The notes under the pieces are model-generated. The model worked only from the letters and a program-made list of their open reading frames with translations, did no database searches and was not told where the DNA came from. A stretch of 50,571 bases of DNA, from positions 1-50,571 of the forward strand of contig JAHJPG010000086.1 of the NCBI GenBank assembly GCA_018819925.1, read 5' to 3'. Source of the DNA: Pseudomonadota bacterium. Lineage in GTDB: Bacteria > Desulfobacterota > Desulfarculia > Desulfarculales > Desulfarculaceae. This document shows positions 1-50,571 of the stretch, piece after piece (positions within the stretch are counted from its first letter, which is position 1; every line of letters begins with the position of its first letter). The position numbers were made by a program, and so were the translations under genes.

Positions 1-759
1 AGCGTGCGCGACGTGAACAAGACCTTCGGCGGGGTCAAGGCCCTCACCGAGGTTAGCTTCAACCTGATGCCCGGCAACATCCTGGGGGTGATCGGCCCCA
101 ACGGCAGCGGCAAGACCACCCTGGTCAACGTGATCACCGGGTTCGTCAAGGCCGACAGCGGCCAGGTGCTCTACAAGGGCAAAAACCTGGTGGGCACGGC
201 CCCCCACAAGATCGCCGACCAGGGCCTCACCCGCACCTTCCAGGTGATGCGCCCTTATTACAGCCTGCCCGCCTACAAGAACCTCATCGTGCCCCTGTTC
301 AGCCCGCGAGCCCGGCGCACCGGGGGCTGGCGGGGCGGCGGCCGCATGGGATCGCGGGACACCGTGGCCGTGGACATCCTGGAGGAGATCGGCTTTGAGC
401 GCGAGTCCTACGTGCCCTACAAGACTGCCTCCAGCCTGCCCACCGGCTACCTCAAGCGCCTGGAGCTGGCCCGCTGCCTGGCGCTCAGGCCCGAGGTCAT
501 CATCTGCGACGAGGTGTTCAGCGGCCTGTCCATGAGCGAAATGGCCTCCATGGTGCCCTTGATGGAAAAGCTCCAGATGGAGGGCATCACCCTTATCATG
601 GTGGAGCACCGCCTGCGGGAGCTGTTCCGCCTGGCCAACCGGGTGATGGTGCTCAACTTCGGGGCCAAGATCGCCGAGGGGGTGCCGGCGGTGGTCATGG
701 AGGACAAACAGGTGAAGGAAGCCTACTTCGGCTCCGAGGAGGTCTTCAGCTATGTTTGA
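1..759 (+). CDS. Liv-type ABC transporter ATP-binding protein (LivG-like), 5' partial
   Basis: Cytoplasmic ATPase subunit of a branched-chain amino acid-type (HAAT family) ABC importer. The reading frame is open from the first base, so the N-terminus probably lies outside the window. Walker A is GPNGSGKTT and Walker B is VIICDE. The signature loop is degenerate (LPTGYLKRLELA instead of LSGGQ), which LivG-type subunits tolerate. It ends in tATGttTGA, overlapping the start of the next ATPase gene by 8 bases, so the two are translationally coupled. The binding protein and permeases should lie upstream of the window. The acyl-CoA ligase downstream suggests the substrate may be an organic or aromatic acid rather than an amino acid; this is inference. 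Confidence 0.85.
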   Translation, partial: SVRDVNKTFGGVKALTEVSFNLMPGNILGVIGPNGSGKTTLVNVITGFVKADSGQVLYKGKNLVGTAPHKIADQGLTRTFQVMRPYYSLPAYKNLIVPLFSPRARRTGGWRGGGRMGSRDTVAVDILEEIGFERESYVPYKTASSLPTGYLKRLELARCLALRPEVIICDEVFSGLSMSEMASMVPLMEKLQMEGITLIMVEHRLRELFRLANRVMVLNFGAKIAEGVPAVVMEDKQVKEAYFGSEEVFSYV

Positions 760-1498
760 GGCTCTGGGCCTGATGGTCTTCTACGAAAACATGCTGGCCT
801 TGAACAACGTGAGCCTGAGCTGCGGAGAGCAGCAGATCGTGGGGGTGTTCGGGGCCAACAGCGCGGGCAAATCCACCCTGATGTACACCCTCAGCGGCAT
901 CATGGAGGACATCGCCAAAAAAGAGCAGATGTCCGGCGGCGAGCGCATCACCCTGCGGGGAAGCATCAACTACCGGGGCCGGCAGATCATGCACGACAAA
1001 CCCGCCGCCAGGGCCCGGGCGGGCATCATCCTCTGCCCCGAGCGGCGGCGCATCTTCCCGGAAAGCTCGGTGCTGGAGAACCTTAAGATCGGCGGCTACC
1101 TGGCCAAGCCGGCCCAGGCCGCCGAAACCCTGGAGTACGTGTTCAAGACCTTCCCGCCGCTGACCAAGATATTGCACCGCCTGGGCGGCTTCCTCTCCGG
1201 CGGGGAGCAGCAGATGCTGGCCATAGGCCGGGCCCTCATGGCCCAGCCCAAGCTCTTGCTCTTGGACGAGCCCCTGCTGGGCCTGTCCCCGGCCATCCAA
1301 TACTGGCTGGCCAAGTCTATCAAGGAGATAGCCGAGGAGCGGGGGGTGGCCATCATCGTGGCCGAGCAGTACGCCCGGCCCATCATGCCCATCATCGACT
1401 ACGGCTACATCCTGGAAAACGGCTCGGCGGTGGTCGAGGGGGACAAGCACGAACTGATGAACAACCCCGACGTCAAGTCGGCCTACTTCGGGGCCTAG
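752..1498 (+). CDS. Liv-type ABC transporter ATP-binding protein (LivF-like)
   Basis: Second ATPase of the same importer, 248 residues. Walker A is GANSAGKST, an unusual Ser replacing the common Gly. The signature is FLSGGEQQ and Walker B is LLLLDEPLLGL. Between Walker A and the Q-loop region there is a small charged insert (near MEDIAKKEQMSGGER) that ordinary LivF proteins lack. The ATG sits inside the end of the preceding gene, and the next gene starts 3 bases after the stop, so this is a single operon. The two ATPases are expected to form a heterodimer under the inner-membrane permeases. Substrate unknown. Confidence 0.86.
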   Translation: MFEALGLMVFYENMLALNNVSLSCGEQQIVGVFGANSAGKSTLMYTLSGIMEDIAKKEQMSGGERITLRGSINYRGRQIMHDKPAARARAGIILCPERRRIFPESSVLENLKIGGYLAKPAQAAETLEYVFKTFPPLTKILHRLGGFLSGGEQQMLAIGRALMAQPKLLLLDEPLLGLSPAIQYWLAKSIKEIAEERGVAIIVAEQYARPIMPIIDYGYILENGSAVVEGDKHELMNNPDVKSAYFGA

Positions 1499-1501
1499 AC
1501 C

Positions 1502-3154
1502 ATGGCAACAGCGCAGCCGGAATTCACCTTCACCCGCTTCGAGCAGGCCGCGGCCCAGCACCCCGGCAACGCGGCCCTCATTTTTCTGGGCCAGCGTTTC
1601 ACTTATCGCAAGCTCAAGGAAATGGCCGACCGCTTCGCCGCCGGCTTGGCCCAGCGGGGGGTGGGCAAGGGCGACCGGGTGCTCTTGTACTTGAGCAACA
1701 GCCCCCAACTGGTCATCGCCTGGCTGGCCACCCAGAAGATCGGGGCGGTGGTGGTGTTGGTGTCGCCCATCTACACCAGCCACGAGATCGCCTACATGGC
1801 CTCGGACTCTCAGGCCAAGGCCATCATCTGCCACGACACCAACTACGGCTACGTGGCCGAGATTTTGGAAGACAGCGGCCTGGAGTTGATCATCGTCACC
1901 AGCCTGCTGGATTTGGTCTCGCCGCTCAAGCGGGTGGTTGCCTCGCTTTTCGACAAGGCTCCCACCGGCACGGTGAAGGGCGGGCCGGAGACGGTGTGGT
2001 TCAAAAAAATCCTGGCCGCCCCGCCCCGGCCCCCGGCGGTGGAGCTGGACCCGGTGGCCGACCTCTCCTACATCCTCTACACCGGCGGCACCACCGGCTT
2101 TCCCAAGGGGGTGCCGGGCAACCACTGGGGCCACTGCTCCTACGTGGCCGACGTGATGGAAGACGTTCTGGCCGGGCACGTGCGGCCCGGAGAGGACGCC
2201 TACATCGCCATCAACCCCCTGTTTCACATCATGGCCCTGGGCCTGTTGATGGCCCTGGGCCTGAACCAGGGCAACACCACGGTGCTCATGCCCCAACCCC
2301 ACGTGGACGCCATCCTGGACGCCATCCAGCGCTACAAGGTGCGCTGGATGCTGGGAGTGCCCGCCCTGTACCGCATGATTCTGGAAAACGACCGCCAGCA
2401 TTTCTACGACATCAGCTCGTTGACCTACTGCTACTGCGGCGGCGACGTGCTGCCCCGGGAGGTGCTGGCCCGCTGGAAGGAGCGGGTGGGCGTGCCCATC
2501 TACCAGGTCTACGGCTCCACCGAGGCCGGGCACGTCACCTACAGCCGCATCGACGCCGGGGAGCCGCCGGCCATGAGCATCGGCGCGCCCCTGCCCAGCC
2601 GCCGGGTGCTCTTGGTGGAGCCGGACACCCTGCAGATCGCCGGTACCGGGGAGTTGGGGGAGCTGTTGGTCACCAGCGACCACGCCGTGAAGGAGTACCT
2701 CAACAAGCCCGACGAGACCGCCGCCGCCTTCGTGGAGCTTAACGGCGAGGTCTACTACCGCACCGGCGACTTCGTGAAGCAGGGCGAGGACGGGCAGATA
2801 TACTACGTGGAGCGCTCGGCGGACATCCTCAAGCACAAGGGCTACCGGGTCAGCGCTTCGGAGATAGAGGCGGTGCTCCAGGACCACCCCGTGGTGGTGG
2901 GGGCCTGCGTGGTGGGGGTGCCCGACCCCAAGGTGGGAGAGCGCATCAAGGCCATCGTGGTTATGAAGGAGGACGCCAAGGGAGTGGGCGCCACCGAGCT
3001 TATCCGCTTTTGCCGGGACCGCCTGGCCGGGTACAAGGTGCCCTCCTACATCGAGTTCCGCGACATGCTGCCCAAGTCCAAGGTCGGCAAGCTACTGCGC
3101 CGCGAAATCCGCGACGAGGAGCGCCGCCGCCAGGAAAAGGAAAAAATCGTCTGA
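1502..3154 (+). CDS. AMP-forming acyl-CoA ligase (AMP-dependent synthetase family)
   Basis: ANL-superfamily enzyme, 550 residues. It activates a carboxylic acid with ATP to an acyl-adenylate, then transfers it to CoA. Visible motifs are the P-loop YTGGTTGFPKG (about residues 193-203), YGSTEAGH (about 337-344), YRTGD (about 419) and the C-terminal catalytic Lys in SKVGKLLRRE (about 530). The gene follows two importer ATPase genes with a 3-base gap, so the likely scheme is uptake of an acid followed by CoA activation. The substrate could be a medium/long-chain fatty acid or an aromatic acid; the sequence does not decide. Confidence 0.86.
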   Translation: MATAQPEFTFTRFEQAAAQHPGNAALIFLGQRFTYRKLKEMADRFAAGLAQRGVGKGDRVLLYLSNSPQLVIAWLATQKIGAVVVLVSPIYTSHEIAYMASDSQAKAIICHDTNYGYVAEILEDSGLELIIVTSLLDLVSPLKRVVASLFDKAPTGTVKGGPETVWFKKILAAPPRPPAVELDPVADLSYILYTGGTTGFPKGVPGNHWGHCSYVADVMEDVLAGHVRPGEDAYIAINPLFHIMALGLLMALGLNQGNTTVLMPQPHVDAILDAIQRYKVRWMLGVPALYRMILENDRQHFYDISSLTYCYCGGDVLPREVLARWKERVGVPIYQVYGSTEAGHVTYSRIDAGEPPAMSIGAPLPSRRVLLVEPDTLQIAGTGELGELLVTSDHAVKEYLNKPDETAAAFVELNGEVYYRTGDFVKQGEDGQIYYVERSADILKHKGYRVSASEIEAVLQDHPVVVGACVVGVPDPKVGERIKAIVVMKEDAKGVGATELIRFCRDRLAGYKVPSYIEFRDMLPKSKVGKLLRREIRDEERRRQEKEKIV

Positions 3155-3181
3155 AAAACGGCGCACGGGGAGAGGGGAACA

Positions 3182-3754
3182 ATGGAGTTGTTGCAAGCCA
3201 TCCAAGAACGGCGCAGCGTGCGGGCCTTCACCGGCCAGCCGGTGAGCCCCGAGCAGGTGGATTCCTTGATCCAGGCGGCGGTGTGGGCCCCCAGCCCCTT
3301 GCACCAGCAGCCCTGGTCCTTCGTGGTCATCCGGAGCGAGGAGGCCAAGGCCAAGGTCAAACAGCTTTGCCGGGCGGCCAAGCAGGGGGTTGCCGACGCC
3401 GGCGGCCCGGAGTGGGCGCACAAATACAGCTTCGATTTCCTGGATCAGGCCCCGGTGTACGTGGCGGTGCTCTTTGACCCCAACAAGAGCGGTCTGGGCC
3501 CCTATTTCAACCAAGCCCATGGGGCCTTGCAGGCGGCCTCGGCGGCGGTGCAGAACCTCATGCTGGCCGCCACCGCCCAGGGCCTGGGCAGCCTGTGGCT
3601 CACCTTCTTCGACCCCAAGGCCATGGCCCTGGCCCTGGGCGCCTCCGAGGGCCTGGAAGTGGCGGGCATAATTCCCCTGGGCACGCCGGCCGGCGAGGTG
3701 AAGGCTCCGCCCCGCAAACAGCCCAAGGTTTTTATCGACGCCTACGGCCAATAG
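3182..3754 (+). CDS. nitroreductase family protein
   Basis: FMN-dependent nitroreductase-fold oxidoreductase, 190 residues. The N-terminus has the family motif RRSVRAFTGQPV for FMN phosphate contact, followed by WAPSPLHQQPW. The C-terminal part has the GLGSLWL segment and ends in a lysine-rich strand. A GAGGGG-like Shine-Dalgarno lies just before the ATG. It is 27 bases after the acyl-CoA ligase and probably the last gene of that operon. Possible roles are reduction of nitro groups, quinones or an enoyl/aromatic intermediate; the exact substrate cannot be read from sequence. Confidence 0.82.
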   Translation: MELLQAIQERRSVRAFTGQPVSPEQVDSLIQAAVWAPSPLHQQPWSFVVIRSEEAKAKVKQLCRAAKQGVADAGGPEWAHKYSFDFLDQAPVYVAVLFDPNKSGLGPYFNQAHGALQAASAAVQNLMLAATAQGLGSLWLTFFDPKAMALALGASEGLEVAGIIPLGTPAGEVKAPPRKQPKVFIDAYGQ

Positions 3755-3798
3755 TTTTTTGGCTCCCGCCCGGCGGGCCCGCCCTTTTCGGCCCGGCC

Positions 3799-3827
3799 TT
3801 GTCTTGCGCCCCGCCCGGAGTTAAGCT
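3799..3827 (+). promoter_or_regulatory. weak candidate sigma-70 promoter for the cNMP/PAS gene
   Basis: TTGTCT and TAAGCT are separated by 17 bases in the 152-base gap between the nitroreductase and the cNMP/PAS sensor. The -10 match is poor. A short G+C-rich hairpin (3765-3777) upstream may end the previous operon but lacks an adjacent T-run. Confidence 0.2.
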
Positions 3828-3906
3828 AGGCAGATAAAGTTACGGCGTGTGCTCCGCGTCCCTGTTTCGGATGCCCAGGGCCCAATTTTGGGCGAAAGAG
3901 CGTGGC

Positions 3907-5217
3907 ATGATCGAGGCGTATCAAGACGATCCCCGGCTGGGCCGTTACCTGATCTCTTTTCACCAGGGTCAGACCCTCTTTTTAGAGGGCGATGATTCCC
4001 AGGATCTCTATGTCCTGGTGGAAGGGGAGTTGGACGTCCTCAAGGGCGAGCAGGTCATCAGCGTTATCTCCGAGCCGGAGGCGGTGTTCGGGGAGATGTC
4101 CTTTTTGATGGGGGACAAGCGCACCGCCACCATCCGGGCCCGAAGCCAGGGCAAGGCCCTGGCCATCCCCCGCCAGGAGGTGGGCCGCTTCCTGCAAGAG
4201 TTCCCCGAACTGGGCCAAGGCATGGCCCGGGTCTTGGCCCAACGCCTGGACGCCGCCAGCAACCAGCTTTTCGGGCTCAAGGAATTCTGCGACATGCTGC
4301 CCGACGCGGTGGTGCTCACCGATCAAAACGGCAAGGTGACGGCCTTGAACCGGGCGGCGGCGGAGCTTTATGGCCGCGAATGGCGCCAGGCGGGCCACCG
4401 GCCAGTGGAAGAGCTTTTCGAGCAAGGCCAGCAGGTGCGCGAGCTGGCCGGCAGGGTAAGGGGTGGCCAAACCTGCCATGAGCAAGTGGTTTCTTCCCGC
4501 CACCCCCAGCAGGGGCACCGCTACGTGTCCTTGAGCCTCAGCGGCCTCTACGACGCCCAACAGAATTTCAAGGGCCTTTTGCTGGTGGGGCGCGACGTGA
4601 CCAGCGTGGAACGCCTCAAGCGCCGCCTGCGCCGCCTGCGCGGCTGGCTTGCCGCAGCCCTCGCCGCCCTGGTTGTTTGCGCCGGAGGTCTGGTGGCCTA
4701 TCACTATTTTTCCGGCCAGACCAGGCAAGCAAGCCAACTGCACGCCGAGTTCCGCGACCAACTTGCGCGGGACCACTTGCTGCTCAGTTCCCTGCTGGCC
4801 GAGCCCCTGGCCCAGGGCAAGTTTGAGCGGGGCCATGAGCTTCTGGGCCGCTTTTTCGCCATGCCACAGGTCAGCGCTCTGCCCTACACCGGGGTGGTGT
4901 TGCTGGACAACGATAAAAAAGTGGTGGAATCCTACTATCCCAAGGGGGCGGGCTCGGCGCAAAAGCCCGGGACCAGCTACAGCCACATTGCTTTTGGAGA
5001 TGAGCGAAAGGCCGGCCACCGGGTGCTCAACGTTTTCCACCAGAGACAGGGCCAGGGAGGCAGCCGGCGGGAATTTCTGGTGGCGTTCCCTCTCGGCTCC
5101 AAGGACCAACCACTGGGCTGGCTGCTCATCGGCTTGGACCCCCAGGCCCTGAAAAAACGCTATGACCTGGACCAGGGGGGGCTGGCCGATCTAAAACTTT
5201 CCTCGCCCGAGCCCTAG
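3907..5217 (+). CDS. cyclic nucleotide-binding / PAS membrane sensor protein
   Basis: A 436-residue protein from the ATG at 3907, which has a GAAAGAG ribosome site. An in-frame GTG at 3847 would add 20 residues but has no good site. Domain order: a cNMP-binding (CAP_ED) domain, about residues 10-125, with GEMSFLMGDKRTATIRA as the phosphate-binding cassette; a PAS domain, about 130-240 (MLPDAVVLTDQNGKVTALN); a basic stretch (KRRLRRLRGW); one transmembrane helix at about 245-268; then a C-terminal region of about 165 residues that should be outside the cytoplasm. There is no kinase, GGDEF, cyclase or HTH output. It sits 8 bases before cobQ and may be co-transcribed with it, though the roles look unrelated. 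Confidence 0.75.
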   Translation: MIEAYQDDPRLGRYLISFHQGQTLFLEGDDSQDLYVLVEGELDVLKGEQVISVISEPEAVFGEMSFLMGDKRTATIRARSQGKALAIPRQEVGRFLQEFPELGQGMARVLAQRLDAASNQLFGLKEFCDMLPDAVVLTDQNGKVTALNRAAAELYGREWRQAGHRPVEELFEQGQQVRELAGRVRGGQTCHEQVVSSRHPQQGHRYVSLSLSGLYDAQQNFKGLLLVGRDVTSVERLKRRLRRLRGWLAAALAALVVCAGGLVAYHYFSGQTRQASQLHAEFRDQLARDHLLLSSLLAEPLAQGKFERGHELLGRFFAMPQVSALPYTGVVLLDNDKKVVESYYPKGAGSAQKPGTSYSHIAFGDERKAGHRVLNVFHQRQGQGGSRREFLVAFPLGSKDQPLGWLLIGLDPQALKKRYDLDQGGLADLKLSSPEP

Positions 5218-5225
5218 GTCCGGTC

Positions 5226-6746
5226 ATGAAGCCCGTTGTAACCTACCGCCCCATCATGGTGGCCGGCACCGGCAGCCACGTGGGCAAGAGTGTCTTGGTC
5301 ATGGGCCTGTGCCGGCTGTTCAAGCGCCGGGGCATCGACGTGGCCCCCTTCAAGGCCCAGAACATGGCCCTGAACTCGGGCATCACTCCCCAGGGGCACG
5401 AGATCGGCCGGGCCCAGGTGGCCCAGGCCCAGGCCGCCGGCCTGGAGCCCTCGGTGGACATGAACCCCATACTGCTCAAGCCCGGGGGGCACACCTCCTC
5501 CCAGGTGGTGCTCATGGGCCGGCCCCTGGGCAACTTCGGCGGGGGCGACTACTACCGCCTGAAACCCCGCCTGACCAAGACGGTGATGGCCGCCTTCCGC
5601 CGCCTGAGCGCTGGGCACCAGCTGGTGATCCTGGAGGGGGCCGGCTCCTGCGCCGAGGTTAACCTCAAGCGTCACGACCTGGTGAACCTGCCCATGGCCC
5701 GCCGGGCCGGGGCCAAGGTGATCCTGGCGGCGGACATAGACACCGGCGGGGTTTTCGCCCAGGTCCTGGGCACCCTCAAGCTGATGACTCCCGGCGAGCG
5801 CAAGCTCATGGCCGGAATAGTCATCAACAAGTTTCGCGGCGATCCGGCCCTGTTCACCGATGGCATCGAGTATCTCGAGCGCAAGGGCGGGGTGCCGGTG
5901 CTGGGGGTTCTGCCCCGCTTCGAGCACATCCTGCTGCCCCAGGAGGACGGGGTGGCCCTGGAGCGGGGCGAACTGAAGGGCCAGGCGGGTTCGGTGCGGG
6001 TGGGAGTGGTTCGCCTGAGCCACATCAGCAACTACACCGATTTCGACGCGCTGGCCGCCTGTCCGGGGGTGGAGCTTTCCTGGCTGGAGCGGCCCGATGA
6101 GCTGGCCGGCCTGGACCTTCTTATACTGCCGGGCACCAAGAACACCCTGGCCGCCCTCAAGCGCCTGCGCGAAAGCGGGCTGTTCCAGGCCATCAAGGCT
6201 TTTCACACCCTGGGGGGCAAGGTGCTGGGACTCTGCGGCGGGTATCAGCTCCTGGGCTCGGAGATAGCCGATCCCCAGGGAGTGGAGGGCCCGCCGGGGC
6301 AGGAGGCGGGCCTGGGGCTCCTCGCGGTGTCCACGGTGATGGCCGGGGACAAGACCACCACCCGGGTGGAGGCCCGGTGCCAGCCCGGCCTGCCCTTCGC
6401 GGTGTCCGGGCCGGTGGCGGGCTACGAGATACACATGGGCCGAACCAGGACCCTGGGCCCCGGCCGCCCCGCCTTTCGCCTGGTCCAGGTGTTGGGCCAA
6501 GCGGTGGGCCAGGACGAGGGCCAGGTGAGCCCCGGCGGGCGGGTGGTGGGCACCTATCTGCACGGGGTGCTGGACAACGACGATTTGCGCACGGCCCTGT
6601 TGGCCTGGGCCCGTGGCGGCGCCGTCCCGGAGCAGGCCGGCGGCTACGCCGCCTTCCGGGAGGAGCAGTACGAGCTGCTGGCCGACCTGCTGGAGCGGCA
6701 CCTGAACTTAGACGGTTTGCTGGAGTTGGTGACGGCCCGAGAATAA
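5226..6746 (+). CDS. cobQ: cobyric acid synthase CobQ/CbiP
   Basis: Glutamine-dependent amidation of adenosylcobyrinic a,c-diamide to adenosylcobyric acid in the cytoplasm, using ATP. At 506 residues it has normal family length. The N-terminal dethiobiotin synthetase-like domain has GTGSHVGKSVLVMGLCRLF (about 15-33) and FKAQNMALNSG. The C-terminal class I-like amidotransferase domain has the nucleophile Cys337 in GLCGGYQLLG and His446 in GTYLHGVLDND. It ends about 50 bases before the first of two cobalamin riboswitches. It is therefore upstream of that control and is not itself governed by these riboswitches. Confidence 0.93.
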   Translation: MKPVVTYRPIMVAGTGSHVGKSVLVMGLCRLFKRRGIDVAPFKAQNMALNSGITPQGHEIGRAQVAQAQAAGLEPSVDMNPILLKPGGHTSSQVVLMGRPLGNFGGGDYYRLKPRLTKTVMAAFRRLSAGHQLVILEGAGSCAEVNLKRHDLVNLPMARRAGAKVILAADIDTGGVFAQVLGTLKLMTPGERKLMAGIVINKFRGDPALFTDGIEYLERKGGVPVLGVLPRFEHILLPQEDGVALERGELKGQAGSVRVGVVRLSHISNYTDFDALAACPGVELSWLERPDELAGLDLLILPGTKNTLAALKRLRESGLFQAIKAFHTLGGKVLGLCGGYQLLGSEIADPQGVEGPPGQEAGLGLLAVSTVMAGDKTTTRVEARCQPGLPFAVSGPVAGYEIHMGRTRTLGPGRPAFRLVQVLGQAVGQDEGQVSPGGRVVGTYLHGVLDNDDLRTALLAWARGGAVPEQAGGYAAFREEQYELLADLLERHLNLDGLLELVTARE

Positions 6747-6748
6747 AC

Positions 6749-6777
6749 TTGACGAGGGAATAACTCTGGCGTAGGAA
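6749..6777 (+). promoter_or_regulatory. candidate promoter upstream of the first cobalamin riboswitch
   Basis: TTGACG, a 17-base spacer, then TAGGAA, right after the cobQ stop and ending 17 bases before the riboswitch P1 helix. The -35 is strong and the -10 weak. The position is what a promoter for the riboswitch-btuB transcript would need. Confidence 0.35.
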
Positions 6778-6793
6778 ATTAGGCAACATCGGG

Positions 6794-6951
6794 AAACGGT
6801 GCCTCAGGGCTTAATAGGGAAGACGGTGCGATACCGTCGCGGTCCCGCCGCTGTAACCGGGGACAAAGGCTGCAAAGAGCCACTGCCGGCCTCAAGGCCG
6901 GTGGGAAGGCGCGGCCCGAGGATGATCCGGGAGCCAGAAGACCTGCCGTTT
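6794..6951 (+). promoter_or_regulatory. cobalamin riboswitch, first of two
   Basis: The sequence shows the conserved cobalamin aptamer core in order: AGGGAAGACGGTG, CCCGCCGCTGT, the B12 box AGCCACTG (6878-6885), GTGGGAAGGC, and GCCAGAAGACCTGCC. P1 can form between AAACGG (6794-6799) and CCGTTT (6946-6951). The expression platform that follows includes AAAGAGTC/GACTCTTT arms (about 6957-6964 and 7009-7016) and the strong terminator at 7047-7078. This arrangement predicts transcription termination when cobalamin is bound. Confidence 0.9.
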
Positions 6952-7046
6952 TTCAAAAAGAGTCCCGGCCGGCGGTCACCGGCCATGGCCGCCGCTAGTT
7001 GGCTGCCAGACTCTTTCTGGGGAGATCAAGCAAACTGGGTGCAGTC

Positions 7047-7078
7047 CCCCCCGTCCTGTACAGGGCGGGGGGTTTTTT
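7047..7078 (+). terminator. rho-independent terminator of the first riboswitch
   Basis: A 12-bp inverted repeat, CCCCCCGTCCTG pairing with CAGGGCGGGGGG (one G-T pair), closes a tiny loop and is followed immediately by TTTTTT (7073-7078). It lies between the two aptamers, so it can act as the OFF element of the first. Confidence 0.85.
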
Positions 7079-7140
7079 ATGGTTCGCCCCGGGGTCTCCC
7101 GGGGCCTAAAGGGGAGGCAGGCAAGCCTCCCAGCATATCG

Positions 7141-7284
7141 GGCTGGATGCGTGGAAGTGGCGTGAGATTCGCCCGCTGCCCCGCAGCCGTGAGGGGAACG
7201 AAAGCCCAACAAGCCACTGTCGCGCGGGGCGCGATGGGAAGGCGGGCCGGTAGGACGCCCCAAGCCGGAAGACCCATCCAGTCC
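7141..7284 (+). promoter_or_regulatory. cobalamin riboswitch, second of two, next to btuB
   Basis: A second complete aptamer: GAAGTGGCGTGAGATTC, GCTGCCCCGCAGCCGT, the B12 box AGCCACTG (7211-7218), ATGGGAAGGC and GCCGGAAGACC. P1 is CTGGATG (7143-7149) with CATCCAG (7275-7281). No intrinsic terminator follows. The btuB Shine-Dalgarno GAGGGAGG starts about 9 bases after the aptamer, so control at translation initiation is likely. Two G+C-rich hairpins (CCCCGGGG/CCCGGGG near 7087 and GGGAGGC/GCCTCCC at 7112-7131) separate it from the first terminator. Confidence 0.9.
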
Positions 7285-7307
7285 GTGAACCTCGAGGGAG
7301 GAATTTA

Positions 7308-9179
7308 ATGAGGAAGATGCTGGTTATATTGGCTGGGCTGACCCTTATGGCCGCCCAGGCCGCACCTGTTTGGGCCGCAGAGAGCGCCTCCGAGGAGGAA
7401 GGCAAGGCCAAGGCGGTTCATCAGGGCGAGATGGTGGTCACCGCCACCATGACCGAGGAGGACTTAAACAAGGTCCCCTCCACCACCTTCGTGGTGACCG
7501 ATCTGGAAATCAAGGAAAAGGCCCAGTGGAGCCTGATGGACGCCCTGCGCGACGTGCCCGGCGTCTACATCCGCAGCAATGGCCCCTTTGGCGGCGCCAC
7601 CGGCCTGAGCATGCGGGGCGCCCAGGACGGCCAAACCCAAATCATGCTGGACGGCGTGCGCCTGGCCGATCCCATCTCCACCAGCGGGGTCATGAACATC
7701 GCCAGTCTGCTCACCGGGGGCGTGTCCCAGGTGGAGGTGGTGCAGGGGCCCCAGTCCACCCTCTATGGCTCCGACGCCATGGCCGGCGTGGTCAACATCA
7801 TCACCAAGCGCGGCCAGGGCAAGCCCTCGGGTTGGGCCTCGGGCAGCTTCGGCTCCCACAACACCTGGCAGGGCTCCGCCGGCGCCCAGGGCCAAGTCGA
7901 TCGCTTCAACTTCATGCTCTCCGGGGCGGGCGTAACCACCGACGGCATCTCTAAAGTGAAGATCGGCAGCGAGAACGACCCCTACCGCGCCTATCAGTTC
8001 AACGGCCGTTTCGGCTATGACCTGAACGACAACACCGAAGTCTACTTCATCGGCTACTACAACCAGTCCAAGACCGACTACGACGGCTATGGCGCAACCG
8101 GCCTCATCGACACCCAGGACAACACCGAGGTGACCTCCTACACCAGCATCTTGGGCCTGACCAACGCGCCCTTGGCCTGGTGGAACCACAAGCTGACCTT
8201 CTCCTATGGCTCGGTGGACCGCGACTACAACGACGGCTCCACCTTCACCTCCTACCTGACCACCGCCCAGTGGCGGCACAACCTGCTCTACAAGGACATC
8301 AACACCGCGACCCTGGGAGTCAATTGGCAGCAGGAGCAGGGCGAGTACAGCGTTCCCGGGGCCTGGGGCGACACCCTGGACAAGAAGACCGTGGACACCC
8401 TGAGCTTTTATCTGCAAGACCAGCTCAAGGTGTTGGAGGGCCTCTATCTCCTGGGCGGCATACGCAACGACCACCACGACGGCTTCGGCAACCGGATGAC
8501 CTGGCGGGTGGGCGCCTCCTACAACCTGGCGGCCAGCGGAACCACCTTCAAGGGCACTTACGGCACCGGCTTCAAGGCCCCCACCCTCTATCAGCTCTAC
8601 AGCCCCTACGGAAGCCAGGACCTGGGCCCGGAGAAGAGCAAGGGATGGGACCTGGGCGTGGTGCAGCAGCTATGGAACAAGCGCATCAAGCTGGGGCTCA
8701 CCTACTTCAACATCCAGACCGACGACCTGATCAGCTTCGACCTGAACACCTGGAAGTTCAACAACCTGGAAGAGGTGAAGAGCCAAGGGCTGGAATTCTA
8801 CGCCCAGGCCCACTTGCTGCCCTGGCTGGGGGTGGACTTCTCCTGGACCTACACCGACGCCCAGGACCAGGGCACGGACAAGGACCTGGCCTACAACCCC
8901 CGGGACAAGGGCACCCTGGGAGTGCGTCTGCCGCTCATGGGCGACCGCCTCAACATCAGGGTCTGGGCTCTGTACGTGGGCGACCGCTACACCGACGCGG
9001 CCAACACCGGCGAGGTGGACTCCTATATCACCGTGAACGCCACCGCCACCTACAAGCTCACCAAGTGGTTAAGCGTCTACGGCAACGTGATCAACCTGTT
9101 CGACGAGGATTACGTGGAGATTCAGGGTTACAACACCCTGGGTCTCAGCGGCTTCCTGGGCCTGCGGGCCGAGTTCTAA
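7308..9179 (+). CDS. btuB: BtuB-like TonB-dependent receptor (cobalamin/corrinoid uptake)
   Basis: Outer-membrane beta-barrel receptor, 623 residues. It has a signal peptide (about 1-26, ending VWAAES), a TonB box-like GEMVVTATM (about 41-48) and a plug domain with DVPGVYIRS, LDGVRLADP and YGSDAMAGVVNIITKRG. A 22-strand-type barrel follows and ends in Phe (GLRAEF), as expected for BAM-dependent insertion. A GGGAGG site lies 8 bases before the ATG. Two cobalamin riboswitches directly upstream make cobalamin or a related corrinoid the very likely ligand. No btuFCD genes are in the window, so the inner-membrane step is encoded elsewhere. Confidence 0.9.
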   Translation: MRKMLVILAGLTLMAAQAAPVWAAESASEEEGKAKAVHQGEMVVTATMTEEDLNKVPSTTFVVTDLEIKEKAQWSLMDALRDVPGVYIRSNGPFGGATGLSMRGAQDGQTQIMLDGVRLADPISTSGVMNIASLLTGGVSQVEVVQGPQSTLYGSDAMAGVVNIITKRGQGKPSGWASGSFGSHNTWQGSAGAQGQVDRFNFMLSGAGVTTDGISKVKIGSENDPYRAYQFNGRFGYDLNDNTEVYFIGYYNQSKTDYDGYGATGLIDTQDNTEVTSYTSILGLTNAPLAWWNHKLTFSYGSVDRDYNDGSTFTSYLTTAQWRHNLLYKDINTATLGVNWQQEQGEYSVPGAWGDTLDKKTVDTLSFYLQDQLKVLEGLYLLGGIRNDHHDGFGNRMTWRVGASYNLAASGTTFKGTYGTGFKAPTLYQLYSPYGSQDLGPEKSKGWDLGVVQQLWNKRIKLGLTYFNIQTDDLISFDLNTWKFNNLEEVKSQGLEFYAQAHLLPWLGVDFSWTYTDAQDQGTDKDLAYNPRDKGTLGVRLPLMGDRLNIRVWALYVGDRYTDAANTGEVDSYITVNATATYKLTKWLSVYGNVINLFDEDYVEIQGYNTLGLSGFLGLRAEF

Positions 9180-9192
9180 TCAGCCCTCCAAC

Positions 9193-9243
9193 GCTCCCCG
9201 CAGCGGGCCCACGCGCCTTGGGGTCCGCTGCGGGGAGCCTTTT
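9193..9243 (+). terminator. rho-independent terminator of btuB
   Basis: A perfect 14-bp stem, GCTCCCCGCAGCGG (9193-9206) with CCGCTGCGGGGAGC (9225-9238), then CTTTT. It separates btuB from the convergent Tad operon. Read on the minus strand it lacks a T-run. Confidence 0.85.
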
Positions 9244-9251
9244 ACCGCCAC

Positions 9252-10802
9252 CTAGTTTCCGGTTCCGTACACTACTCCATAGGCCCTTTCACCATCGGGC
9301 ATGGGGCCGTAGCTCACCGAACCATCGGCTCGCATCCACAGCCCCGCCGCCTGGCCGCCGGTCATGGGGGACGGGGAGGGCGAGGCCTTGTCCCCTGCCG
9401 CCAAGGGGGCGGGGGCGGGTTTGGCCGTGCCGCTGGTGGGGGCGGCCTCCGGCTTGGCCGGGGCGGCGGGGGGCTTCACCGCCGCCTTCTCGGCTATGGG
9501 CTGTGGTTTGACCGCCGCAGGGGGCGGGGCGGCGTCGCTGGCCATGCGCTGTTGTTTGCTCAGGGGAGCCGGCTTGGCCTGGGGAGTTGGTTTGGCCTCG
9601 GCCACGGGTTTGCCTCCGGGCGGGGCCTGGGCCGCGACGATGGCGCCGGTTTTGGCCGTTGAGGCCTGGGCCTTGGCCGGGGCTTTTTTATTGGGAGCGG
9701 CCTTGGACCGGAGCTTGACCACGGGCTTGGACGGAGCCGGGGCCGGCACCGCGGCCCGGGCGGTTGCCTTGGGGCGGGACGGGGCCTGGGCCTGGCTGGA
9801 AGCGCGCTCGGTCAGGGGAGTCATGGGCCGGGCCAGCATGGCCCCCGGCGGCGGGGCCGCCTCCGCCCCCAGTTGCTTCAGGTGCCGCGTGGCCAGAGGA
9901 TAGTGGCGGGGCAGGGCTTGCACCGCCAGGCGGAGCTGTTCCTGGGCCTGGCGGGTGCGCCCCTGCCAGGCTAGGATCACCCCCAGGTTGTTGTGGGCCT
10001 GGGCCACGCCCTGGGACTGGGCGAAGACCTGGTAGGCCTCATCGTCGCGCCCCTGGCGGACCAGGAGCAGCCCCAGGTTGTTGGCCGCCAGGCGGTGCTC
10101 CGGGTCCAGGGCCAGGGCGTGGCGCAGGCTGGCTTCGGCCCCGCGCAGGTCGCCGGCCATGGCCTGGGCCAGGGCCAGGTTGTTGTACAGGGCCGGCTTG
10201 TCCGGGCGGGACAGCAAGGCGGCCTGGAAATTGGCCATGGCCAGCTGGGGCTGGCGGCGGCGGTTGTGGACCACCCCCAGCAGGTTTTGGGCCCGCCACA
10301 GGGATGGGTCCAGGCTTACCGCCCGGGTCAGGGACTTTTCCGCTCCGGCCAGATCGCTCTGGCCCAACTGGGCCAGGCCAAGGCCCTGCCAAAACACCGC
10401 CTTGCCCGGCTGGGCCTTGCAGAGGCGGGCGAAGCCCTCCTGGGCGGTTTTATAACGGCCTAGGCTCAGTTCCAGGCCGGCCAGCTTGCCTTCCAGGCGC
10501 AGCCGGCTGTCGCCCTTGGCGTCACGAAGGGCCTGGCGGTAATGGCTCATGGCGTTGAGGGGCGCTCCCTGGGCGGCCATAATGTCGCCCTGGGCTTCCA
10601 TCTCGCTGGGCCCGTTGGGCATGCGGTCCAGGTCGGGGTTTTTTTCCGCCGTGGCCGAATGGGCGGCCAGGAGCGCTTCGGCTTCGCCCCGTTGCAGCCA
10701 GCGTGCGTTGCCTTGCTGGCTGCTGGCGCAGCCGGCCCCCAGGGCCAGGCCCAGGCCGGCCAGCAGGGCCGCCGCGAGAAGAACGGGGTTGTATCTGGGC
10801 AT
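9252..10802 (-). CDS. tadD: TadD-like TPR lipoprotein with long Ala/Pro/Lys-rich tail
   Basis: Putative pilotin/assembly lipoprotein of the Tad pilus, 516 residues from the ATG at 10802 (site AAGGAGAGG). A lipoprotein-type signal ends LGLALGAGC with Cys25, although Gly at -3 is atypical. About residues 60-290 are TPR repeats (AVFWQGLGLAQLGQSDLAGA, ALYNNLALAQAMAGDL, HRLAANNLGLLLVRQG). About 300-490 is a low-complexity Ala/Pro/Lys tail, followed by a short conserved-looking end (GLWMRADGSVSYGP). Typical TadD proteins are about half this length. It is the last gene of the Tad operon and starts 11 bases after tadC. Confidence 0.82.
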   Translation of the reverse strand: MPRYNPVLLAAALLAGLGLALGAGCASSQQGNARWLQRGEAEALLAAHSATAEKNPDLDRMPNGPSEMEAQGDIMAAQGAPLNAMSHYRQALRDAKGDSRLRLEGKLAGLELSLGRYKTAQEGFARLCKAQPGKAVFWQGLGLAQLGQSDLAGAEKSLTRAVSLDPSLWRAQNLLGVVHNRRRQPQLAMANFQAALLSRPDKPALYNNLALAQAMAGDLRGAEASLRHALALDPEHRLAANNLGLLLVRQGRDDEAYQVFAQSQGVAQAHNNLGVILAWQGRTRQAQEQLRLAVQALPRHYPLATRHLKQLGAEAAPPPGAMLARPMTPLTERASSQAQAPSRPKATARAAVPAPAPSKPVVKLRSKAAPNKKAPAKAQASTAKTGAIVAAQAPPGGKPVAEAKPTPQAKPAPLSKQQRMASDAAPPPAAVKPQPIAEKAAVKPPAAPAKPEAAPTSGTAKPAPAPLAAGDKASPSPSPMTGGQAAGLWMRADGSVSYGPMPDGERAYGVVYGTGN

Positions 10803-10813
10803 AACGCCTCTCC

Positions 10814-11767
10814 TTAATGCATCAGGTTCTGGCTGACCCGGATTACCGCCGGGCCGGCCATGACCACCATGATGGCGGGGAAGATCATGAATAGAACCGG
10901 GAACAGCAGCTTGAGGGGAATCTTGGCCGCGGCCTCCTCCATCTGCTGGCGGCGCTTGGTGCGCACCATGTCCGAGTGCACCCTGAGCGAGCGGCCCACG
11001 CTCACCCCGAAGCGGTCGGCCTGGATGAGCATGGTCGCCAGGCCGCCCACTTCCTCCACCCCGCAACGCAGGGCCAGGTTTTTCAGCGCCATGGGACGGG
11101 GAATGCCCGCCCGCAGCTCCAGGGACACCAGGTTGAGCTCCGTGCCCAGCACCGGGCAGGAGAGCACCACCTCCCGGGACACCCGCCGGATGGCCTGGTC
11201 CAGGCCCAGGCCGGCCTCCACCGAGATGACCAGCAGGTCCAACACGTCGGGCAACTCCCGGGTGATGGCCTTGCGCCGGGAGCGGATGCGCCGCTCCAAC
11301 AAAAGCTGGGGCAGGAAGAAGCCCAGGGTGGCCGATCCCACCAGGGCCAGAACGAGCTGTAAATGGCCCAGGCGGCCCGGCAGGGGGGTGAGTAGCACCA
11401 GCAGGGGAGAGGCGATGAGCATGGCCACTTTGACGCCCAGAAAGGTGTTCACCGCGCCGGGGGTGTGAAAGCCAGCCTGCAACAGCTTGGTCTTAAGGTC
11501 GCTCTCTTGCCAGTTCTGGCGGGGCTTGGCCGGCTTGGCCAACTGACTGAGCAGCTTGAGCAGAACCCGGCGGAGCTTTTCCTTGGGGGATTTGCCCGGC
11601 TCGGTTTGCGCCTGGCCGCCTAGTTGTCGAAGGCGGCGCTGCAGGCTTTTGTCGCGCTTGATGAGCAGGGATGCCAGGGCGGACACGGCCAGGAGCACCG
11701 CCAGCCCGAAGGCCAGGCCGATGAGCCAGGGGGAGGCGCTGGCGCCCAGGGCGTTGATCAGCTCCAT
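10814..11767 (-). CDS. tadC: Tad pilus inner-membrane platform protein TadC
   Basis: Type II secretion F-domain membrane protein, 317 residues. It has an N-terminal helix (about 12-35), a basic cytoplasmic loop, a helix pair near 115-150, the T2SSF domain at about 170-290 (LPDVLDLLVISVEAGLGLDQAI) and a C-terminal helix (LFPVLFMIFPAIMVVMAG). It should pair with TadB to form the platform that converts TadA ATPase motion into Flp polymerisation. Its ATG follows the tadB stop by one base. Confidence 0.92.
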   Translation of the reverse strand: MELINALGASASPWLIGLAFGLAVLLAVSALASLLIKRDKSLQRRLRQLGGQAQTEPGKSPKEKLRRVLLKLLSQLAKPAKPRQNWQESDLKTKLLQAGFHTPGAVNTFLGVKVAMLIASPLLVLLTPLPGRLGHLQLVLALVGSATLGFFLPQLLLERRIRSRRKAITRELPDVLDLLVISVEAGLGLDQAIRRVSREVVLSCPVLGTELNLVSLELRAGIPRPMALKNLALRCGVEEVGGLATMLIQADRFGVSVGRSLRVHSDMVRTKRRQQMEEAAAKIPLKLLFPVLFMIFPAIMVVMAGPAVIRVSQNLMH

Positions 11768-11768
11768 A

Positions 11769-12740
11769 TCACACCTTCAGGTTGATGAGTTTGCGGATCA
11801 CCAGAATGCCCAGCCCCTGGAAACAGCCGCCCACCATCAGCAAGGTCTTGCCCATGGGGTGCTCGAACAGGATGCCCAGGTAGTTGGGGCTCAAAAACCA
11901 CAGGGCCCCCAGCAGGCCCGGGGCCATGAGGCACAGGATGTAGGCGCTGATGCGTCCCTCGGCCGACAGGGCCTTGACCTGGCGCAGCAGGGCGAAGCGG
12001 GCCCTGATGATATGGCCGATGTTGTCCAATATCTCGGTGAGGTTGCCGCCGATTTCCCGTTGCAGGGCCACGGCGGTGGCAAAGAACTTGACGTCCTGCA
12101 GGCCCACCCGCCGGGTGAGGTCGGCCAGGGCGTCGTCCAGGCCCTTGCCATAGGAATAGTCTTCGAAGGTGCGGGACAACTCCTCGGCCACCGGATCGTT
12201 CAGCTCCTGGGAGGCCATCTTGAGCCCCGAGCCGAAGGAGTGCCCGGCCCTCAGCGCCCGGGCTATGAGGTCAACCGCCTCCACGAACTGCTCCTCAAAG
12301 GCGGCCAGGCGGCGCTTGCGCAAAAAGCGCAGCCACATCAGGGGCAGGGCCCCGCAGCCCACCAACAGCAACAGAGACCCCACCAGGCTGCCTTCCAGCA
12401 GCCCTCCCCCCAGCAGGCCCAGGCTGGCCAGCACACCGCTCATGAGCACCAGGGTGCCCAGGTTGCAGGGGGAGCCGGCCTGGTGAATGAGAAGTTCAAG
12501 GTCGGCGATGTTGGGCAGGTGGCTCAACAGCCGGTCCAGATAGGGGATGGAGGAGTAGGAGCGGTCGCGGAAATAGCTCTTGATGGCCGCCTGCATGGCG
12601 GCCTCGCCCGGGGCGATGGCTTCCAGGCGGCGTTGGGTGGCCGTCTCGCGGGCGACTTGGCCCGCGTAGAGCAGGCGAAAAAGCGCCCAGGCCGCGGCCA
12701 GCAGGGCCACGAAAATAATCGCGGTGAAGCCCCAGATCAT
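11769..12740 (-). CDS. tadB: Tad pilus inner-membrane platform protein TadB
   Basis: Type II secretion F-domain protein, 323 residues. An N-terminal helix ([20 protein letters not shown]) is followed by helices near 100-140, the F domain ([40 protein letters not shown]) and two C-terminal helices. The start overlaps the tadA stop as ATGA, with an AAGGAGG site inside the end of tadA, so translation is coupled. Confidence 0.92.
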
Positions 12741-14098
12741 AGCCCGCCCCTCCTTGTCTCGCTCCCGCCAAAGAGTTCGGCGCCCAGGTCGATGCCGAAG
12801 GCGGCGATGCGGTCGCTCCAGCGGGGCCGGATGCCGCTGGGCCCGAAATGCCCAACCACCCGGCCGCGTTCGTCCACCCCGGTCTGGGTGAAGCTGAATA
12901 TCTCCTGCATGGTCAGGGTTTCGCCCTCCATGCCGGTGAGCTCCTGCACGCTGGTAACCCGCCGGGAGCCGTCGGCCAGGCGGCTCACCTGGATGACGAT
13001 CTGTATGGCGCTGGCGATCTGCTGGCGGATGGCCTTGTCGGGTATGTCCAGGCCGGCCATGGAGATCATGGTCTCCAGGCGGCTGATGGCGTCGCGGGCG
13101 CTGTTGGCGTGCACCGTGGTCAGGCTGCCGTCGTGGCCGGTGTTCATGGCCTGCATCATGTCCAGGGCCTCGCCGCCGCGCACCTCGCCCACCACGATGC
13201 GGTCGGGCCGCATGCGCAGGGCGTTCTTCACCAGGTCGCGCATGGCCACCTCGCCCAGGCCCTCGATGTTGGGCGGCCTGGTCTCCAGGCGCACCACGTG
13301 CTCCTGTTGCATCTGCAGCTCGGCCGAGTCCTCGATGGTCACGATGCGCTCGCGGTGGGGGATGAAGGAACTGAGCACGTTGAGCAGGGTGGTCTTGCCG
13401 GTGCCGGTGCCCCCGGAGATGAGCATGTTAAGCCGGGCCTTGACCGCGGCCTCCAGAAACTGGGCGGTCTGGGCGCTGAAGGAGCCCAGGCGCACCAGGT
13501 CGTCCACCCTCAGGGGATCGCGGGCGAACTTACGAATACTGAGCGCCGGGCCGTCCAGGGCCAGGGGTGGGATCACCGCGTTCACCCGGCTGCCGTCGGC
13601 CAGGCGGGCGTCAACCATGGGCGAGGACTCGTCGATGCGCCGTCCCACTCCGCTGGCGATCTTGTCGATGATCTTGAGCAGGTGCTCGTCGTTGCGGAAG
13701 CGCACCGGTATGCGGGTCAAACGGCCGCCGCGCTCCACGTAGACACTATTATAGCCGTTGACCAGGATTTCAGAGATGGAGTCGTCGGCCAACAGCGGCT
13801 CCAAGGGGCCCAGGCCCATGACCTCGTTTTTTATCTCCCGGGCCAAGGCCTCGCGCTCGGCCAGACTCATGGGTTCGGGCTCGGACTCCACCACAAGGCG
13901 GATGGCGTCTTCCAGGTCATGCTCCGCCTGCCCCTCCTGGGTGTTGCTGAGGACCGAGAGGTCCAGCGATTCGATCACCTTGTAATGGATGCGCGCCTTC
14001 ATCTCCTGCAAGGCGGAATCCCGCTGGCGGTCGCGTTGGCGGTCGTCAGCGGACGGCCCCACCGGCGAGATTCCCCCCAGCCTGGCCCGCAAGCTCAT
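12737..14098 (-). CDS. tadA: Tad pilus assembly ATPase TadA/CpaF
   Basis: Secretion ATPase of the VirB11/CpaF class, 453 residues from the ATG at 14098 (site GGAGG). A longer frame upstream is only a shadow over tadZ. It has an N-terminal region (residues 1-100), then Walker [11 protein letters not shown], an Asp box ([14 protein letters not shown]), Walker B-region [17 protein letters not shown] and His box [18 protein letters not shown]. It is the cytoplasmic hexameric motor for Flp pilus extension. It overlaps tadZ upstream and tadB downstream by 4 bases each. Confidence 0.95.
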
Positions 14099-15231
14099 TT
14101 GCCACCTCCGTTGCCGCTGAACAGCTCCTTGGCCAGGGATGCCACCGCCTTGCTCCACTTGGAGCGGGGCCAGTCCCGGGCGGGGGGGCGGCCCGCGTTG
14201 GCCGCGGCCATGAGCACCGCGCTGTCGTTGGGCAGCAGGGCCAGGGGGGTCAGCTTGAGCACCCGGGCCACCTCCTTGGGCGCCACGCACTGCTTGGCTC
14301 CGTGGCGGTTGACCACCACCGCCACCTCCTCCTTTTCCCGCCCCAGGCTGCGGCAAAGCTCCAGGGCCCGCTGGGCCGCCTTGAGCCCCAACACGGTGGG
14401 CTCTGTGACCAGCAGCAGCAGTTTGGCCCGGTCCAGGGCGGCCAGGCTGGCCTCGTCCACCCGCGAGGGCAGATCGGCCACCACCAGGGCGTGCTCGGCC
14501 AGGATGAAGTCCAGGGCCCGCTCCACGTGCATCCCCTTAATTTCTTCGGCGGCCACGGCATCGCCCGGCGAGGCCAGCAGGCGCAGCCCCGGGGCCGCGT
14601 CCACCATCAGGCTGTCCATGATCAGGTTGTCCAGGCGCTCGAACTCCTCGGTCACGTGCAGCATGCTGCGGGTGGGCTCCAAATCCAACAGGGCGGCCAG
14701 ATCGCCGCCGGCCAGGTCCAGGTCCACCAGGGCCACCCGGGCGCCCATGCTTTGGCTGGCCACCCAGGCCAGACTGAGCGCCAGGGAGCTGGCCCCCACC
14801 CCGCCCTTGACCCCCATCACCCCCAACAGGCGGCCCTGCTGGTCGCCGGGGGCGGCCGAGGTCAGAAGGCGTTGCAAGGCCTCGGCAAAGGCCGATCCGT
14901 CGGCCTGATTGGGCAAGTATTCCCTGACCCCCAGGCGCATGGCCATGAGGATGGCCTCGGGGCTTAGGTTTTGGGCCCAAGCCACCATGGCCCCCCGGGG
15001 CACTCCCCGGCGCAGGCGGGCCAGGAGTTCGCTCAGGCCCGTCTCGTCGGGGTCGAACTCCACCAGGAGCACCTCGGGCTGCAACTGCAAGGCCTTGCGC
15101 TCGAACTCCTCGGCGGTGGACTCCAGGCCGATAAGGCTGGCCCGGGGCGCGCCGGCCACCAATTGGCGCAGGCGCTCGCCTCCCTGGCGGGTGAGATGAT
15201 ATGCCAATACCTGGGGATCGTTGTTGCTCAC
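14095..15231 (-). CDS. tadZ: TadZ/CpaE-like pilus localisation ATPase
   Basis: MinD/ParA-superfamily protein, 378 residues, GTG start with a GGAGAAGG site. The N-terminal about 125 residues form a degenerate receiver-like domain ([19 protein letters not shown]). The C-terminal MinD-like domain has a deviant Walker [18 protein letters not shown], Ala replacing Lys/Thr at the usual catalytic spot, and Walker A' [11 protein letters not shown]. TadZ proteins set the polar location of the Tad machine. It ends in ATGA shared with tadA. Confidence 0.88.
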
Positions 15232-15241
15232 GGACCTTCTC

Positions 15242-16312
15242 CTACTGAATCAAGCTGGGCACCGTTGCCCTGGTGCCAAAGTTTCCTCCCCCGCTGTTGC
15301 TGCCGATCAGGGCGCGGTCGCACTGCAAGTAGAAGCGCGCCTTGCCGGCGTCGGCCTCGGTCATCACCAAGTAGGCGAAGCCCACCACCGTCGAGACGGT
15401 GGATGAGGACCCCGGCTCCACCACCGGCACCAACACCTCCCAGGAGTCGGCCGCTCCGTCGCCGTCGGTGTCGCTGCCCTGGGCCTGGAAACGGGCGGCC
15501 AGGGACTCCATGGTGGCCACGCTCAGGTTGCCGTTTATCACGTTGAGGGTGTCGCCCACCTTCAGCTCGGGGGCTTGCAGGGTTCCATTCACGTAGTTGC
15601 GCACAGTGACGTCGTTGGTGGGCCAGGTGAAGAAGCTGGTCCACTCGCCGGTCTCGTCGTTTTCGTTATTGAAGAGCAGTTCGCTGCCGCAATCGGGGCT
15701 GCCGGCGTTCTGCAAGGCCGAAGCGTGGATGGCCAGGGGCAGGTCAACCGCCGCCGGATCGGTCAGGCCGGCCCAGCCCAAAAAGGCGGTGGATGTGGCA
15801 TGGAGCCCCACCGAACCCAGGCCCACCAGCCCAGCGAAAAAGGTCTCCACCGGACCGTTGGCCAATTCGTCCCGGCGCACCGTGGCCTGGAAGCCGGTGA
15901 TGTCGTCTGGGTTGCTGCTCCCGGTCAGGCCGGGGTCGAAACTGGCGGCGGCAACGTCCCAGTAGCCGATTATCGCGTCTTCGGTGCGCAGGGCCAGGCT
16001 GACTCCCTGGGCCTGGTTGGCCGCCGAGACCTGTTGGGCGGTCTGGATGGCGGTGGCCGGCTGCACCGATATTTCCCCGCCGCCGCCGAAGGAGATCATG
16101 GTGCCCGCCCCGGCCAGGGCGGCGGCGTCGGCGGCGTTTTGCAGCTCGTTCTTGGTGGCGTACAACAGGCCCAGGTCCACCGCCGCGCCGGCAAACCCCA
16201 CCAGGGCGGTGAGCATAAAGGCCGCCAGGGCAGCCATCGCCCCCCCCTGTCCGCGCCACAGGCGGGCCGGGGTTCTGCTCTTGGCGGGAGTTTGTCGTGG
16301 TGCGAACCGCAT
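15242..16312 (-). CDS. TadG-like pilus assembly protein (paralogue 1)
   Basis: A 356-residue protein with the Tad/TadE-G N-terminal helix (about 25-50) followed by LLYATKNELQNAADAAALAGA, the hallmark of TadG-type proteins. The rest should be periplasmic. Near residue 285 is TDGDGAADSWEV, a D-x-DGDG-x-x-D calcium-loop motif. There is no von Willebrand A domain, unlike long TadG. It is closely related to the next gene upstream and shares that gene's length, calcium motif and GGGNFG(T/S)RA C-terminal motif. Probably a minor pseudopilin-like or periplasmic assembly component. Confidence 0.78.
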   Translation of the reverse strand: MRFAPRQTPAKSRTPARLWRGQGGAMAALAAFMLTALVGFAGAAVDLGLLYATKNELQNAADAAALAGAGTMISFGGGGEISVQPATAIQTAQQVSAANQAQGVSLALRTEDAIIGYWDVAAASFDPGLTGSSNPDDITGFQATVRRDELANGPVETFFAGLVGLGSVGLHATSTAFLGWAGLTDPAAVDLPLAIHASALQNAGSPDCGSELLFNNENDETGEWTSFFTWPTNDVTVRNYVNGTLQAPELKVGDTLNVINGNLSVATMESLAARFQAQGSDTDGDGAADSWEVLVPVVEPGSSSTVSTVVGFAYLVMTEADAGKARFYLQCDRALIGSNSGGGNFGTRATVPSLIQ

Positions 16313-16324
16313 GGATAGCCTCGC

Positions 16325-17392
16325 TTATTCCACCAGCTTGGGGGTGGCGGCCCGGCTGCCGAAGTTGCCGCCGCCGGTGGTGCTGGCGGGCACCACCAAG
16401 CCGCATTGCAATACCCCCAGGATTTCTTTTTCCGGGGCGTTTTTAACCTCGATGATCAATACGTGGGCGAAGCCCACCACCGTGGCGCTGCTGGCCCCGG
16501 AGGAGCCCGCGCTCATCACCGGCAACAGCACCTGCCAGGCGTCGGCCGTGCCGTCGCCGTTCAGGTCGGCCCCCTCGCTTTGGAAGCGGCTGGCCAGGGC
16601 GTCGAAGGTGTGGTTGCTCAGGTTGCCGTTTATCACGTTGATCTCGTCGCCAACTTTCAACTCGGGCACGGTGCGGCTGCCGTCCACGTAGTCCCTAACG
16701 TTGGGGTCGTTGGACGGAGAGGTGAAGAAACTGGTCCACTCGGCGTTCTCGTCGTTTTCGCTGTGAAAAGAGATGGTCTGGCCGCAGATGGGGCCGCCGC
16801 CGGATATGATGGCGTCGTCCTTTATCGCGATGGGCAGGTCCACCATGCCCGCCTGCACCGATCCGGCCCAGCCCAGATGGGCGGTGGATGTGGCGGTGAC
16901 GTTAACCACGGCGAAGCCCACCGCGCCGGCGAAAATGGTGTCCACCGGGGTGTTGGCGATGTTGTCGCGCCTGAGCACCACCCGGCAGGCGCTCAAAAAG
17001 TTTGGGTCGCTGGTGGAACCGATATGATCGGGGTCAAAGGCCTGCTCCGGCTCCACCCACAGCCCCAGGGTGATGTCCTCGGGCAGCAATTGGAGGTTGA
17101 CTCCCAGGGCTTGGTTGGCCAGGGACACCTGCTGGGCCGCGCTTATGGCCACATTGGGCTGGGCTATGATTTGACGGTTCTCGTCCCAGGTGACCAAGGT
17201 GGCCGCCCCGGCCAAGGCGGCGGCGTCGGCCGCGTTTTGCAGCTCGTTTTTGGTGGCGTACAACAGGCCCAGGTCCACCACGGCCCCGGTGGTGGCCACC
17301 ATCACCGTGAGCATCACCGCAGCCAAGGCCGCGATGCCGGCCCGCTCCCCCTTGAGGAGCCTGGCGAACTTACCAAGCCAAGTCGTGTCCAA
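16325..17392 (-). CDS. TadG-like pilus assembly protein (paralogue 2)
   Basis: A 355-residue protein if started at the TTG at 17392, which has a GGAGG site six bases upstream and gives the same length as its neighbour. The open frame extends to 17500, but that extension lies inside cpaC. It has the N-terminal helix, LLYATKNELQNAADAAALAGA, then a periplasmic domain with LNGDGTADAWQV as a calcium-loop motif and a GGGNFGSRAA end. It overlaps the end of cpaC by 23 bases. A tandem duplication with the next gene is evident. Confidence 0.76.
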   Translation of the reverse strand: MDTTWLGKFARLLKGERAGIAALAAVMLTVMVATTGAVVDLGLLYATKNELQNAADAAALAGAATLVTWDENRQIIAQPNVAISAAQQVSLANQALGVNLQLLPEDITLGLWVEPEQAFDPDHIGSTSDPNFLSACRVVLRRDNIANTPVDTIFAGAVGFAVVNVTATSTAHLGWAGSVQAGMVDLPIAIKDDAIISGGGPICGQTISFHSENDENAEWTSFFTSPSNDPNVRDYVDGSRTVPELKVGDEINVINGNLSNHTFDALASRFQSEGADLNGDGTADAWQVLLPVMSAGSSGASSATVVGFAHVLIIEVKNAPEKEILGVLQCGLVVPASTTGGGNFGSRAATPKLVE

Positions 17393-18746
17393 AGCGGCCC
17401 TCCAATTCCTGGGGGGAACGAGGCGGACCCTGGGGGCGGGACGCCTGGGGGGCGGCCAGCTTACCCAACATGAAAAAGGCGAAATCGTCGGGTTCGGCAA
17501 AGTTCATAACCGGGGAGGGGCCCAAACGCTCCTGGCCCGGCCGAACGATGCGGGGGGTTACGATAATGAGCAGTTCGGTTTTCTTTTTCTTGAACTCGGT
17601 GCTGCGGAACAAGACCCCCAGGATGGGCAGGTCTCCCAGCACCGGGAACTTGCTCACCGACTGGGTGATGTCGTCCCGGAACAGGCCGGCTATGGCGAAG
17701 CTCTGGCCGTCGGCCAACTCCAGCTGAGTCTTGGCCTTGCGGGTGGTCAGCCCGGGCACGGTGAAGCCCTGCACCACCACTGCGGTGGTCCAGTCCAGTT
17801 CGCTGACCTCCGGGGACACGGTGAGGCGGATGCGCCCCCCGGGCCGAACCTCGGGCAAGAAGCTCAACTGCACGCCGAACTTCTTGAAGGTGATGGTGAT
17901 GTTCTCCCGCTGGGGCACGGGGATGGGGAATTCGCCGCCGGCCAGGAAATCGGCCTGCTGGCCGCTGGCCGCCACCAGGTTGGGCTCGGCCAATATCTTG
18001 GCCAGGCCGTTTTCCTTGAGGATGTCCAAAAAGGCCGAGACCTGGGTCTGACCCTCGTGGAAGCCGCCCATGGCCGTGACCTTGTCGGAGAGACCCAGGG
18101 TGCCGTCGGAGTTGGGGGTGATCAGGCTGCCCAGCATGGTGAACAGGAAGTCGCCGGTAAGCGGGTTGAGGATGCGCAGGTTGATGTTCATGCGCTTGGT
18201 CACCCGGCGGCTGACCTCGGCGAAGCGCACTTGCAGCTGCACCTGCTGGTTGCCGCCCACCTCCAAGAGGCTGGTGGTCATTTTCGGGGCGTAGGCCTCG
18301 ACCAGTGCCTCGGCCCGCTTCTTGGCCGCCAGTGAGGAAACCTGCCCGGAGAGCACCACCGATCCCGCCAGGCCGCGCACTTCCACCGGCTCGTTGGGCA
18401 GGATCTGATAGAGCTGCTCTTTGAGGTCGGTGAGGTCGCGAACCACCACCACCTCGAACACCTCCAAGAGCCGGTCTTGCTGGTCCCAGAGGCTGACGTT
18501 GGTGGTGCCCACGGCCAGGGCGTTGAGATAGAGCTGACGCGGGGTGACCATGACCACGTCGGCCACCTGGGCCCGGCCCACGCTCACCCGCCCAACGGGC
18601 ATGGGCAGCTTGAGCAAGGTGGAATGTCCCAGCTTGAGCACCTCTCGCCGGGGCTCGGCCGCACCGGCGGCGTGGACCGCCAGGGAGCAGAAACCCGCCA
18701 GGAGTAGGGCCAGGAACAAAGATGAAATGCGGACCTTGGCAGACAC
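17370..18746 (-). CDS. cpaC: Tad pilus secretin CpaC/RcpA
   Basis: Outer-membrane secretin through which the Flp pilus exits, 458 residues, GTG start with an AAGGGAGG site. It has a signal peptide (about 1-27), an N-terminal pilus-specific domain (about 35-110, VGRAQVADVVMVTPRQLYLN), a BON-like segment (VVLSGQVSSLAAKKRAEALV) and the secretin domain (VQLQVRFAEVSR; LAEPNLVAASGQQADFLAGG; PVLGDLPILGVLFRS). Family-typical length. It starts 14 bases after cpaB ends. Confidence 0.93.
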   Translation of the reverse strand: MSAKVRISSLFLALLLAGFCSLAVHAAGAAEPRREVLKLGHSTLLKLPMPVGRVSVGRAQVADVVMVTPRQLYLNALAVGTTNVSLWDQQDRLLEVFEVVVVRDLTDLKEQLYQILPNEPVEVRGLAGSVVLSGQVSSLAAKKRAEALVEAYAPKMTTSLLEVGGNQQVQLQVRFAEVSRRVTKRMNINLRILNPLTGDFLFTMLGSLITPNSDGTLGLSDKVTAMGGFHEGQTQVSAFLDILKENGLAKILAEPNLVAASGQQADFLAGGEFPIPVPQRENITITFKKFGVQLSFLPEVRPGGRIRLTVSPEVSELDWTTAVVVQGFTVPGLTTRKAKTQLELADGQSFAIAGLFRDDITQSVSKFPVLGDLPILGVLFRSTEFKKKKTELLIIVTPRIVRPGQERLGPSPVMNFAEPDDFAFFMLGKLAAPQASRPQGPPRSPQELEGRFGHDLAW

Positions 18747-18760
18747 TGGCCTGACCTCCC

Positions 18761-19582
18761 TTAAAGAATCTGACGGCTGAGTTTGACCCCCTTGAGAACC
18801 TCCACCACCGTACCCTGGGGTTTCTGCGGTTCGGCCGCCTGGGCCGAGAGCTTGGGGATGGACAGGGGAACCAGGGCCGACAGGCTCACCCCACCGCCCT
18901 GGCTGGGCTCCCGGTCCGTCTGGTTGCGCAGGGCCAGCACCACCCGTCCCTCGTTGGAGGCCAGGGCCAGACGCTCGGCCTGCCCCGGCTTCAGCTGCAG
19001 GGTGACCACCTTGACCTTGTTGGTGCGGCCGCGCCCCTGATCGTCGCGCTGGATTTTCTCGCCCACGGTGAGCACGTTGATGTCTTCGAGCACGGTGCGG
19101 CTCACCGGGTCGTTGCGAAATGAGCCGCCGGCCAGGGTCACCAGCACATCCACCCGGTCGCCGGGCTGCACAAAGCCGCCCACCCCGATCACTTCGTCAA
19201 CCTTCACGGTCATGGCCCTGGAACCAGGCGGAACCACCGCCGAGAGTCCTCCGGCCGCGCCCTCGGGGGCCAGCTTGCCCGCCAGGACCACCTCGCCCTT
19301 GACCATGGGGCCCTTGAGCACCCGGCCCATCACCTGCTTGCTCTGGCCGAAACGTCCCGGCGGCAGGGCGCTCACCGGCCAGGCCTGCACCGCCAGATCT
19401 TTGGCGGTCAGCTGCTGGCCGGCGGGCAGCACCCGGGAGGCCACCACCACCGGGGCCAGGTTCAGCTTTTTGGCCCCTTCCCCGGCGCTCTGGACCCTGA
19501 GCCATTGGTGGGCGCCCCAGGCGGCGGCCCCGGCCAAGACCAGGGCCAGGATCAAAAATATCAACGGACCTTTACGGGACAT
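18761..19582 (-). CDS. cpaB: Flp pilus assembly protein CpaB/RcpC
   Basis: A 273-residue protein with an N-terminal membrane anchor (LIFLILALVLAGAAAWGAH) and an SAF domain (about 45-110, VVASRVLPAGQQLTAKDLAV). The RcpC/CpaB domain follows (AMTVKVDEVIGVGGFVQPGDRVDVLVT), then a periplasmic tail. Members of the family bridge the secretin and the inner-membrane machine. Site GAGGTGA; eight bases follow tadE. Confidence 0.92.
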   Translation of the reverse strand: MSRKGPLIFLILALVLAGAAAWGAHQWLRVQSAGEGAKKLNLAPVVVASRVLPAGQQLTAKDLAVQAWPVSALPPGRFGQSKQVMGRVLKGPMVKGEVVLAGKLAPEGAAGGLSAVVPPGSRAMTVKVDEVIGVGGFVQPGDRVDVLVTLAGGSFRNDPVSRTVLEDINVLTVGEKIQRDDQGRGRTNKVKVVTLQLKPGQAERLALASNEGRVVLALRNQTDREPSQGGGVSLSALVPLSIPKLSAQAAEPQKPQGTVVEVLKGVKLSRQIL

Positions 19583-19590
19583 GCATCACC

Positions 19591-20004
19591 TCACTCGTGG
19601 CGCATCACAGTGGTGGCGCTCAGGTTTACCGCGCTGAGGGAGGAAGGGATCAGGGCCCCCAGCATGGGCAGTTGATAGGTGCTGTCCACTTGCACAGAGA
19701 CCAGGGTGCCGGCGCTGGACTCGGCGCCGGTGGCGGTCACGGTGAAGGACCCGGGAAAGCCGGCTTGGGTGAGTAGGGTCTGCACATGGGTTTCCACGTC
19801 GGTGTTGGTGATGTCCCCGGGGTTGAGCAGGCTGGCCATGCGGGCGCCGTCCCGGCTGGCGTTGACCAGCATCTGTTTGGCGTACCAAGCCGAGCCCAAC
19901 TCCACCACCGCGAACACCAGCAAGAGAAACACCGGGAGGAACAGGGCGAACTCCACCGCCACCGAACCGCGCTCCGAGATCAATCGGCGAAATAGTCTCA
20001 TCAT
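19591..20004 (-). CDS. tadE: TadE-like minor pseudopilin
   Basis: A 137-residue protein starting MMRLF at 20004, overlapping the tadV stop by 4 bases. A short basic head is followed by RGSVAVEFALFLPVFLLLVF, where Glu at +5 of the processed form (G/SVAVEFAL) fits prepilin-peptidase substrates. A small extracytoplasmic domain follows (LVSVQVDSTYQLPML). The longer in-frame extension upstream overlaps tadV and is rejected. Expected partner of the TadG-like proteins. Confidence 0.9.
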   Translation of the reverse strand: MMRLFRRLISERGSVAVEFALFLPVFLLLVFAVVELGSAWYAKQMLVNASRDGARMASLLNPGDITNTDVETHVQTLLTQAGFPGSFTVTATGAESSAGTLVSVQVDSTYQLPMLGALIPSSLSAVNLSATTVMRHE

Positions 20005-20570
20005 GCCGCCCCCTTGAGCAGGGCCAGCCAAAGGGCTCCGGCGCAGATGGCCAGGCCGTAGGGCAGCTTGAGGCCCTTGCCCGCCACCCACCAGCGCTTG
20101 AGGCCTCCTGGACCGTGGGCCGCCAGAATTCTTAGCAGGGCCAGCGCGCCGCCGCAGAGCACGGTGAGCAAAAACAGCTCCAGTGCGCCCCAGCCCCCCA
20201 CGAAAACACCCAGGGCGCCCAGGGCCTTTACGTCGCCGGCCCCCACCGCGCCCAGGAAAAAGAACACCGCCATCAGGCCAAAAGCCACAAAGCCGCCTGC
20301 CAGGGCTTGGGCCAGGGCGGACCATCCCCCGGCGGCCCCGGCCACGGCCAGGCCGCAACAGGCGGCCAGGGCGTTGAGTTGGTTGGGGATGCGCAGGGTG
20401 GCCAGGTCGTAACTGGCCATGATAAGGCCGAACAGGGCCATCAAAAGAAGGTTGCCCTGGCCGGCTCCCGTGTGGGTGGCCAGCCAGGGCATAAAAAGGC
20501 AGGCGGGGAGCAGGCCCCAGCTGGGTCCGCTCAACTGGGCAAGTGCACTGCTCTCCGCCCGCGCCAACAT
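20001..20570 (-). CDS. tadV: prepilin peptidase TadV/CpaA
   Basis: A24-family aspartyl protease, 189 residues, six predicted membrane helices. Catalytic aspartates are in ASYDLATLRIPNQLN (first Asp) and GAVGAGDVKALG (GxGD motif). It cleaves the leader of Flp and of TadE-type pseudopilins at the cytoplasmic face. It starts 28 bases after the flp stop. Confidence 0.9.
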   Translation of the reverse strand: MLARAESSALAQLSGPSWGLLPACLFMPWLATHTGAGQGNLLLMALFGLIMASYDLATLRIPNQLNALAACCGLAVAGAAGGWSALAQALAGGFVAFGLMAVFFFLGAVGAGDVKALGALGVFVGGWGALELFLLTVLCGGALALLRILAAHGPGGLKRWWVAGKGLKLPYGLAICAGALWLALLKGAA

Positions 20571-20592
20571 AAGTTCGACCTTTTTCCCACCG

Positions 20593-20607
20593 GGCAGCCT
20601 AGCTGCC
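20593..20607 (-). other. small hairpin whose loop is the flp stop codon
   Basis: GGCAGC and GCTGCC form a perfect 6-bp stem and the three loop bases are exactly the flp stop codon (TAG on the minus strand). There is no T-run, so it is not an intrinsic terminator. It might stabilise the flp 3' end or slow read-through into tadV. Confidence 0.4.
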
Positions 20608-20781
20608 AGAGGTGTTAAGAGCGCTGGTGGCTGCCGAGATCTTGGAGGTGACCGTGGTGCCCAAGGTGTAGGCCGCGGTGGCGATGGCCGCCCCGATCAG
20701 GGCCAAAAGCAGGGCGTACTCCACCGCGCTGATGCCGGAATCCTCGGTGATGAGCTTCTTGATTTCTTGCCAGGCCTTCAT
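20599..20781 (-). CDS. flp: Flp/Fap-type major pilin
   Basis: A 60-residue prepilin from the ATG at 20781 with a near-perfect AGGAGGG site. The leader is MKAWQEIKKLITEDSG, and predicted cleavage is G/ISAVEYALLLALIGAAI with Glu5 and Tyr6, the Flp hallmark. The remainder is one hydrophobic helix plus a short Ser/Thr-rich tail. First gene of the Tad operon, so it should be the most highly expressed. A longer frame up to 20868 is not supported by the start signal. Confidence 0.95.
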   Translation of the reverse strand: MKAWQEIKKLITEDSGISAVEYALLLALIGAAIATAAYTLGTTVTSKISAATSALNTSGS

Positions 20782-20851
20782 GATTTCCCTCCTGCTTGGA
20801 GAATAAGGGTGCCAAGGGACCGTTTGTCTTTCAGCTTTGGCCGAATAGATA

Positions 20852-20869
20852 AACAAGAAAGATGCCAAG
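20852..20869 (-). promoter_or_regulatory. candidate sigma-54 promoter of the flp-tad operon
   Basis: On the minus strand, TTGGCATCTTTCTTGTT matches the -24 element (TTGGCA) with correct spacing to a -12 element of TTGTT, which has GT instead of the usual GC. It would give a leader of roughly 60 bases before the flp ATG. The neighbouring NtrC-family gene with a GAFTGA loop makes sigma-54 control likely. Confidence 0.5.
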
Positions 20870-20914
20870 ATGGGGGTGGAAGCAAAAAAAACCGTGGGGC
20901 GTGGGTGTTGGCGG

Positions 20915-20948
20915 ATAAAAATAAAATAAAAACAATTAGATATAAAAA
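20915..20948 (-). promoter_or_regulatory. A/T-rich tract, possible IHF bend site
   Basis: A stretch of almost only A and T in a G+C-rich genome, lying between the sigma-54-like promoter and the 28-bp palindrome. On the minus strand, TATCTAATTGTTTT resembles the IHF consensus with two mismatches. Position and composition fit a DNA-bending site. Confidence 0.35.
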
Positions 20949-21019
20949 TGGCTCGTGGCGGCCACTGGGGCCTGGGGAAGCGGAAATCTGGGCGGGTGGG
21001 GTTTCCGAAATTGGGGGGC

Positions 21020-21047
21020 TTACGATATCGTAATTACGATATCGTAA
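21020..21047. promoter_or_regulatory. 28-bp palindrome: two adjacent TTACGATATCGTAA sites
   Basis: Two directly adjacent copies of the perfect 14-bp palindrome TTACGATATCGTAA form a 28-bp palindrome. It lies 12 bases after the regulator stop codon and about 170 bases upstream of the sigma-54-like promoter. No T-run follows on either strand, so it is more likely a regulator-binding (enhancer) site than a terminator. Confidence 0.6.
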
Positions 21048-21058
21048 GGAGGCCAGGT

Positions 21059-22453
21059 TCAGCGGCGGCGGCGCGCCTCCAGGCCGGGATGGCTAAGGCC
21101 CAGCTTGTCCAGCTTGTAGGACAGGGCCCGGGGAGAGATGCCCAACATCTGCGCCGCCCGGCTCTGCACCCAGTCGCTTCTTTGCAGGGCGTCTTCCACG
21201 GCCAGGCGCTCGAGTTCCTTTAGGTCCAGGGTCGGCAGCCCTCCGTTTCCGCCGTTTTTTTTCTGCGCGTGCGGGCTCAGGCCCAGATCGGAGGATTGGA
21301 TGATCTCGCCAGCGGCGAAAAGCACCGCCCGCTCCACCGAGTTGCGCAACTCGCGTATGTTGCCCGGCCAGCGATAATCCTGGATGGCCAGGGCCGCCTC
21401 CTCGGAGAAACGGCGATCCATACAGCGGGTTTCGCGGCAAAACTTTTCCCTGAACATTTCGGCCAGGGGCAGGAGGTCCTCCTTGCGCCGGCGCAGGGGA
21501 GGGATGTGGATGGGGGCCACCGACAGACGGTAAAAAAGGTCCTCCCGGAAGCGGCCCTCGGACACGGCCAGGTCAAGGTCCAGGTTGGTGGCGGCGATGA
21601 TGCGCACGTCCACTTTGATGGAGCGCGAGCCGCCGATGGGCTGCACCTCCTTGTCCTCGATGGCCCGGAGGGTCTTGGCCTGGGTGGCCGGGCTCATGTC
21701 GCCCACCTCGTCCAAAAACAGGGTGCCGCCGTGGGCCTGCTGGATGCGGCCCACCCGGGCCTTGTGGGCGCCGGTGAAGGCGCCCTTTTCATGGCCGAAC
21801 AGCTCGCTTTCCAGCAGGGTCTCGGTGAGGGCCGCGCAGTTCACCGTGACCAGGTTGGCATCCTTGCGTGGGCTGTTGGCGTGGATGGTCCCGGCCAACA
21901 GGCTCTTGCCGGTGCCGGTTTCGCCGGTCAAAAGCACGGTCACGTCGGCTTCGGCCACCCGGGCCACCTTGGTCAACACCTTGGCCATGGCCGGGCTCTG
22001 GGCCACCAGGGCTTTCAGGTGGTAGATGTAGGGTTGCTCGTGGCGCAGGTAGTCCACAGCGTGGTTGAGCTGGACCTTATTCAGGGCGCGGCGCACGGTG
22101 AGGCGCAGGTGCTCCAGGTTCAGGGGCTTTTGCTGGAAGTCGAAGGCCCCCCGGCGCATGGCCTCCACCGCCACGTCCACCGTGCCGTAGCCGGTGATGA
22201 TGATCACCGGGGTGCCGGGCAGGTGCTCCTCCACATAGGCCAAAAGCTCCTCGCCGCTGGCCCCGGGCATGCGCAGGTCGGTGATGATCAGGTGGAAGCC
22301 CTGTTTTTCCAAAAGGGCGATGGCCTCGTCGCCACGGCCGGCTTCCACCACCCCATGGTTGTCCATGGACAAGGCCTCGGCCAATATCTGCCGGGCCTCC
22401 TGGTCGTCGTCCACCAGCAGTATTTGGTGCCTGGTGCGCAAGCTTTCATCCAT
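21059..22453 (-). CDS. NtrC-family sigma-54-dependent response regulator
   Basis: A 464-residue regulator. The receiver domain (1-125) has Asp59 as phospho-acceptor (IITDLRMPG). The AAA+ domain (about 145-380) has Walker A GETGTGKS (177-184), the sigma-54-contact loop GAFTGA (224-229) and Walker B GGTLFLDEVGDM. A Fis-type helix-turn-helix sits at the C-terminus (VQSRAAQMLGISPRALSYKL). It is the last of four overlapping signalling genes and directly precedes the flp control region, so it probably activates the Tad pilus operon. The start overlaps the preceding receiver gene by 8 bases. Confidence 0.93.
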   Translation of the reverse strand: MDESLRTRHQILLVDDDQEARQILAEALSMDNHGVVEAGRGDEAIALLEKQGFHLIITDLRMPGASGEELLAYVEEHLPGTPVIIITGYGTVDVAVEAMRRGAFDFQQKPLNLEHLRLTVRRALNKVQLNHAVDYLRHEQPYIYHLKALVAQSPAMAKVLTKVARVAEADVTVLLTGETGTGKSLLAGTIHANSPRKDANLVTVNCAALTETLLESELFGHEKGAFTGAHKARVGRIQQAHGGTLFLDEVGDMSPATQAKTLRAIEDKEVQPIGGSRSIKVDVRIIAATNLDLDLAVSEGRFREDLFYRLSVAPIHIPPLRRRKEDLLPLAEMFREKFCRETRCMDRRFSEEAALAIQDYRWPGNIRELRNSVERAVLFAAGEIIQSSDLGLSPHAQKKNGGNGGLPTLDLKELERLAVEDALQRSDWVQSRAAQMLGISPRALSYKLDKLGLSHPGLEARRRR

Positions 22454-22841
22454 GGCGTTCGGCCAGGTAGCGCCTTAGAAAGGGCAGCACCTCATGGGTG
22501 AACTTGAGAGGTTTTTCAAAATAGGGCCGCTGGCGGGCCACCAGTTCCTGGCGGGTTTCCTCTTCCCAGAAAAAGGCGGTGAGGAATATGACATCGCTGA
22601 AGTCGAAGTCCTTGGACAGCCAGTCGGCCAATTCGAAGCCGTTGGCCCCGGGAAGCTTGATGTCCAACAGCGCCGCGTCGGGGAAACGGTCGGTCTGGCG
22701 GAACCAGGCCATGGCTTCCTCGGCGCTGCCGGCGGTGGCCACCTCGTAGCCATCGGATTCCAGCCAGTCGCCAAAGGTCTGCAACACACCCGGCTCATCG
22801 TCAACTATTAATATAAGGCTCAATCCTGCCCCCCTTGCCAT
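22446..22841 (-). CDS. single-domain response regulator (receiver only)
   Basis: CheY-like receiver of 131 residues from the ATG at 22841. A TTG at 22823 with a better site (AAGGGGGGCAGGA) would give 125 residues and overlap the sensor stop as TTGA. Acidic pocket DDE near residue 14, phospho-Asp60 (ALLDIKLPG), conserved Lys in YFEKPLKF. There is no output domain, so it may be a phosphate relay or sink between the kinase and the NtrC-type protein, or act by protein binding. Confidence 0.86.
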   Translation of the reverse strand: MARGAGLSLILIVDDEPGVLQTFGDWLESDGYEVATAGSAEEAMAWFRQTDRFPDAALLDIKLPGANGFELADWLSKDFDFSDVIFLTAFFWEEETRQELVARQRPYFEKPLKFTHEVLPFLRRYLAERHG

Positions 22842-24145
22842 TTATCGGGATGCAGGCGGTACATGCTCGCCTTGCCCACCTGTCCATCATATACCAGTTC
22901 CACTTGGCCTTGGCTCAAGCGCTCCAACTCCTTTACCGTGTCCTCGATATCTTCGGTGGCCGCCTCGGCGTTGGCCAGGCCCACCCCCAGAGCTCCCTTG
23001 TCGCCGGCCAGCTTGTGCTGGAGCATCTCATGCACCCCCCGGATCACCGAAAGATCGTTGCGCACCCGGTGACTCACCGTGCCGGTATAGCGCCGCAAGG
23101 CGGTCTTTTCCAGCATGCGGTTCTCGCGCCGCAGGGAGGCCAGGGTGTAGGCCCCGCCGGCCGCGGCCAAGAGCAGCAGGCTGATCAGGGCGATGGCCCC
23201 GAAGCGGTTCAAGGTGCGCTGGCCCACGGCGCCCAACTCGGCGGCGTTCTCCACCACGGCCACGATAAGGTGGTCGCCCATGGTGCGCCAGTATAGATGC
23301 GCCCGGTCTCGCCCGAGCCCTTGGACCAAACTGCCCCCGGCCCCGAAGAGCCCCTCCTGGGCGCTTTTGAGGCCCTGGGCCATGGCTTGGGGCAGGGCTC
23401 CGGAGGCCAGGAAGGCCGCCGCGCTGGTTTTGGCCAGGCCGTCGGTGGCCACCCCCAGGGTTCCCCGCGAGTCCATGAGCCAAAGGCTGACCCCGTTGGT
23501 CCCGGCCTTGATGACGTCGCGGTACAATTGGTCGAATGCCTGTTGCTGTATTACCGCGCCCTTGAGGCGGCCCGCCTCATCCCGCCAGGGAGCGGCGGTT
23601 ATAAACACCAGCCTGCCAGGCGCTGGCAGCAGGGGCGACACGTAAAAACTGCGCCCGGGGTCGTCCTGGAAGGCCTTGATTACAAAAGAGTAGCTATCCA
23701 GCCAGGGGTCGCCCAGCCAGGGCTTTTCTTTTTTCAGGCGGGCCAGGCGCCCCGGGCTCAGGGGTTCGCCGTCTTTGTTGATCACCGCCGCCTGCTTGCT
23801 GGGGCGCGTCTGTCCGTCCAAGCCGATGACCGCCATGCCTTCGATGAAGCTGTGGCCGTCGGGATATACGTACCAAGCCAAGGTGTCGGTCATGAGCCGG
23901 GCCTCGTCGTAAGAGCCCAGGTGCCGCACGTCGTCGCTGGTGTCGGCCAGGGAGTCCCATGTCGCGTCGTAGAGCTGCTCCTGCCACTGGTTGAGCTGGT
24001 TGTTCACCTGGCGGTGATGCTTGCTCAGGGCCTCGCTCTTCACGTCAGCGCGCAACCAGAAATAACTGCCGGCCAAGACCAGGGCGGCCACCAAGGTGAC
24101 CAGGGCGAAAAAGGCCCAACTGTTCCTGTAGGCTTGTCTACTCAT
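22820..24145 (-). CDS. membrane sensor with His-containing dimerisation segment but no kinase ATPase domain
   Basis: A 441-residue protein from MSRQAYRNS at 24145, overlapping the preceding kinase stop by 8 bases. TM1 is at about 9-31, an extracytoplasmic sensor domain (Cache-like by size) at about 32-312, TM2 at about 315-338, then only 103 cytoplasmic residues. Those contain TVSHRVRNDLSVIRG with His359, resembling an H-box, and a helical tail. No N, G1 or G2 box follows and there is no room for one before the next gene. It may dimerise with, or be phosphorylated by, the adjacent complete kinase. Confidence 0.75.
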   Translation of the reverse strand: MSRQAYRNSWAFFALVTLVAALVLAGSYFWLRADVKSEALSKHHRQVNNQLNQWQEQLYDATWDSLADTSDDVRHLGSYDEARLMTDTLAWYVYPDGHSFIEGMAVIGLDGQTRPSKQAAVINKDGEPLSPGRLARLKKEKPWLGDPWLDSYSFVIKAFQDDPGRSFYVSPLLPAPGRLVFITAAPWRDEAGRLKGAVIQQQAFDQLYRDVIKAGTNGVSLWLMDSRGTLGVATDGLAKTSAAAFLASGALPQAMAQGLKSAQEGLFGAGGSLVQGLGRDRAHLYWRTMGDHLIVAVVENAAELGAVGQRTLNRFGAIALISLLLLAAAGGAYTLASLRRENRMLEKTALRRYTGTVSHRVRNDLSVIRGVHEMLQHKLAGDKGALGVGLANAEAATEDIEDTVKELERLSQGQVELVYDGQVGKASMYRLHPDKWQGGQD

Positions 24146-25187
24146 GGCCGCCTTGCGCCTGTAGGGGCAGCTTGAGGGTGAAAACCGTCTTGCCCGGGCG
24201 GCTTTCCAGGTGGTAGCGGGCTCCATAGGGGCTCAACAACTGGCGCACCGAATGCAACCCCAATCCCACCGATTGCCCGGCCTTTTTGCCGTGGCTGAAA
24301 AAGGGCTCGAAGATGTGGGGCCTGATGTCCGGGGCTATGCCCCCGCCGTTGTCGCTGATGGACACCTCCAGCCAGCCCTGGCTGGAGCGGGTGGCCAGGC
24401 CCAGGCGGCGATCCTTTTGGCCTTGGGTGGCCTCCAGCGCGTTAAGGATGACGTTGCGCAGGGCTTGGGAGAAATCAGAGTAGATACCCTTTAAGACCGG
24501 CAGTTTGGAATCCAGATCCCAGGAAATCTCCACCCCGTGTTTTATCTCAAGGTCATTGAGCAGGAAGGAGATTTCGGCCCGCAGTATTTCGTTGAGGTTC
24601 AACGTCAGCTGATGTTGGCGGGTGTCGCCGCTTATCTTGGCCATGAGGTCTCGGGTGGTGGCGGTTATCTGGTCCACTTGGTTGATTATTTTTTCGTTGC
24701 TCCGCCGCAGGACCACGGGCCAGTCGCGCAGGCGCTGAGGCAGGCCGGCGTCTTCCCGGTGCAGTTCTTTGAGCTTGGTGTTGGTCATTTCGGCCGAGGA
24801 GCGGATCACGCTGAGGGGGCCGGCCAAGTTGTGCAAAAGGCCGGCGGCCATGGAGCCCAACTCGGTGAGGCTGACGTTTTCCCGGAAGACCCACATCTGG
24901 GTGCCGTCCTCCAGGCCGAAGGCTAGGCCCCGCACCAAAGCGCCCGGCCCTTGGGCCGTCACCACCCGGCTCAAGAACGCCGCCTCGTCGCCCTGGCCCA
25001 GCATGGGGGGCGGCGGGTCCAAAAATTGATCGGGCTCCGCTTCGCACAACTCATCCAGGTCCCTGGCCAATAGGCTTTCCCCGGCTGGGTTGGCATAGCT
25101 CAGTTTTCCCTCCGTGATCACCACTATCGCGTCTTGGCCCACCGAGGCCGCCAAGAGGAAACGAGTGTGATAGTCGGGCAGGCTCAA
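24138..25187 (-). CDS. soluble PAS-domain sensor histidine kinase
   Basis: A 349-residue kinase if started at the TTG at 25187 (site GGGAGAG). An in-frame extension to 25349 encodes unlikely low-complexity sequence. The PAS-like domain spans about 10-100 (QDAIVVITEGKLSYANPAGE). H-box His119 is in GLLHNLAGPLSVI, the N-box is ALRNVILNALEAT, G1 is DNGGGI, the F-box is IFEPFF and G2 is VGLGLHSV. No membrane helix, so cytoplasmic. First gene of the four-gene signalling set; its partners are the receiver-only protein and the NtrC-type regulator. Confidence 0.85.
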   Translation of the reverse strand: MSLPDYHTRFLLAASVGQDAIVVITEGKLSYANPAGESLLARDLDELCEAEPDQFLDPPPPMLGQGDEAAFLSRVVTAQGPGALVRGLAFGLEDGTQMWVFRENVSLTELGSMAAGLLHNLAGPLSVIRSSAEMTNTKLKELHREDAGLPQRLRDWPVVLRRSNEKIINQVDQITATTRDLMAKISGDTRQHQLTLNLNEILRAEISFLLNDLEIKHGVEISWDLDSKLPVLKGIYSDFSQALRNVILNALEATQGQKDRRLGLATRSSQGWLEVSISDNGGGIAPDIRPHIFEPFFSHGKKAGQSVGLGLHSVRQLLSPYGARYHLESRPGKTVFTLKLPLQAQGGHE

Positions 25188-25402
25188 GTTAACTCTCCCT
25201 GGCTGATGACTTGGATACACTGCATAGCGGGCGGTCCCTTGGCCACGCCCGCGCCGCTGCCCGCCTGCGGCGGGATTGGCCGGTGGGCAGCCCTTGGCCG
25301 CCAGCAGCGCCTGGACGCCGGCATGGAGGCCGGAACATCCGCGTAGCATGTTTCAGCATATACCAAATGCCACGTACTTGGCCAACGCGCGGCGGGGAGG
25401 GT

Positions 25403-26053
25403 TCAGCAGACGGCGGACTCGGCCGGTTTAGCGGGCTCGCCAATGGCTCGCCAGACCATATCGAACAACTGGTTGGACTGCCCGGACAGGCTGTCTTTCT
25501 GGCCCCGGTAGACCCACATGAAAAAGCTGCGCTGCACCAGGCCGTGCATGAAGTCCAGGAGCACCTGGGGCCGCACCCCTGAGTTGAGCACCCCGTGCTC
25601 CTGGCCCTGGCGCAGGGTTTCCAGGTACAGGCCGATCATCCTCTTTTGGGCGAAAGTGCGGTTGTTCATCCAGGTTATCAGGGGGACGGTCATGAAGATG
25701 ATGCGCCCCAGGCCGGGGTTGCGCTCGTAATAATCCAGTTGCAGCCAGAAGACCTTGCGCAGTTTTTCCTTGAGATTTTCAATGCCCCGCAGATGGTCCA
25801 CGATACGCTCGGTGAGTCCTTCCATCCATTGATCCACAAAGGCGAACAGCAGCTCTTCCTTGCTGCCGTAGTTTTTGTAGATGGTGCTGAAGCTCACCCC
25901 GGCGGTCTTGGCAAGGGTGCGTACGCTGGCTCGGTGGAAGTCGGCGTTGGAAAAGACTTCCAACACCGCGGCTTGCAGGCGCCGGTGCAGGTCCGGGCCG
26001 AAAAGGTCCCGGGGCCGGCGGTGGTTGGCCTTGGCAACTGCTGGGGTGGGCAT
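25403..26053 (-). CDS. TetR/AcrR family transcriptional regulator
   Basis: A 216-residue regulator. The N-terminal helix-turn-helix is VRTLAKTAGVSFSTIYKNYG (about 46-65), followed by an all-helical ligand-binding/dimerisation region (about 75-205). It is single-cistron on the minus strand, with a 417-base gap upstream and about 215 bases to the kinase gene downstream. The target is unknown; TetR proteins often repress themselves, and the A/T-rich stretch at about 26120-26230 is its probable promoter region. Confidence 0.88.
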   Translation of the reverse strand: MPTPAVAKANHRRPRDLFGPDLHRRLQAAVLEVFSNADFHRASVRTLAKTAGVSFSTIYKNYGSKEELLFAFVDQWMEGLTERIVDHLRGIENLKEKLRKVFWLQLDYYERNPGLGRIIFMTVPLITWMNNRTFAQKRMIGLYLETLRQGQEHGVLNSGVRPQVLLDFMHGLVQRSFFMWVYRGQKDSLSGQSNQLFDMVWRAIGEPAKPAESAVC

Positions 26054-26339
26054 TATAAATTTTCGCTCCTTTGCCTCCCCGGCGTTGGCGGCGAGCCTTC
26101 CGCCTGGGGCGCGGGTTTTACTAGAACATCGTTACGTCAAGAATATACTTGCAATTGCTTAAAATAACTGATCAATAAATTTTATATCTCTTTTATATGG
26201 CATCTATTAGCCGGTGGAGATAACAGCGCTACGCTAAAATCCGCCCGGTGTCAAGCTTTCCGGATTCAAGGATTTGCCGCCTGTCTGGCTCTGTGCCGTG
26301 ATTTTTCGGGGAGGTGGCCGGGCCGTCTAAAATGAATTT

Positions 26340-26366
26340 GGCCCTGGCCGGAGGGCGGCCAGGGCC
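26340..26366 (-). terminator. hairpin downstream of the asparaginase gene, probable terminator
   Basis: A perfect 10-bp stem, GGCCCTGGCC with GGCCAGGGCC, lies 103 bases after the ansB stop, followed on the minus strand by AAATTCATTTT. The T-tract is imperfect. The rest of the gap 26054-26469 shows only an A/T-rich promoter-like part (26120-26230) and no convincing gene. Confidence 0.45.
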
Positions 26367-26469
26367 GGGAAAACGATGAAGAACACAAGGGCCAGGCAAA
26401 GGGGCGGCAGGGCAGTCCGCATGACGGATTTCCCGGGTCCTTTGGCGAGCGATGGATTAAGGACGCTCC

Positions 26470-27525
26470 CTACTTGAAGTACTCGGCCAGCTTCTGCGGG
26501 CTGGTGTTGTTGGCCAAGGCCAGCATCAACAGCAAACGGGCCTTGGGGCCGTCAAAGGCCCGGCTGAGGATGCAACCGGCTTTTTGCATGGTAAGGCCGC
26601 CGCCCTGGTCGCCGTAGATGGGCCAGGCCCCGCCGTGGGCCACCCGGGTGGTGATGACCACCTTCACGCCTTTGCCCAGGGCGTACTGGATGGCCTTGTA
26701 GACCTCGGCGTTGACGTTACCCGCGCCCACGCCGTCCACCACCAGGCCCTTGGCGCCTTTGTCCACGGCATGGCGCACCAGGGCGCCGTCGTCGCCGGCA
26801 AAGGTGGTGAGGTAGGTCACCTTGGGCAGCTTGTCCGGCAGGGGCAGATGGAGCCGGGCCGGGCGGGGATGCCAGCGCTCAACCAACCCGGTCATCACGT
26901 AGCCCAGGTAGCCCTTTTGGCCCGAGTCGAAGGTCTGGGGGTTGGTGGACTGGGTCTTGACCGCCCAGCGGGCCGCGTTTACGTAGTCGTTGAGGGCCAC
27001 CACCACTCCCCAGCCCTGGGCCTGGGGCGAAGTGACCACCCGTACCGCGTTGAGGATGTTGATGGGCCCGTCCGGGCTGGGGTCGGAGGCGTCGCGCATG
27101 GCCCCGGTGAACACCACCGTCTTGTTGCTCTTTAGGGTCAGGTCCAGGAAAAAGGCTCCCTCGGCCATGGTGTCGGTGCCGTGGGTCACCACCACTCCGG
27201 CCACCTCGGGCTTGGCCAACTCGGCCTCCGCCGCCCGGCTGAGTTTGGCCCATATCTCCGGGGTCATCTGGGAGGAGTCGATGTTGCACAGGTTGACAAC
27301 CTTGATGCGGGCCACCTTGTCCAGGCCGGGCACCGCCGCCACCAGGCTGTCGCCGGTAAGGGCGGGCACCGCCCCGCCGCCGGCCCCGGTCTTTTCGGCT
27401 ATGGTGCCGCCGGTGGCCACCACCACCACCAGGGGAAGCTGGGCCATGGCCAGGGCGGGCCAGGCGGCCAGGCACAGGGCCAGGGCCGTTAGAAGGGCAA
27501 AAGGTTTGCGTATTGTCCGGGCCAT
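26470..27525 (-). CDS. ansB: periplasmic type II L-asparaginase
   Basis: Hydrolyses L-asparagine to aspartate and ammonia in the periplasm. 351 residues with a signal peptide (about 1-28, ending AWPALAMAQ). The first catalytic Thr is in VATGGTIAEKTG and the second in VVTHGTDTMAEGA, both intact; YKAIQYALGKGVKVV is typical of the C-terminal domain. Site AGGAGG. It is the last gene of a four-gene minus-strand set with two aspartate/alanine exchangers and aspartate decarboxylase, so its product aspartate should feed the exchanger. Confidence 0.92.
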   Translation of the reverse strand: MARTIRKPFALLTALALCLAAWPALAMAQLPLVVVVATGGTIAEKTGAGGGAVPALTGDSLVAAVPGLDKVARIKVVNLCNIDSSQMTPEIWAKLSRAAEAELAKPEVAGVVVTHGTDTMAEGAFFLDLTLKSNKTVVFTGAMRDASDPSPDGPINILNAVRVVTSPQAQGWGVVVALNDYVNAARWAVKTQSTNPQTFDSGQKGYLGYVMTGLVERWHPRPARLHLPLPDKLPKVTYLTTFAGDDGALVRHAVDKGAKGLVVDGVGAGNVNAEVYKAIQYALGKGVKVVITTRVAHGGAWPIYGDQGGGLTMQKAGCILSRAFDGPKARLLLMLALANNTSPQKLAEYFK

Positions 27526-27553
27526 GCTGAACCTCCTTTATTTCTAGGCGCCG

Positions 27554-29242
27554 CTACAGCGCCTGCATGATCAAGAAGCCCATCACCGTGAGCACCACCG
27601 TGCTCACCGCGTAGGGCACGGGATAGCCCATGGCGGGCAGGGCCGAGTCGGCTTCCTCCATCACCGCCTGCAGGGCGGCGGTGGTGGGGACGCACCCGGT
27701 GCAGGCGCCGATGCAGATGACCGGGTTGAGCCGGATGACGTAAATACCCCAGAGCCAGGCGCACAGGGCCGGGGTGAGGGTGGTGGCCACCCCCACCAAA
27801 AACACCGGCAGGCCGGCGGTCTTGAGCACGTGCAGCACGCTGCTGCCCGCCCCCAGGCCCAGCACCGCCACGAACAGGGTGAGGCCTATGTCCTCCAAGA
27901 TGCCCCGGGCCGCGCCGGGGATGTTGCCGAAGGTGGGGTGGCGGCTGCGCAGGAAGCTGATGATGATGCCTGTGATCAACAGGCCGCCGGCCGAACCCAG
28001 GCTAATGGGCACCCCGAATATTTTCACGGTGATGGCGCCCAGCAGGCCGCCCAGCACCAGCCCCACCGACAGGGTGAGCAGGTCGGTGGTGGCCGAGCGC
28101 CGCACTGCGTAGCCCAGGTACTTGGCCAGGGCGTCCACCCGCGTGGCCACGCCGTCCACCACCAACAGGTCGCCCTTGTTCAGCACGAAACCGAGGCCCA
28201 CCTCCTGGGCCACGCCCGTCCTGATGAGCTTCTTGAGGTAGCAGCCCCGGCCGGCCACCTCGTTGACCTGGCCCAGGGTCTGGCCCGCCGCCTGGCTGCT
28301 GGTGACCATGATCTCCAGGTCCTCGGCCAACAAATCCAATATCTCCTGGTCCGGCTCCTCCGGGCCGATTACCTGGGCCGCCTGGGCCACCAGCTTGAGC
28401 CGTCCGCTAAGGGCGATCAGGTCGCCCATTTGCAGCTTCAGGTCATGGCTGGGGTCCAGCAACTTGCCGCCGCGTTTGATCTTCTCGATGGCCACCGCCT
28501 CCGGATGCTGCTTGGCCAAATCGGCCAGGGGCTTGCCGGCCAGCTCCGAATTGGTCAGCTTGAACGAGCGCAGGTCCCAATAGTGGTACTCGGAAAAATA
28601 GTCGGTGTCCGGGTCGCTCTGGCCGCTTTCCTGGCGCATCTGGGCCTGCAGCTTTTTGGCCTCGGCGGCCAGGTTGTAGCCGAAGATGCGCGGCAGGAGC
28701 TTGTAAAACACGATGAGCCCCACCGTGCCGAAGAGGTAGGTGATGGCGTAAGTGACCGCCACGTTGTTGCTGGCCACCTCCTTGGTGACCCCCTGGGGCA
28801 GGCTGATCATGCCGTTGGCTATGGATTGGGTGGCCGCTCCCAGGGTGGAGGTGTTGGTCATGGCCCCGGCGATGATGCCCGGGGCGATGCCCGGGGCGAA
28901 ATTGAGCCACTTGGAGCAAAAATACACCACCAGGAAGCCGGCCACGCAGGCGGCCAGGGACTGGGTGATGAATTTGAGCCCGTCTTTTTTCATGCCGTCG
29001 AAAAACTGAGGCCCCACTCGAAGGCCCACCGCGTAGATGAATATGGAAAAGCCGATGGTCTTGATCAGGGGCGACACCTCGAAATTGGCCATGCCCACGA
29101 TAAGGCCCACGATAAGCGTTCCCGCCGTGGTGCCCAGCTTGAACCAGCCCAGCTTTATGTGGCCGATGCCGTAGCCCAGGGCGATGACCAGAAACAGCAG
29201 GGTTTCTTCATGAGCCCGGAAGAAATCTACAACCTGGTCCAT
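27554..29242 (-). CDS. aspT: AspT-type aspartate:alanine exchanger (copy 1)
   Basis: Membrane exchanger of the AAE family, 562 residues. Two blocks of about five helices (1-185 and 375-562) surround a central soluble region (about 195-370) with TrkA-C/RCK_C-like repeats. Typical motifs: GLRVGPQFF, AGAMTNTSTLGAA, FLRSRHPTFGNIPGAARG, GACTGCVPTTAAL and GYPVPYAVSTV at the end. AspT swaps external aspartate for internal alanine. A second copy lies immediately upstream. Confidence 0.88.
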   Translation of the reverse strand: MDQVVDFFRAHEETLLFLVIALGYGIGHIKLGWFKLGTTAGTLIVGLIVGMANFEVSPLIKTIGFSIFIYAVGLRVGPQFFDGMKKDGLKFITQSLAACVAGFLVVYFCSKWLNFAPGIAPGIIAGAMTNTSTLGAATQSIANGMISLPQGVTKEVASNNVAVTYAITYLFGTVGLIVFYKLLPRIFGYNLAAEAKKLQAQMRQESGQSDPDTDYFSEYHYWDLRSFKLTNSELAGKPLADLAKQHPEAVAIEKIKRGGKLLDPSHDLKLQMGDLIALSGRLKLVAQAAQVIGPEEPDQEILDLLAEDLEIMVTSSQAAGQTLGQVNEVAGRGCYLKKLIRTGVAQEVGLGFVLNKGDLLVVDGVATRVDALAKYLGYAVRRSATTDLLTLSVGLVLGGLLGAITVKIFGVPISLGSAGGLLITGIIISFLRSRHPTFGNIPGAARGILEDIGLTLFVAVLGLGAGSSVLHVLKTAGLPVFLVGVATTLTPALCAWLWGIYVIRLNPVICIGACTGCVPTTAALQAVMEEADSALPAMGYPVPYAVSTVVLTVMGFLIMQAL

Positions 29243-29316
29243 GGACCAACCCCCTTTTTAACGCCGGGGCACGCGGCCCGGGCGCAAAACGGTTTAGGCA
29301 ATCCGCCGTTGAACAA

Positions 29317-29349
29317 GCCGGGCCGGGAACCTTGCGGCCCCGGCCCGGC
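29317..29349 (-). other. strong hairpin between the two aspT copies
   Basis: A perfect 10-bp stem (GCCGGGCCGG with CCGGCCCGGC) in the 118-base gap between the paralogues. No T-run follows in the direction of transcription, so it may be an mRNA processing/stability element rather than a terminator. Confidence 0.4.
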
Positions 29350-29360
29350 AGGGGGACGAT

Positions 29361-31052
29361 CTATAAGATTTGCAGGATCACGTAGCCCATGACCGTGAGC
29401 AGGATGGTGCTCACCGCATAGGGCACGGGATAGCCCAGGGCCGGCAGGGAGGAGCCCGCCTCTTCGCTGACCGCCTTGAGGGCCGCGGTGATGACTCCCG
29501 CCCCGGTGCAGGCGCCGATGTTGATAACCGGGTTGAGCTTGAGCACGTACAGGCCCCAGAGCCAGGGCAGGATGGCGGTGATCAGGGTTACGGCCACGCC
29601 CACCAGGAGCACGTCCGCGCCCGAGGTCCTGATGACCTCAACCACGCTGGCCCCGGCGCCCAGGCCCACCAGGGCGATGAACAGGGTCAGGCCGATGTCT
29701 TCCAATATCTGCCGGGCCCCGCCGGGGATGTTGCCGAAGGTGGGATGGCGGCTGCGCAGAAAGCTGATGATGATGCCGGCCAAGAGCAGGCCGCCGGCCG
29801 AGCCCAGGCTGATGGGAATCCCGAACAACTTGACGGTGACCGCGCCCAGCAGGCTGCCCAGCACCAAGCCCACCGAAAGGGTGAACAGGTCGGTGACCGC
29901 CGAGCGGTGCACCGCGTAGCCCACGTGCTTGGCCAGGGCCTCCACCCGGGTGGCCACTCCGCTGATAACCAGCAGGTCGCCCTTTTCCAGGGTCATGCCG
30001 TGGTGGACGTGCTGCTCCACCCCGGAGCGTTGCAGGCTCTTGAGGTAGCAGCCCCGGACGTTTTCGTGGCGTCCCAGCTCCACCAGGTTTTTGCCCACCG
30101 CCTCCTTGCTGGTGACCATGACCTCCAAGTCTTCGGCCACCAGGTCCAGCACCTGTTGGTCCGGCTTTTCCGGGCCGATGACCTGGGAAGCCTCGGCCAC
30201 GTCGTTGATGTGGCCGCTAAGGGCGATGATGTCGCCCTTGGCCAATACCACCTCGGGCGTGGGTTCGATGAGCTTATCGCCGCGCTTGATGCGCTCGATG
30301 GCCATGTTCTGAGGGTACTCCTTGGCCAACTCGGCCAGGCTTTTGCCGATCACCGCCGGGCCGGTCACCTCAAAGGATCGCAGGTCCCAGAAGTGGTACT
30401 CGGAAAAGTAGTCGCTGTCCGGGTTGAACTGCGCCCCTCCCTGGTTCAGGGTTTGTTCCAGGGCCTTGGCCTCCTTGGCCAGGTCATAGCCGAACAAGCG
30501 GGGCAGCATCTTGAACAGCACGATGCGGCCCACCGTGCCGAAGAGATAGGTTATGGCATAGGCCACGGCCACGCTGCTCATGGCCATCTCGGCGGTGATG
30601 CCCGGGGGGGGCTTGGCGGCCCCGGAGGTTATGGCCTGCTCGGCCGCGCCCAGGGTGGGGGTGTTGGTCATGGCCCCGGACAGGATGCCCGGGGCGATGC
30701 CGAAATCAAAGCCCCGCCAGGCCGAGAGGATCAACACCACGGCAAAGCCGGAGAAGCAGGCCACCAGGGACATGGTGACCAGCTTCAGGCCGTCTTTTTT
30801 CATGCCCGCGAAAAACTGGGGCCCAACCCTGAGGCCCACGGCGTAGATGAACACCCCGAAGCCGATGCTTTTGACCAGGCTGGAAACCTCGAACTTGGCC
30901 ATGCCGATGAGCAGCCCCACGATCAGGGAGCCGGCAATGGTGCCCAGGGAGAACCAGCCGATCTTGATGTGCCCCAGCAGATAGCCCAGGGCGATCACCA
31001 AAAAGATTAGCACCACCTCGTTGTGGCGTAGGAATTCGATTATTTCCTGCAT
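29361..31052 (-). CDS. aspT: AspT-type aspartate:alanine exchanger (copy 2)
   Basis: A 563-residue paralogue of the neighbouring exchanger, collinear over its whole length: GLRVGPQFF, SGAMTNTPTLGAAEQA, central RCK_C repeats, FLRSRHPTFGNIPGGARQ, GACTGAGVITAALKA and GYPVPYAVSTI. It differs from copy 1 in the last signature (GAGVIT instead of GCVPTT) and in the helix-loop near residue 100. Site GGAGG. It lies 31 bases after aspD, so it is the exchanger most directly coupled to the decarboxylase. Confidence 0.9.
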   Translation of the reverse strand: MQEIIEFLRHNEVVLIFLVIALGYLLGHIKIGWFSLGTIAGSLIVGLLIGMAKFEVSSLVKSIGFGVFIYAVGLRVGPQFFAGMKKDGLKLVTMSLVACFSGFAVVLILSAWRGFDFGIAPGILSGAMTNTPTLGAAEQAITSGAAKPPPGITAEMAMSSVAVAYAITYLFGTVGRIVLFKMLPRLFGYDLAKEAKALEQTLNQGGAQFNPDSDYFSEYHFWDLRSFEVTGPAVIGKSLAELAKEYPQNMAIERIKRGDKLIEPTPEVVLAKGDIIALSGHINDVAEASQVIGPEKPDQQVLDLVAEDLEVMVTSKEAVGKNLVELGRHENVRGCYLKSLQRSGVEQHVHHGMTLEKGDLLVISGVATRVEALAKHVGYAVHRSAVTDLFTLSVGLVLGSLLGAVTVKLFGIPISLGSAGGLLLAGIIISFLRSRHPTFGNIPGGARQILEDIGLTLFIALVGLGAGASVVEVIRTSGADVLLVGVAVTLITAILPWLWGLYVLKLNPVINIGACTGAGVITAALKAVSEEAGSSLPALGYPVPYAVSTILLTVMGYVILQIL

Positions 31053-31083
31053 GTAAGGCCTCCACCTCGACTTGGGACGCTAT

Positions 31084-32685
31084 TTACTTTTTCGCCTTGG
31101 TGTACTCGCCGTAGTACTCCTCGATGAGGCTTTTGATCTGCTTGCCGATCTTCACGTAGGCCTCGTCGTCCAGGTTGGCCAGGGAGACCCGGATGGTCCA
31201 GTCCGGCGCGTCAAAGCCGGCCCCGGGCAAGAGCACCACCTCCCGCTCCTGGGCCAGGCGCAGCACCACGTCCACCGGCTCGAAGCTCTTTTGCAGCCAC
31301 TTGGCGAAGTCCTTGCCGAACTTGGCCTCGGCCAACTCGGCCACGTCTATGGTGGTGTAATAGTGGGCGTCGTAGGGGGTGGAGGTGTAGGCCAGATCCA
31401 GGGCCTTGTACAGGTCGTCGAAGCGCTTGCTGACCACCTTCTGGGCCTGGGCCTTGTACTTGTCCCGCTTGTCCATGAGCTGCATGAGCGAGAACATCAC
31501 CATCTGCACCTGCTGGGGGGTGGAGAGCCCGGCGGTGTGGTTGAGGGCCACCGCCCGGCTGTCGGCCACCATGCGGTCGATGAACTTCATGGAGGGCACG
31601 TCCAGGATCACGCTGCCGTAGCGCTCGCCCAGGGCCTTCTTGTCCGCTTTGGACAGCTTGGCGATGGCCTTGTCGAAGATGTTGTCCTGGTGGATGGCGA
31701 TGGCGCCCAGGCGCCAGCCGGTGGCCCCGAAGTATTTGGAGAAGGAGTAGACGCAGATGGTGTTTTTGGGGCAGGTGGCCATGAGGGAGCGGAAGCCGTT
31801 GACAAAGGTGCCGTAAACGTCGTCAGTGAGGATGATCAGGTCCTTGCGCTTGGTTTTCACCAGCTTGCCCAGATATTCCAGGTCCGCCGGGGCCATGCTC
31901 ACCGAAGGGGGGTTGCTGGGGTTGACCAGGAAGAAGGCCTTCACCTTGGGATCGGCCAGCTTTTTAAGCTCCTCGGGCGGCACTTGCCAGTCATTGTGCT
32001 CGTCGCCCATGATATCCACCTCCACCAACTCGTAGTCGTTGAGGTGGGGAATTTCCAGGTAGGGCGTGAAGATGGGGGTGCCCAGGGCGATCTTGTCTCC
32101 CTTGTGCAGCAGCTTGTTTTCGCTGAGGGAGTTGAAGATGTAGCACATGGCGGCGGTGCCGCCCTCCACGGCGAAGAGGTCGAAATCGCCCGCCGGGGGA
32201 TCGCCAGCGCACATCTCCTTGTCCAGGTACTTGCGCACCACCTTCTCCGACAGGCTCAACATGCGGTCGGGAGTGGGATAGGTGTCGGCCAGGATGCCCC
32301 CCACCATTTCAATCAAGAAATCTTGTTGGTCAAGCCCCATGGCTTTTACGTAGGTGAGGGATTTGCGCAGGAAATCCACCCCCGGCTCCTCTTTGTGGGC
32401 GGAGCACCATTTGCGGAAGCGGTTCAGCATTCCCTTGTCCTGGGGATGTCCACCCATGCCCGGCAGGGCGAAGGTGCGCTGGGACTCGGCCACCGCGAAC
32501 TGGCCCAGGCAGAAGAAGGCCTTGCGGGGCTCCACCGCGGTCCAGTTGGGATTGCCCCGGCCGGCGTTGAGCATCATGTGGTCATGGGAGGAACTGGCCA
32601 GCTCAATGAGGCGGTTCTTAAGCTGAAAAGGGCTCAGGCGCTCCAGTTTTTTTTCTTGCCTCCTCACGGAATCTTTTTTGGCCAT
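31084..32685 (-). CDS. aspD: aspartate 4-decarboxylase / aspartate aminotransferase AspD
   Basis: PLP-dependent fold-type I enzyme converting L-aspartate to L-alanine and CO2. 533 residues from MAKKDSVRR at 32685 (site GGAG); an in-frame start at 32745 is less likely. Motifs: LNAGRGNPNW near the N-terminus, FLVNPSNPPS, LTDDVYGTF (PLP-ring Asp) and YSFSKYFGATGWRLG with Lys317 as the Schiff-base lysine. The extra length over ordinary aminotransferases and the AGRGNPNW start are typical of AspD. With AspT it forms a decarboxylation cycle that consumes cytoplasmic protons. Confidence 0.9.
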   Translation of the reverse strand: MAKKDSVRRQEKKLERLSPFQLKNRLIELASSSHDHMMLNAGRGNPNWTAVEPRKAFFCLGQFAVAESQRTFALPGMGGHPQDKGMLNRFRKWCSAHKEEPGVDFLRKSLTYVKAMGLDQQDFLIEMVGGILADTYPTPDRMLSLSEKVVRKYLDKEMCAGDPPAGDFDLFAVEGGTAAMCYIFNSLSENKLLHKGDKIALGTPIFTPYLEIPHLNDYELVEVDIMGDEHNDWQVPPEELKKLADPKVKAFFLVNPSNPPSVSMAPADLEYLGKLVKTKRKDLIILTDDVYGTFVNGFRSLMATCPKNTICVYSFSKYFGATGWRLGAIAIHQDNIFDKAIAKLSKADKKALGERYGSVILDVPSMKFIDRMVADSRAVALNHTAGLSTPQQVQMVMFSLMQLMDKRDKYKAQAQKVVSKRFDDLYKALDLAYTSTPYDAHYYTTIDVAELAEAKFGKDFAKWLQKSFEPVDVVLRLAQEREVVLLPGAGFDAPDWTIRVSLANLDDEAYVKIGKQIKSLIEEYYGEYTKAKK

Positions 32686-32787
32686 GACTTTGTCTCCAGA
32701 TAGGTAAAGGGACGTTAGCTCACCGGCGGCCCCTTTTGAGGTCATTGGTTTTGGTCTTTACCCGCGGTGCGCCTTAAACACCCGTTC

Positions 32788-32816
32788 ATTGTAACCCATT
32801 AGGGCTGCTTAACTAA
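32788..32816 (-). promoter_or_regulatory. candidate promoter of aspD-aspT-aspT-ansB
   Basis: On the minus strand, TTAGTT, 17 bases, then TACAAT (5/6 to the -10 consensus), about 100 bases before the AspD start. The remainder of the gap (32817-33052) is G+C-rich with no convincing gene; it must also hold the promoter of the divergent GGDEF-EAL gene. Confidence 0.35.
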
Positions 32817-33052
32817 AGCCGTTTGAGCGGGGAGGGCGGTTTATGTCTCCGCCGTAACGGGAGGCGGCCGGGCGGCGGGTGGCCCGAAGGGGTGCGGGCT
32901 TTGCCGCCCAACTAACCAAGGCCCACCCCGGCCGCCTGGCTCATGTGGCCCTGGCGGCAGGGGCCATGCACCGGCCCTTGCCATAAAGGGGTGACGAATG
33001 CTAATTTAGCGGCCAACTTGGGTATAGTGCCCTTAAACCTGTTGAGGTACAC

Positions 33053-34888
33053 GTGGTTTCAAACAAATCCAATCCCACGGTTGAATGGCGGCGGCGTTTG
33101 AGTGCCGCCTTGCGGGAGATGAATCTTAACCCGGCCCAACAGGCGCGGTTGGAGGAGATCGTTGAACAAGAACTGACGGTTTTGGAGCAGCTTCACGGGG
33201 AACTGACCCTCTGCCGCCAGCACACCCGCCTGCTGGAACAGGTCCTGGAGGGCACCAGCGAGGGCATCGCGGTCACCGACTCCCAAGGGTGCATCCAGAT
33301 GGTCAATGCCTCCTTTTGCGGCCTCACCGGCCTCAGCGGCGACCAGGCCCGGGGCAAGCATATCCACCGGATCAATTGCCACGAGGAGGCCGGGGATAAG
33401 TTCGCCCTTGTTTTCGCGGCCCTGGAGGACCAGAGCGCCTGGGGGGGCGAAATGGTGCATCGGCGCTCCGACGGCCACCAGTTCCACCAGTGGCTCAGTG
33501 TGGCCCGCATGGGAGGTGGCCAAGATGAACGCCTGGTTTGGGCCCTGCGCGACATAAGCGAGATCAAAACCTCCGAGGAAAGAATCACCTATCTGGCCTA
33601 TCACGACGCCCTCACCGGATTGCCCAACCGCCGGCTGTTCAGCGACCGCTTGGAAGTGGCCATAGCCACCGCGACCCGCAAAAAGCAGCGACTGGCTCTT
33701 TTGTTTTTGGATCTGGACAACTTCAAGCATGTTAACGACGGCCTGGGACACGCCGCCGGGGATGAGTTGTTACAGGAAACCTCCCGCCGCCTGCGCGGCA
33801 AGGTGCGAGACGAGGACACCGTGGCCCGCCTGGGGGGCGACGAGTTCATCCTGCTTTTGGTGGGGGTGCAAGAAGCCGAATACGCCGCGGTGGTGGCCCA
33901 GCGCGTACTGGACGATCTGGCCCGGCCCTTCCGCCTGCGGGGGAAGGAGTTTTACCTGTCGGCCAGCGTGGGAATAACCCTGTTCCCCGATGACGGCAGC
34001 GAGGCCGAAGGCCTGATGGCCAACGCGGACATGGCCATGTACCGGGCCAAGGCGGCGGGCCGCAACAATTACAAGCTGTTCACTCCGGCCCTCAACGAGA
34101 AGGTTCAGCGGCGCATGGCCTTGGAAGGCGCCCTGCGCCAGGCCATCGGCAACCAGGAATTTTTGGTGCACTACCAGCCCAAGGTGGAGTTGGCCCAGGG
34201 CCGGGTGGTGGGCATGGAGGCCCTGGTGCGCTGGGAGCGGCCCGGCCACGGCCTGGTGAGCCCGGGCGAGTTCATCCCCCTGGCCGAGGACACCGGGCAA
34301 ATCGTGGCCATCGGGCGTTGGGTGCTGGAACAGGCCTGCCGCCAGGCCAAGGCCTGGCACGACAAGGGCCACCGGGACCTGGCGGTGTCGGTGAACCTGT
34401 CGCCGCGCCAGTTTCAGCAAAAAGACCTGGTGCCTTTGGTTACCGACACCCTGGGCGCCAGCGGGCTGGACCCGCGCAGCCTGGAGCTGGAGGTGACCGA
34501 GAGCATGCTCATGTCCTCGGTGGACGACGCCATCGTGACCCTGAACGAACTAAGCGCCCTGGGGGTTCGCCTTTCCATGGACGACTTCGGCAAGGGCTAT
34601 TCCAACCTCTACTACCTGAAGCACTTCCCCATGGACACCCTGAAGATCGACCGCTCATTCGTGCGCGACGTGGCCGTGGAGCCGGACGACGCCTCCATAG
34701 TGGACACCATCATCAACATGAGCAGGAGCCTGAAGCTGAATGTGATCGCCGAGGGGGTGGAAGACACCGATCAGCTGCGTTTCCTCAGGGAGCGCAGTTG
34801 CGACCAGATGCAGGGCTTTTTGTTCAGCCGGCCCCTGCCCCCGGACCAGATAACCCAGATGCTGACCAGCGGGTTGCGGCTGCACTGA
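33053..34888 (+). CDS. PAS-GGDEF-EAL c-di-GMP signalling protein
   Basis: A 611-residue protein, GTG start with a TGAGGT site. A helical N-terminus (about 1-60) is followed by a PAS domain (about 62-175, GTSEGIAVTDSQGCIQMVN), a GGDEF domain with intact RLGGDEF (261-265) and DALTGLPNRRLF, and an EAL domain with intact EALVRW (389-394), DDFGKGYSNLYYLK and VIAEGVED. Both the diguanylate cyclase and phosphodiesterase sites look functional, so direction of activity cannot be told. No membrane helix; cytoplasmic. It converges with an HD-GYP gene. Confidence 0.9.
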   Translation: MVSNKSNPTVEWRRRLSAALREMNLNPAQQARLEEIVEQELTVLEQLHGELTLCRQHTRLLEQVLEGTSEGIAVTDSQGCIQMVNASFCGLTGLSGDQARGKHIHRINCHEEAGDKFALVFAALEDQSAWGGEMVHRRSDGHQFHQWLSVARMGGGQDERLVWALRDISEIKTSEERITYLAYHDALTGLPNRRLFSDRLEVAIATATRKKQRLALLFLDLDNFKHVNDGLGHAAGDELLQETSRRLRGKVRDEDTVARLGGDEFILLLVGVQEAEYAAVVAQRVLDDLARPFRLRGKEFYLSASVGITLFPDDGSEAEGLMANADMAMYRAKAAGRNNYKLFTPALNEKVQRRMALEGALRQAIGNQEFLVHYQPKVELAQGRVVGMEALVRWERPGHGLVSPGEFIPLAEDTGQIVAIGRWVLEQACRQAKAWHDKGHRDLAVSVNLSPRQFQQKDLVPLVTDTLGASGLDPRSLELEVTESMLMSSVDDAIVTLNELSALGVRLSMDDFGKGYSNLYYLKHFPMDTLKIDRSFVRDVAVEPDDASIVDTIINMSRSLKLNVIAEGVEDTDQLRFLRERSCDQMQGFLFSRPLPPDQITQMLTSGLRLH

Positions 34889-34913
34889 GCCACGCCCTCC
34901 GGCAGCATTCCAC

Positions 34914-34948
34914 GGCCCCCCCTTTTCAGGCGGGGGCCAAACTTTTTT
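34914..34948 (+). terminator. rho-independent terminator of the GGDEF-EAL gene
   Basis: A GGCCCCC/GGGGGCC stem followed after four bases by TTTTTT (34943-34948). The T-run touches the stop codon of the convergent HD-GYP gene. Confidence 0.7.
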
Positions 34949-36818
34949 AGGGTTTGGCCAGGTTCAGGTGACGCAGACGCGAAACCGGGCGGCTGCGGGG
35001 CAGCACGTCGTCCAGGCGCCCCTCGCGCACCATGGTGGTGAAGGCCTCCACCACATCAGGGTCGAACTGGGTGCTCGATCCGCGTTCCAACTCCTTGAGG
35101 GCGTCGCGCAGGCCCATGGCGTTGCGATAGGGGCGGTCGCTGGTCATGGCGTCAAAGGCGTCGGCCACGCTTATCACCCGGGCCGGCAGGGGGATGGCCT
35201 CGCCGGCCAGGCCGTCGGGATAGCCCAGGCCGTCCCAGCGCTCGTGGTGGTGGCGTACGATGGCGATCTCGCCTTGGTTGAGCTTCAGGGGCTGGATGAT
35301 GGATTGGCCCCAGCTGGGATGCTGGCGCACCAATTCCTGGTCCTCGGGGCTCAACTGGCCGGGCTTGTTTAGTATCTGGCGGTCGATGGCGATCTTGCCC
35401 ACGTCGTGCAGCATGCCCAGGCGCCTGAGCATGTCCACTTCGTCGCTGGGCATCTTGAGCCGGGTGGCCAGACGCACCGCATAGGTGGTAACCCTTTCGG
35501 AGTGGCCCCGGGTGTAGGAGTCCTTGGCTTCCAAGGCCTGGGCCAGGGACTTCACCGTGCTCAGGAAGGATTCCTTGAGATCGCGGTACATGCGGGCGTT
35601 TTCAATGGCCAGGGCCACCTGATTGGCGAACACCTCCAGGTAGTCGCGGTCCATGCTGGTTACCACGGCCTCGCCCTGGGGCCGGTCGGCGGCCAGGATG
35701 CCGATCACCTTGCCCTGGGCGGTGAGCGGCAGAATGACGATGGCTTGGGGCTGATACTTGCGGATGATGAGGTTTTTGGGGTTCAGGTTCAGGCGGGCCG
35801 CGTCCTGGCTTATCAGGGGCTGCCCGCTTTGGGCCACCCTGGCCAGCAGGTTGGAGGGACGGTCCAGGGAAACCGAGTAGCCGTCCATAGGCGCCAAATC
35901 GCTGGGGTCCATGCCCACCCCGGCCTCATAGCGCAGGGTCTGGTTGACCTGATCCACCAGCATGATCATGGCCCGTTTGTAGCCGATGGTCTTGAGGAAC
36001 AGGCTCAGGACGTTGGGGATCAGCTTGCCGTAGTCCAACTCGGAGAGGATGGCCCCGCTGGCCTGCTGGATGGCCAGGATTTGCTCGATCTTGCGCAGCA
36101 GTTGCTGGTTGAGGGTCTGCACCTCCGAGTATTTGTGCTCCAGCAGCTGCTTGTCGTGTTCTATTTCCGCCAGGCTCTCGCTCAACAGGCTGCGCTGGTT
36201 TTGGATCAGCAGGCGGGTGCGTTGCACAAAGGTGGGGTTGCGCCAGCGCACCTGGTATTCGCAGTATTCGTCGCCTTCGAACTGGCAGGCGTTCTCCTCC
36301 ACCCGGGCCGGGGGCAGGCCCCAGATAGTGGGGATGGCCGAGTAGATGCCCTGGTTCACCAGGCAAAAATCTTCATTCAGATTGAGGTCTTTAAGCCAGT
36401 GCAGCCGCACCAGGGCGTGGTCGGAGGCTGCGGTGACCAGTTCCACTTCCTTGGTGCGGTTAAACTTGCGGTTGATAGTCTCAAGACGCCGCACCGCCAC
36501 CCGGGGAGAACCCCAGGCCCTGAGTAAAATTTGCTGGATATAGCCTAGTCTTTGGTGGGTTACCGACTCAAAGCCTATCCGGAAGGCCACCCGGGAATCG
36601 CCGGTGAGTTCGCGGGCGTTGGCGTACATGCGGGCGATGACCCCGGCGGAAACCCAGTTGTGCGAATCGCGCAAGAAGGCCAGCGGGTCATCGACCTCGC
36701 CCAGCTCCTTTTCCAATCCCCGCAGGAGCAGGTGGGGCGAGCCAAAGTGCCGCTCGACATAGTCGATAATGGCTCGCGAATTGAGGCAGCTGTTGTGTCG
36801 CTCCACGCCCTGGCGCAA
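34947..36818 (-). CDS. V4R-like / GAF / HD-GYP c-di-GMP phosphodiesterase
   Basis: A 623-residue protein with a TTG start at 36818; the start is uncertain and a GTG a few codons inside is possible. About 1-205: a domain resembling V4R/XylR-N sensors, with the Cys pair in ENACQFEGDEYCEYQV. About 205-255: coiled coil. About 260-415: GAF domain. About 425-600: HD-GYP with MLHDVGKIAI (His471, Asp472), HHHERWDGLGYPDGL and VISVADAFDAMTSDRPYR. All metal-site motifs are intact, so it should degrade c-di-GMP. Small-molecule sensing by the N-terminus is inference. Confidence 0.85.
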   Translation of the reverse strand: MRQGVERHNSCLNSRAIIDYVERHFGSPHLLLRGLEKELGEVDDPLAFLRDSHNWVSAGVIARMYANARELTGDSRVAFRIGFESVTHQRLGYIQQILLRAWGSPRVAVRRLETINRKFNRTKEVELVTAASDHALVRLHWLKDLNLNEDFCLVNQGIYSAIPTIWGLPPARVEENACQFEGDEYCEYQVRWRNPTFVQRTRLLIQNQRSLLSESLAEIEHDKQLLEHKYSEVQTLNQQLLRKIEQILAIQQASGAILSELDYGKLIPNVLSLFLKTIGYKRAMIMLVDQVNQTLRYEAGVGMDPSDLAPMDGYSVSLDRPSNLLARVAQSGQPLISQDAARLNLNPKNLIIRKYQPQAIVILPLTAQGKVIGILAADRPQGEAVVTSMDRDYLEVFANQVALAIENARMYRDLKESFLSTVKSLAQALEAKDSYTRGHSERVTTYAVRLATRLKMPSDEVDMLRRLGMLHDVGKIAIDRQILNKPGQLSPEDQELVRQHPSWGQSIIQPLKLNQGEIAIVRHHHERWDGLGYPDGLAGEAIPLPARVISVADAFDAMTSDRPYRNAMGLRDALKELERGSSTQFDPDVVEAFTTMVREGRLDDVLPRSRPVSRLRHLNLAKP

Positions 36819-36976
36819 CCCTTCATCGGACCAAAGGAGAATCAGCTTATTTTACGGTAGCTTGTAAGATTATATTCCATGGCGCTCCTGGGGTTGTCAA
36901 TAGACATTTGCAAAAACACCGAGCGTATTGCCTAGTGAAATTGGTAGGATACTAGATGTGGTATCTGCTTACACGT

Positions 36977-38116
36977 TTACACCCCAGATAATCCTCGGGA
37001 CAAGGTGAAGGCCAGGCTGCCCTTCAGGGCGGCCGGGTCCACCTTTATGCCCAGGCCTGGTCCGCGCAAAGGAGGCGCTTGGCCGCCGGGGCCAAAGGTC
37101 AGATTCTGGCTGGTGAGGTCTTTTTCCATGAAGAAGCGGGTCAGGCTGCCCTCCAGGTAGATCAACTGGGGATGCACCGCCGCGAAATGCCGTCCCATAG
37201 CCGATAGAAGGCTCAATTCGCCCACTTGGCAGCCCAGCATGCAGGCCAAGCCCTCTCGGCCGGCCAGGTCCAACAGGGCCAGGGTGCGGGCCGGGCCGCC
37301 GCATTTGCTCAGGCGCAGGTTGAAGCCCCCCGCCGCCCGGCGCTCCAAGAGCCCGCGGGCGTCCCCCATGTTGCACAGGGATTCGTCGGCCAGCACCAGG
37401 GGCTCCACCGAGGCTGTGACCTGGGTCAGGCCCTCCAGGTCGTCCTTGGCCACCGGCTGCTCCACCGCCTCCACCCGGCTGGGGGCCATGGCCGTGATGT
37501 TTTCCACCGCCTCGCCGGCGCTCCAGGCCCCATTGGCGTCCACCCGCAGGCGGACTTCGGGTCCCAGGGCCTGGCGCACCCGGGCCACCAACTCCGGAGC
37601 CCCTTGGCGCTGAACCTTGATCTTGACTTGGGACATGCCCAGGGCTTTGGTCTGCTCCAGGATAACCGGCAACATCTTACTGGGCAGCAGGGGAATCACC
37701 GCGCTGTAGGTGACCATGGCCGGGGGGGTGGGGGAGAGCAGGGCGCTCACCGGCTGGCCCAGGGCCTGGCCAGCCAGGTCCAACAGGGCGGTTTCCAGGG
37801 CGCAGGCCGCGGCGGGGCAGCGGTCCAAAAGCTCGGGTCCGCCCCGCCTCTCCAGCCAGCCCAGGGCCTCCCGGGGCTCCAGGCTGGCCCCCAGAACCAG
37901 GGGGGCCAGCTCGCGTTTGAGCGCCTCAAGGGAGCCCCGCGCCGTTTCGCCGGTCACGTAGCTGCGGGGCACCCCCTCGCCGTAACCCACGCGGCCTTGG
38001 TTGTCCACCAGGGCCACGACTATGTTGTCCGTGGCTGTGTTATTAGCCAGGCTGTGGGACACCGCCAGGTTGAAAGGCCAGTGGATCAAGTACGTGTTTA
38101 ATTGTTTTATCTGCAT
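36977..38116 (-). CDS. enolase-superfamily (muconate lactonizing / dipeptide epimerase-like) enzyme
   Basis: A 379-residue MLE-subgroup protein. Capping domain about 1-125. Barrel residues: VKIKVQ (Lys165, Lys167), metal ligands Asp193 in RVDANGAW, Glu219 in AVEQP and Asp244 in LADES, and the opposing base Lys271 in LRLSKCGG. The two-lysine arrangement fits 1,1-proton transfer (epimerase, e.g. L-Ala-D/L-Glu type) or cycloisomerase/OSBS chemistry. The neighbouring envelope acyltransferase favours a murein-peptide role, but this is weak. Its start lies 74 bases inside the end of that upstream gene. Confidence 0.8.
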   Translation of the reverse strand: MQIKQLNTYLIHWPFNLAVSHSLANNTATDNIVVALVDNQGRVGYGEGVPRSYVTGETARGSLEALKRELAPLVLGASLEPREALGWLERRGGPELLDRCPAAACALETALLDLAGQALGQPVSALLSPTPPAMVTYSAVIPLLPSKMLPVILEQTKALGMSQVKIKVQRQGAPELVARVRQALGPEVRLRVDANGAWSAGEAVENITAMAPSRVEAVEQPVAKDDLEGLTQVTASVEPLVLADESLCNMGDARGLLERRAAGGFNLRLSKCGGPARTLALLDLAGREGLACMLGCQVGELSLLSAMGRHFAAVHPQLIYLEGSLTRFFMEKDLTSQNLTFGPGGQAPPLRGPGLGIKVDPAALKGSLAFTLSRGLSGV

Positions 38117-39176
38117 GGGCCATTTCCTGGGGTGCCGGGAGGAACTGATTGAGCTTTTTCCATTCGTACCAATGGTCAGGCCGCTGGAAGATGTATTCGG
38201 TGAGCACCGATAAGCAGCGAACCGAGACGTTTTGCTGCCCCTGGGCAGCGGGATGCTTGGCCGGGTCCAGGAGTTCCAGTTCGTAGCGCCGCCCCCCGAG
38301 GCGATGCACCAGGCCCATCAATACCACGGCCTTGGATTTGCGCGCCAACAGGTCCATGGAGCGGTCCAGAGGCACCTCCAGTCCTAAAAAGCGTACGGTC
38401 TTGTCCTTGTAGGGCCGCCACATGCTTATCTCGTCGCACTGGGTTATGAGTATGCGGCCCCGCTTTAGGTGCTCCAAGGCGGTGAACAGCACCTCGCCGG
38501 ACTTGGGATCCATCAACTCGGTTCCCGCCCCGGCGGCGCGCTCCTCCAAGATGACCTTGAGGCGCGGGGTCTTGCAGTGGACCATCACCGACAGGGGATA
38601 TTCCCTGAAGGCCAGGGCGCCGGGCATGAACTCCAGGGCCCCGTAATGGCCGGTTATCAATATTACACCCCTGCCCTGGGCCAGGGCCTGGTCCAAGAGT
38701 TCCTGGTTGCGGATCTTGACCCGATCCAGGCAGTTTTGGCGGATGGTGGAGTAGCTCTTGAAGGCCAGGTAGAGCTTCTCGTGGTAGTGGTCGATGATCC
38801 CGGCCCGGGCGCGGGCCCAGCGCCGCCGGTCCTGGCGGGGGGTGGGGGACGCGCCCAAAGTGGCTTCCAGGGATCTTTTGATGGCCGAGCGCTCCTTGGA
38901 GGCCAACTGGAAGTACAGCGCGGCCAGGGTTCTGAGATAAAATTTGCTTAACAACGGAGGCAGGCTGCCAAAGAGCCAGGTGTTCCATGGCAGTTGCAAA
39001 AAGGAGCTGATGTCCGTCAGCTTCAGCCGGTTTTTTATCACCTCCCCCAGGCGGCGCTTCATCCGGTTTCTCAGGGCAGCGCCGCTACTCCCCCAAGGGC
39101 TCCACCTTGCGAACGGGCCATGAGGTTCCCCCCCCAAAGCCATCCTTTCAGTTTCTCCCGTTACCATAACGCTCAT
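38043..39176 (-). CDS. LpxL/HtrB-like lysophospholipid/lipid A acyltransferase
   Basis: A 377-residue protein from the ATG at 39176 (site GGGGAG); an internal ATG at 39062 would give 339 residues. The family core is visible: RGVILITGHYGALEF (catalytic His with acidic residue downstream), then RILITQCDEISMWRP, FLGLEVPLDRSMDLLARKS and WYEWKKL near the end. Members transfer an acyl chain to lipid A or a related lysolipid at the inner membrane. The N-terminal 40 residues are not family-like. The 3' end overlaps the epimerase gene by 74 bases. Confidence 0.75.
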   Translation of the reverse strand: MSVMVTGETERMALGGEPHGPFARWSPWGSSGAALRNRMKRRLGEVIKNRLKLTDISSFLQLPWNTWLFGSLPPLLSKFYLRTLAALYFQLASKERSAIKRSLEATLGASPTPRQDRRRWARARAGIIDHYHEKLYLAFKSYSTIRQNCLDRVKIRNQELLDQALAQGRGVILITGHYGALEFMPGALAFREYPLSVMVHCKTPRLKVILEERAAGAGTELMDPKSGEVLFTALEHLKRGRILITQCDEISMWRPYKDKTVRFLGLEVPLDRSMDLLARKSKAVVLMGLVHRLGGRRYELELLDPAKHPAAQGQQNVSVRCLSVLTEYIFQRPDHWYEWKKLNQFLPAPQEMAHADKTIKHVLDPLAFQPGGVPQPG

Positions 39177-39545
39177 GCTGGTTCTCCCCGGCGGCAATGC
39201 GCACGGCGCCCTCGGCCCCACGCATCGCCCTTGTTGTGAGTTAGGGAGCAGCGGACAGACCCGGTGTTAAAAAAAGGCAGGGGACCAGCCATTAAATTGC
39301 CAGCCGCGCTGCCTTGGTCCAACTACACCGGACATACCCCCTGGTTGGACTTAATCTTCCTTAACTTTATGTAACAAATGTATACTATGTAATAACTTAG
39401 CCTAATGCCAAGCTATTTTTCGCCGCTTGATTTTTTTTGGCGAAGCCGGACCGCCGGGCCACGGCCCCGCTTGACCTCCCGCCCCGCCCTTTAAATATGC
39501 TAACCTAATAGGCCATTTTAAACCAACCACCCCAAGGGCCGCCCA
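39177..39545. other. intergenic region with divergent promoters
   Basis: A 369-base gap between the minus-strand acyltransferase and the plus-strand ClC gene. It contains an A/T-rich core (about 39350-39420) suited to promoters in either direction and a TTCGCC/GGCGAA inverted repeat around a T-run (about 39419-39444). TTGACC at 39472-39477 is a possible -35 for clc with only a poor -10 after it. No gene is visible. Confidence 0.4.
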
Positions 39546-41300
39546 ATGACCCTTTTGCGCAAGTTCAAGCAAAACCTGTGGACCACCGAGCAGGGTGTTT
39601 TAATCATCCTGGGGGTGGTGGTGGGAGTCTTGGGCGGCTACGGCGCCGTGGGTTTCCGCCTGCTCATAAACTTTTTGCGCACCCTGGCCTATGGCGGCGA
39701 CGGCGACTTTCTGGCGGTGTTGGCCGGCCTGCCCTGGTGGTGGCTGCTGTTGATCCCGGCCGCAGGCGGCCTGGTGGTGGGCCCCATGATCTACTTCCTG
39801 GCCCGGGAGGCCAAGGGCCACGGGGTGCCCGAGGTGATGGAGGCGGTGACCCTGCACGGCGGCCTCATCCGCAAGCGGGTGGTGATCGTCAAATCCCTGG
39901 CCTCGGCCATCTCCATCGCGGTGGGCGGCTCGGTGGGCCGGGAGGGGCCCATCGTGCAGATCGGCTCGGCCATCGGCAGCGCGGTGGGCCAGGTGCTCCG
40001 GGTCAGCGCCGGGCGTATGCGCATCCTGGTGGGCTGCGGGGCGGCGGCGGGCATCGCGGCCACCTTCAACGCCCCGGTGGCGGGCATGATGTTCGCCATG
40101 GAGATCATCCTGGGCGACTTCGCGGTGGCCACCTTCAGCCCCATCGTGATTTCGGCGGTGATGGCCACGGCCATAAGCCGTTTTTATCTTGGCGACTTTC
40201 CCGCCTTCGTGGTGCCGGCCTACCAGCTGGTTTCGGCCTGGGAGCTTTTGCTCTATGCCGGGCTGGGCCTGGCCGCCGGGGCGGTGGGCGCGGCTTTCAG
40301 CGCGGTGCTCTACAAGACCGAAGACCTGGTGGACGCCATTCGCATTCCCGAGTACCTCAAAACTCCCCTGGCCGGGCTGGCCCTGGGGGCCATGGGGCTG
40401 GGGTTCCCCTGGGTGTTGGGGGTGGGCTACGAGGGCATCGAGTTGGCCCTGCACCACCAGTTGGCCTGGTGGCTGATGCTGATCATAGTGGCCGCCAAGA
40501 TCCTGGCCACCAGCCTGACCATCGCCGGTGGCATGTCCGGCGGCATCTTCGCGCCCTCGCTGGTCATCGGGGCCATGCTGGGCGGGGCCATGGGCGGCCT
40601 GGCCCACGAACTGTGGCCCGGACTCACCGCCGGGCCGGGGGCCTACGCCATCGTGGGCATGGCCGCGGTGGTGGCCGGGGCCACCCACGGGCCCATCACC
40701 GCATTTTTGATCTTGTTCGAAATGACCGGCGGCTACCAGATCATCCTGCCCCTGATGATCGGCTGCACCCTGGCCACTTTGGTGGCCCAGCAGATCAATC
40801 GCGAGTCCATCTACACCCGCAAGCTAATCCGCCGGGGGGTGGACATCCACGCGGGCAAGGACATGAACCTGCTGCGCTCACTCACCGTGGCCCAGGCCAT
40901 GCGCACCGAGGTGGACAGCGTGCCCCCGGACATGACTCTGGGCCGCTTTCACCAAAAGGTGATCCACTCCAAGTACGCCAGTTTTCCGGTGGTGAACCAG
41001 GCGGGCGAGTTGGTGGGCATCCTCTCCCACGCCGACTACGCGGGCCACACCTTTGAAAAGGAGCTGTGGGACCTGGTGGTGGTGGCCGAGTTGGCCACCA
41101 CCGAGGTGCAATCGGTCACCCCCGGCGACACCCTGGACATAGCCCTGCGCAAGATATCCTCGCGGGATTACGCCACCTTGCCGGTGGTGGCCGCCCAGGG
41201 CAGCCGCCGCCTGGTGGGGGTCATCAGCCACCGGGACATCATCAGCGTCTACACCAGCAAGCTCAGAAAATCCGGGCTGGGCGGCGGGGAGCCTGGTTAG
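39546..41300 (+). CDS. clc: ClC-family chloride channel/transporter with C-terminal CBS pair
   Basis: A 584-residue integral membrane protein. ClC signature motifs are present: GHGVPEV, GREGPIVQIGSAIG with gating Glu133, GIAATFNAPVAGMMFAMEI and GGMSGGIFAPSLVIGA. Two CBS domains fill about 450-575 (MRTEVDSVPPDMTLGRFHQK; VQSVTPGDTLDIALRKISSRD) and probably bind adenine nucleotides to regulate transport. The gating glutamate leaves both H+/Cl- antiport and channel function possible. Single gene; no operon partner seen. Confidence 0.92.
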   Translation: MTLLRKFKQNLWTTEQGVLIILGVVVGVLGGYGAVGFRLLINFLRTLAYGGDGDFLAVLAGLPWWWLLLIPAAGGLVVGPMIYFLAREAKGHGVPEVMEAVTLHGGLIRKRVVIVKSLASAISIAVGGSVGREGPIVQIGSAIGSAVGQVLRVSAGRMRILVGCGAAAGIAATFNAPVAGMMFAMEIILGDFAVATFSPIVISAVMATAISRFYLGDFPAFVVPAYQLVSAWELLLYAGLGLAAGAVGAAFSAVLYKTEDLVDAIRIPEYLKTPLAGLALGAMGLGFPWVLGVGYEGIELALHHQLAWWLMLIIVAAKILATSLTIAGGMSGGIFAPSLVIGAMLGGAMGGLAHELWPGLTAGPGAYAIVGMAAVVAGATHGPITAFLILFEMTGGYQIILPLMIGCTLATLVAQQINRESIYTRKLIRRGVDIHAGKDMNLLRSLTVAQAMRTEVDSVPPDMTLGRFHQKVIHSKYASFPVVNQAGELVGILSHADYAGHTFEKELWDLVVVAELATTEVQSVTPGDTLDIALRKISSRDYATLPVVAAQGSRRLVGVISHRDIISVYTSKLRKSGLGGGEPG

Positions 41301-41334
41301 CCGAACTCTATGCCTCCAGCCGTTCCGCTGGTTC

Positions 41335-41363
41335 TTGACATCTCTTACCGTCTGTTATGTCAT
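41335..41363 (+). promoter_or_regulatory. candidate promoter of PEGA-FGE copy 1
   Basis: TTGACA (perfect -35), 17-base spacer, TGTCAT. The same -35, spacing and a TGTTAT -10 precede copy 2, and the sequence from here to the start codon is alignable between the two copies, which supports a conserved promoter. Confidence 0.5.
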
Positions 41364-41422
41364 GACTGATGGCTTTGCCTGCTTTTATTTTGTGCCGATG
41401 TAAATTTATCTCCGGGGGGAGC

Positions 41423-42331
41423 ATGTCATCTCATAGCATCCGCATACTAAGCGCCGCGCTGGCCGTGGTTTTCATCCTGACGGGCCTGGCCTTGCCGGGG
41501 TGGGCGGGCCAGGGCGCTGACCCGCAAAACATAAAGCCTCAGTTCATCCTTCCCCAGATGTTCCCGGACAAGACGGCCCTTGAGCTTATGCAGCGGGGCA
41601 AAGACATGGTGGAACGCAAGAAGATAGAGGCCAGGCTCAAGGCGGGGGAGAAGGTCGAGTACGGGCGGCTCGCCGTAACCAGCCGGCCCGAGGGCGCCGG
41701 GGTGCTGGTCAGCTCGTATGTGCCCCTGGGCAGCACGCCCTATACCAACGACAAGCTGCTGCCCGGCTTGCAGCGGGTCACGGTGCGCAAGGACGGCTAT
41801 TACGAGCAGGTGCGCATGGTGGAGATCAAGGCCAACCAGCAGGCCGCCCTTGATTTCACGCTCAAGCCCATTCCCTATGCCCGCCTGACCGTGAAGGTGC
41901 GGCCGCCCACCACCAAGGTGAAGATTGTAGATGTTGAAAAGCCCTACACGCCCGGCGTGAAGCTGGTGCCCGGCCAATACCTGGTGTCGCTTACCCACCC
42001 CATGTACGGCGATAAGCGCCTCTGCGTGGTCCTGAAAGACAATGATGAAGTGACCTTGAATGGAGATTTGGCCGCATGGACTGGGAGAATTGAAGTTGAT
42101 TCCACTCCCTCAGACGCCACGGTGTATGTGGACGGAAGAGAGGAGGGACGCACTCCCTTTTCTTCCGGTTTGGTCCGACTGGCTCCTGGGCCGCATCTGG
42201 TTCAGGTGTTCAAGAGCCTATTCAAGCCGGTCAGAAGGATTGTCGAGGTGAAAAGCCGAGAGACAACAGTAATAAAGATAGACCTGCCCCCTGCCGAGCA
42301 TTTCACCAATAGCGTGGCATGGAGTTTGTAA
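41423..42331 (+). CDS. secreted PEGA-repeat protein, copy 1 N-terminal part (frameshifted from its FGE domain)
   Basis: Starts MSSHSIRILSA at 41423 (site GGGGGGAG), 302 residues. The signal peptide (about 1-28, ending PGWAG) is followed by three PEGA-like repeats, one clear one being YGRLAVTSRPEGAGVLVSSY with RVTVRKDGYYEQ. The frame ends EHFTNSVAWSL and then stops. The intact copy reads EHFTNSLGMEFVKIPAG at this place, so one G is missing in the GG at 42316-42317. The 5' half is G+C-rich and closely matches copy 2, while from about 42040 on the sequence becomes A/T-richer. Probably a disrupted gene unless frameshifting or a sequencing error is involved. Confidence 0.75.
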   Translation: MSSHSIRILSAALAVVFILTGLALPGWAGQGADPQNIKPQFILPQMFPDKTALELMQRGKDMVERKKIEARLKAGEKVEYGRLAVTSRPEGAGVLVSSYVPLGSTPYTNDKLLPGLQRVTVRKDGYYEQVRMVEIKANQQAALDFTLKPIPYARLTVKVRPPTTKVKIVDVEKPYTPGVKLVPGQYLVSLTHPMYGDKRLCVVLKDNDEVTLNGDLAAWTGRIEVDSTPSDATVYVDGREEGRTPFSSGLVRLAPGPHLVQVFKSLFKPVRRIVEVKSRETTVIKIDLPPAEHFTNSVAWSL

Positions 42332-43113
42332 AAATACCAGCCGGAAAATTTATGATGGGGTTTAACAGCAGTCCGGAGTTTTTAACTGAACGTATTCTTG
42401 AAAAGACGGGAGATCCCCTAAATAATGGCGATCTTATCAATCAATTTATGTTTAGAGATTACCCGCAACATTTGGTTGAGATAACCAAGCCATTTTTTGT
42501 GCAAACGACTGAGGTTACTAATGCCCAGTGGGATAAAGTCATGGGAGCAAAAACTCCCCATGGAGAAGCACTAAAACCAAAAGTTTCAGTCAGCGTCAAG
42601 GCTGTAAAAGAATTCATAGCCAAGCTTAATAAAATTGACAAAGACGAATATGTTTATCGTCTGCCCACCGAAGCTGAATGGGAATACGCCGCGCGGGCAA
42701 ACACGAAAAGTTTGTATTATTTTGGCAACGAAATAACAACCCGTAATGCCAATTTTGATGGAAATATAGGGTTCCCGACCGGGTGGTTTTTTGGGCAAAG
42801 TTTGATCAAACCCATCAAGGTAAAAAGTTACGATCCAAACCCTTGGGGGCTATATGACATGTACGGCAATGCCAGCGAATTATGCGCAGACTGGTTTGAT
42901 GGTTTCTATTATACCTATTCGCCAATCAAGGACCCTGTACGCCTTCCCGAAGGAGATGGCTATTATGCGGGGAAGGGCAGATCTGCTTTCACCGGATGGA
43001 CAAGTTTGATGTCTGGTCAACGCGGCATAGCTGGGAAGCTTCCTTTTTCAGGAGAAGACCCTGTCAGTGGCTTTCGCCTAGTGGCTGAAAAAGTTGGCAG
43101 GGGACAAAAATAG
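42319..43113 (+). CDS. FGE-sulfatase/SUMF1 domain, copy 1 C-terminal part
   Basis: A 264-residue frame beginning at the ATG of the GMEFVKIPAG-equivalent and forming a complete FGE-sulfatase (C-type-lectin-fold) domain: TTEVTNAQWDKVMG, YRLPTEAEWEYAARA, NPWGLYDMYGNASELCADW and VSGFRLVAEK. No Shine-Dalgarno or signal peptide is present, so it was originally the C-terminal part of the preceding frame. The segment before VSGFRL differs completely from the other two copies. The canonical catalytic cysteine pair of formylglycine-generating enzyme is not seen, so a binding rather than enzymatic role is likely. It ends 2 bases from the convergent unknown gene. Confidence 0.75.
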   Translation: MEFVKIPAGKFMMGFNSSPEFLTERILEKTGDPLNNGDLINQFMFRDYPQHLVEITKPFFVQTTEVTNAQWDKVMGAKTPHGEALKPKVSVSVKAVKEFIAKLNKIDKDEYVYRLPTEAEWEYAARANTKSLYYFGNEITTRNANFDGNIGFPTGWFFGQSLIKPIKVKSYDPNPWGLYDMYGNASELCADWFDGFYYTYSPIKDPVRLPEGDGYYAGKGRSAFTGWTSLMSGQRGIAGKLPFSGEDPVSGFRLVAEKVGRGQK

Positions 43114-43115
43114 AT

Positions 43116-44525
43116 TTATTTGAAATCATGATAAAACCGTTCCCATTTTGTGACGCTATTACGGTCTTGTGATTTTTTATTGTGGTCTGCTAGCATGCGG
43201 TTTATTTCCCTGGCATTTTGTAATATCTTGCCACTATATCTACTTTCACCAAATGCAAAATTGCAGAGCACCTGGCTGGGTGTGGTCGTCTTTAGTATGA
43301 GGGATCTAATATCTTTTTTTAGGCTGGCAGTGTCAAGTTTGCTAAGTGTTTTGTGATCTATGCCACTTTTTACTTCTAACTCAACCGAATAATCGTGTTG
43401 TTCATCTCGGAGAGGGGCAATCACAGTTGCAACTGGCTGGTTTACAATCCTTGTAATATTACTATAAAGTTCTGCACCATACATAATAATTTTCTTTCTT
43501 TGATCTCTTCTTAGAATAAGATCCCATGCTATAATTCCACCTCCTGCCAACAACTGAACGCCAGGGTGCCAGCTTGACAGTGCTGCACTTAACAGGTGTG
43601 AACCTAAATCGCTAATATCGGTTTGGTGCCTCCTAATATAATCAAGAGTACTCTTATCTGCGAGATCGTATGCTTGTGATAGATTTCCCTCTAAGTTGTC
43701 ATCCAATGCGTCCGCTACCGACCCGGCCAGGGCAAGGGTACTGATATCCGGAAATTGTCCCTTCACTTTTTTTATATATTTAGCCATATCTAATAATTTC
43801 TTTTTGGTATCGGACGAATAGGGATGGGAATAACTTTGGTCGCGAATTATCTTTACAAGGGGTGAGCCTATGGCTTTCTCTGATCTTTCGATTTGATCGG
43901 ATGTTAACGTTACGCCATAATGCTCATCTGCTTTTTTTGAAAGCTCTAGAGCTAATGTGTTAAATTGGCATCGTCCTTCGTTAAAAATTATATCCAATTT
44001 AGCAAGCTCTTGCCCGAAGGCACTGCCTACTATTAATTTGCTTCCATCATTGGTGCTGTAGTTTAGATACTCCAAGATGTCAGGATCATCCCCTATATCT
44101 AAAATCAACCAACTAATTGCCGATTGCTGCCAGGTTTTCATCATGGCTTCTTTAGTTTTTCCTGTGAAGTGGATTCGAGCAATATGGCCCTTGCCCTGTA
44201 AATACCCTGCCAGTATGTCGGCCAACTGAGCGGTAATGGCCTCCAGATCATAAAAGGCGTTTTTGGATGAATAAACCTTGATCCCCTGGGGCGGGCCCTC
44301 GTAACTTTGCTGCTCAAATTCAATTAGCATTCGCACGGTTATCTTACCGCCGCCGCGCAGCCAACATTCCTTGTCTGTAACCAACTCAAATTTTACGGCC
44401 TGCAAAAACTGAAGACTTTTTTGTTGGGTTTTTGAGTAAAGCCACGGCAGAGCTCCATGCCGGACGTTGGCAACCTGCTCGTTGGACATAATGTTTGTTT
44501 TTGGCGGTGCTGCGGTGCTGCTCAT
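43116..44525 (-). CDS. unrecognised protein, family A/B member 1 (469 aa)
   Basis: Function not recognised. Starts MSSTAAPPKTN at 44525 with an excellent GGAGGTGA site. No signal peptide; mostly soluble with one hydrophobic stretch (VQLLAGGGIIAWDLIL). It is homologous to the 635-residue protein at 48398-50305. Shared blocks are FELVTDKECWLRGG (46-59), VKIIRDQSYSHPY (about 225-236), LALAGSVADAL (about 267) and the C-terminal KWERFYHDF. It is visibly A/T-richer than the genome average. The convergent partner is PEGA-FGE copy 1, with only two bases between stop codons. The promoter leader is a near-exact repeat of the one before the second member. Confidence 0.8.
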   Translation of the reverse strand: MSSTAAPPKTNIMSNEQVANVRHGALPWLYSKTQQKSLQFLQAVKFELVTDKECWLRGGGKITVRMLIEFEQQSYEGPPQGIKVYSSKNAFYDLEAITAQLADILAGYLQGKGHIARIHFTGKTKEAMMKTWQQSAISWLILDIGDDPDILEYLNYSTNDGSKLIVGSAFGQELAKLDIIFNEGRCQFNTLALELSKKADEHYGVTLTSDQIERSEKAIGSPLVKIIRDQSYSHPYSSDTKKKLLDMAKYIKKVKGQFPDISTLALAGSVADALDDNLEGNLSQAYDLADKSTLDYIRRHQTDISDLGSHLLSAALSSWHPGVQLLAGGGIIAWDLILRRDQRKKIIMYGAELYSNITRIVNQPVATVIAPLRDEQHDYSVELEVKSGIDHKTLSKLDTASLKKDIRSLILKTTTPSQVLCNFAFGESRYSGKILQNAREINRMLADHNKKSQDRNSVTKWERFYHDFK

Positions 44526-44566
44526 ATGATCACCTCCGAAAATTCGCTGCGGTAGGTTTCCATTTA

Positions 44567-44651
44567 TTGAAAACAATCATGGAACCGATGATAGAAGCCC
44601 CCGCGTCCGCGTACAAAGGAGGCGCTTCACTGATTCGTTTCAACATGGGGG
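44567..44651 (-). repeat. duplicated leader L1 upstream of unknown-family gene 1
   Basis: About 85 bases that recur at 50320-50405 in the same position relative to the second unknown-family gene. By eye there are four substitutions and one single-G length difference. The coding sequences beside the two leaders are far more diverged, so the leader is conserved, recently copied or gene-converted. Confidence 0.85.
44588..44617 (-). promoter_or_regulatory. candidate promoter inside leader L1
   Basis: On the minus strand TTTGTA, 18 bases, TATCAT (5/6 to the -10 consensus). Both elements are kept in the second leader, where the -35 reads TTTGTC. Confidence 0.45.
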
Positions 44652-44736
44652 AAAGGGGGCTATGGCGGCTTTAGGCGGCGGCAGGGTGCAGGTTCGCCGG
44701 CGGTGATAAAGGCGGATGATTTTGCCCCACCGCTCC

Positions 44737-44765
44737 TTGACATCTTCTGTAGCTTGTTATGTTAT
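44737..44765 (+). promoter_or_regulatory. candidate promoter of PEGA-FGE copy 2
   Basis: TTGACA, 17-base spacer, TGTTAT; matches the arrangement before copy 1. The intervening 44652-44736 shows no gene. Confidence 0.5.
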
Positions 44766-44825
44766 GTCAGATCAATGGGCCTGGTTTATTAATCGCCGAT
44801 GTAAATATTTTCTCTCGGGGGAAGC

Positions 44826-46556
44826 ATGTCATTGCGTAGCATCCGCATACTTAGCGCCGCGCTGGCCGTGGTTTTCATCCTGACGGGCCTGGCCCTGCCG
44901 GGGTGGGCGGCATCGGACCAGGAGCCGATAATCAAGCTCAAGCCCGACCTTAGCAAGCGTTTTCGAAAAACACCGAAGGGGATTGAAGATGGCGGATACG
45001 TGTTGAGGCTGCCAATCTTTGGCCAAAAGATGGATTTGCCCAACATGACCACCTTGGAACGGATGGAGTACACAAGGCTTTTCATTTTTAACGCCAAGCT
45101 GACTCACCAAAGGAAGCAAGGGAAGGCCATCACCTTTGGCAAGCTTACCGTGACCAGCGAGCCTGTTGGAGCCCAGGTTTGGATCAGCTCCTACACCCCC
45201 AAGGGAGCCACCCCTCTGAACAATGACAGGGTTTTATCCGGCAGGCACCGGATCACGGTGCGCAAGCAGGGCTACTATGAACAGGCCCGCATGGTGACCA
45301 TCACGCCGGATACACCTGCAAAGCTTGATTTCAAACTGAAATCTATTCCCTATGCCCGCCTCTCCCTGGAGGTGAACCCGCCGGACACCAATGTGGCCAT
45401 TGTGGGTTGGCCGGAAAAGTACACCTCCGGCATGAAGATCGCGCCGGGCTCTTATGTGGTTGAGTTCAGCCGCCCTGGGCTGGACAAGAAGTGGCTGTGC
45501 CTTTCCTTGGGCGATGATGAGGTGCTGAGGCAAAAAATCGACTTGGACGGCCCCAAGGGCGGCCTATGGGTGAGCGCCAATCAACCGGGTTGCGTGGTGT
45601 ATCTGGATGGCCGGGAAGTGGGCCGCAACTCGCTGAGCATCGTCGATCTGTTGCCTGGCCCGCACAAGCTACAGGTATGGAAGAGCCTGTTCGAGCCGGT
45701 CACCCAGGTGGTTCGGGTGCGGTCGAGCCAAGAAGAGCGGGTGAGCATCAGCCTCAAGCCGGTTGAGCATTTTACCAACAGCCTGGGCATGGAGTTTGTC
45801 AAGATACCCGCCGGCAGCTTTATGATGGGCTACCGCGACGATCCGGACGTCATGGCCGCCAAGGATGAGGATATCTTCTTTCCGCATAAGAGTTTTCTCC
45901 CCGGCCTGCCTCGTCACCGGGTGGAGATCACCAAGCCGTTTTTCATGCAGACCACCGAGGTGACCGAGGAAAATTGGCGAAAGATTATGGGTAGTAAAAT
46001 TCACTCTGGGGATACGCCGGTAAGGCCGCTTCTCATTTCAAAGATTGACGAGTTTATTGCCAGAATGAATGAACGGGACCAGGGTAAATACCGCTACCGC
46101 CTGCCCACCGAGGCTGAGTGGGAGTATGCCTGCCGGGCCGGCACGGACAGCCCCTTTTACACCGGGGAAACCATCAACTACTGGCAAGCCCAGTACCAAA
46201 ATTGGACAGGGCCTTATGGCGACGGGGCTGTGAAAAAGAGTGAGGGCACTCCCCTCCCCAAAAAAGTCAGAAGCTATGCCCCCAATCCATGGGGTCTTTA
46301 CGACATGCACGGCAATGCGCGAGAGCTTTGCGCGGATGTCTATGATCCCTTTTTCAACACCTACGCCGCAACCCGCGACCCCGTTAACCTTGGAACCCGA
46401 CAACAGGCCCGCACCGTACGCGGCGGAGACGAAGGGGCTCCACCGGTTTGGTGCATGTGCGCTCATCGTTCCTTTTTTGTGGGCCAAGATGATCGTGATT
46501 TTGATGTCAGCGGTTTCAGATTGGTCGCCGAAAAGCTGCAGGCCAAAAGGCCGTAG
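44826..46556 (+). CDS. secreted PEGA-repeat / FGE-sulfatase domain protein, copy 2 (intact)
   Basis: A 576-residue protein and the only intact copy. Signal peptide 1-29 (FILTGLALPGWAAS); linker to about 100; PEGA-like repeats at about 104-172, 176-240 and 245-312 (GKLTVTSEPVGAQVWI; VYLDGREVG; LLPGPHKLQV); FGE-sulfatase/SUMF1 domain about 320-571 (GMEFVKIPAGSFMMGY, TTEVTEENWRKIMG, YRLPTEAEWEYACRAGT, NPWGLYDMHGNARELCAD, VSGFRLVAEK). PEGA repeats are usual in surface or envelope proteins. The variable loop carries TVRGGDEGAPPVWCMC, a CxC that is not the catalytic pair of true FGE. Probably an exported binding protein; ligand unknown. Confidence 0.85.
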   Translation: MSLRSIRILSAALAVVFILTGLALPGWAASDQEPIIKLKPDLSKRFRKTPKGIEDGGYVLRLPIFGQKMDLPNMTTLERMEYTRLFIFNAKLTHQRKQGKAITFGKLTVTSEPVGAQVWISSYTPKGATPLNNDRVLSGRHRITVRKQGYYEQARMVTITPDTPAKLDFKLKSIPYARLSLEVNPPDTNVAIVGWPEKYTSGMKIAPGSYVVEFSRPGLDKKWLCLSLGDDEVLRQKIDLDGPKGGLWVSANQPGCVVYLDGREVGRNSLSIVDLLPGPHKLQVWKSLFEPVTQVVRVRSSQEERVSISLKPVEHFTNSLGMEFVKIPAGSFMMGYRDDPDVMAAKDEDIFFPHKSFLPGLPRHRVEITKPFFMQTTEVTEENWRKIMGSKIHSGDTPVRPLLISKIDEFIARMNERDQGKYRYRLPTEAEWEYACRAGTDSPFYTGETINYWQAQYQNWTGPYGDGAVKKSEGTPLPKKVRSYAPNPWGLYDMHGNARELCADVYDPFFNTYAATRDPVNLGTRQQARTVRGGDEGAPPVWCMCAHRSFFVGQDDRDFDVSGFRLVAEKLQAKRP

Positions 46557-46715
46557 CTATGCCTTGAAATAGGGATACAAACGCTCCCCTTTGCATACGT
46601 ATTCGCGCTGGTCCGGAGATAATTTAGCATGATCCAAATGAGTCTGGATTTTGGCTGCCTTGCTTTTAATGGATTTCGTTTCGCCTACATACCACTTTCT
46701 TTCTCCGGGGGGAGC

Positions 46716-48098
46716 ATGTCATTGCGTAGCATCCGCATACTAAACGCCGTATTACTTGCATTGCTGAGCTTGGCCTGCCTGGCCAATTCCGTCTTGGCCG
46801 CGGAATCCTTTACGACGCCCGGCACGGCCCCCATGCTCCAAAGCTTTTGGCATCCCGACAAAACTGTTTTGGAGCGCATGCAGATTGCCCTGGAAAAGCA
46901 TGTGAATTATTGGCTGAAAAAAAGGACCGCCGCCGGGCAGGTGATCACCTTCGGAGGCTTGGAGGTGACCAGTGGTCCGCCGGGGGCCAAGGTGCTGGCA
47001 AACTCTTATATCCCTTTGGGCCAAACACCCTTTGCCAAGGACAAGCTGATCAGCGGCCTCTACCGGGTCACGGTGCGCAAGCAGGGATATTACGAGCAGG
47101 TTCGTATGGCCAAGGTGGCCGCTGACAAGACCAGCAAGCTGCACTTCACGCTGAAGCCCATCCCCTATGCCCACCTCACGGTTAATGCCGTTCCTGATGA
47201 CGCAGCCATAAGCGTGATTGGGGTGCCCCGGAAATATGCGCCGGGCATGAAGCTTGAGCCGGGCGACTACCTGGTCCGGGTAAGCCTACCTAGATATGGT
47301 GAGCACCGCTTGTGGGCCGTGCTGAAGCCCAATGAAAAGCTGACCTTGCCGGCAGACCTGATCGCCAGGAACGGCAAGATCAAGGTCACGGCCAAGCAGG
47401 CCGGGACCACGGTGTATCTGGACGGCCAAGAGGCGGGCAGCGCGCCGCTGACCATATCCGGGCTGCTGCCCGGCCCGCACAAGCTCCAGGTGTGGAAGAG
47501 CCTGTTCAAGCCCACCACCAAGCTGGTCCAAGTACGCACGGCCGAGACGGTTGCCGAGCATATCGACCTGGCCCCGGCCGAGCATTTCACCAACCGCCTG
47601 GGCATGGAGTTTGTCAAGATTCCGGCCGGCTCCTTCATGATGGGCTACCGGGACAACCCCGAAGTGGTGCTGAAGCGGGTGGCTGAATCCTATAATGGCG
47701 ATTTAGCCTTTGCGAAAATAATCACCCTAGAGCTCGTTGAAGAATATCCGCGCCATCTTGTGGTTATCAGCAAGCCGTTTTTCATGCAGACCACCGAAGT
47801 CACCAGGGCGCAATGGCTCAAGGTGATGGGCAAAAATTGCTACTGTGATTTCAACTTCCCGAACCGGCCTGTGATAGTTAACTATTTGCGTGAACTAAAC
47901 GGGTTCATAGCCGCCTTGAACCACATGGACAAGGGTAAGGTGCAATATCGCCTGCCCACTGAAGCCGAGTGGGAGTACGCCGCGCGGGCGGGCACCACAA
48001 GCCCTTATTTCACCGGCGAGACTTTAAACCCCAGGCAAGCTGCTTATAACGAGAACAAAAGAAAATTCTTTACCACGGAGTATAAAGGCCATCTATAG
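46716..48098 (+). CDS. secreted PEGA-repeat / FGE-sulfatase domain protein, copy 3, cut by an amber codon
   Basis: Starts MSLRSIRILNAVLL at 46716 (site GGGGGGAG). A signal peptide ending SVLAAES, three PEGA-like repeats (FGGLEVTSGPPGAKVLANSY; TVYLDGQEAG) and an FGE domain from GMEFVKIPAGSFMMGY through YRLPTEAEWEYAARAGT follow. The frame stops at TAG (48096-48098) in a variable part of the domain, yet the same frame continues to 48401 with the missing conserved blocks. Full length would be 561 residues plus the amber position. Either a recent nonsense mutation, a read-through product or a sequence error. Confidence 0.78.
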   Translation: MSLRSIRILNAVLLALLSLACLANSVLAAESFTTPGTAPMLQSFWHPDKTVLERMQIALEKHVNYWLKKRTAAGQVITFGGLEVTSGPPGAKVLANSYIPLGQTPFAKDKLISGLYRVTVRKQGYYEQVRMAKVAADKTSKLHFTLKPIPYAHLTVNAVPDDAAISVIGVPRKYAPGMKLEPGDYLVRVSLPRYGEHRLWAVLKPNEKLTLPADLIARNGKIKVTAKQAGTTVYLDGQEAGSAPLTISGLLPGPHKLQVWKSLFKPTTKLVQVRTAETVAEHIDLAPAEHFTNRLGMEFVKIPAGSFMMGYRDNPEVVLKRVAESYNGDLAFAKIITLELVEEYPRHLVVISKPFFMQTTEVTRAQWLKVMGKNCYCDFNFPNRPVIVNYLRELNGFIAALNHMDKGKVQYRLPTEAEWEYAARAGTTSPYFTGETLNPRQAAYNENKRKFFTTEYKGHL

Positions 48099-48401
48099 GA
48101 GGATTGCACCGAGGTAAAAAGCTTTCCGCCCAATCCATGGGGGCTGTACGACACCATGGGCAATGCCTGGGAACCCTGCGCCGATGCACTAGACGATCAT
48201 TTTTATGTCAGGTCGCCTATAGTAGACCCGATTTGCGAGGGAAGCACTTATACAAGCCGGGTTCAAAGAGGGGGGCATTATTTAAGTGCCCAATACGAAT
48301 GCACTTCAGCCGAGCGTACGCTGGGTCGCATGTATCCCAATGATCATGGTGCCAGTCAGGGCATCAGGTTAGTCGCCGAGCCTATATCTGCTGACCGTTA
48401 G
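48099..48401 (+). pseudogene. remainder of PEGA-FGE copy 3 after the amber codon
   Basis: In frame with the preceding gene. It encodes PNPWGLYDTMGNAWEPCADA and a C-terminal IRLVAEPISADR, the FGE-sulfatase end. The conserved WELC-type position reads WEPC. The variable stretch RVQRGGHYLSAQYECTSAER differs from the other copies. It overlaps the stop of the convergent unknown gene by four bases. Confidence 0.7.
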
Positions 48402-50305
48402 GCGTTAAAATGACCAAAGAAACGTTCTACCTTATATACCAATTTCCTTTCGCGGGGGGGCAGAGCTAAATCTTTCAGCGTATTTTCTGTTTTCTTTGCC
48501 GCTTTTACCAAGTGACTGTCTTGTTCCGTCTGGCAATAAACCATAAACATCTCTTTTTTCCATGGCTGCATATCATTTACTGCGTCAGCAACCAATTTAG
48601 ACCACGTTGTATTTTGTGCTTCTTCCGGGTTGGGCGGCAACTTTTTCAGAGTGGCCTCAATGATCATTTTACCTCTATCATCTTTTAACTCAGCCTGAGA
48701 CGAGTCCTTTGCTCGCTGTAATATGGTCGCCCAAAAAGAACCAAACTGGGCAGCCCTGTTTATCATGGTATTGCGGTACGGTTTTTGTACCAAACCCCAA
48801 AGCGCAGATGCTATATTTAGGCGCATGGCTATTTTCGTTGGCATCGTGACTCCAAACTTACCAAAGACGAACGCTATTCCCGCTTGGTCGACCCCAAGTT
48901 TTACCAACTCATCCTCAAGCAGACTAACTTCGCATGGAAGATTCTTGTAAAAAGACTCAACATCTTTCCCGAATTTTTTCATGGCAATGTCATGCAATTT
49001 ATGCGTTTCTATTGAAGAATCTCGTTCTAGAATCTCCGCATACGCCCCGGCAAGGGCCAACTTGTTCAGCTTGAATATCTCAGCGGCCTTTTCCAACTCA
49101 GGCTTTAGTTTAACAACCTTCTTAATCGTTTCTGGTTTATAGGGATGATGATATTTCGTATCCCTTATAGTTTTAATCATGGCCTCGGCCAAAGGCGGCT
49201 CGATCTGCTTGAGCTTGGTCTCATCCAGTATTCCCTCACCGCCAACCAAATTGTGCATCCAGGGAGTTATTTGTTCGCGTTTCTTTTCAATGCCGCAACA
49301 TCCGGAGTCGTCAAATAGCAGGCCGAAATAATGGATTTGATTGCCATGTGTTTCGTTTTTATTCGTCTTCAATTCCGTGCGCACCTCTTTGCCAAGGTGG
49401 GGTGTCCATTCAAAGCACTTGCCCCAGTCCTCTTCCGCGCGGATGTCATCGTTGAGCCATTCCTGGGCTTTGTCTTTCCAATTTCGATATTTATACTTAT
49501 ATACTTGATTAAAGCTAAGGTCGGAGCCGCTTGATTTTTGTAAATGCTCTCTTAAGGCGCGGCACAACTTGCTGGCAAATTTTTGGCACATTTCTTTGCG
49601 GGTTTTATCTGTCGGCACCGCAACGTCCAACACCTCCCCTCTATAGCCGGTCTCGTTGTTTACCAAGCAAAAGGACAAGCTGCCGCTGCGTATCCAGCAC
49701 TTACCGTCGCTTTGCAACTCAAAGTCATATGCTTCAATAATCTTATCGGCTGATTCCTCCTTGATTTTACTCTTGAGCCAATCAGGGCCTTTGGCCTTGA
49801 TCACTTCACACTGTGCAGAGCTAAGGATTGAGGTTTGTTTTGTCACGCCATCTTGCAAAACATCCCTATAAGAGCATTCCAGGCTCTCAATCAAGGCGTC
49901 GCAGTTCAGCCCGCCGCCTGCATCCAGCTTGGGTGCCAGATCCAGCTTGCACCCACTGCCCTGCATGCACAGGGGTACATGAAACTGCCCGTCAGCGTCC
50001 CAATACGGCTCGCCGTCGTCGTGAAAGGCGTCCAGAACGTCCGAGACTGTGTGGATGTTGTTTGCGATCACATTTTGAGCGATCTGCTTTTTCAGGTCCT
50101 CGCGGCCCTCCGGGCTGATCGCTTGGATCTTGCCCATCTTGGCCTCGATGCCCGCCAGTAACTGGCCCAGCAAATCCTCTAAGTCCAGCACTCCGTCCGC
50201 GCTGTAGCGCAGAGTCATCTGGACGTCGAATTGCCCCTCGGGCAGCAGGCGCAAGGTGTCGGGCTGGAAATCATAGTCAATGCTGATAGGGCTGGATTGA
50301 GACAT
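48398..50305 (-). CDS. unrecognised protein, family A/B member 2 (635 aa)
   Basis: Function not recognised. Starts MSQSSPISIDYD at 50305 (site AAGGAAC). No signal peptide or clear membrane helix. The N-terminal about 165 residues are absent from member 1 and contain several Cys (VPLCMQGSGCK, GLNCDALIESLECSY). From about 190 it aligns with member 1: FELQSDGKCWIRSG (195-208), IKTIRDTKYHHPY (about 377-389), LALAGAYAEIL (about 415) and the C-terminal KVERFFGHF. It is A/T-richer than the core genes. Convergent with PEGA-FGE copy 3, stop codons overlapping by four bases. The conserved IRD-x-x-Y-x-HPY block is a useful family marker. Confidence 0.8.
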   Translation of the reverse strand: MSQSSPISIDYDFQPDTLRLLPEGQFDVQMTLRYSADGVLDLEDLLGQLLAGIEAKMGKIQAISPEGREDLKKQIAQNVIANNIHTVSDVLDAFHDDGEPYWDADGQFHVPLCMQGSGCKLDLAPKLDAGGGLNCDALIESLECSYRDVLQDGVTKQTSILSSAQCEVIKAKGPDWLKSKIKEESADKIIEAYDFELQSDGKCWIRSGSLSFCLVNNETGYRGEVLDVAVPTDKTRKEMCQKFASKLCRALREHLQKSSGSDLSFNQVYKYKYRNWKDKAQEWLNDDIRAEEDWGKCFEWTPHLGKEVRTELKTNKNETHGNQIHYFGLLFDDSGCCGIEKKREQITPWMHNLVGGEGILDETKLKQIEPPLAEAMIKTIRDTKYHHPYKPETIKKVVKLKPELEKAAEIFKLNKLALAGAYAEILERDSSIETHKLHDIAMKKFGKDVESFYKNLPCEVSLLEDELVKLGVDQAGIAFVFGKFGVTMPTKIAMRLNIASALWGLVQKPYRNTMINRAAQFGSFWATILQRAKDSSQAELKDDRGKMIIEATLKKLPPNPEEAQNTTWSKLVADAVNDMQPWKKEMFMVYCQTEQDSHLVKAAKKTENTLKDLALPPRERKLVYKVERFFGHFNA

Positions 50306-50319
50306 ATCGGTTCCTTTGC

Positions 50320-50405
50320 TTGAAAACAATCATGGAACCGATGATAGAAGCCCCCGCGTCCGCAGACAAAGGAGGCGCTTCACTAATTTGTTTCAACATG
50401 GGGGG
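50320..50405 (-). repeat. duplicated leader L2 upstream of unknown-family gene 2
   Basis: Near-exact copy of L1 (44567-44651), in the same orientation and about the same distance from the start codon (15 bases here, 42 there). It contains the same Shine-Dalgarno-like CGCCTCC complement, -35 and -10 candidates. Confidence 0.85.
50341..50370 (-). promoter_or_regulatory. candidate promoter inside leader L2
   Basis: Minus strand TTTGTC, 18 bases, TATCAT; counterpart of the L1 promoter. Confidence 0.45.
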
Positions 50406-50471
50406 ACGCGGCGACAGGTTGGAGTGAACCGGCGTCTGTGGCCTGTCAAGCCGAAACCAAGAAAGCTATGA

Positions 50472-50486
50472 CTAATTGATAATTAG
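50472..50486. promoter_or_regulatory. CTAATT-GAT-AATTAG inverted repeat, possible operator
   Basis: Perfect 6-bp arms around three bases, in the gap between leader L2 and a possible gene start at 50567. Short enough to occur by chance in A/T-rich DNA. Confidence 0.25.
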
Positions 50487-50566
50487 ATAGCGCCTTGGGT
50501 AGCCTTGAGATGCTTTTGGGAGAAAGTCGTCTACATCTAAATTATAAAAAAGGAGGGTTCAGCCAG

Positions 50567-50571
50567 ATGAC
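50567..50571 (+). CDS. possible start of a further gene, cut by the window end
   Basis: An ATG preceded by AAGGAGG with about ten bases of spacing at the very end of the window. Only two codons' worth of sequence is visible, so no product can be named. Confidence 0.3.

Follow-up and report, generated by a model that had tools for sequence, protein, structure and literature searches.

The window analysed here, a 50,571-nt stretch from a member of the Desulfarculaceae (GenBank JAHJPG010000086.1, forward strand), contains two matches to the Cobalamin family RF00174 above threshold when scanned in full with Rfam, both on the plus strand. The aptamer of riboswitch 1 lies at 6780-6964 (122.9 bits, E 1.8e-30) and that of riboswitch 2 at 7128-7295 (74.2 bits, E 1.6e-16); both exceed the gathering score of 31.5 and span model positions 1 to 189, and the whole genome holds four cobalamin riboswitches in total. 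Reading along the plus strand, cobQ (cobyric acid synthase, 5226-6746; NF001989, 597.7 bits against a cut-off of 273) is followed by riboswitch 1, an intrinsic terminator of 11 bp, riboswitch 2 and the regulated gene, a TonB-dependent receptor (7308-9179), with no gene between the two riboswitches and one ligand class for both. For the receptor TIGR01779 is the best of all models at 274 bits, yet below its equivalog cut-off of 599.7, and the gene is therefore named btuB-like. The initial annotation had proposed two cobalamin riboswitches in series before such a gene, and both the scores and the presence of the pair in every one of the eight genomes available for the genus bear this out.

Between cobQ and aptamer 1 we identified a putative promoter (TTGACG, 17 nt, TAGGAA; 6749-6777, plus strand) that is conserved in the leaders: CTTGAC is invariant in 8/8, and TAnnnA follows 17 nt after it in the leaders as read by eye. 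The -10 element is weak and the consensus scan did not flag the site; the conserved CTTGAC and TAnnnA suggest a dedicated promoter. A conserved leader ORF at 6799-7308 was also considered and was rejected as a chance ORF, since the length differences between the eight leaders do not preserve its frame. No third known RNA element was detected in the leader with Rfam at E values up to 10, the extra matches all falling below gathering. The spacer separating the terminator from riboswitch 2 (7085-7127) can form GC-rich hairpins in six of the eight genomes and is about half as long in two of them (G005 and G010). In the wider surroundings, a nitroreductase-family gene near cobQ (3182-3754) has BluB, dimethylbenzimidazole synthase, as its best model (98.7 against a cut-off of 150), and downstream of btuB, on the minus strand at about 10814-15231, ORFs judged by eye from their translations resemble a Tad pilus locus, with TadB/TadC-like proteins and CpaF- and CpaE-like ATPases.

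The aptamer of riboswitch 2 is built from P1 (7140-7149 with 7275-7284), P5-L5 (7175-7187) and a B12 box (7262-7279) and has no P2 hairpin, and the Shine-Dalgarno sequence GGGAGG (7296-7301) precedes the ATG at 7308 by 6 nt. Unaided, RNAalifold placed a 4-bp hairpin, CCUC-GNGG-GAGG, at this site, with the Shine-Dalgarno as its 3' side; here it reads CCUC-GAGG-GAGG (7290-7301) and corresponds to P13, so that the functional unit of the riboswitch reaches to approximately 7301. Across eight sequences 99.0% of cells in the structure are paired and 11 pairs display compensatory change, with 20 covariation cells where shuffles averaged 6.0; none of 500 shuffles was as high, and sliding the partners abolished the signal. 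One genome, G007, has replaced a P13 C-G pair by U-A, a compensatory change that alters its own Shine-Dalgarno. The kissing pairs between L5 and L13 comprise C7180-G7297, C7181-G7296 and C7182-G7294, with A7295 bulged, and in G010 one of them has turned from C-G to A-U, in the expected place and fitting the known L5-L13 kissing loop (PMC10653944), albeit as a single event, which counts against our preferred explanation. The terminator scan returned no terminator-like site between the second aptamer and position 7500, congruent with the initial annotation, which had this aptamer lie next to the Shine-Dalgarno without a terminator; P13 even contains it. Thus riboswitch 2 is a predicted translational OFF switch, and translation repression is well supported by the Shine-Dalgarno inside P13 together with the compensatory changes in P13 and the kissing loop.

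Riboswitch 1 is organised differently. Its aptamer is complete with P2, has the L5 sequence UCCCG within 6839-6851 and the B12 box at 6931-6947, and is followed after P1 by three elements on the plus strand. The first, H1 (6967-6984, GGCCGG-CGGUCA-CCGGCC, dG -11.4), adjoins P1 and is a candidate P13-L13, as its loop resembles CG(n)GGA and is complementary to the UCCCG of L5; a hairpin with a CG..GA-like loop occupies this place in most leaders inspected. The second, H2 (7019-7051, conserved loop AAGCAAACUGGGUGC), is a candidate antiterminator hairpin, and its 3' arm doubles as the 5' arm of the third, the terminator (7047-7072, U-tract to 7078), which has 11 pairs and a dG of -23.0, was called strong in the initial annotation and is present in 8/8 leaders. 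The H2 loop (CUGGGU) has a GGG complementary to the CCC of L5; the H1 loop is a competing partner. Such a termination platform is usual in the family: the H2 motif AAG-N-GGGUGC within a stem recurs in 34 of its riboswitches (32 distinct), and the stem covaries. Pairing reaches 86.3%, where 500 shuffles gave no more than 69.1%, and double-change cells number 56, where the shuffles gave no more than 33; these figures are somewhat optimistic since the stem offsets were picked for maximal pairing and the shuffles ignore relatedness. In these 34 riboswitches the hairpin lies on the 5' arm of the terminator, and its loop is more conserved than its stem.

The genes located behind this platform include relatives of btuF, btuB, btuC, cbiK and cobB, all expected to be repressed by B12. 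From this context and the analogy to E. coli btuB we infer that H2 serves as antiterminator when no ligand is bound and that riboswitch 1 is an OFF switch. Against this, H2 alone is much weaker than the terminator (about -11 against -23 kcal/mol) and would hence need help to work. Switching through the 3' strand of P1 or an outer stem pairing with the 5' arm of H2 appeared in some folds and was dismissed, no consistent covariation being apparent by eye. Cobalamin riboswitches before thiC/bzaB-like genes, one of them in this very genome (L003, G000:C40:99419-99616, minus strand; further L010 and L031), carry a single hairpin with the loop GAUGGUAAA or GAUGGCAAA, the 3' arm of which is the 5' arm of the terminator; by analogy with the A. 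halodurans cobT layout, which they share, these are candidate activating corrinoid riboswitches. Three others (L024, L047 and L049) have an L5 of GCCCG and another platform, and the gene downstream of L024 encodes a drrA/nodI-like ATPase of an ABC transporter, which is an unusual gene to find under such control.

Aggregated, the first platform is transcriptional in its anatomy and the second translational, and we consider it likely that the leader is a bi-mechanism tandem corrinoid riboswitch through which uptake is repressed in two stages. RNA polymerase would start at the promoter just after cobQ and make aptamer 1. With corrinoid bound, L5 of this aptamer would kiss H1, H2 would not be held, and the terminator would halt transcription; without corrinoid, H2 would take the 5' arm of the terminator and the polymerase would read through. 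Any mRNA that escapes would carry aptamer 2, and corrinoid binding there would let its L5 kiss the P13 loop, hiding the Shine-Dalgarno, which forms one P13 strand, so that BtuB would remain untranslated. Two OFF layers would offer deeper repression and ongoing control of existing mRNA. As to the steeper response suggested in the initial annotation, simple arithmetic predicts that two equal, independent OFF switches in series would shrink the 90-10% range to about 40-fold, from 81-fold for one, and would multiply the maximal repression. Rodionov and colleagues have argued for a lowered threshold as the main effect of two ligand-repressed switches in series (PMC545781). Ligand binding by both aptamers and mutual exclusion of H1 and H2 are presumed in this scheme, and the signs of the layers are not equally secure: the OFF sign of the second, backed by covariation, is strong, and that of the first is inferred. 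The two-layer control put forward in the initial annotation is accordingly upheld for the translation block, and for termination in its anatomy.

The arrangement is a property of the genus. In all eight available genomes, the named relatives being Desulfarculaceae MAGs, the pair is found at the same place with cobQ before and btuB after it, in G006 split over two contigs with ends overlapping by 49 nt, and its retention in all of them excludes chance. An assembly artefact is ruled out by the eight separate genomes. As read from the coordinates, no genome outside the genus, in either the family or the order, shows a pair of matches that share a strand and lie within 400 nt of each other. Moreover, the two units are distinct. 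A closing P1 helix is present in both, as the initial annotation had it, and its statement that both aptamers are complete with intact B12 boxes holds as far as the full-model matches, with the provisos that the second is without P2 and has a variant box: in 8/8 genomes the box of aptamer 2 is GCCGGAAGACC and that of aptamer 1 GCCAGAAGACC, a G replacing the A in GCCAG. A model built from the second unit (R1) scores complete copies at 168-188 bits and first units at 59-67 bits. A recent duplication is ruled out by these widely separated scores, the missing P2 and the different L5; judged by its sequence, riboswitch 2 is not a copy of riboswitch 1.

The consistent difference of the aptamers in P2 and L5, observed in 8/8 genomes, also accommodates a reading raised in the initial annotation that we regard as unlikely, namely that they serve different corrinoids, for instance complete cobamides on the one hand and cobinamide or other lower ligands on the other, with the leader integrating two signals. 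Selectivity does vary among such riboswitches and is spread over aptamer and expression platform (PMC9600662), but no sequence rule predicts it, so the difference in itself does not point to a particular ligand.

Doubtful to a further degree is an arrangement of opposite signs, in which riboswitch 1 would be activating, its L5 kissing the H2 loop instead of H1 when corrinoid is bound, thereby holding H2 and blocking the terminator, and riboswitch 2 would repress translation. The strand common to H2 and the terminator is the layout of the A. halodurans cobT switch, where one strand of the kissing hairpin P13 also belongs to the terminator and the outcome is an ON switch (PMC10653944), an overlap that also weighs against repression in two stages; the AAG and subsequent CNGGG loop resemble P13-L13 in the metE switch of P. 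megaterium (numbering of PMC10653944), and H2 is weak without a partner. Yet a separate L13-like H1 adjoins P1 in these leaders, unlike in A. halodurans, the order H1-H2 is found in E. coli btuB, which is repressed (PMC2258182, PMC10653944), and the platform stands before uptake and early synthesis genes. If the signs were indeed opposite, the leader would act as a band-pass, permitting BtuB synthesis at intermediate corrinoid levels alone, and corrinoid riboswitches with the H2-terminator platform of the family would form a large natural class that activates.

Two-stage repression gains further weight from other lineages. Within the class, the second-unit model reaches 124-188 bits in the genus only, the next best match being 78; among 395 genomes of the phylum it returns 95-151 bits in 22 further genomes, many with the same Shine-Dalgarno hairpin. 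With these matches, the idea that the genus itself invented the second unit is ruled out; the unit belongs to a translational subtype that is widespread and in most cases occurs by itself. The strongest argument for selection of the two-layer order is that in another family of the phylum three loci repeat it independently, a terminator-type riboswitch, its terminator and then a Shine-Dalgarno-type riboswitch: L091 in G210, before a btuB-like gene, and L094 and L095 in G257, one of them btuB-like, the first unit of L095 being read from the sequence rather than scanned. The two-layer order thus looks selected. A tandem of reverse order is found at L087 (G342, 1466-1881), where the Shine-Dalgarno type leads and 41 nt separate it from a second cobalamin riboswitch; the tandem precedes a btuB-like gene, and a short ORF may lie between its riboswitches. 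In another genus of the family, the btuB orthologue of G011 (53% identical) has a single riboswitch of the terminator type. This single switch, the lower score of the second unit and its lack of P2 would suit one working riboswitch beside a copy decaying after insertion, a relic that we deem very improbable, as both units are kept in eight genomes, the first with its terminator in each and the second with compensatory changes, and the subtype of the second is found by itself elsewhere. The two-layer control is thus supported by its conserved anatomy, by covariation and by the recurrence of the order in another family.

Tandem AdoCbl leaders are rare, at under 1% (PMC2258182), and 26 doublets have been listed, classed as pseudo-cooperative with mechanisms not comprehensively evaluated (PMC9481103). 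They resemble the present locus in having two complete cobalamin riboswitches before one gene with no ORF between, whereas here both the platforms (terminator, then Shine-Dalgarno) and the aptamer subtypes differ. Bi-mechanism tandems have been described for SAM-II/SAM-V and some SAM-II doublets (PMC9481103); the SAM-II/SAM-V tandems likewise combine a first unit with a terminator and a second at the ribosome-binding site for the same ligand class, but employ two aptamer classes for SAM, in contrast to two subtypes of one class for corrinoids. In the open-access literature we found no description of an AdoCbl pair using termination and then Shine-Dalgarno sequestration. Both tandem and bi-mechanism kinds being known, what appears to be new is this order in an AdoCbl tandem, which would carry bi-mechanism control, described for SAM, over to vitamin B12, here with two subtypes drawn from a single aptamer family; the genus-wide set and its recurrence elsewhere represent a natural test of why two switches are stacked for one ligand.

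For the first layer, the E. coli btuB leader, used as a control, is a close parallel: it regulates btuB, and two hairpin loops, CGCGU and then CUGCG, both complementary to the L5 region over 5 nt, precede its expression hairpin, which unlike here belongs to a single riboswitch and hides the ribosome-binding site. Similarly, in the repressing P. megaterium metE and the activating A. halodurans cobT switches, L5-L13 kissing and mutually exclusive hairpins decide termination (PMC10653944). Riboswitch 1 differs from these in having two L5-complementary hairpins, H1 and H2, the latter overlapping the terminator, and its platform bears on how the sign of a corrinoid riboswitch is set.
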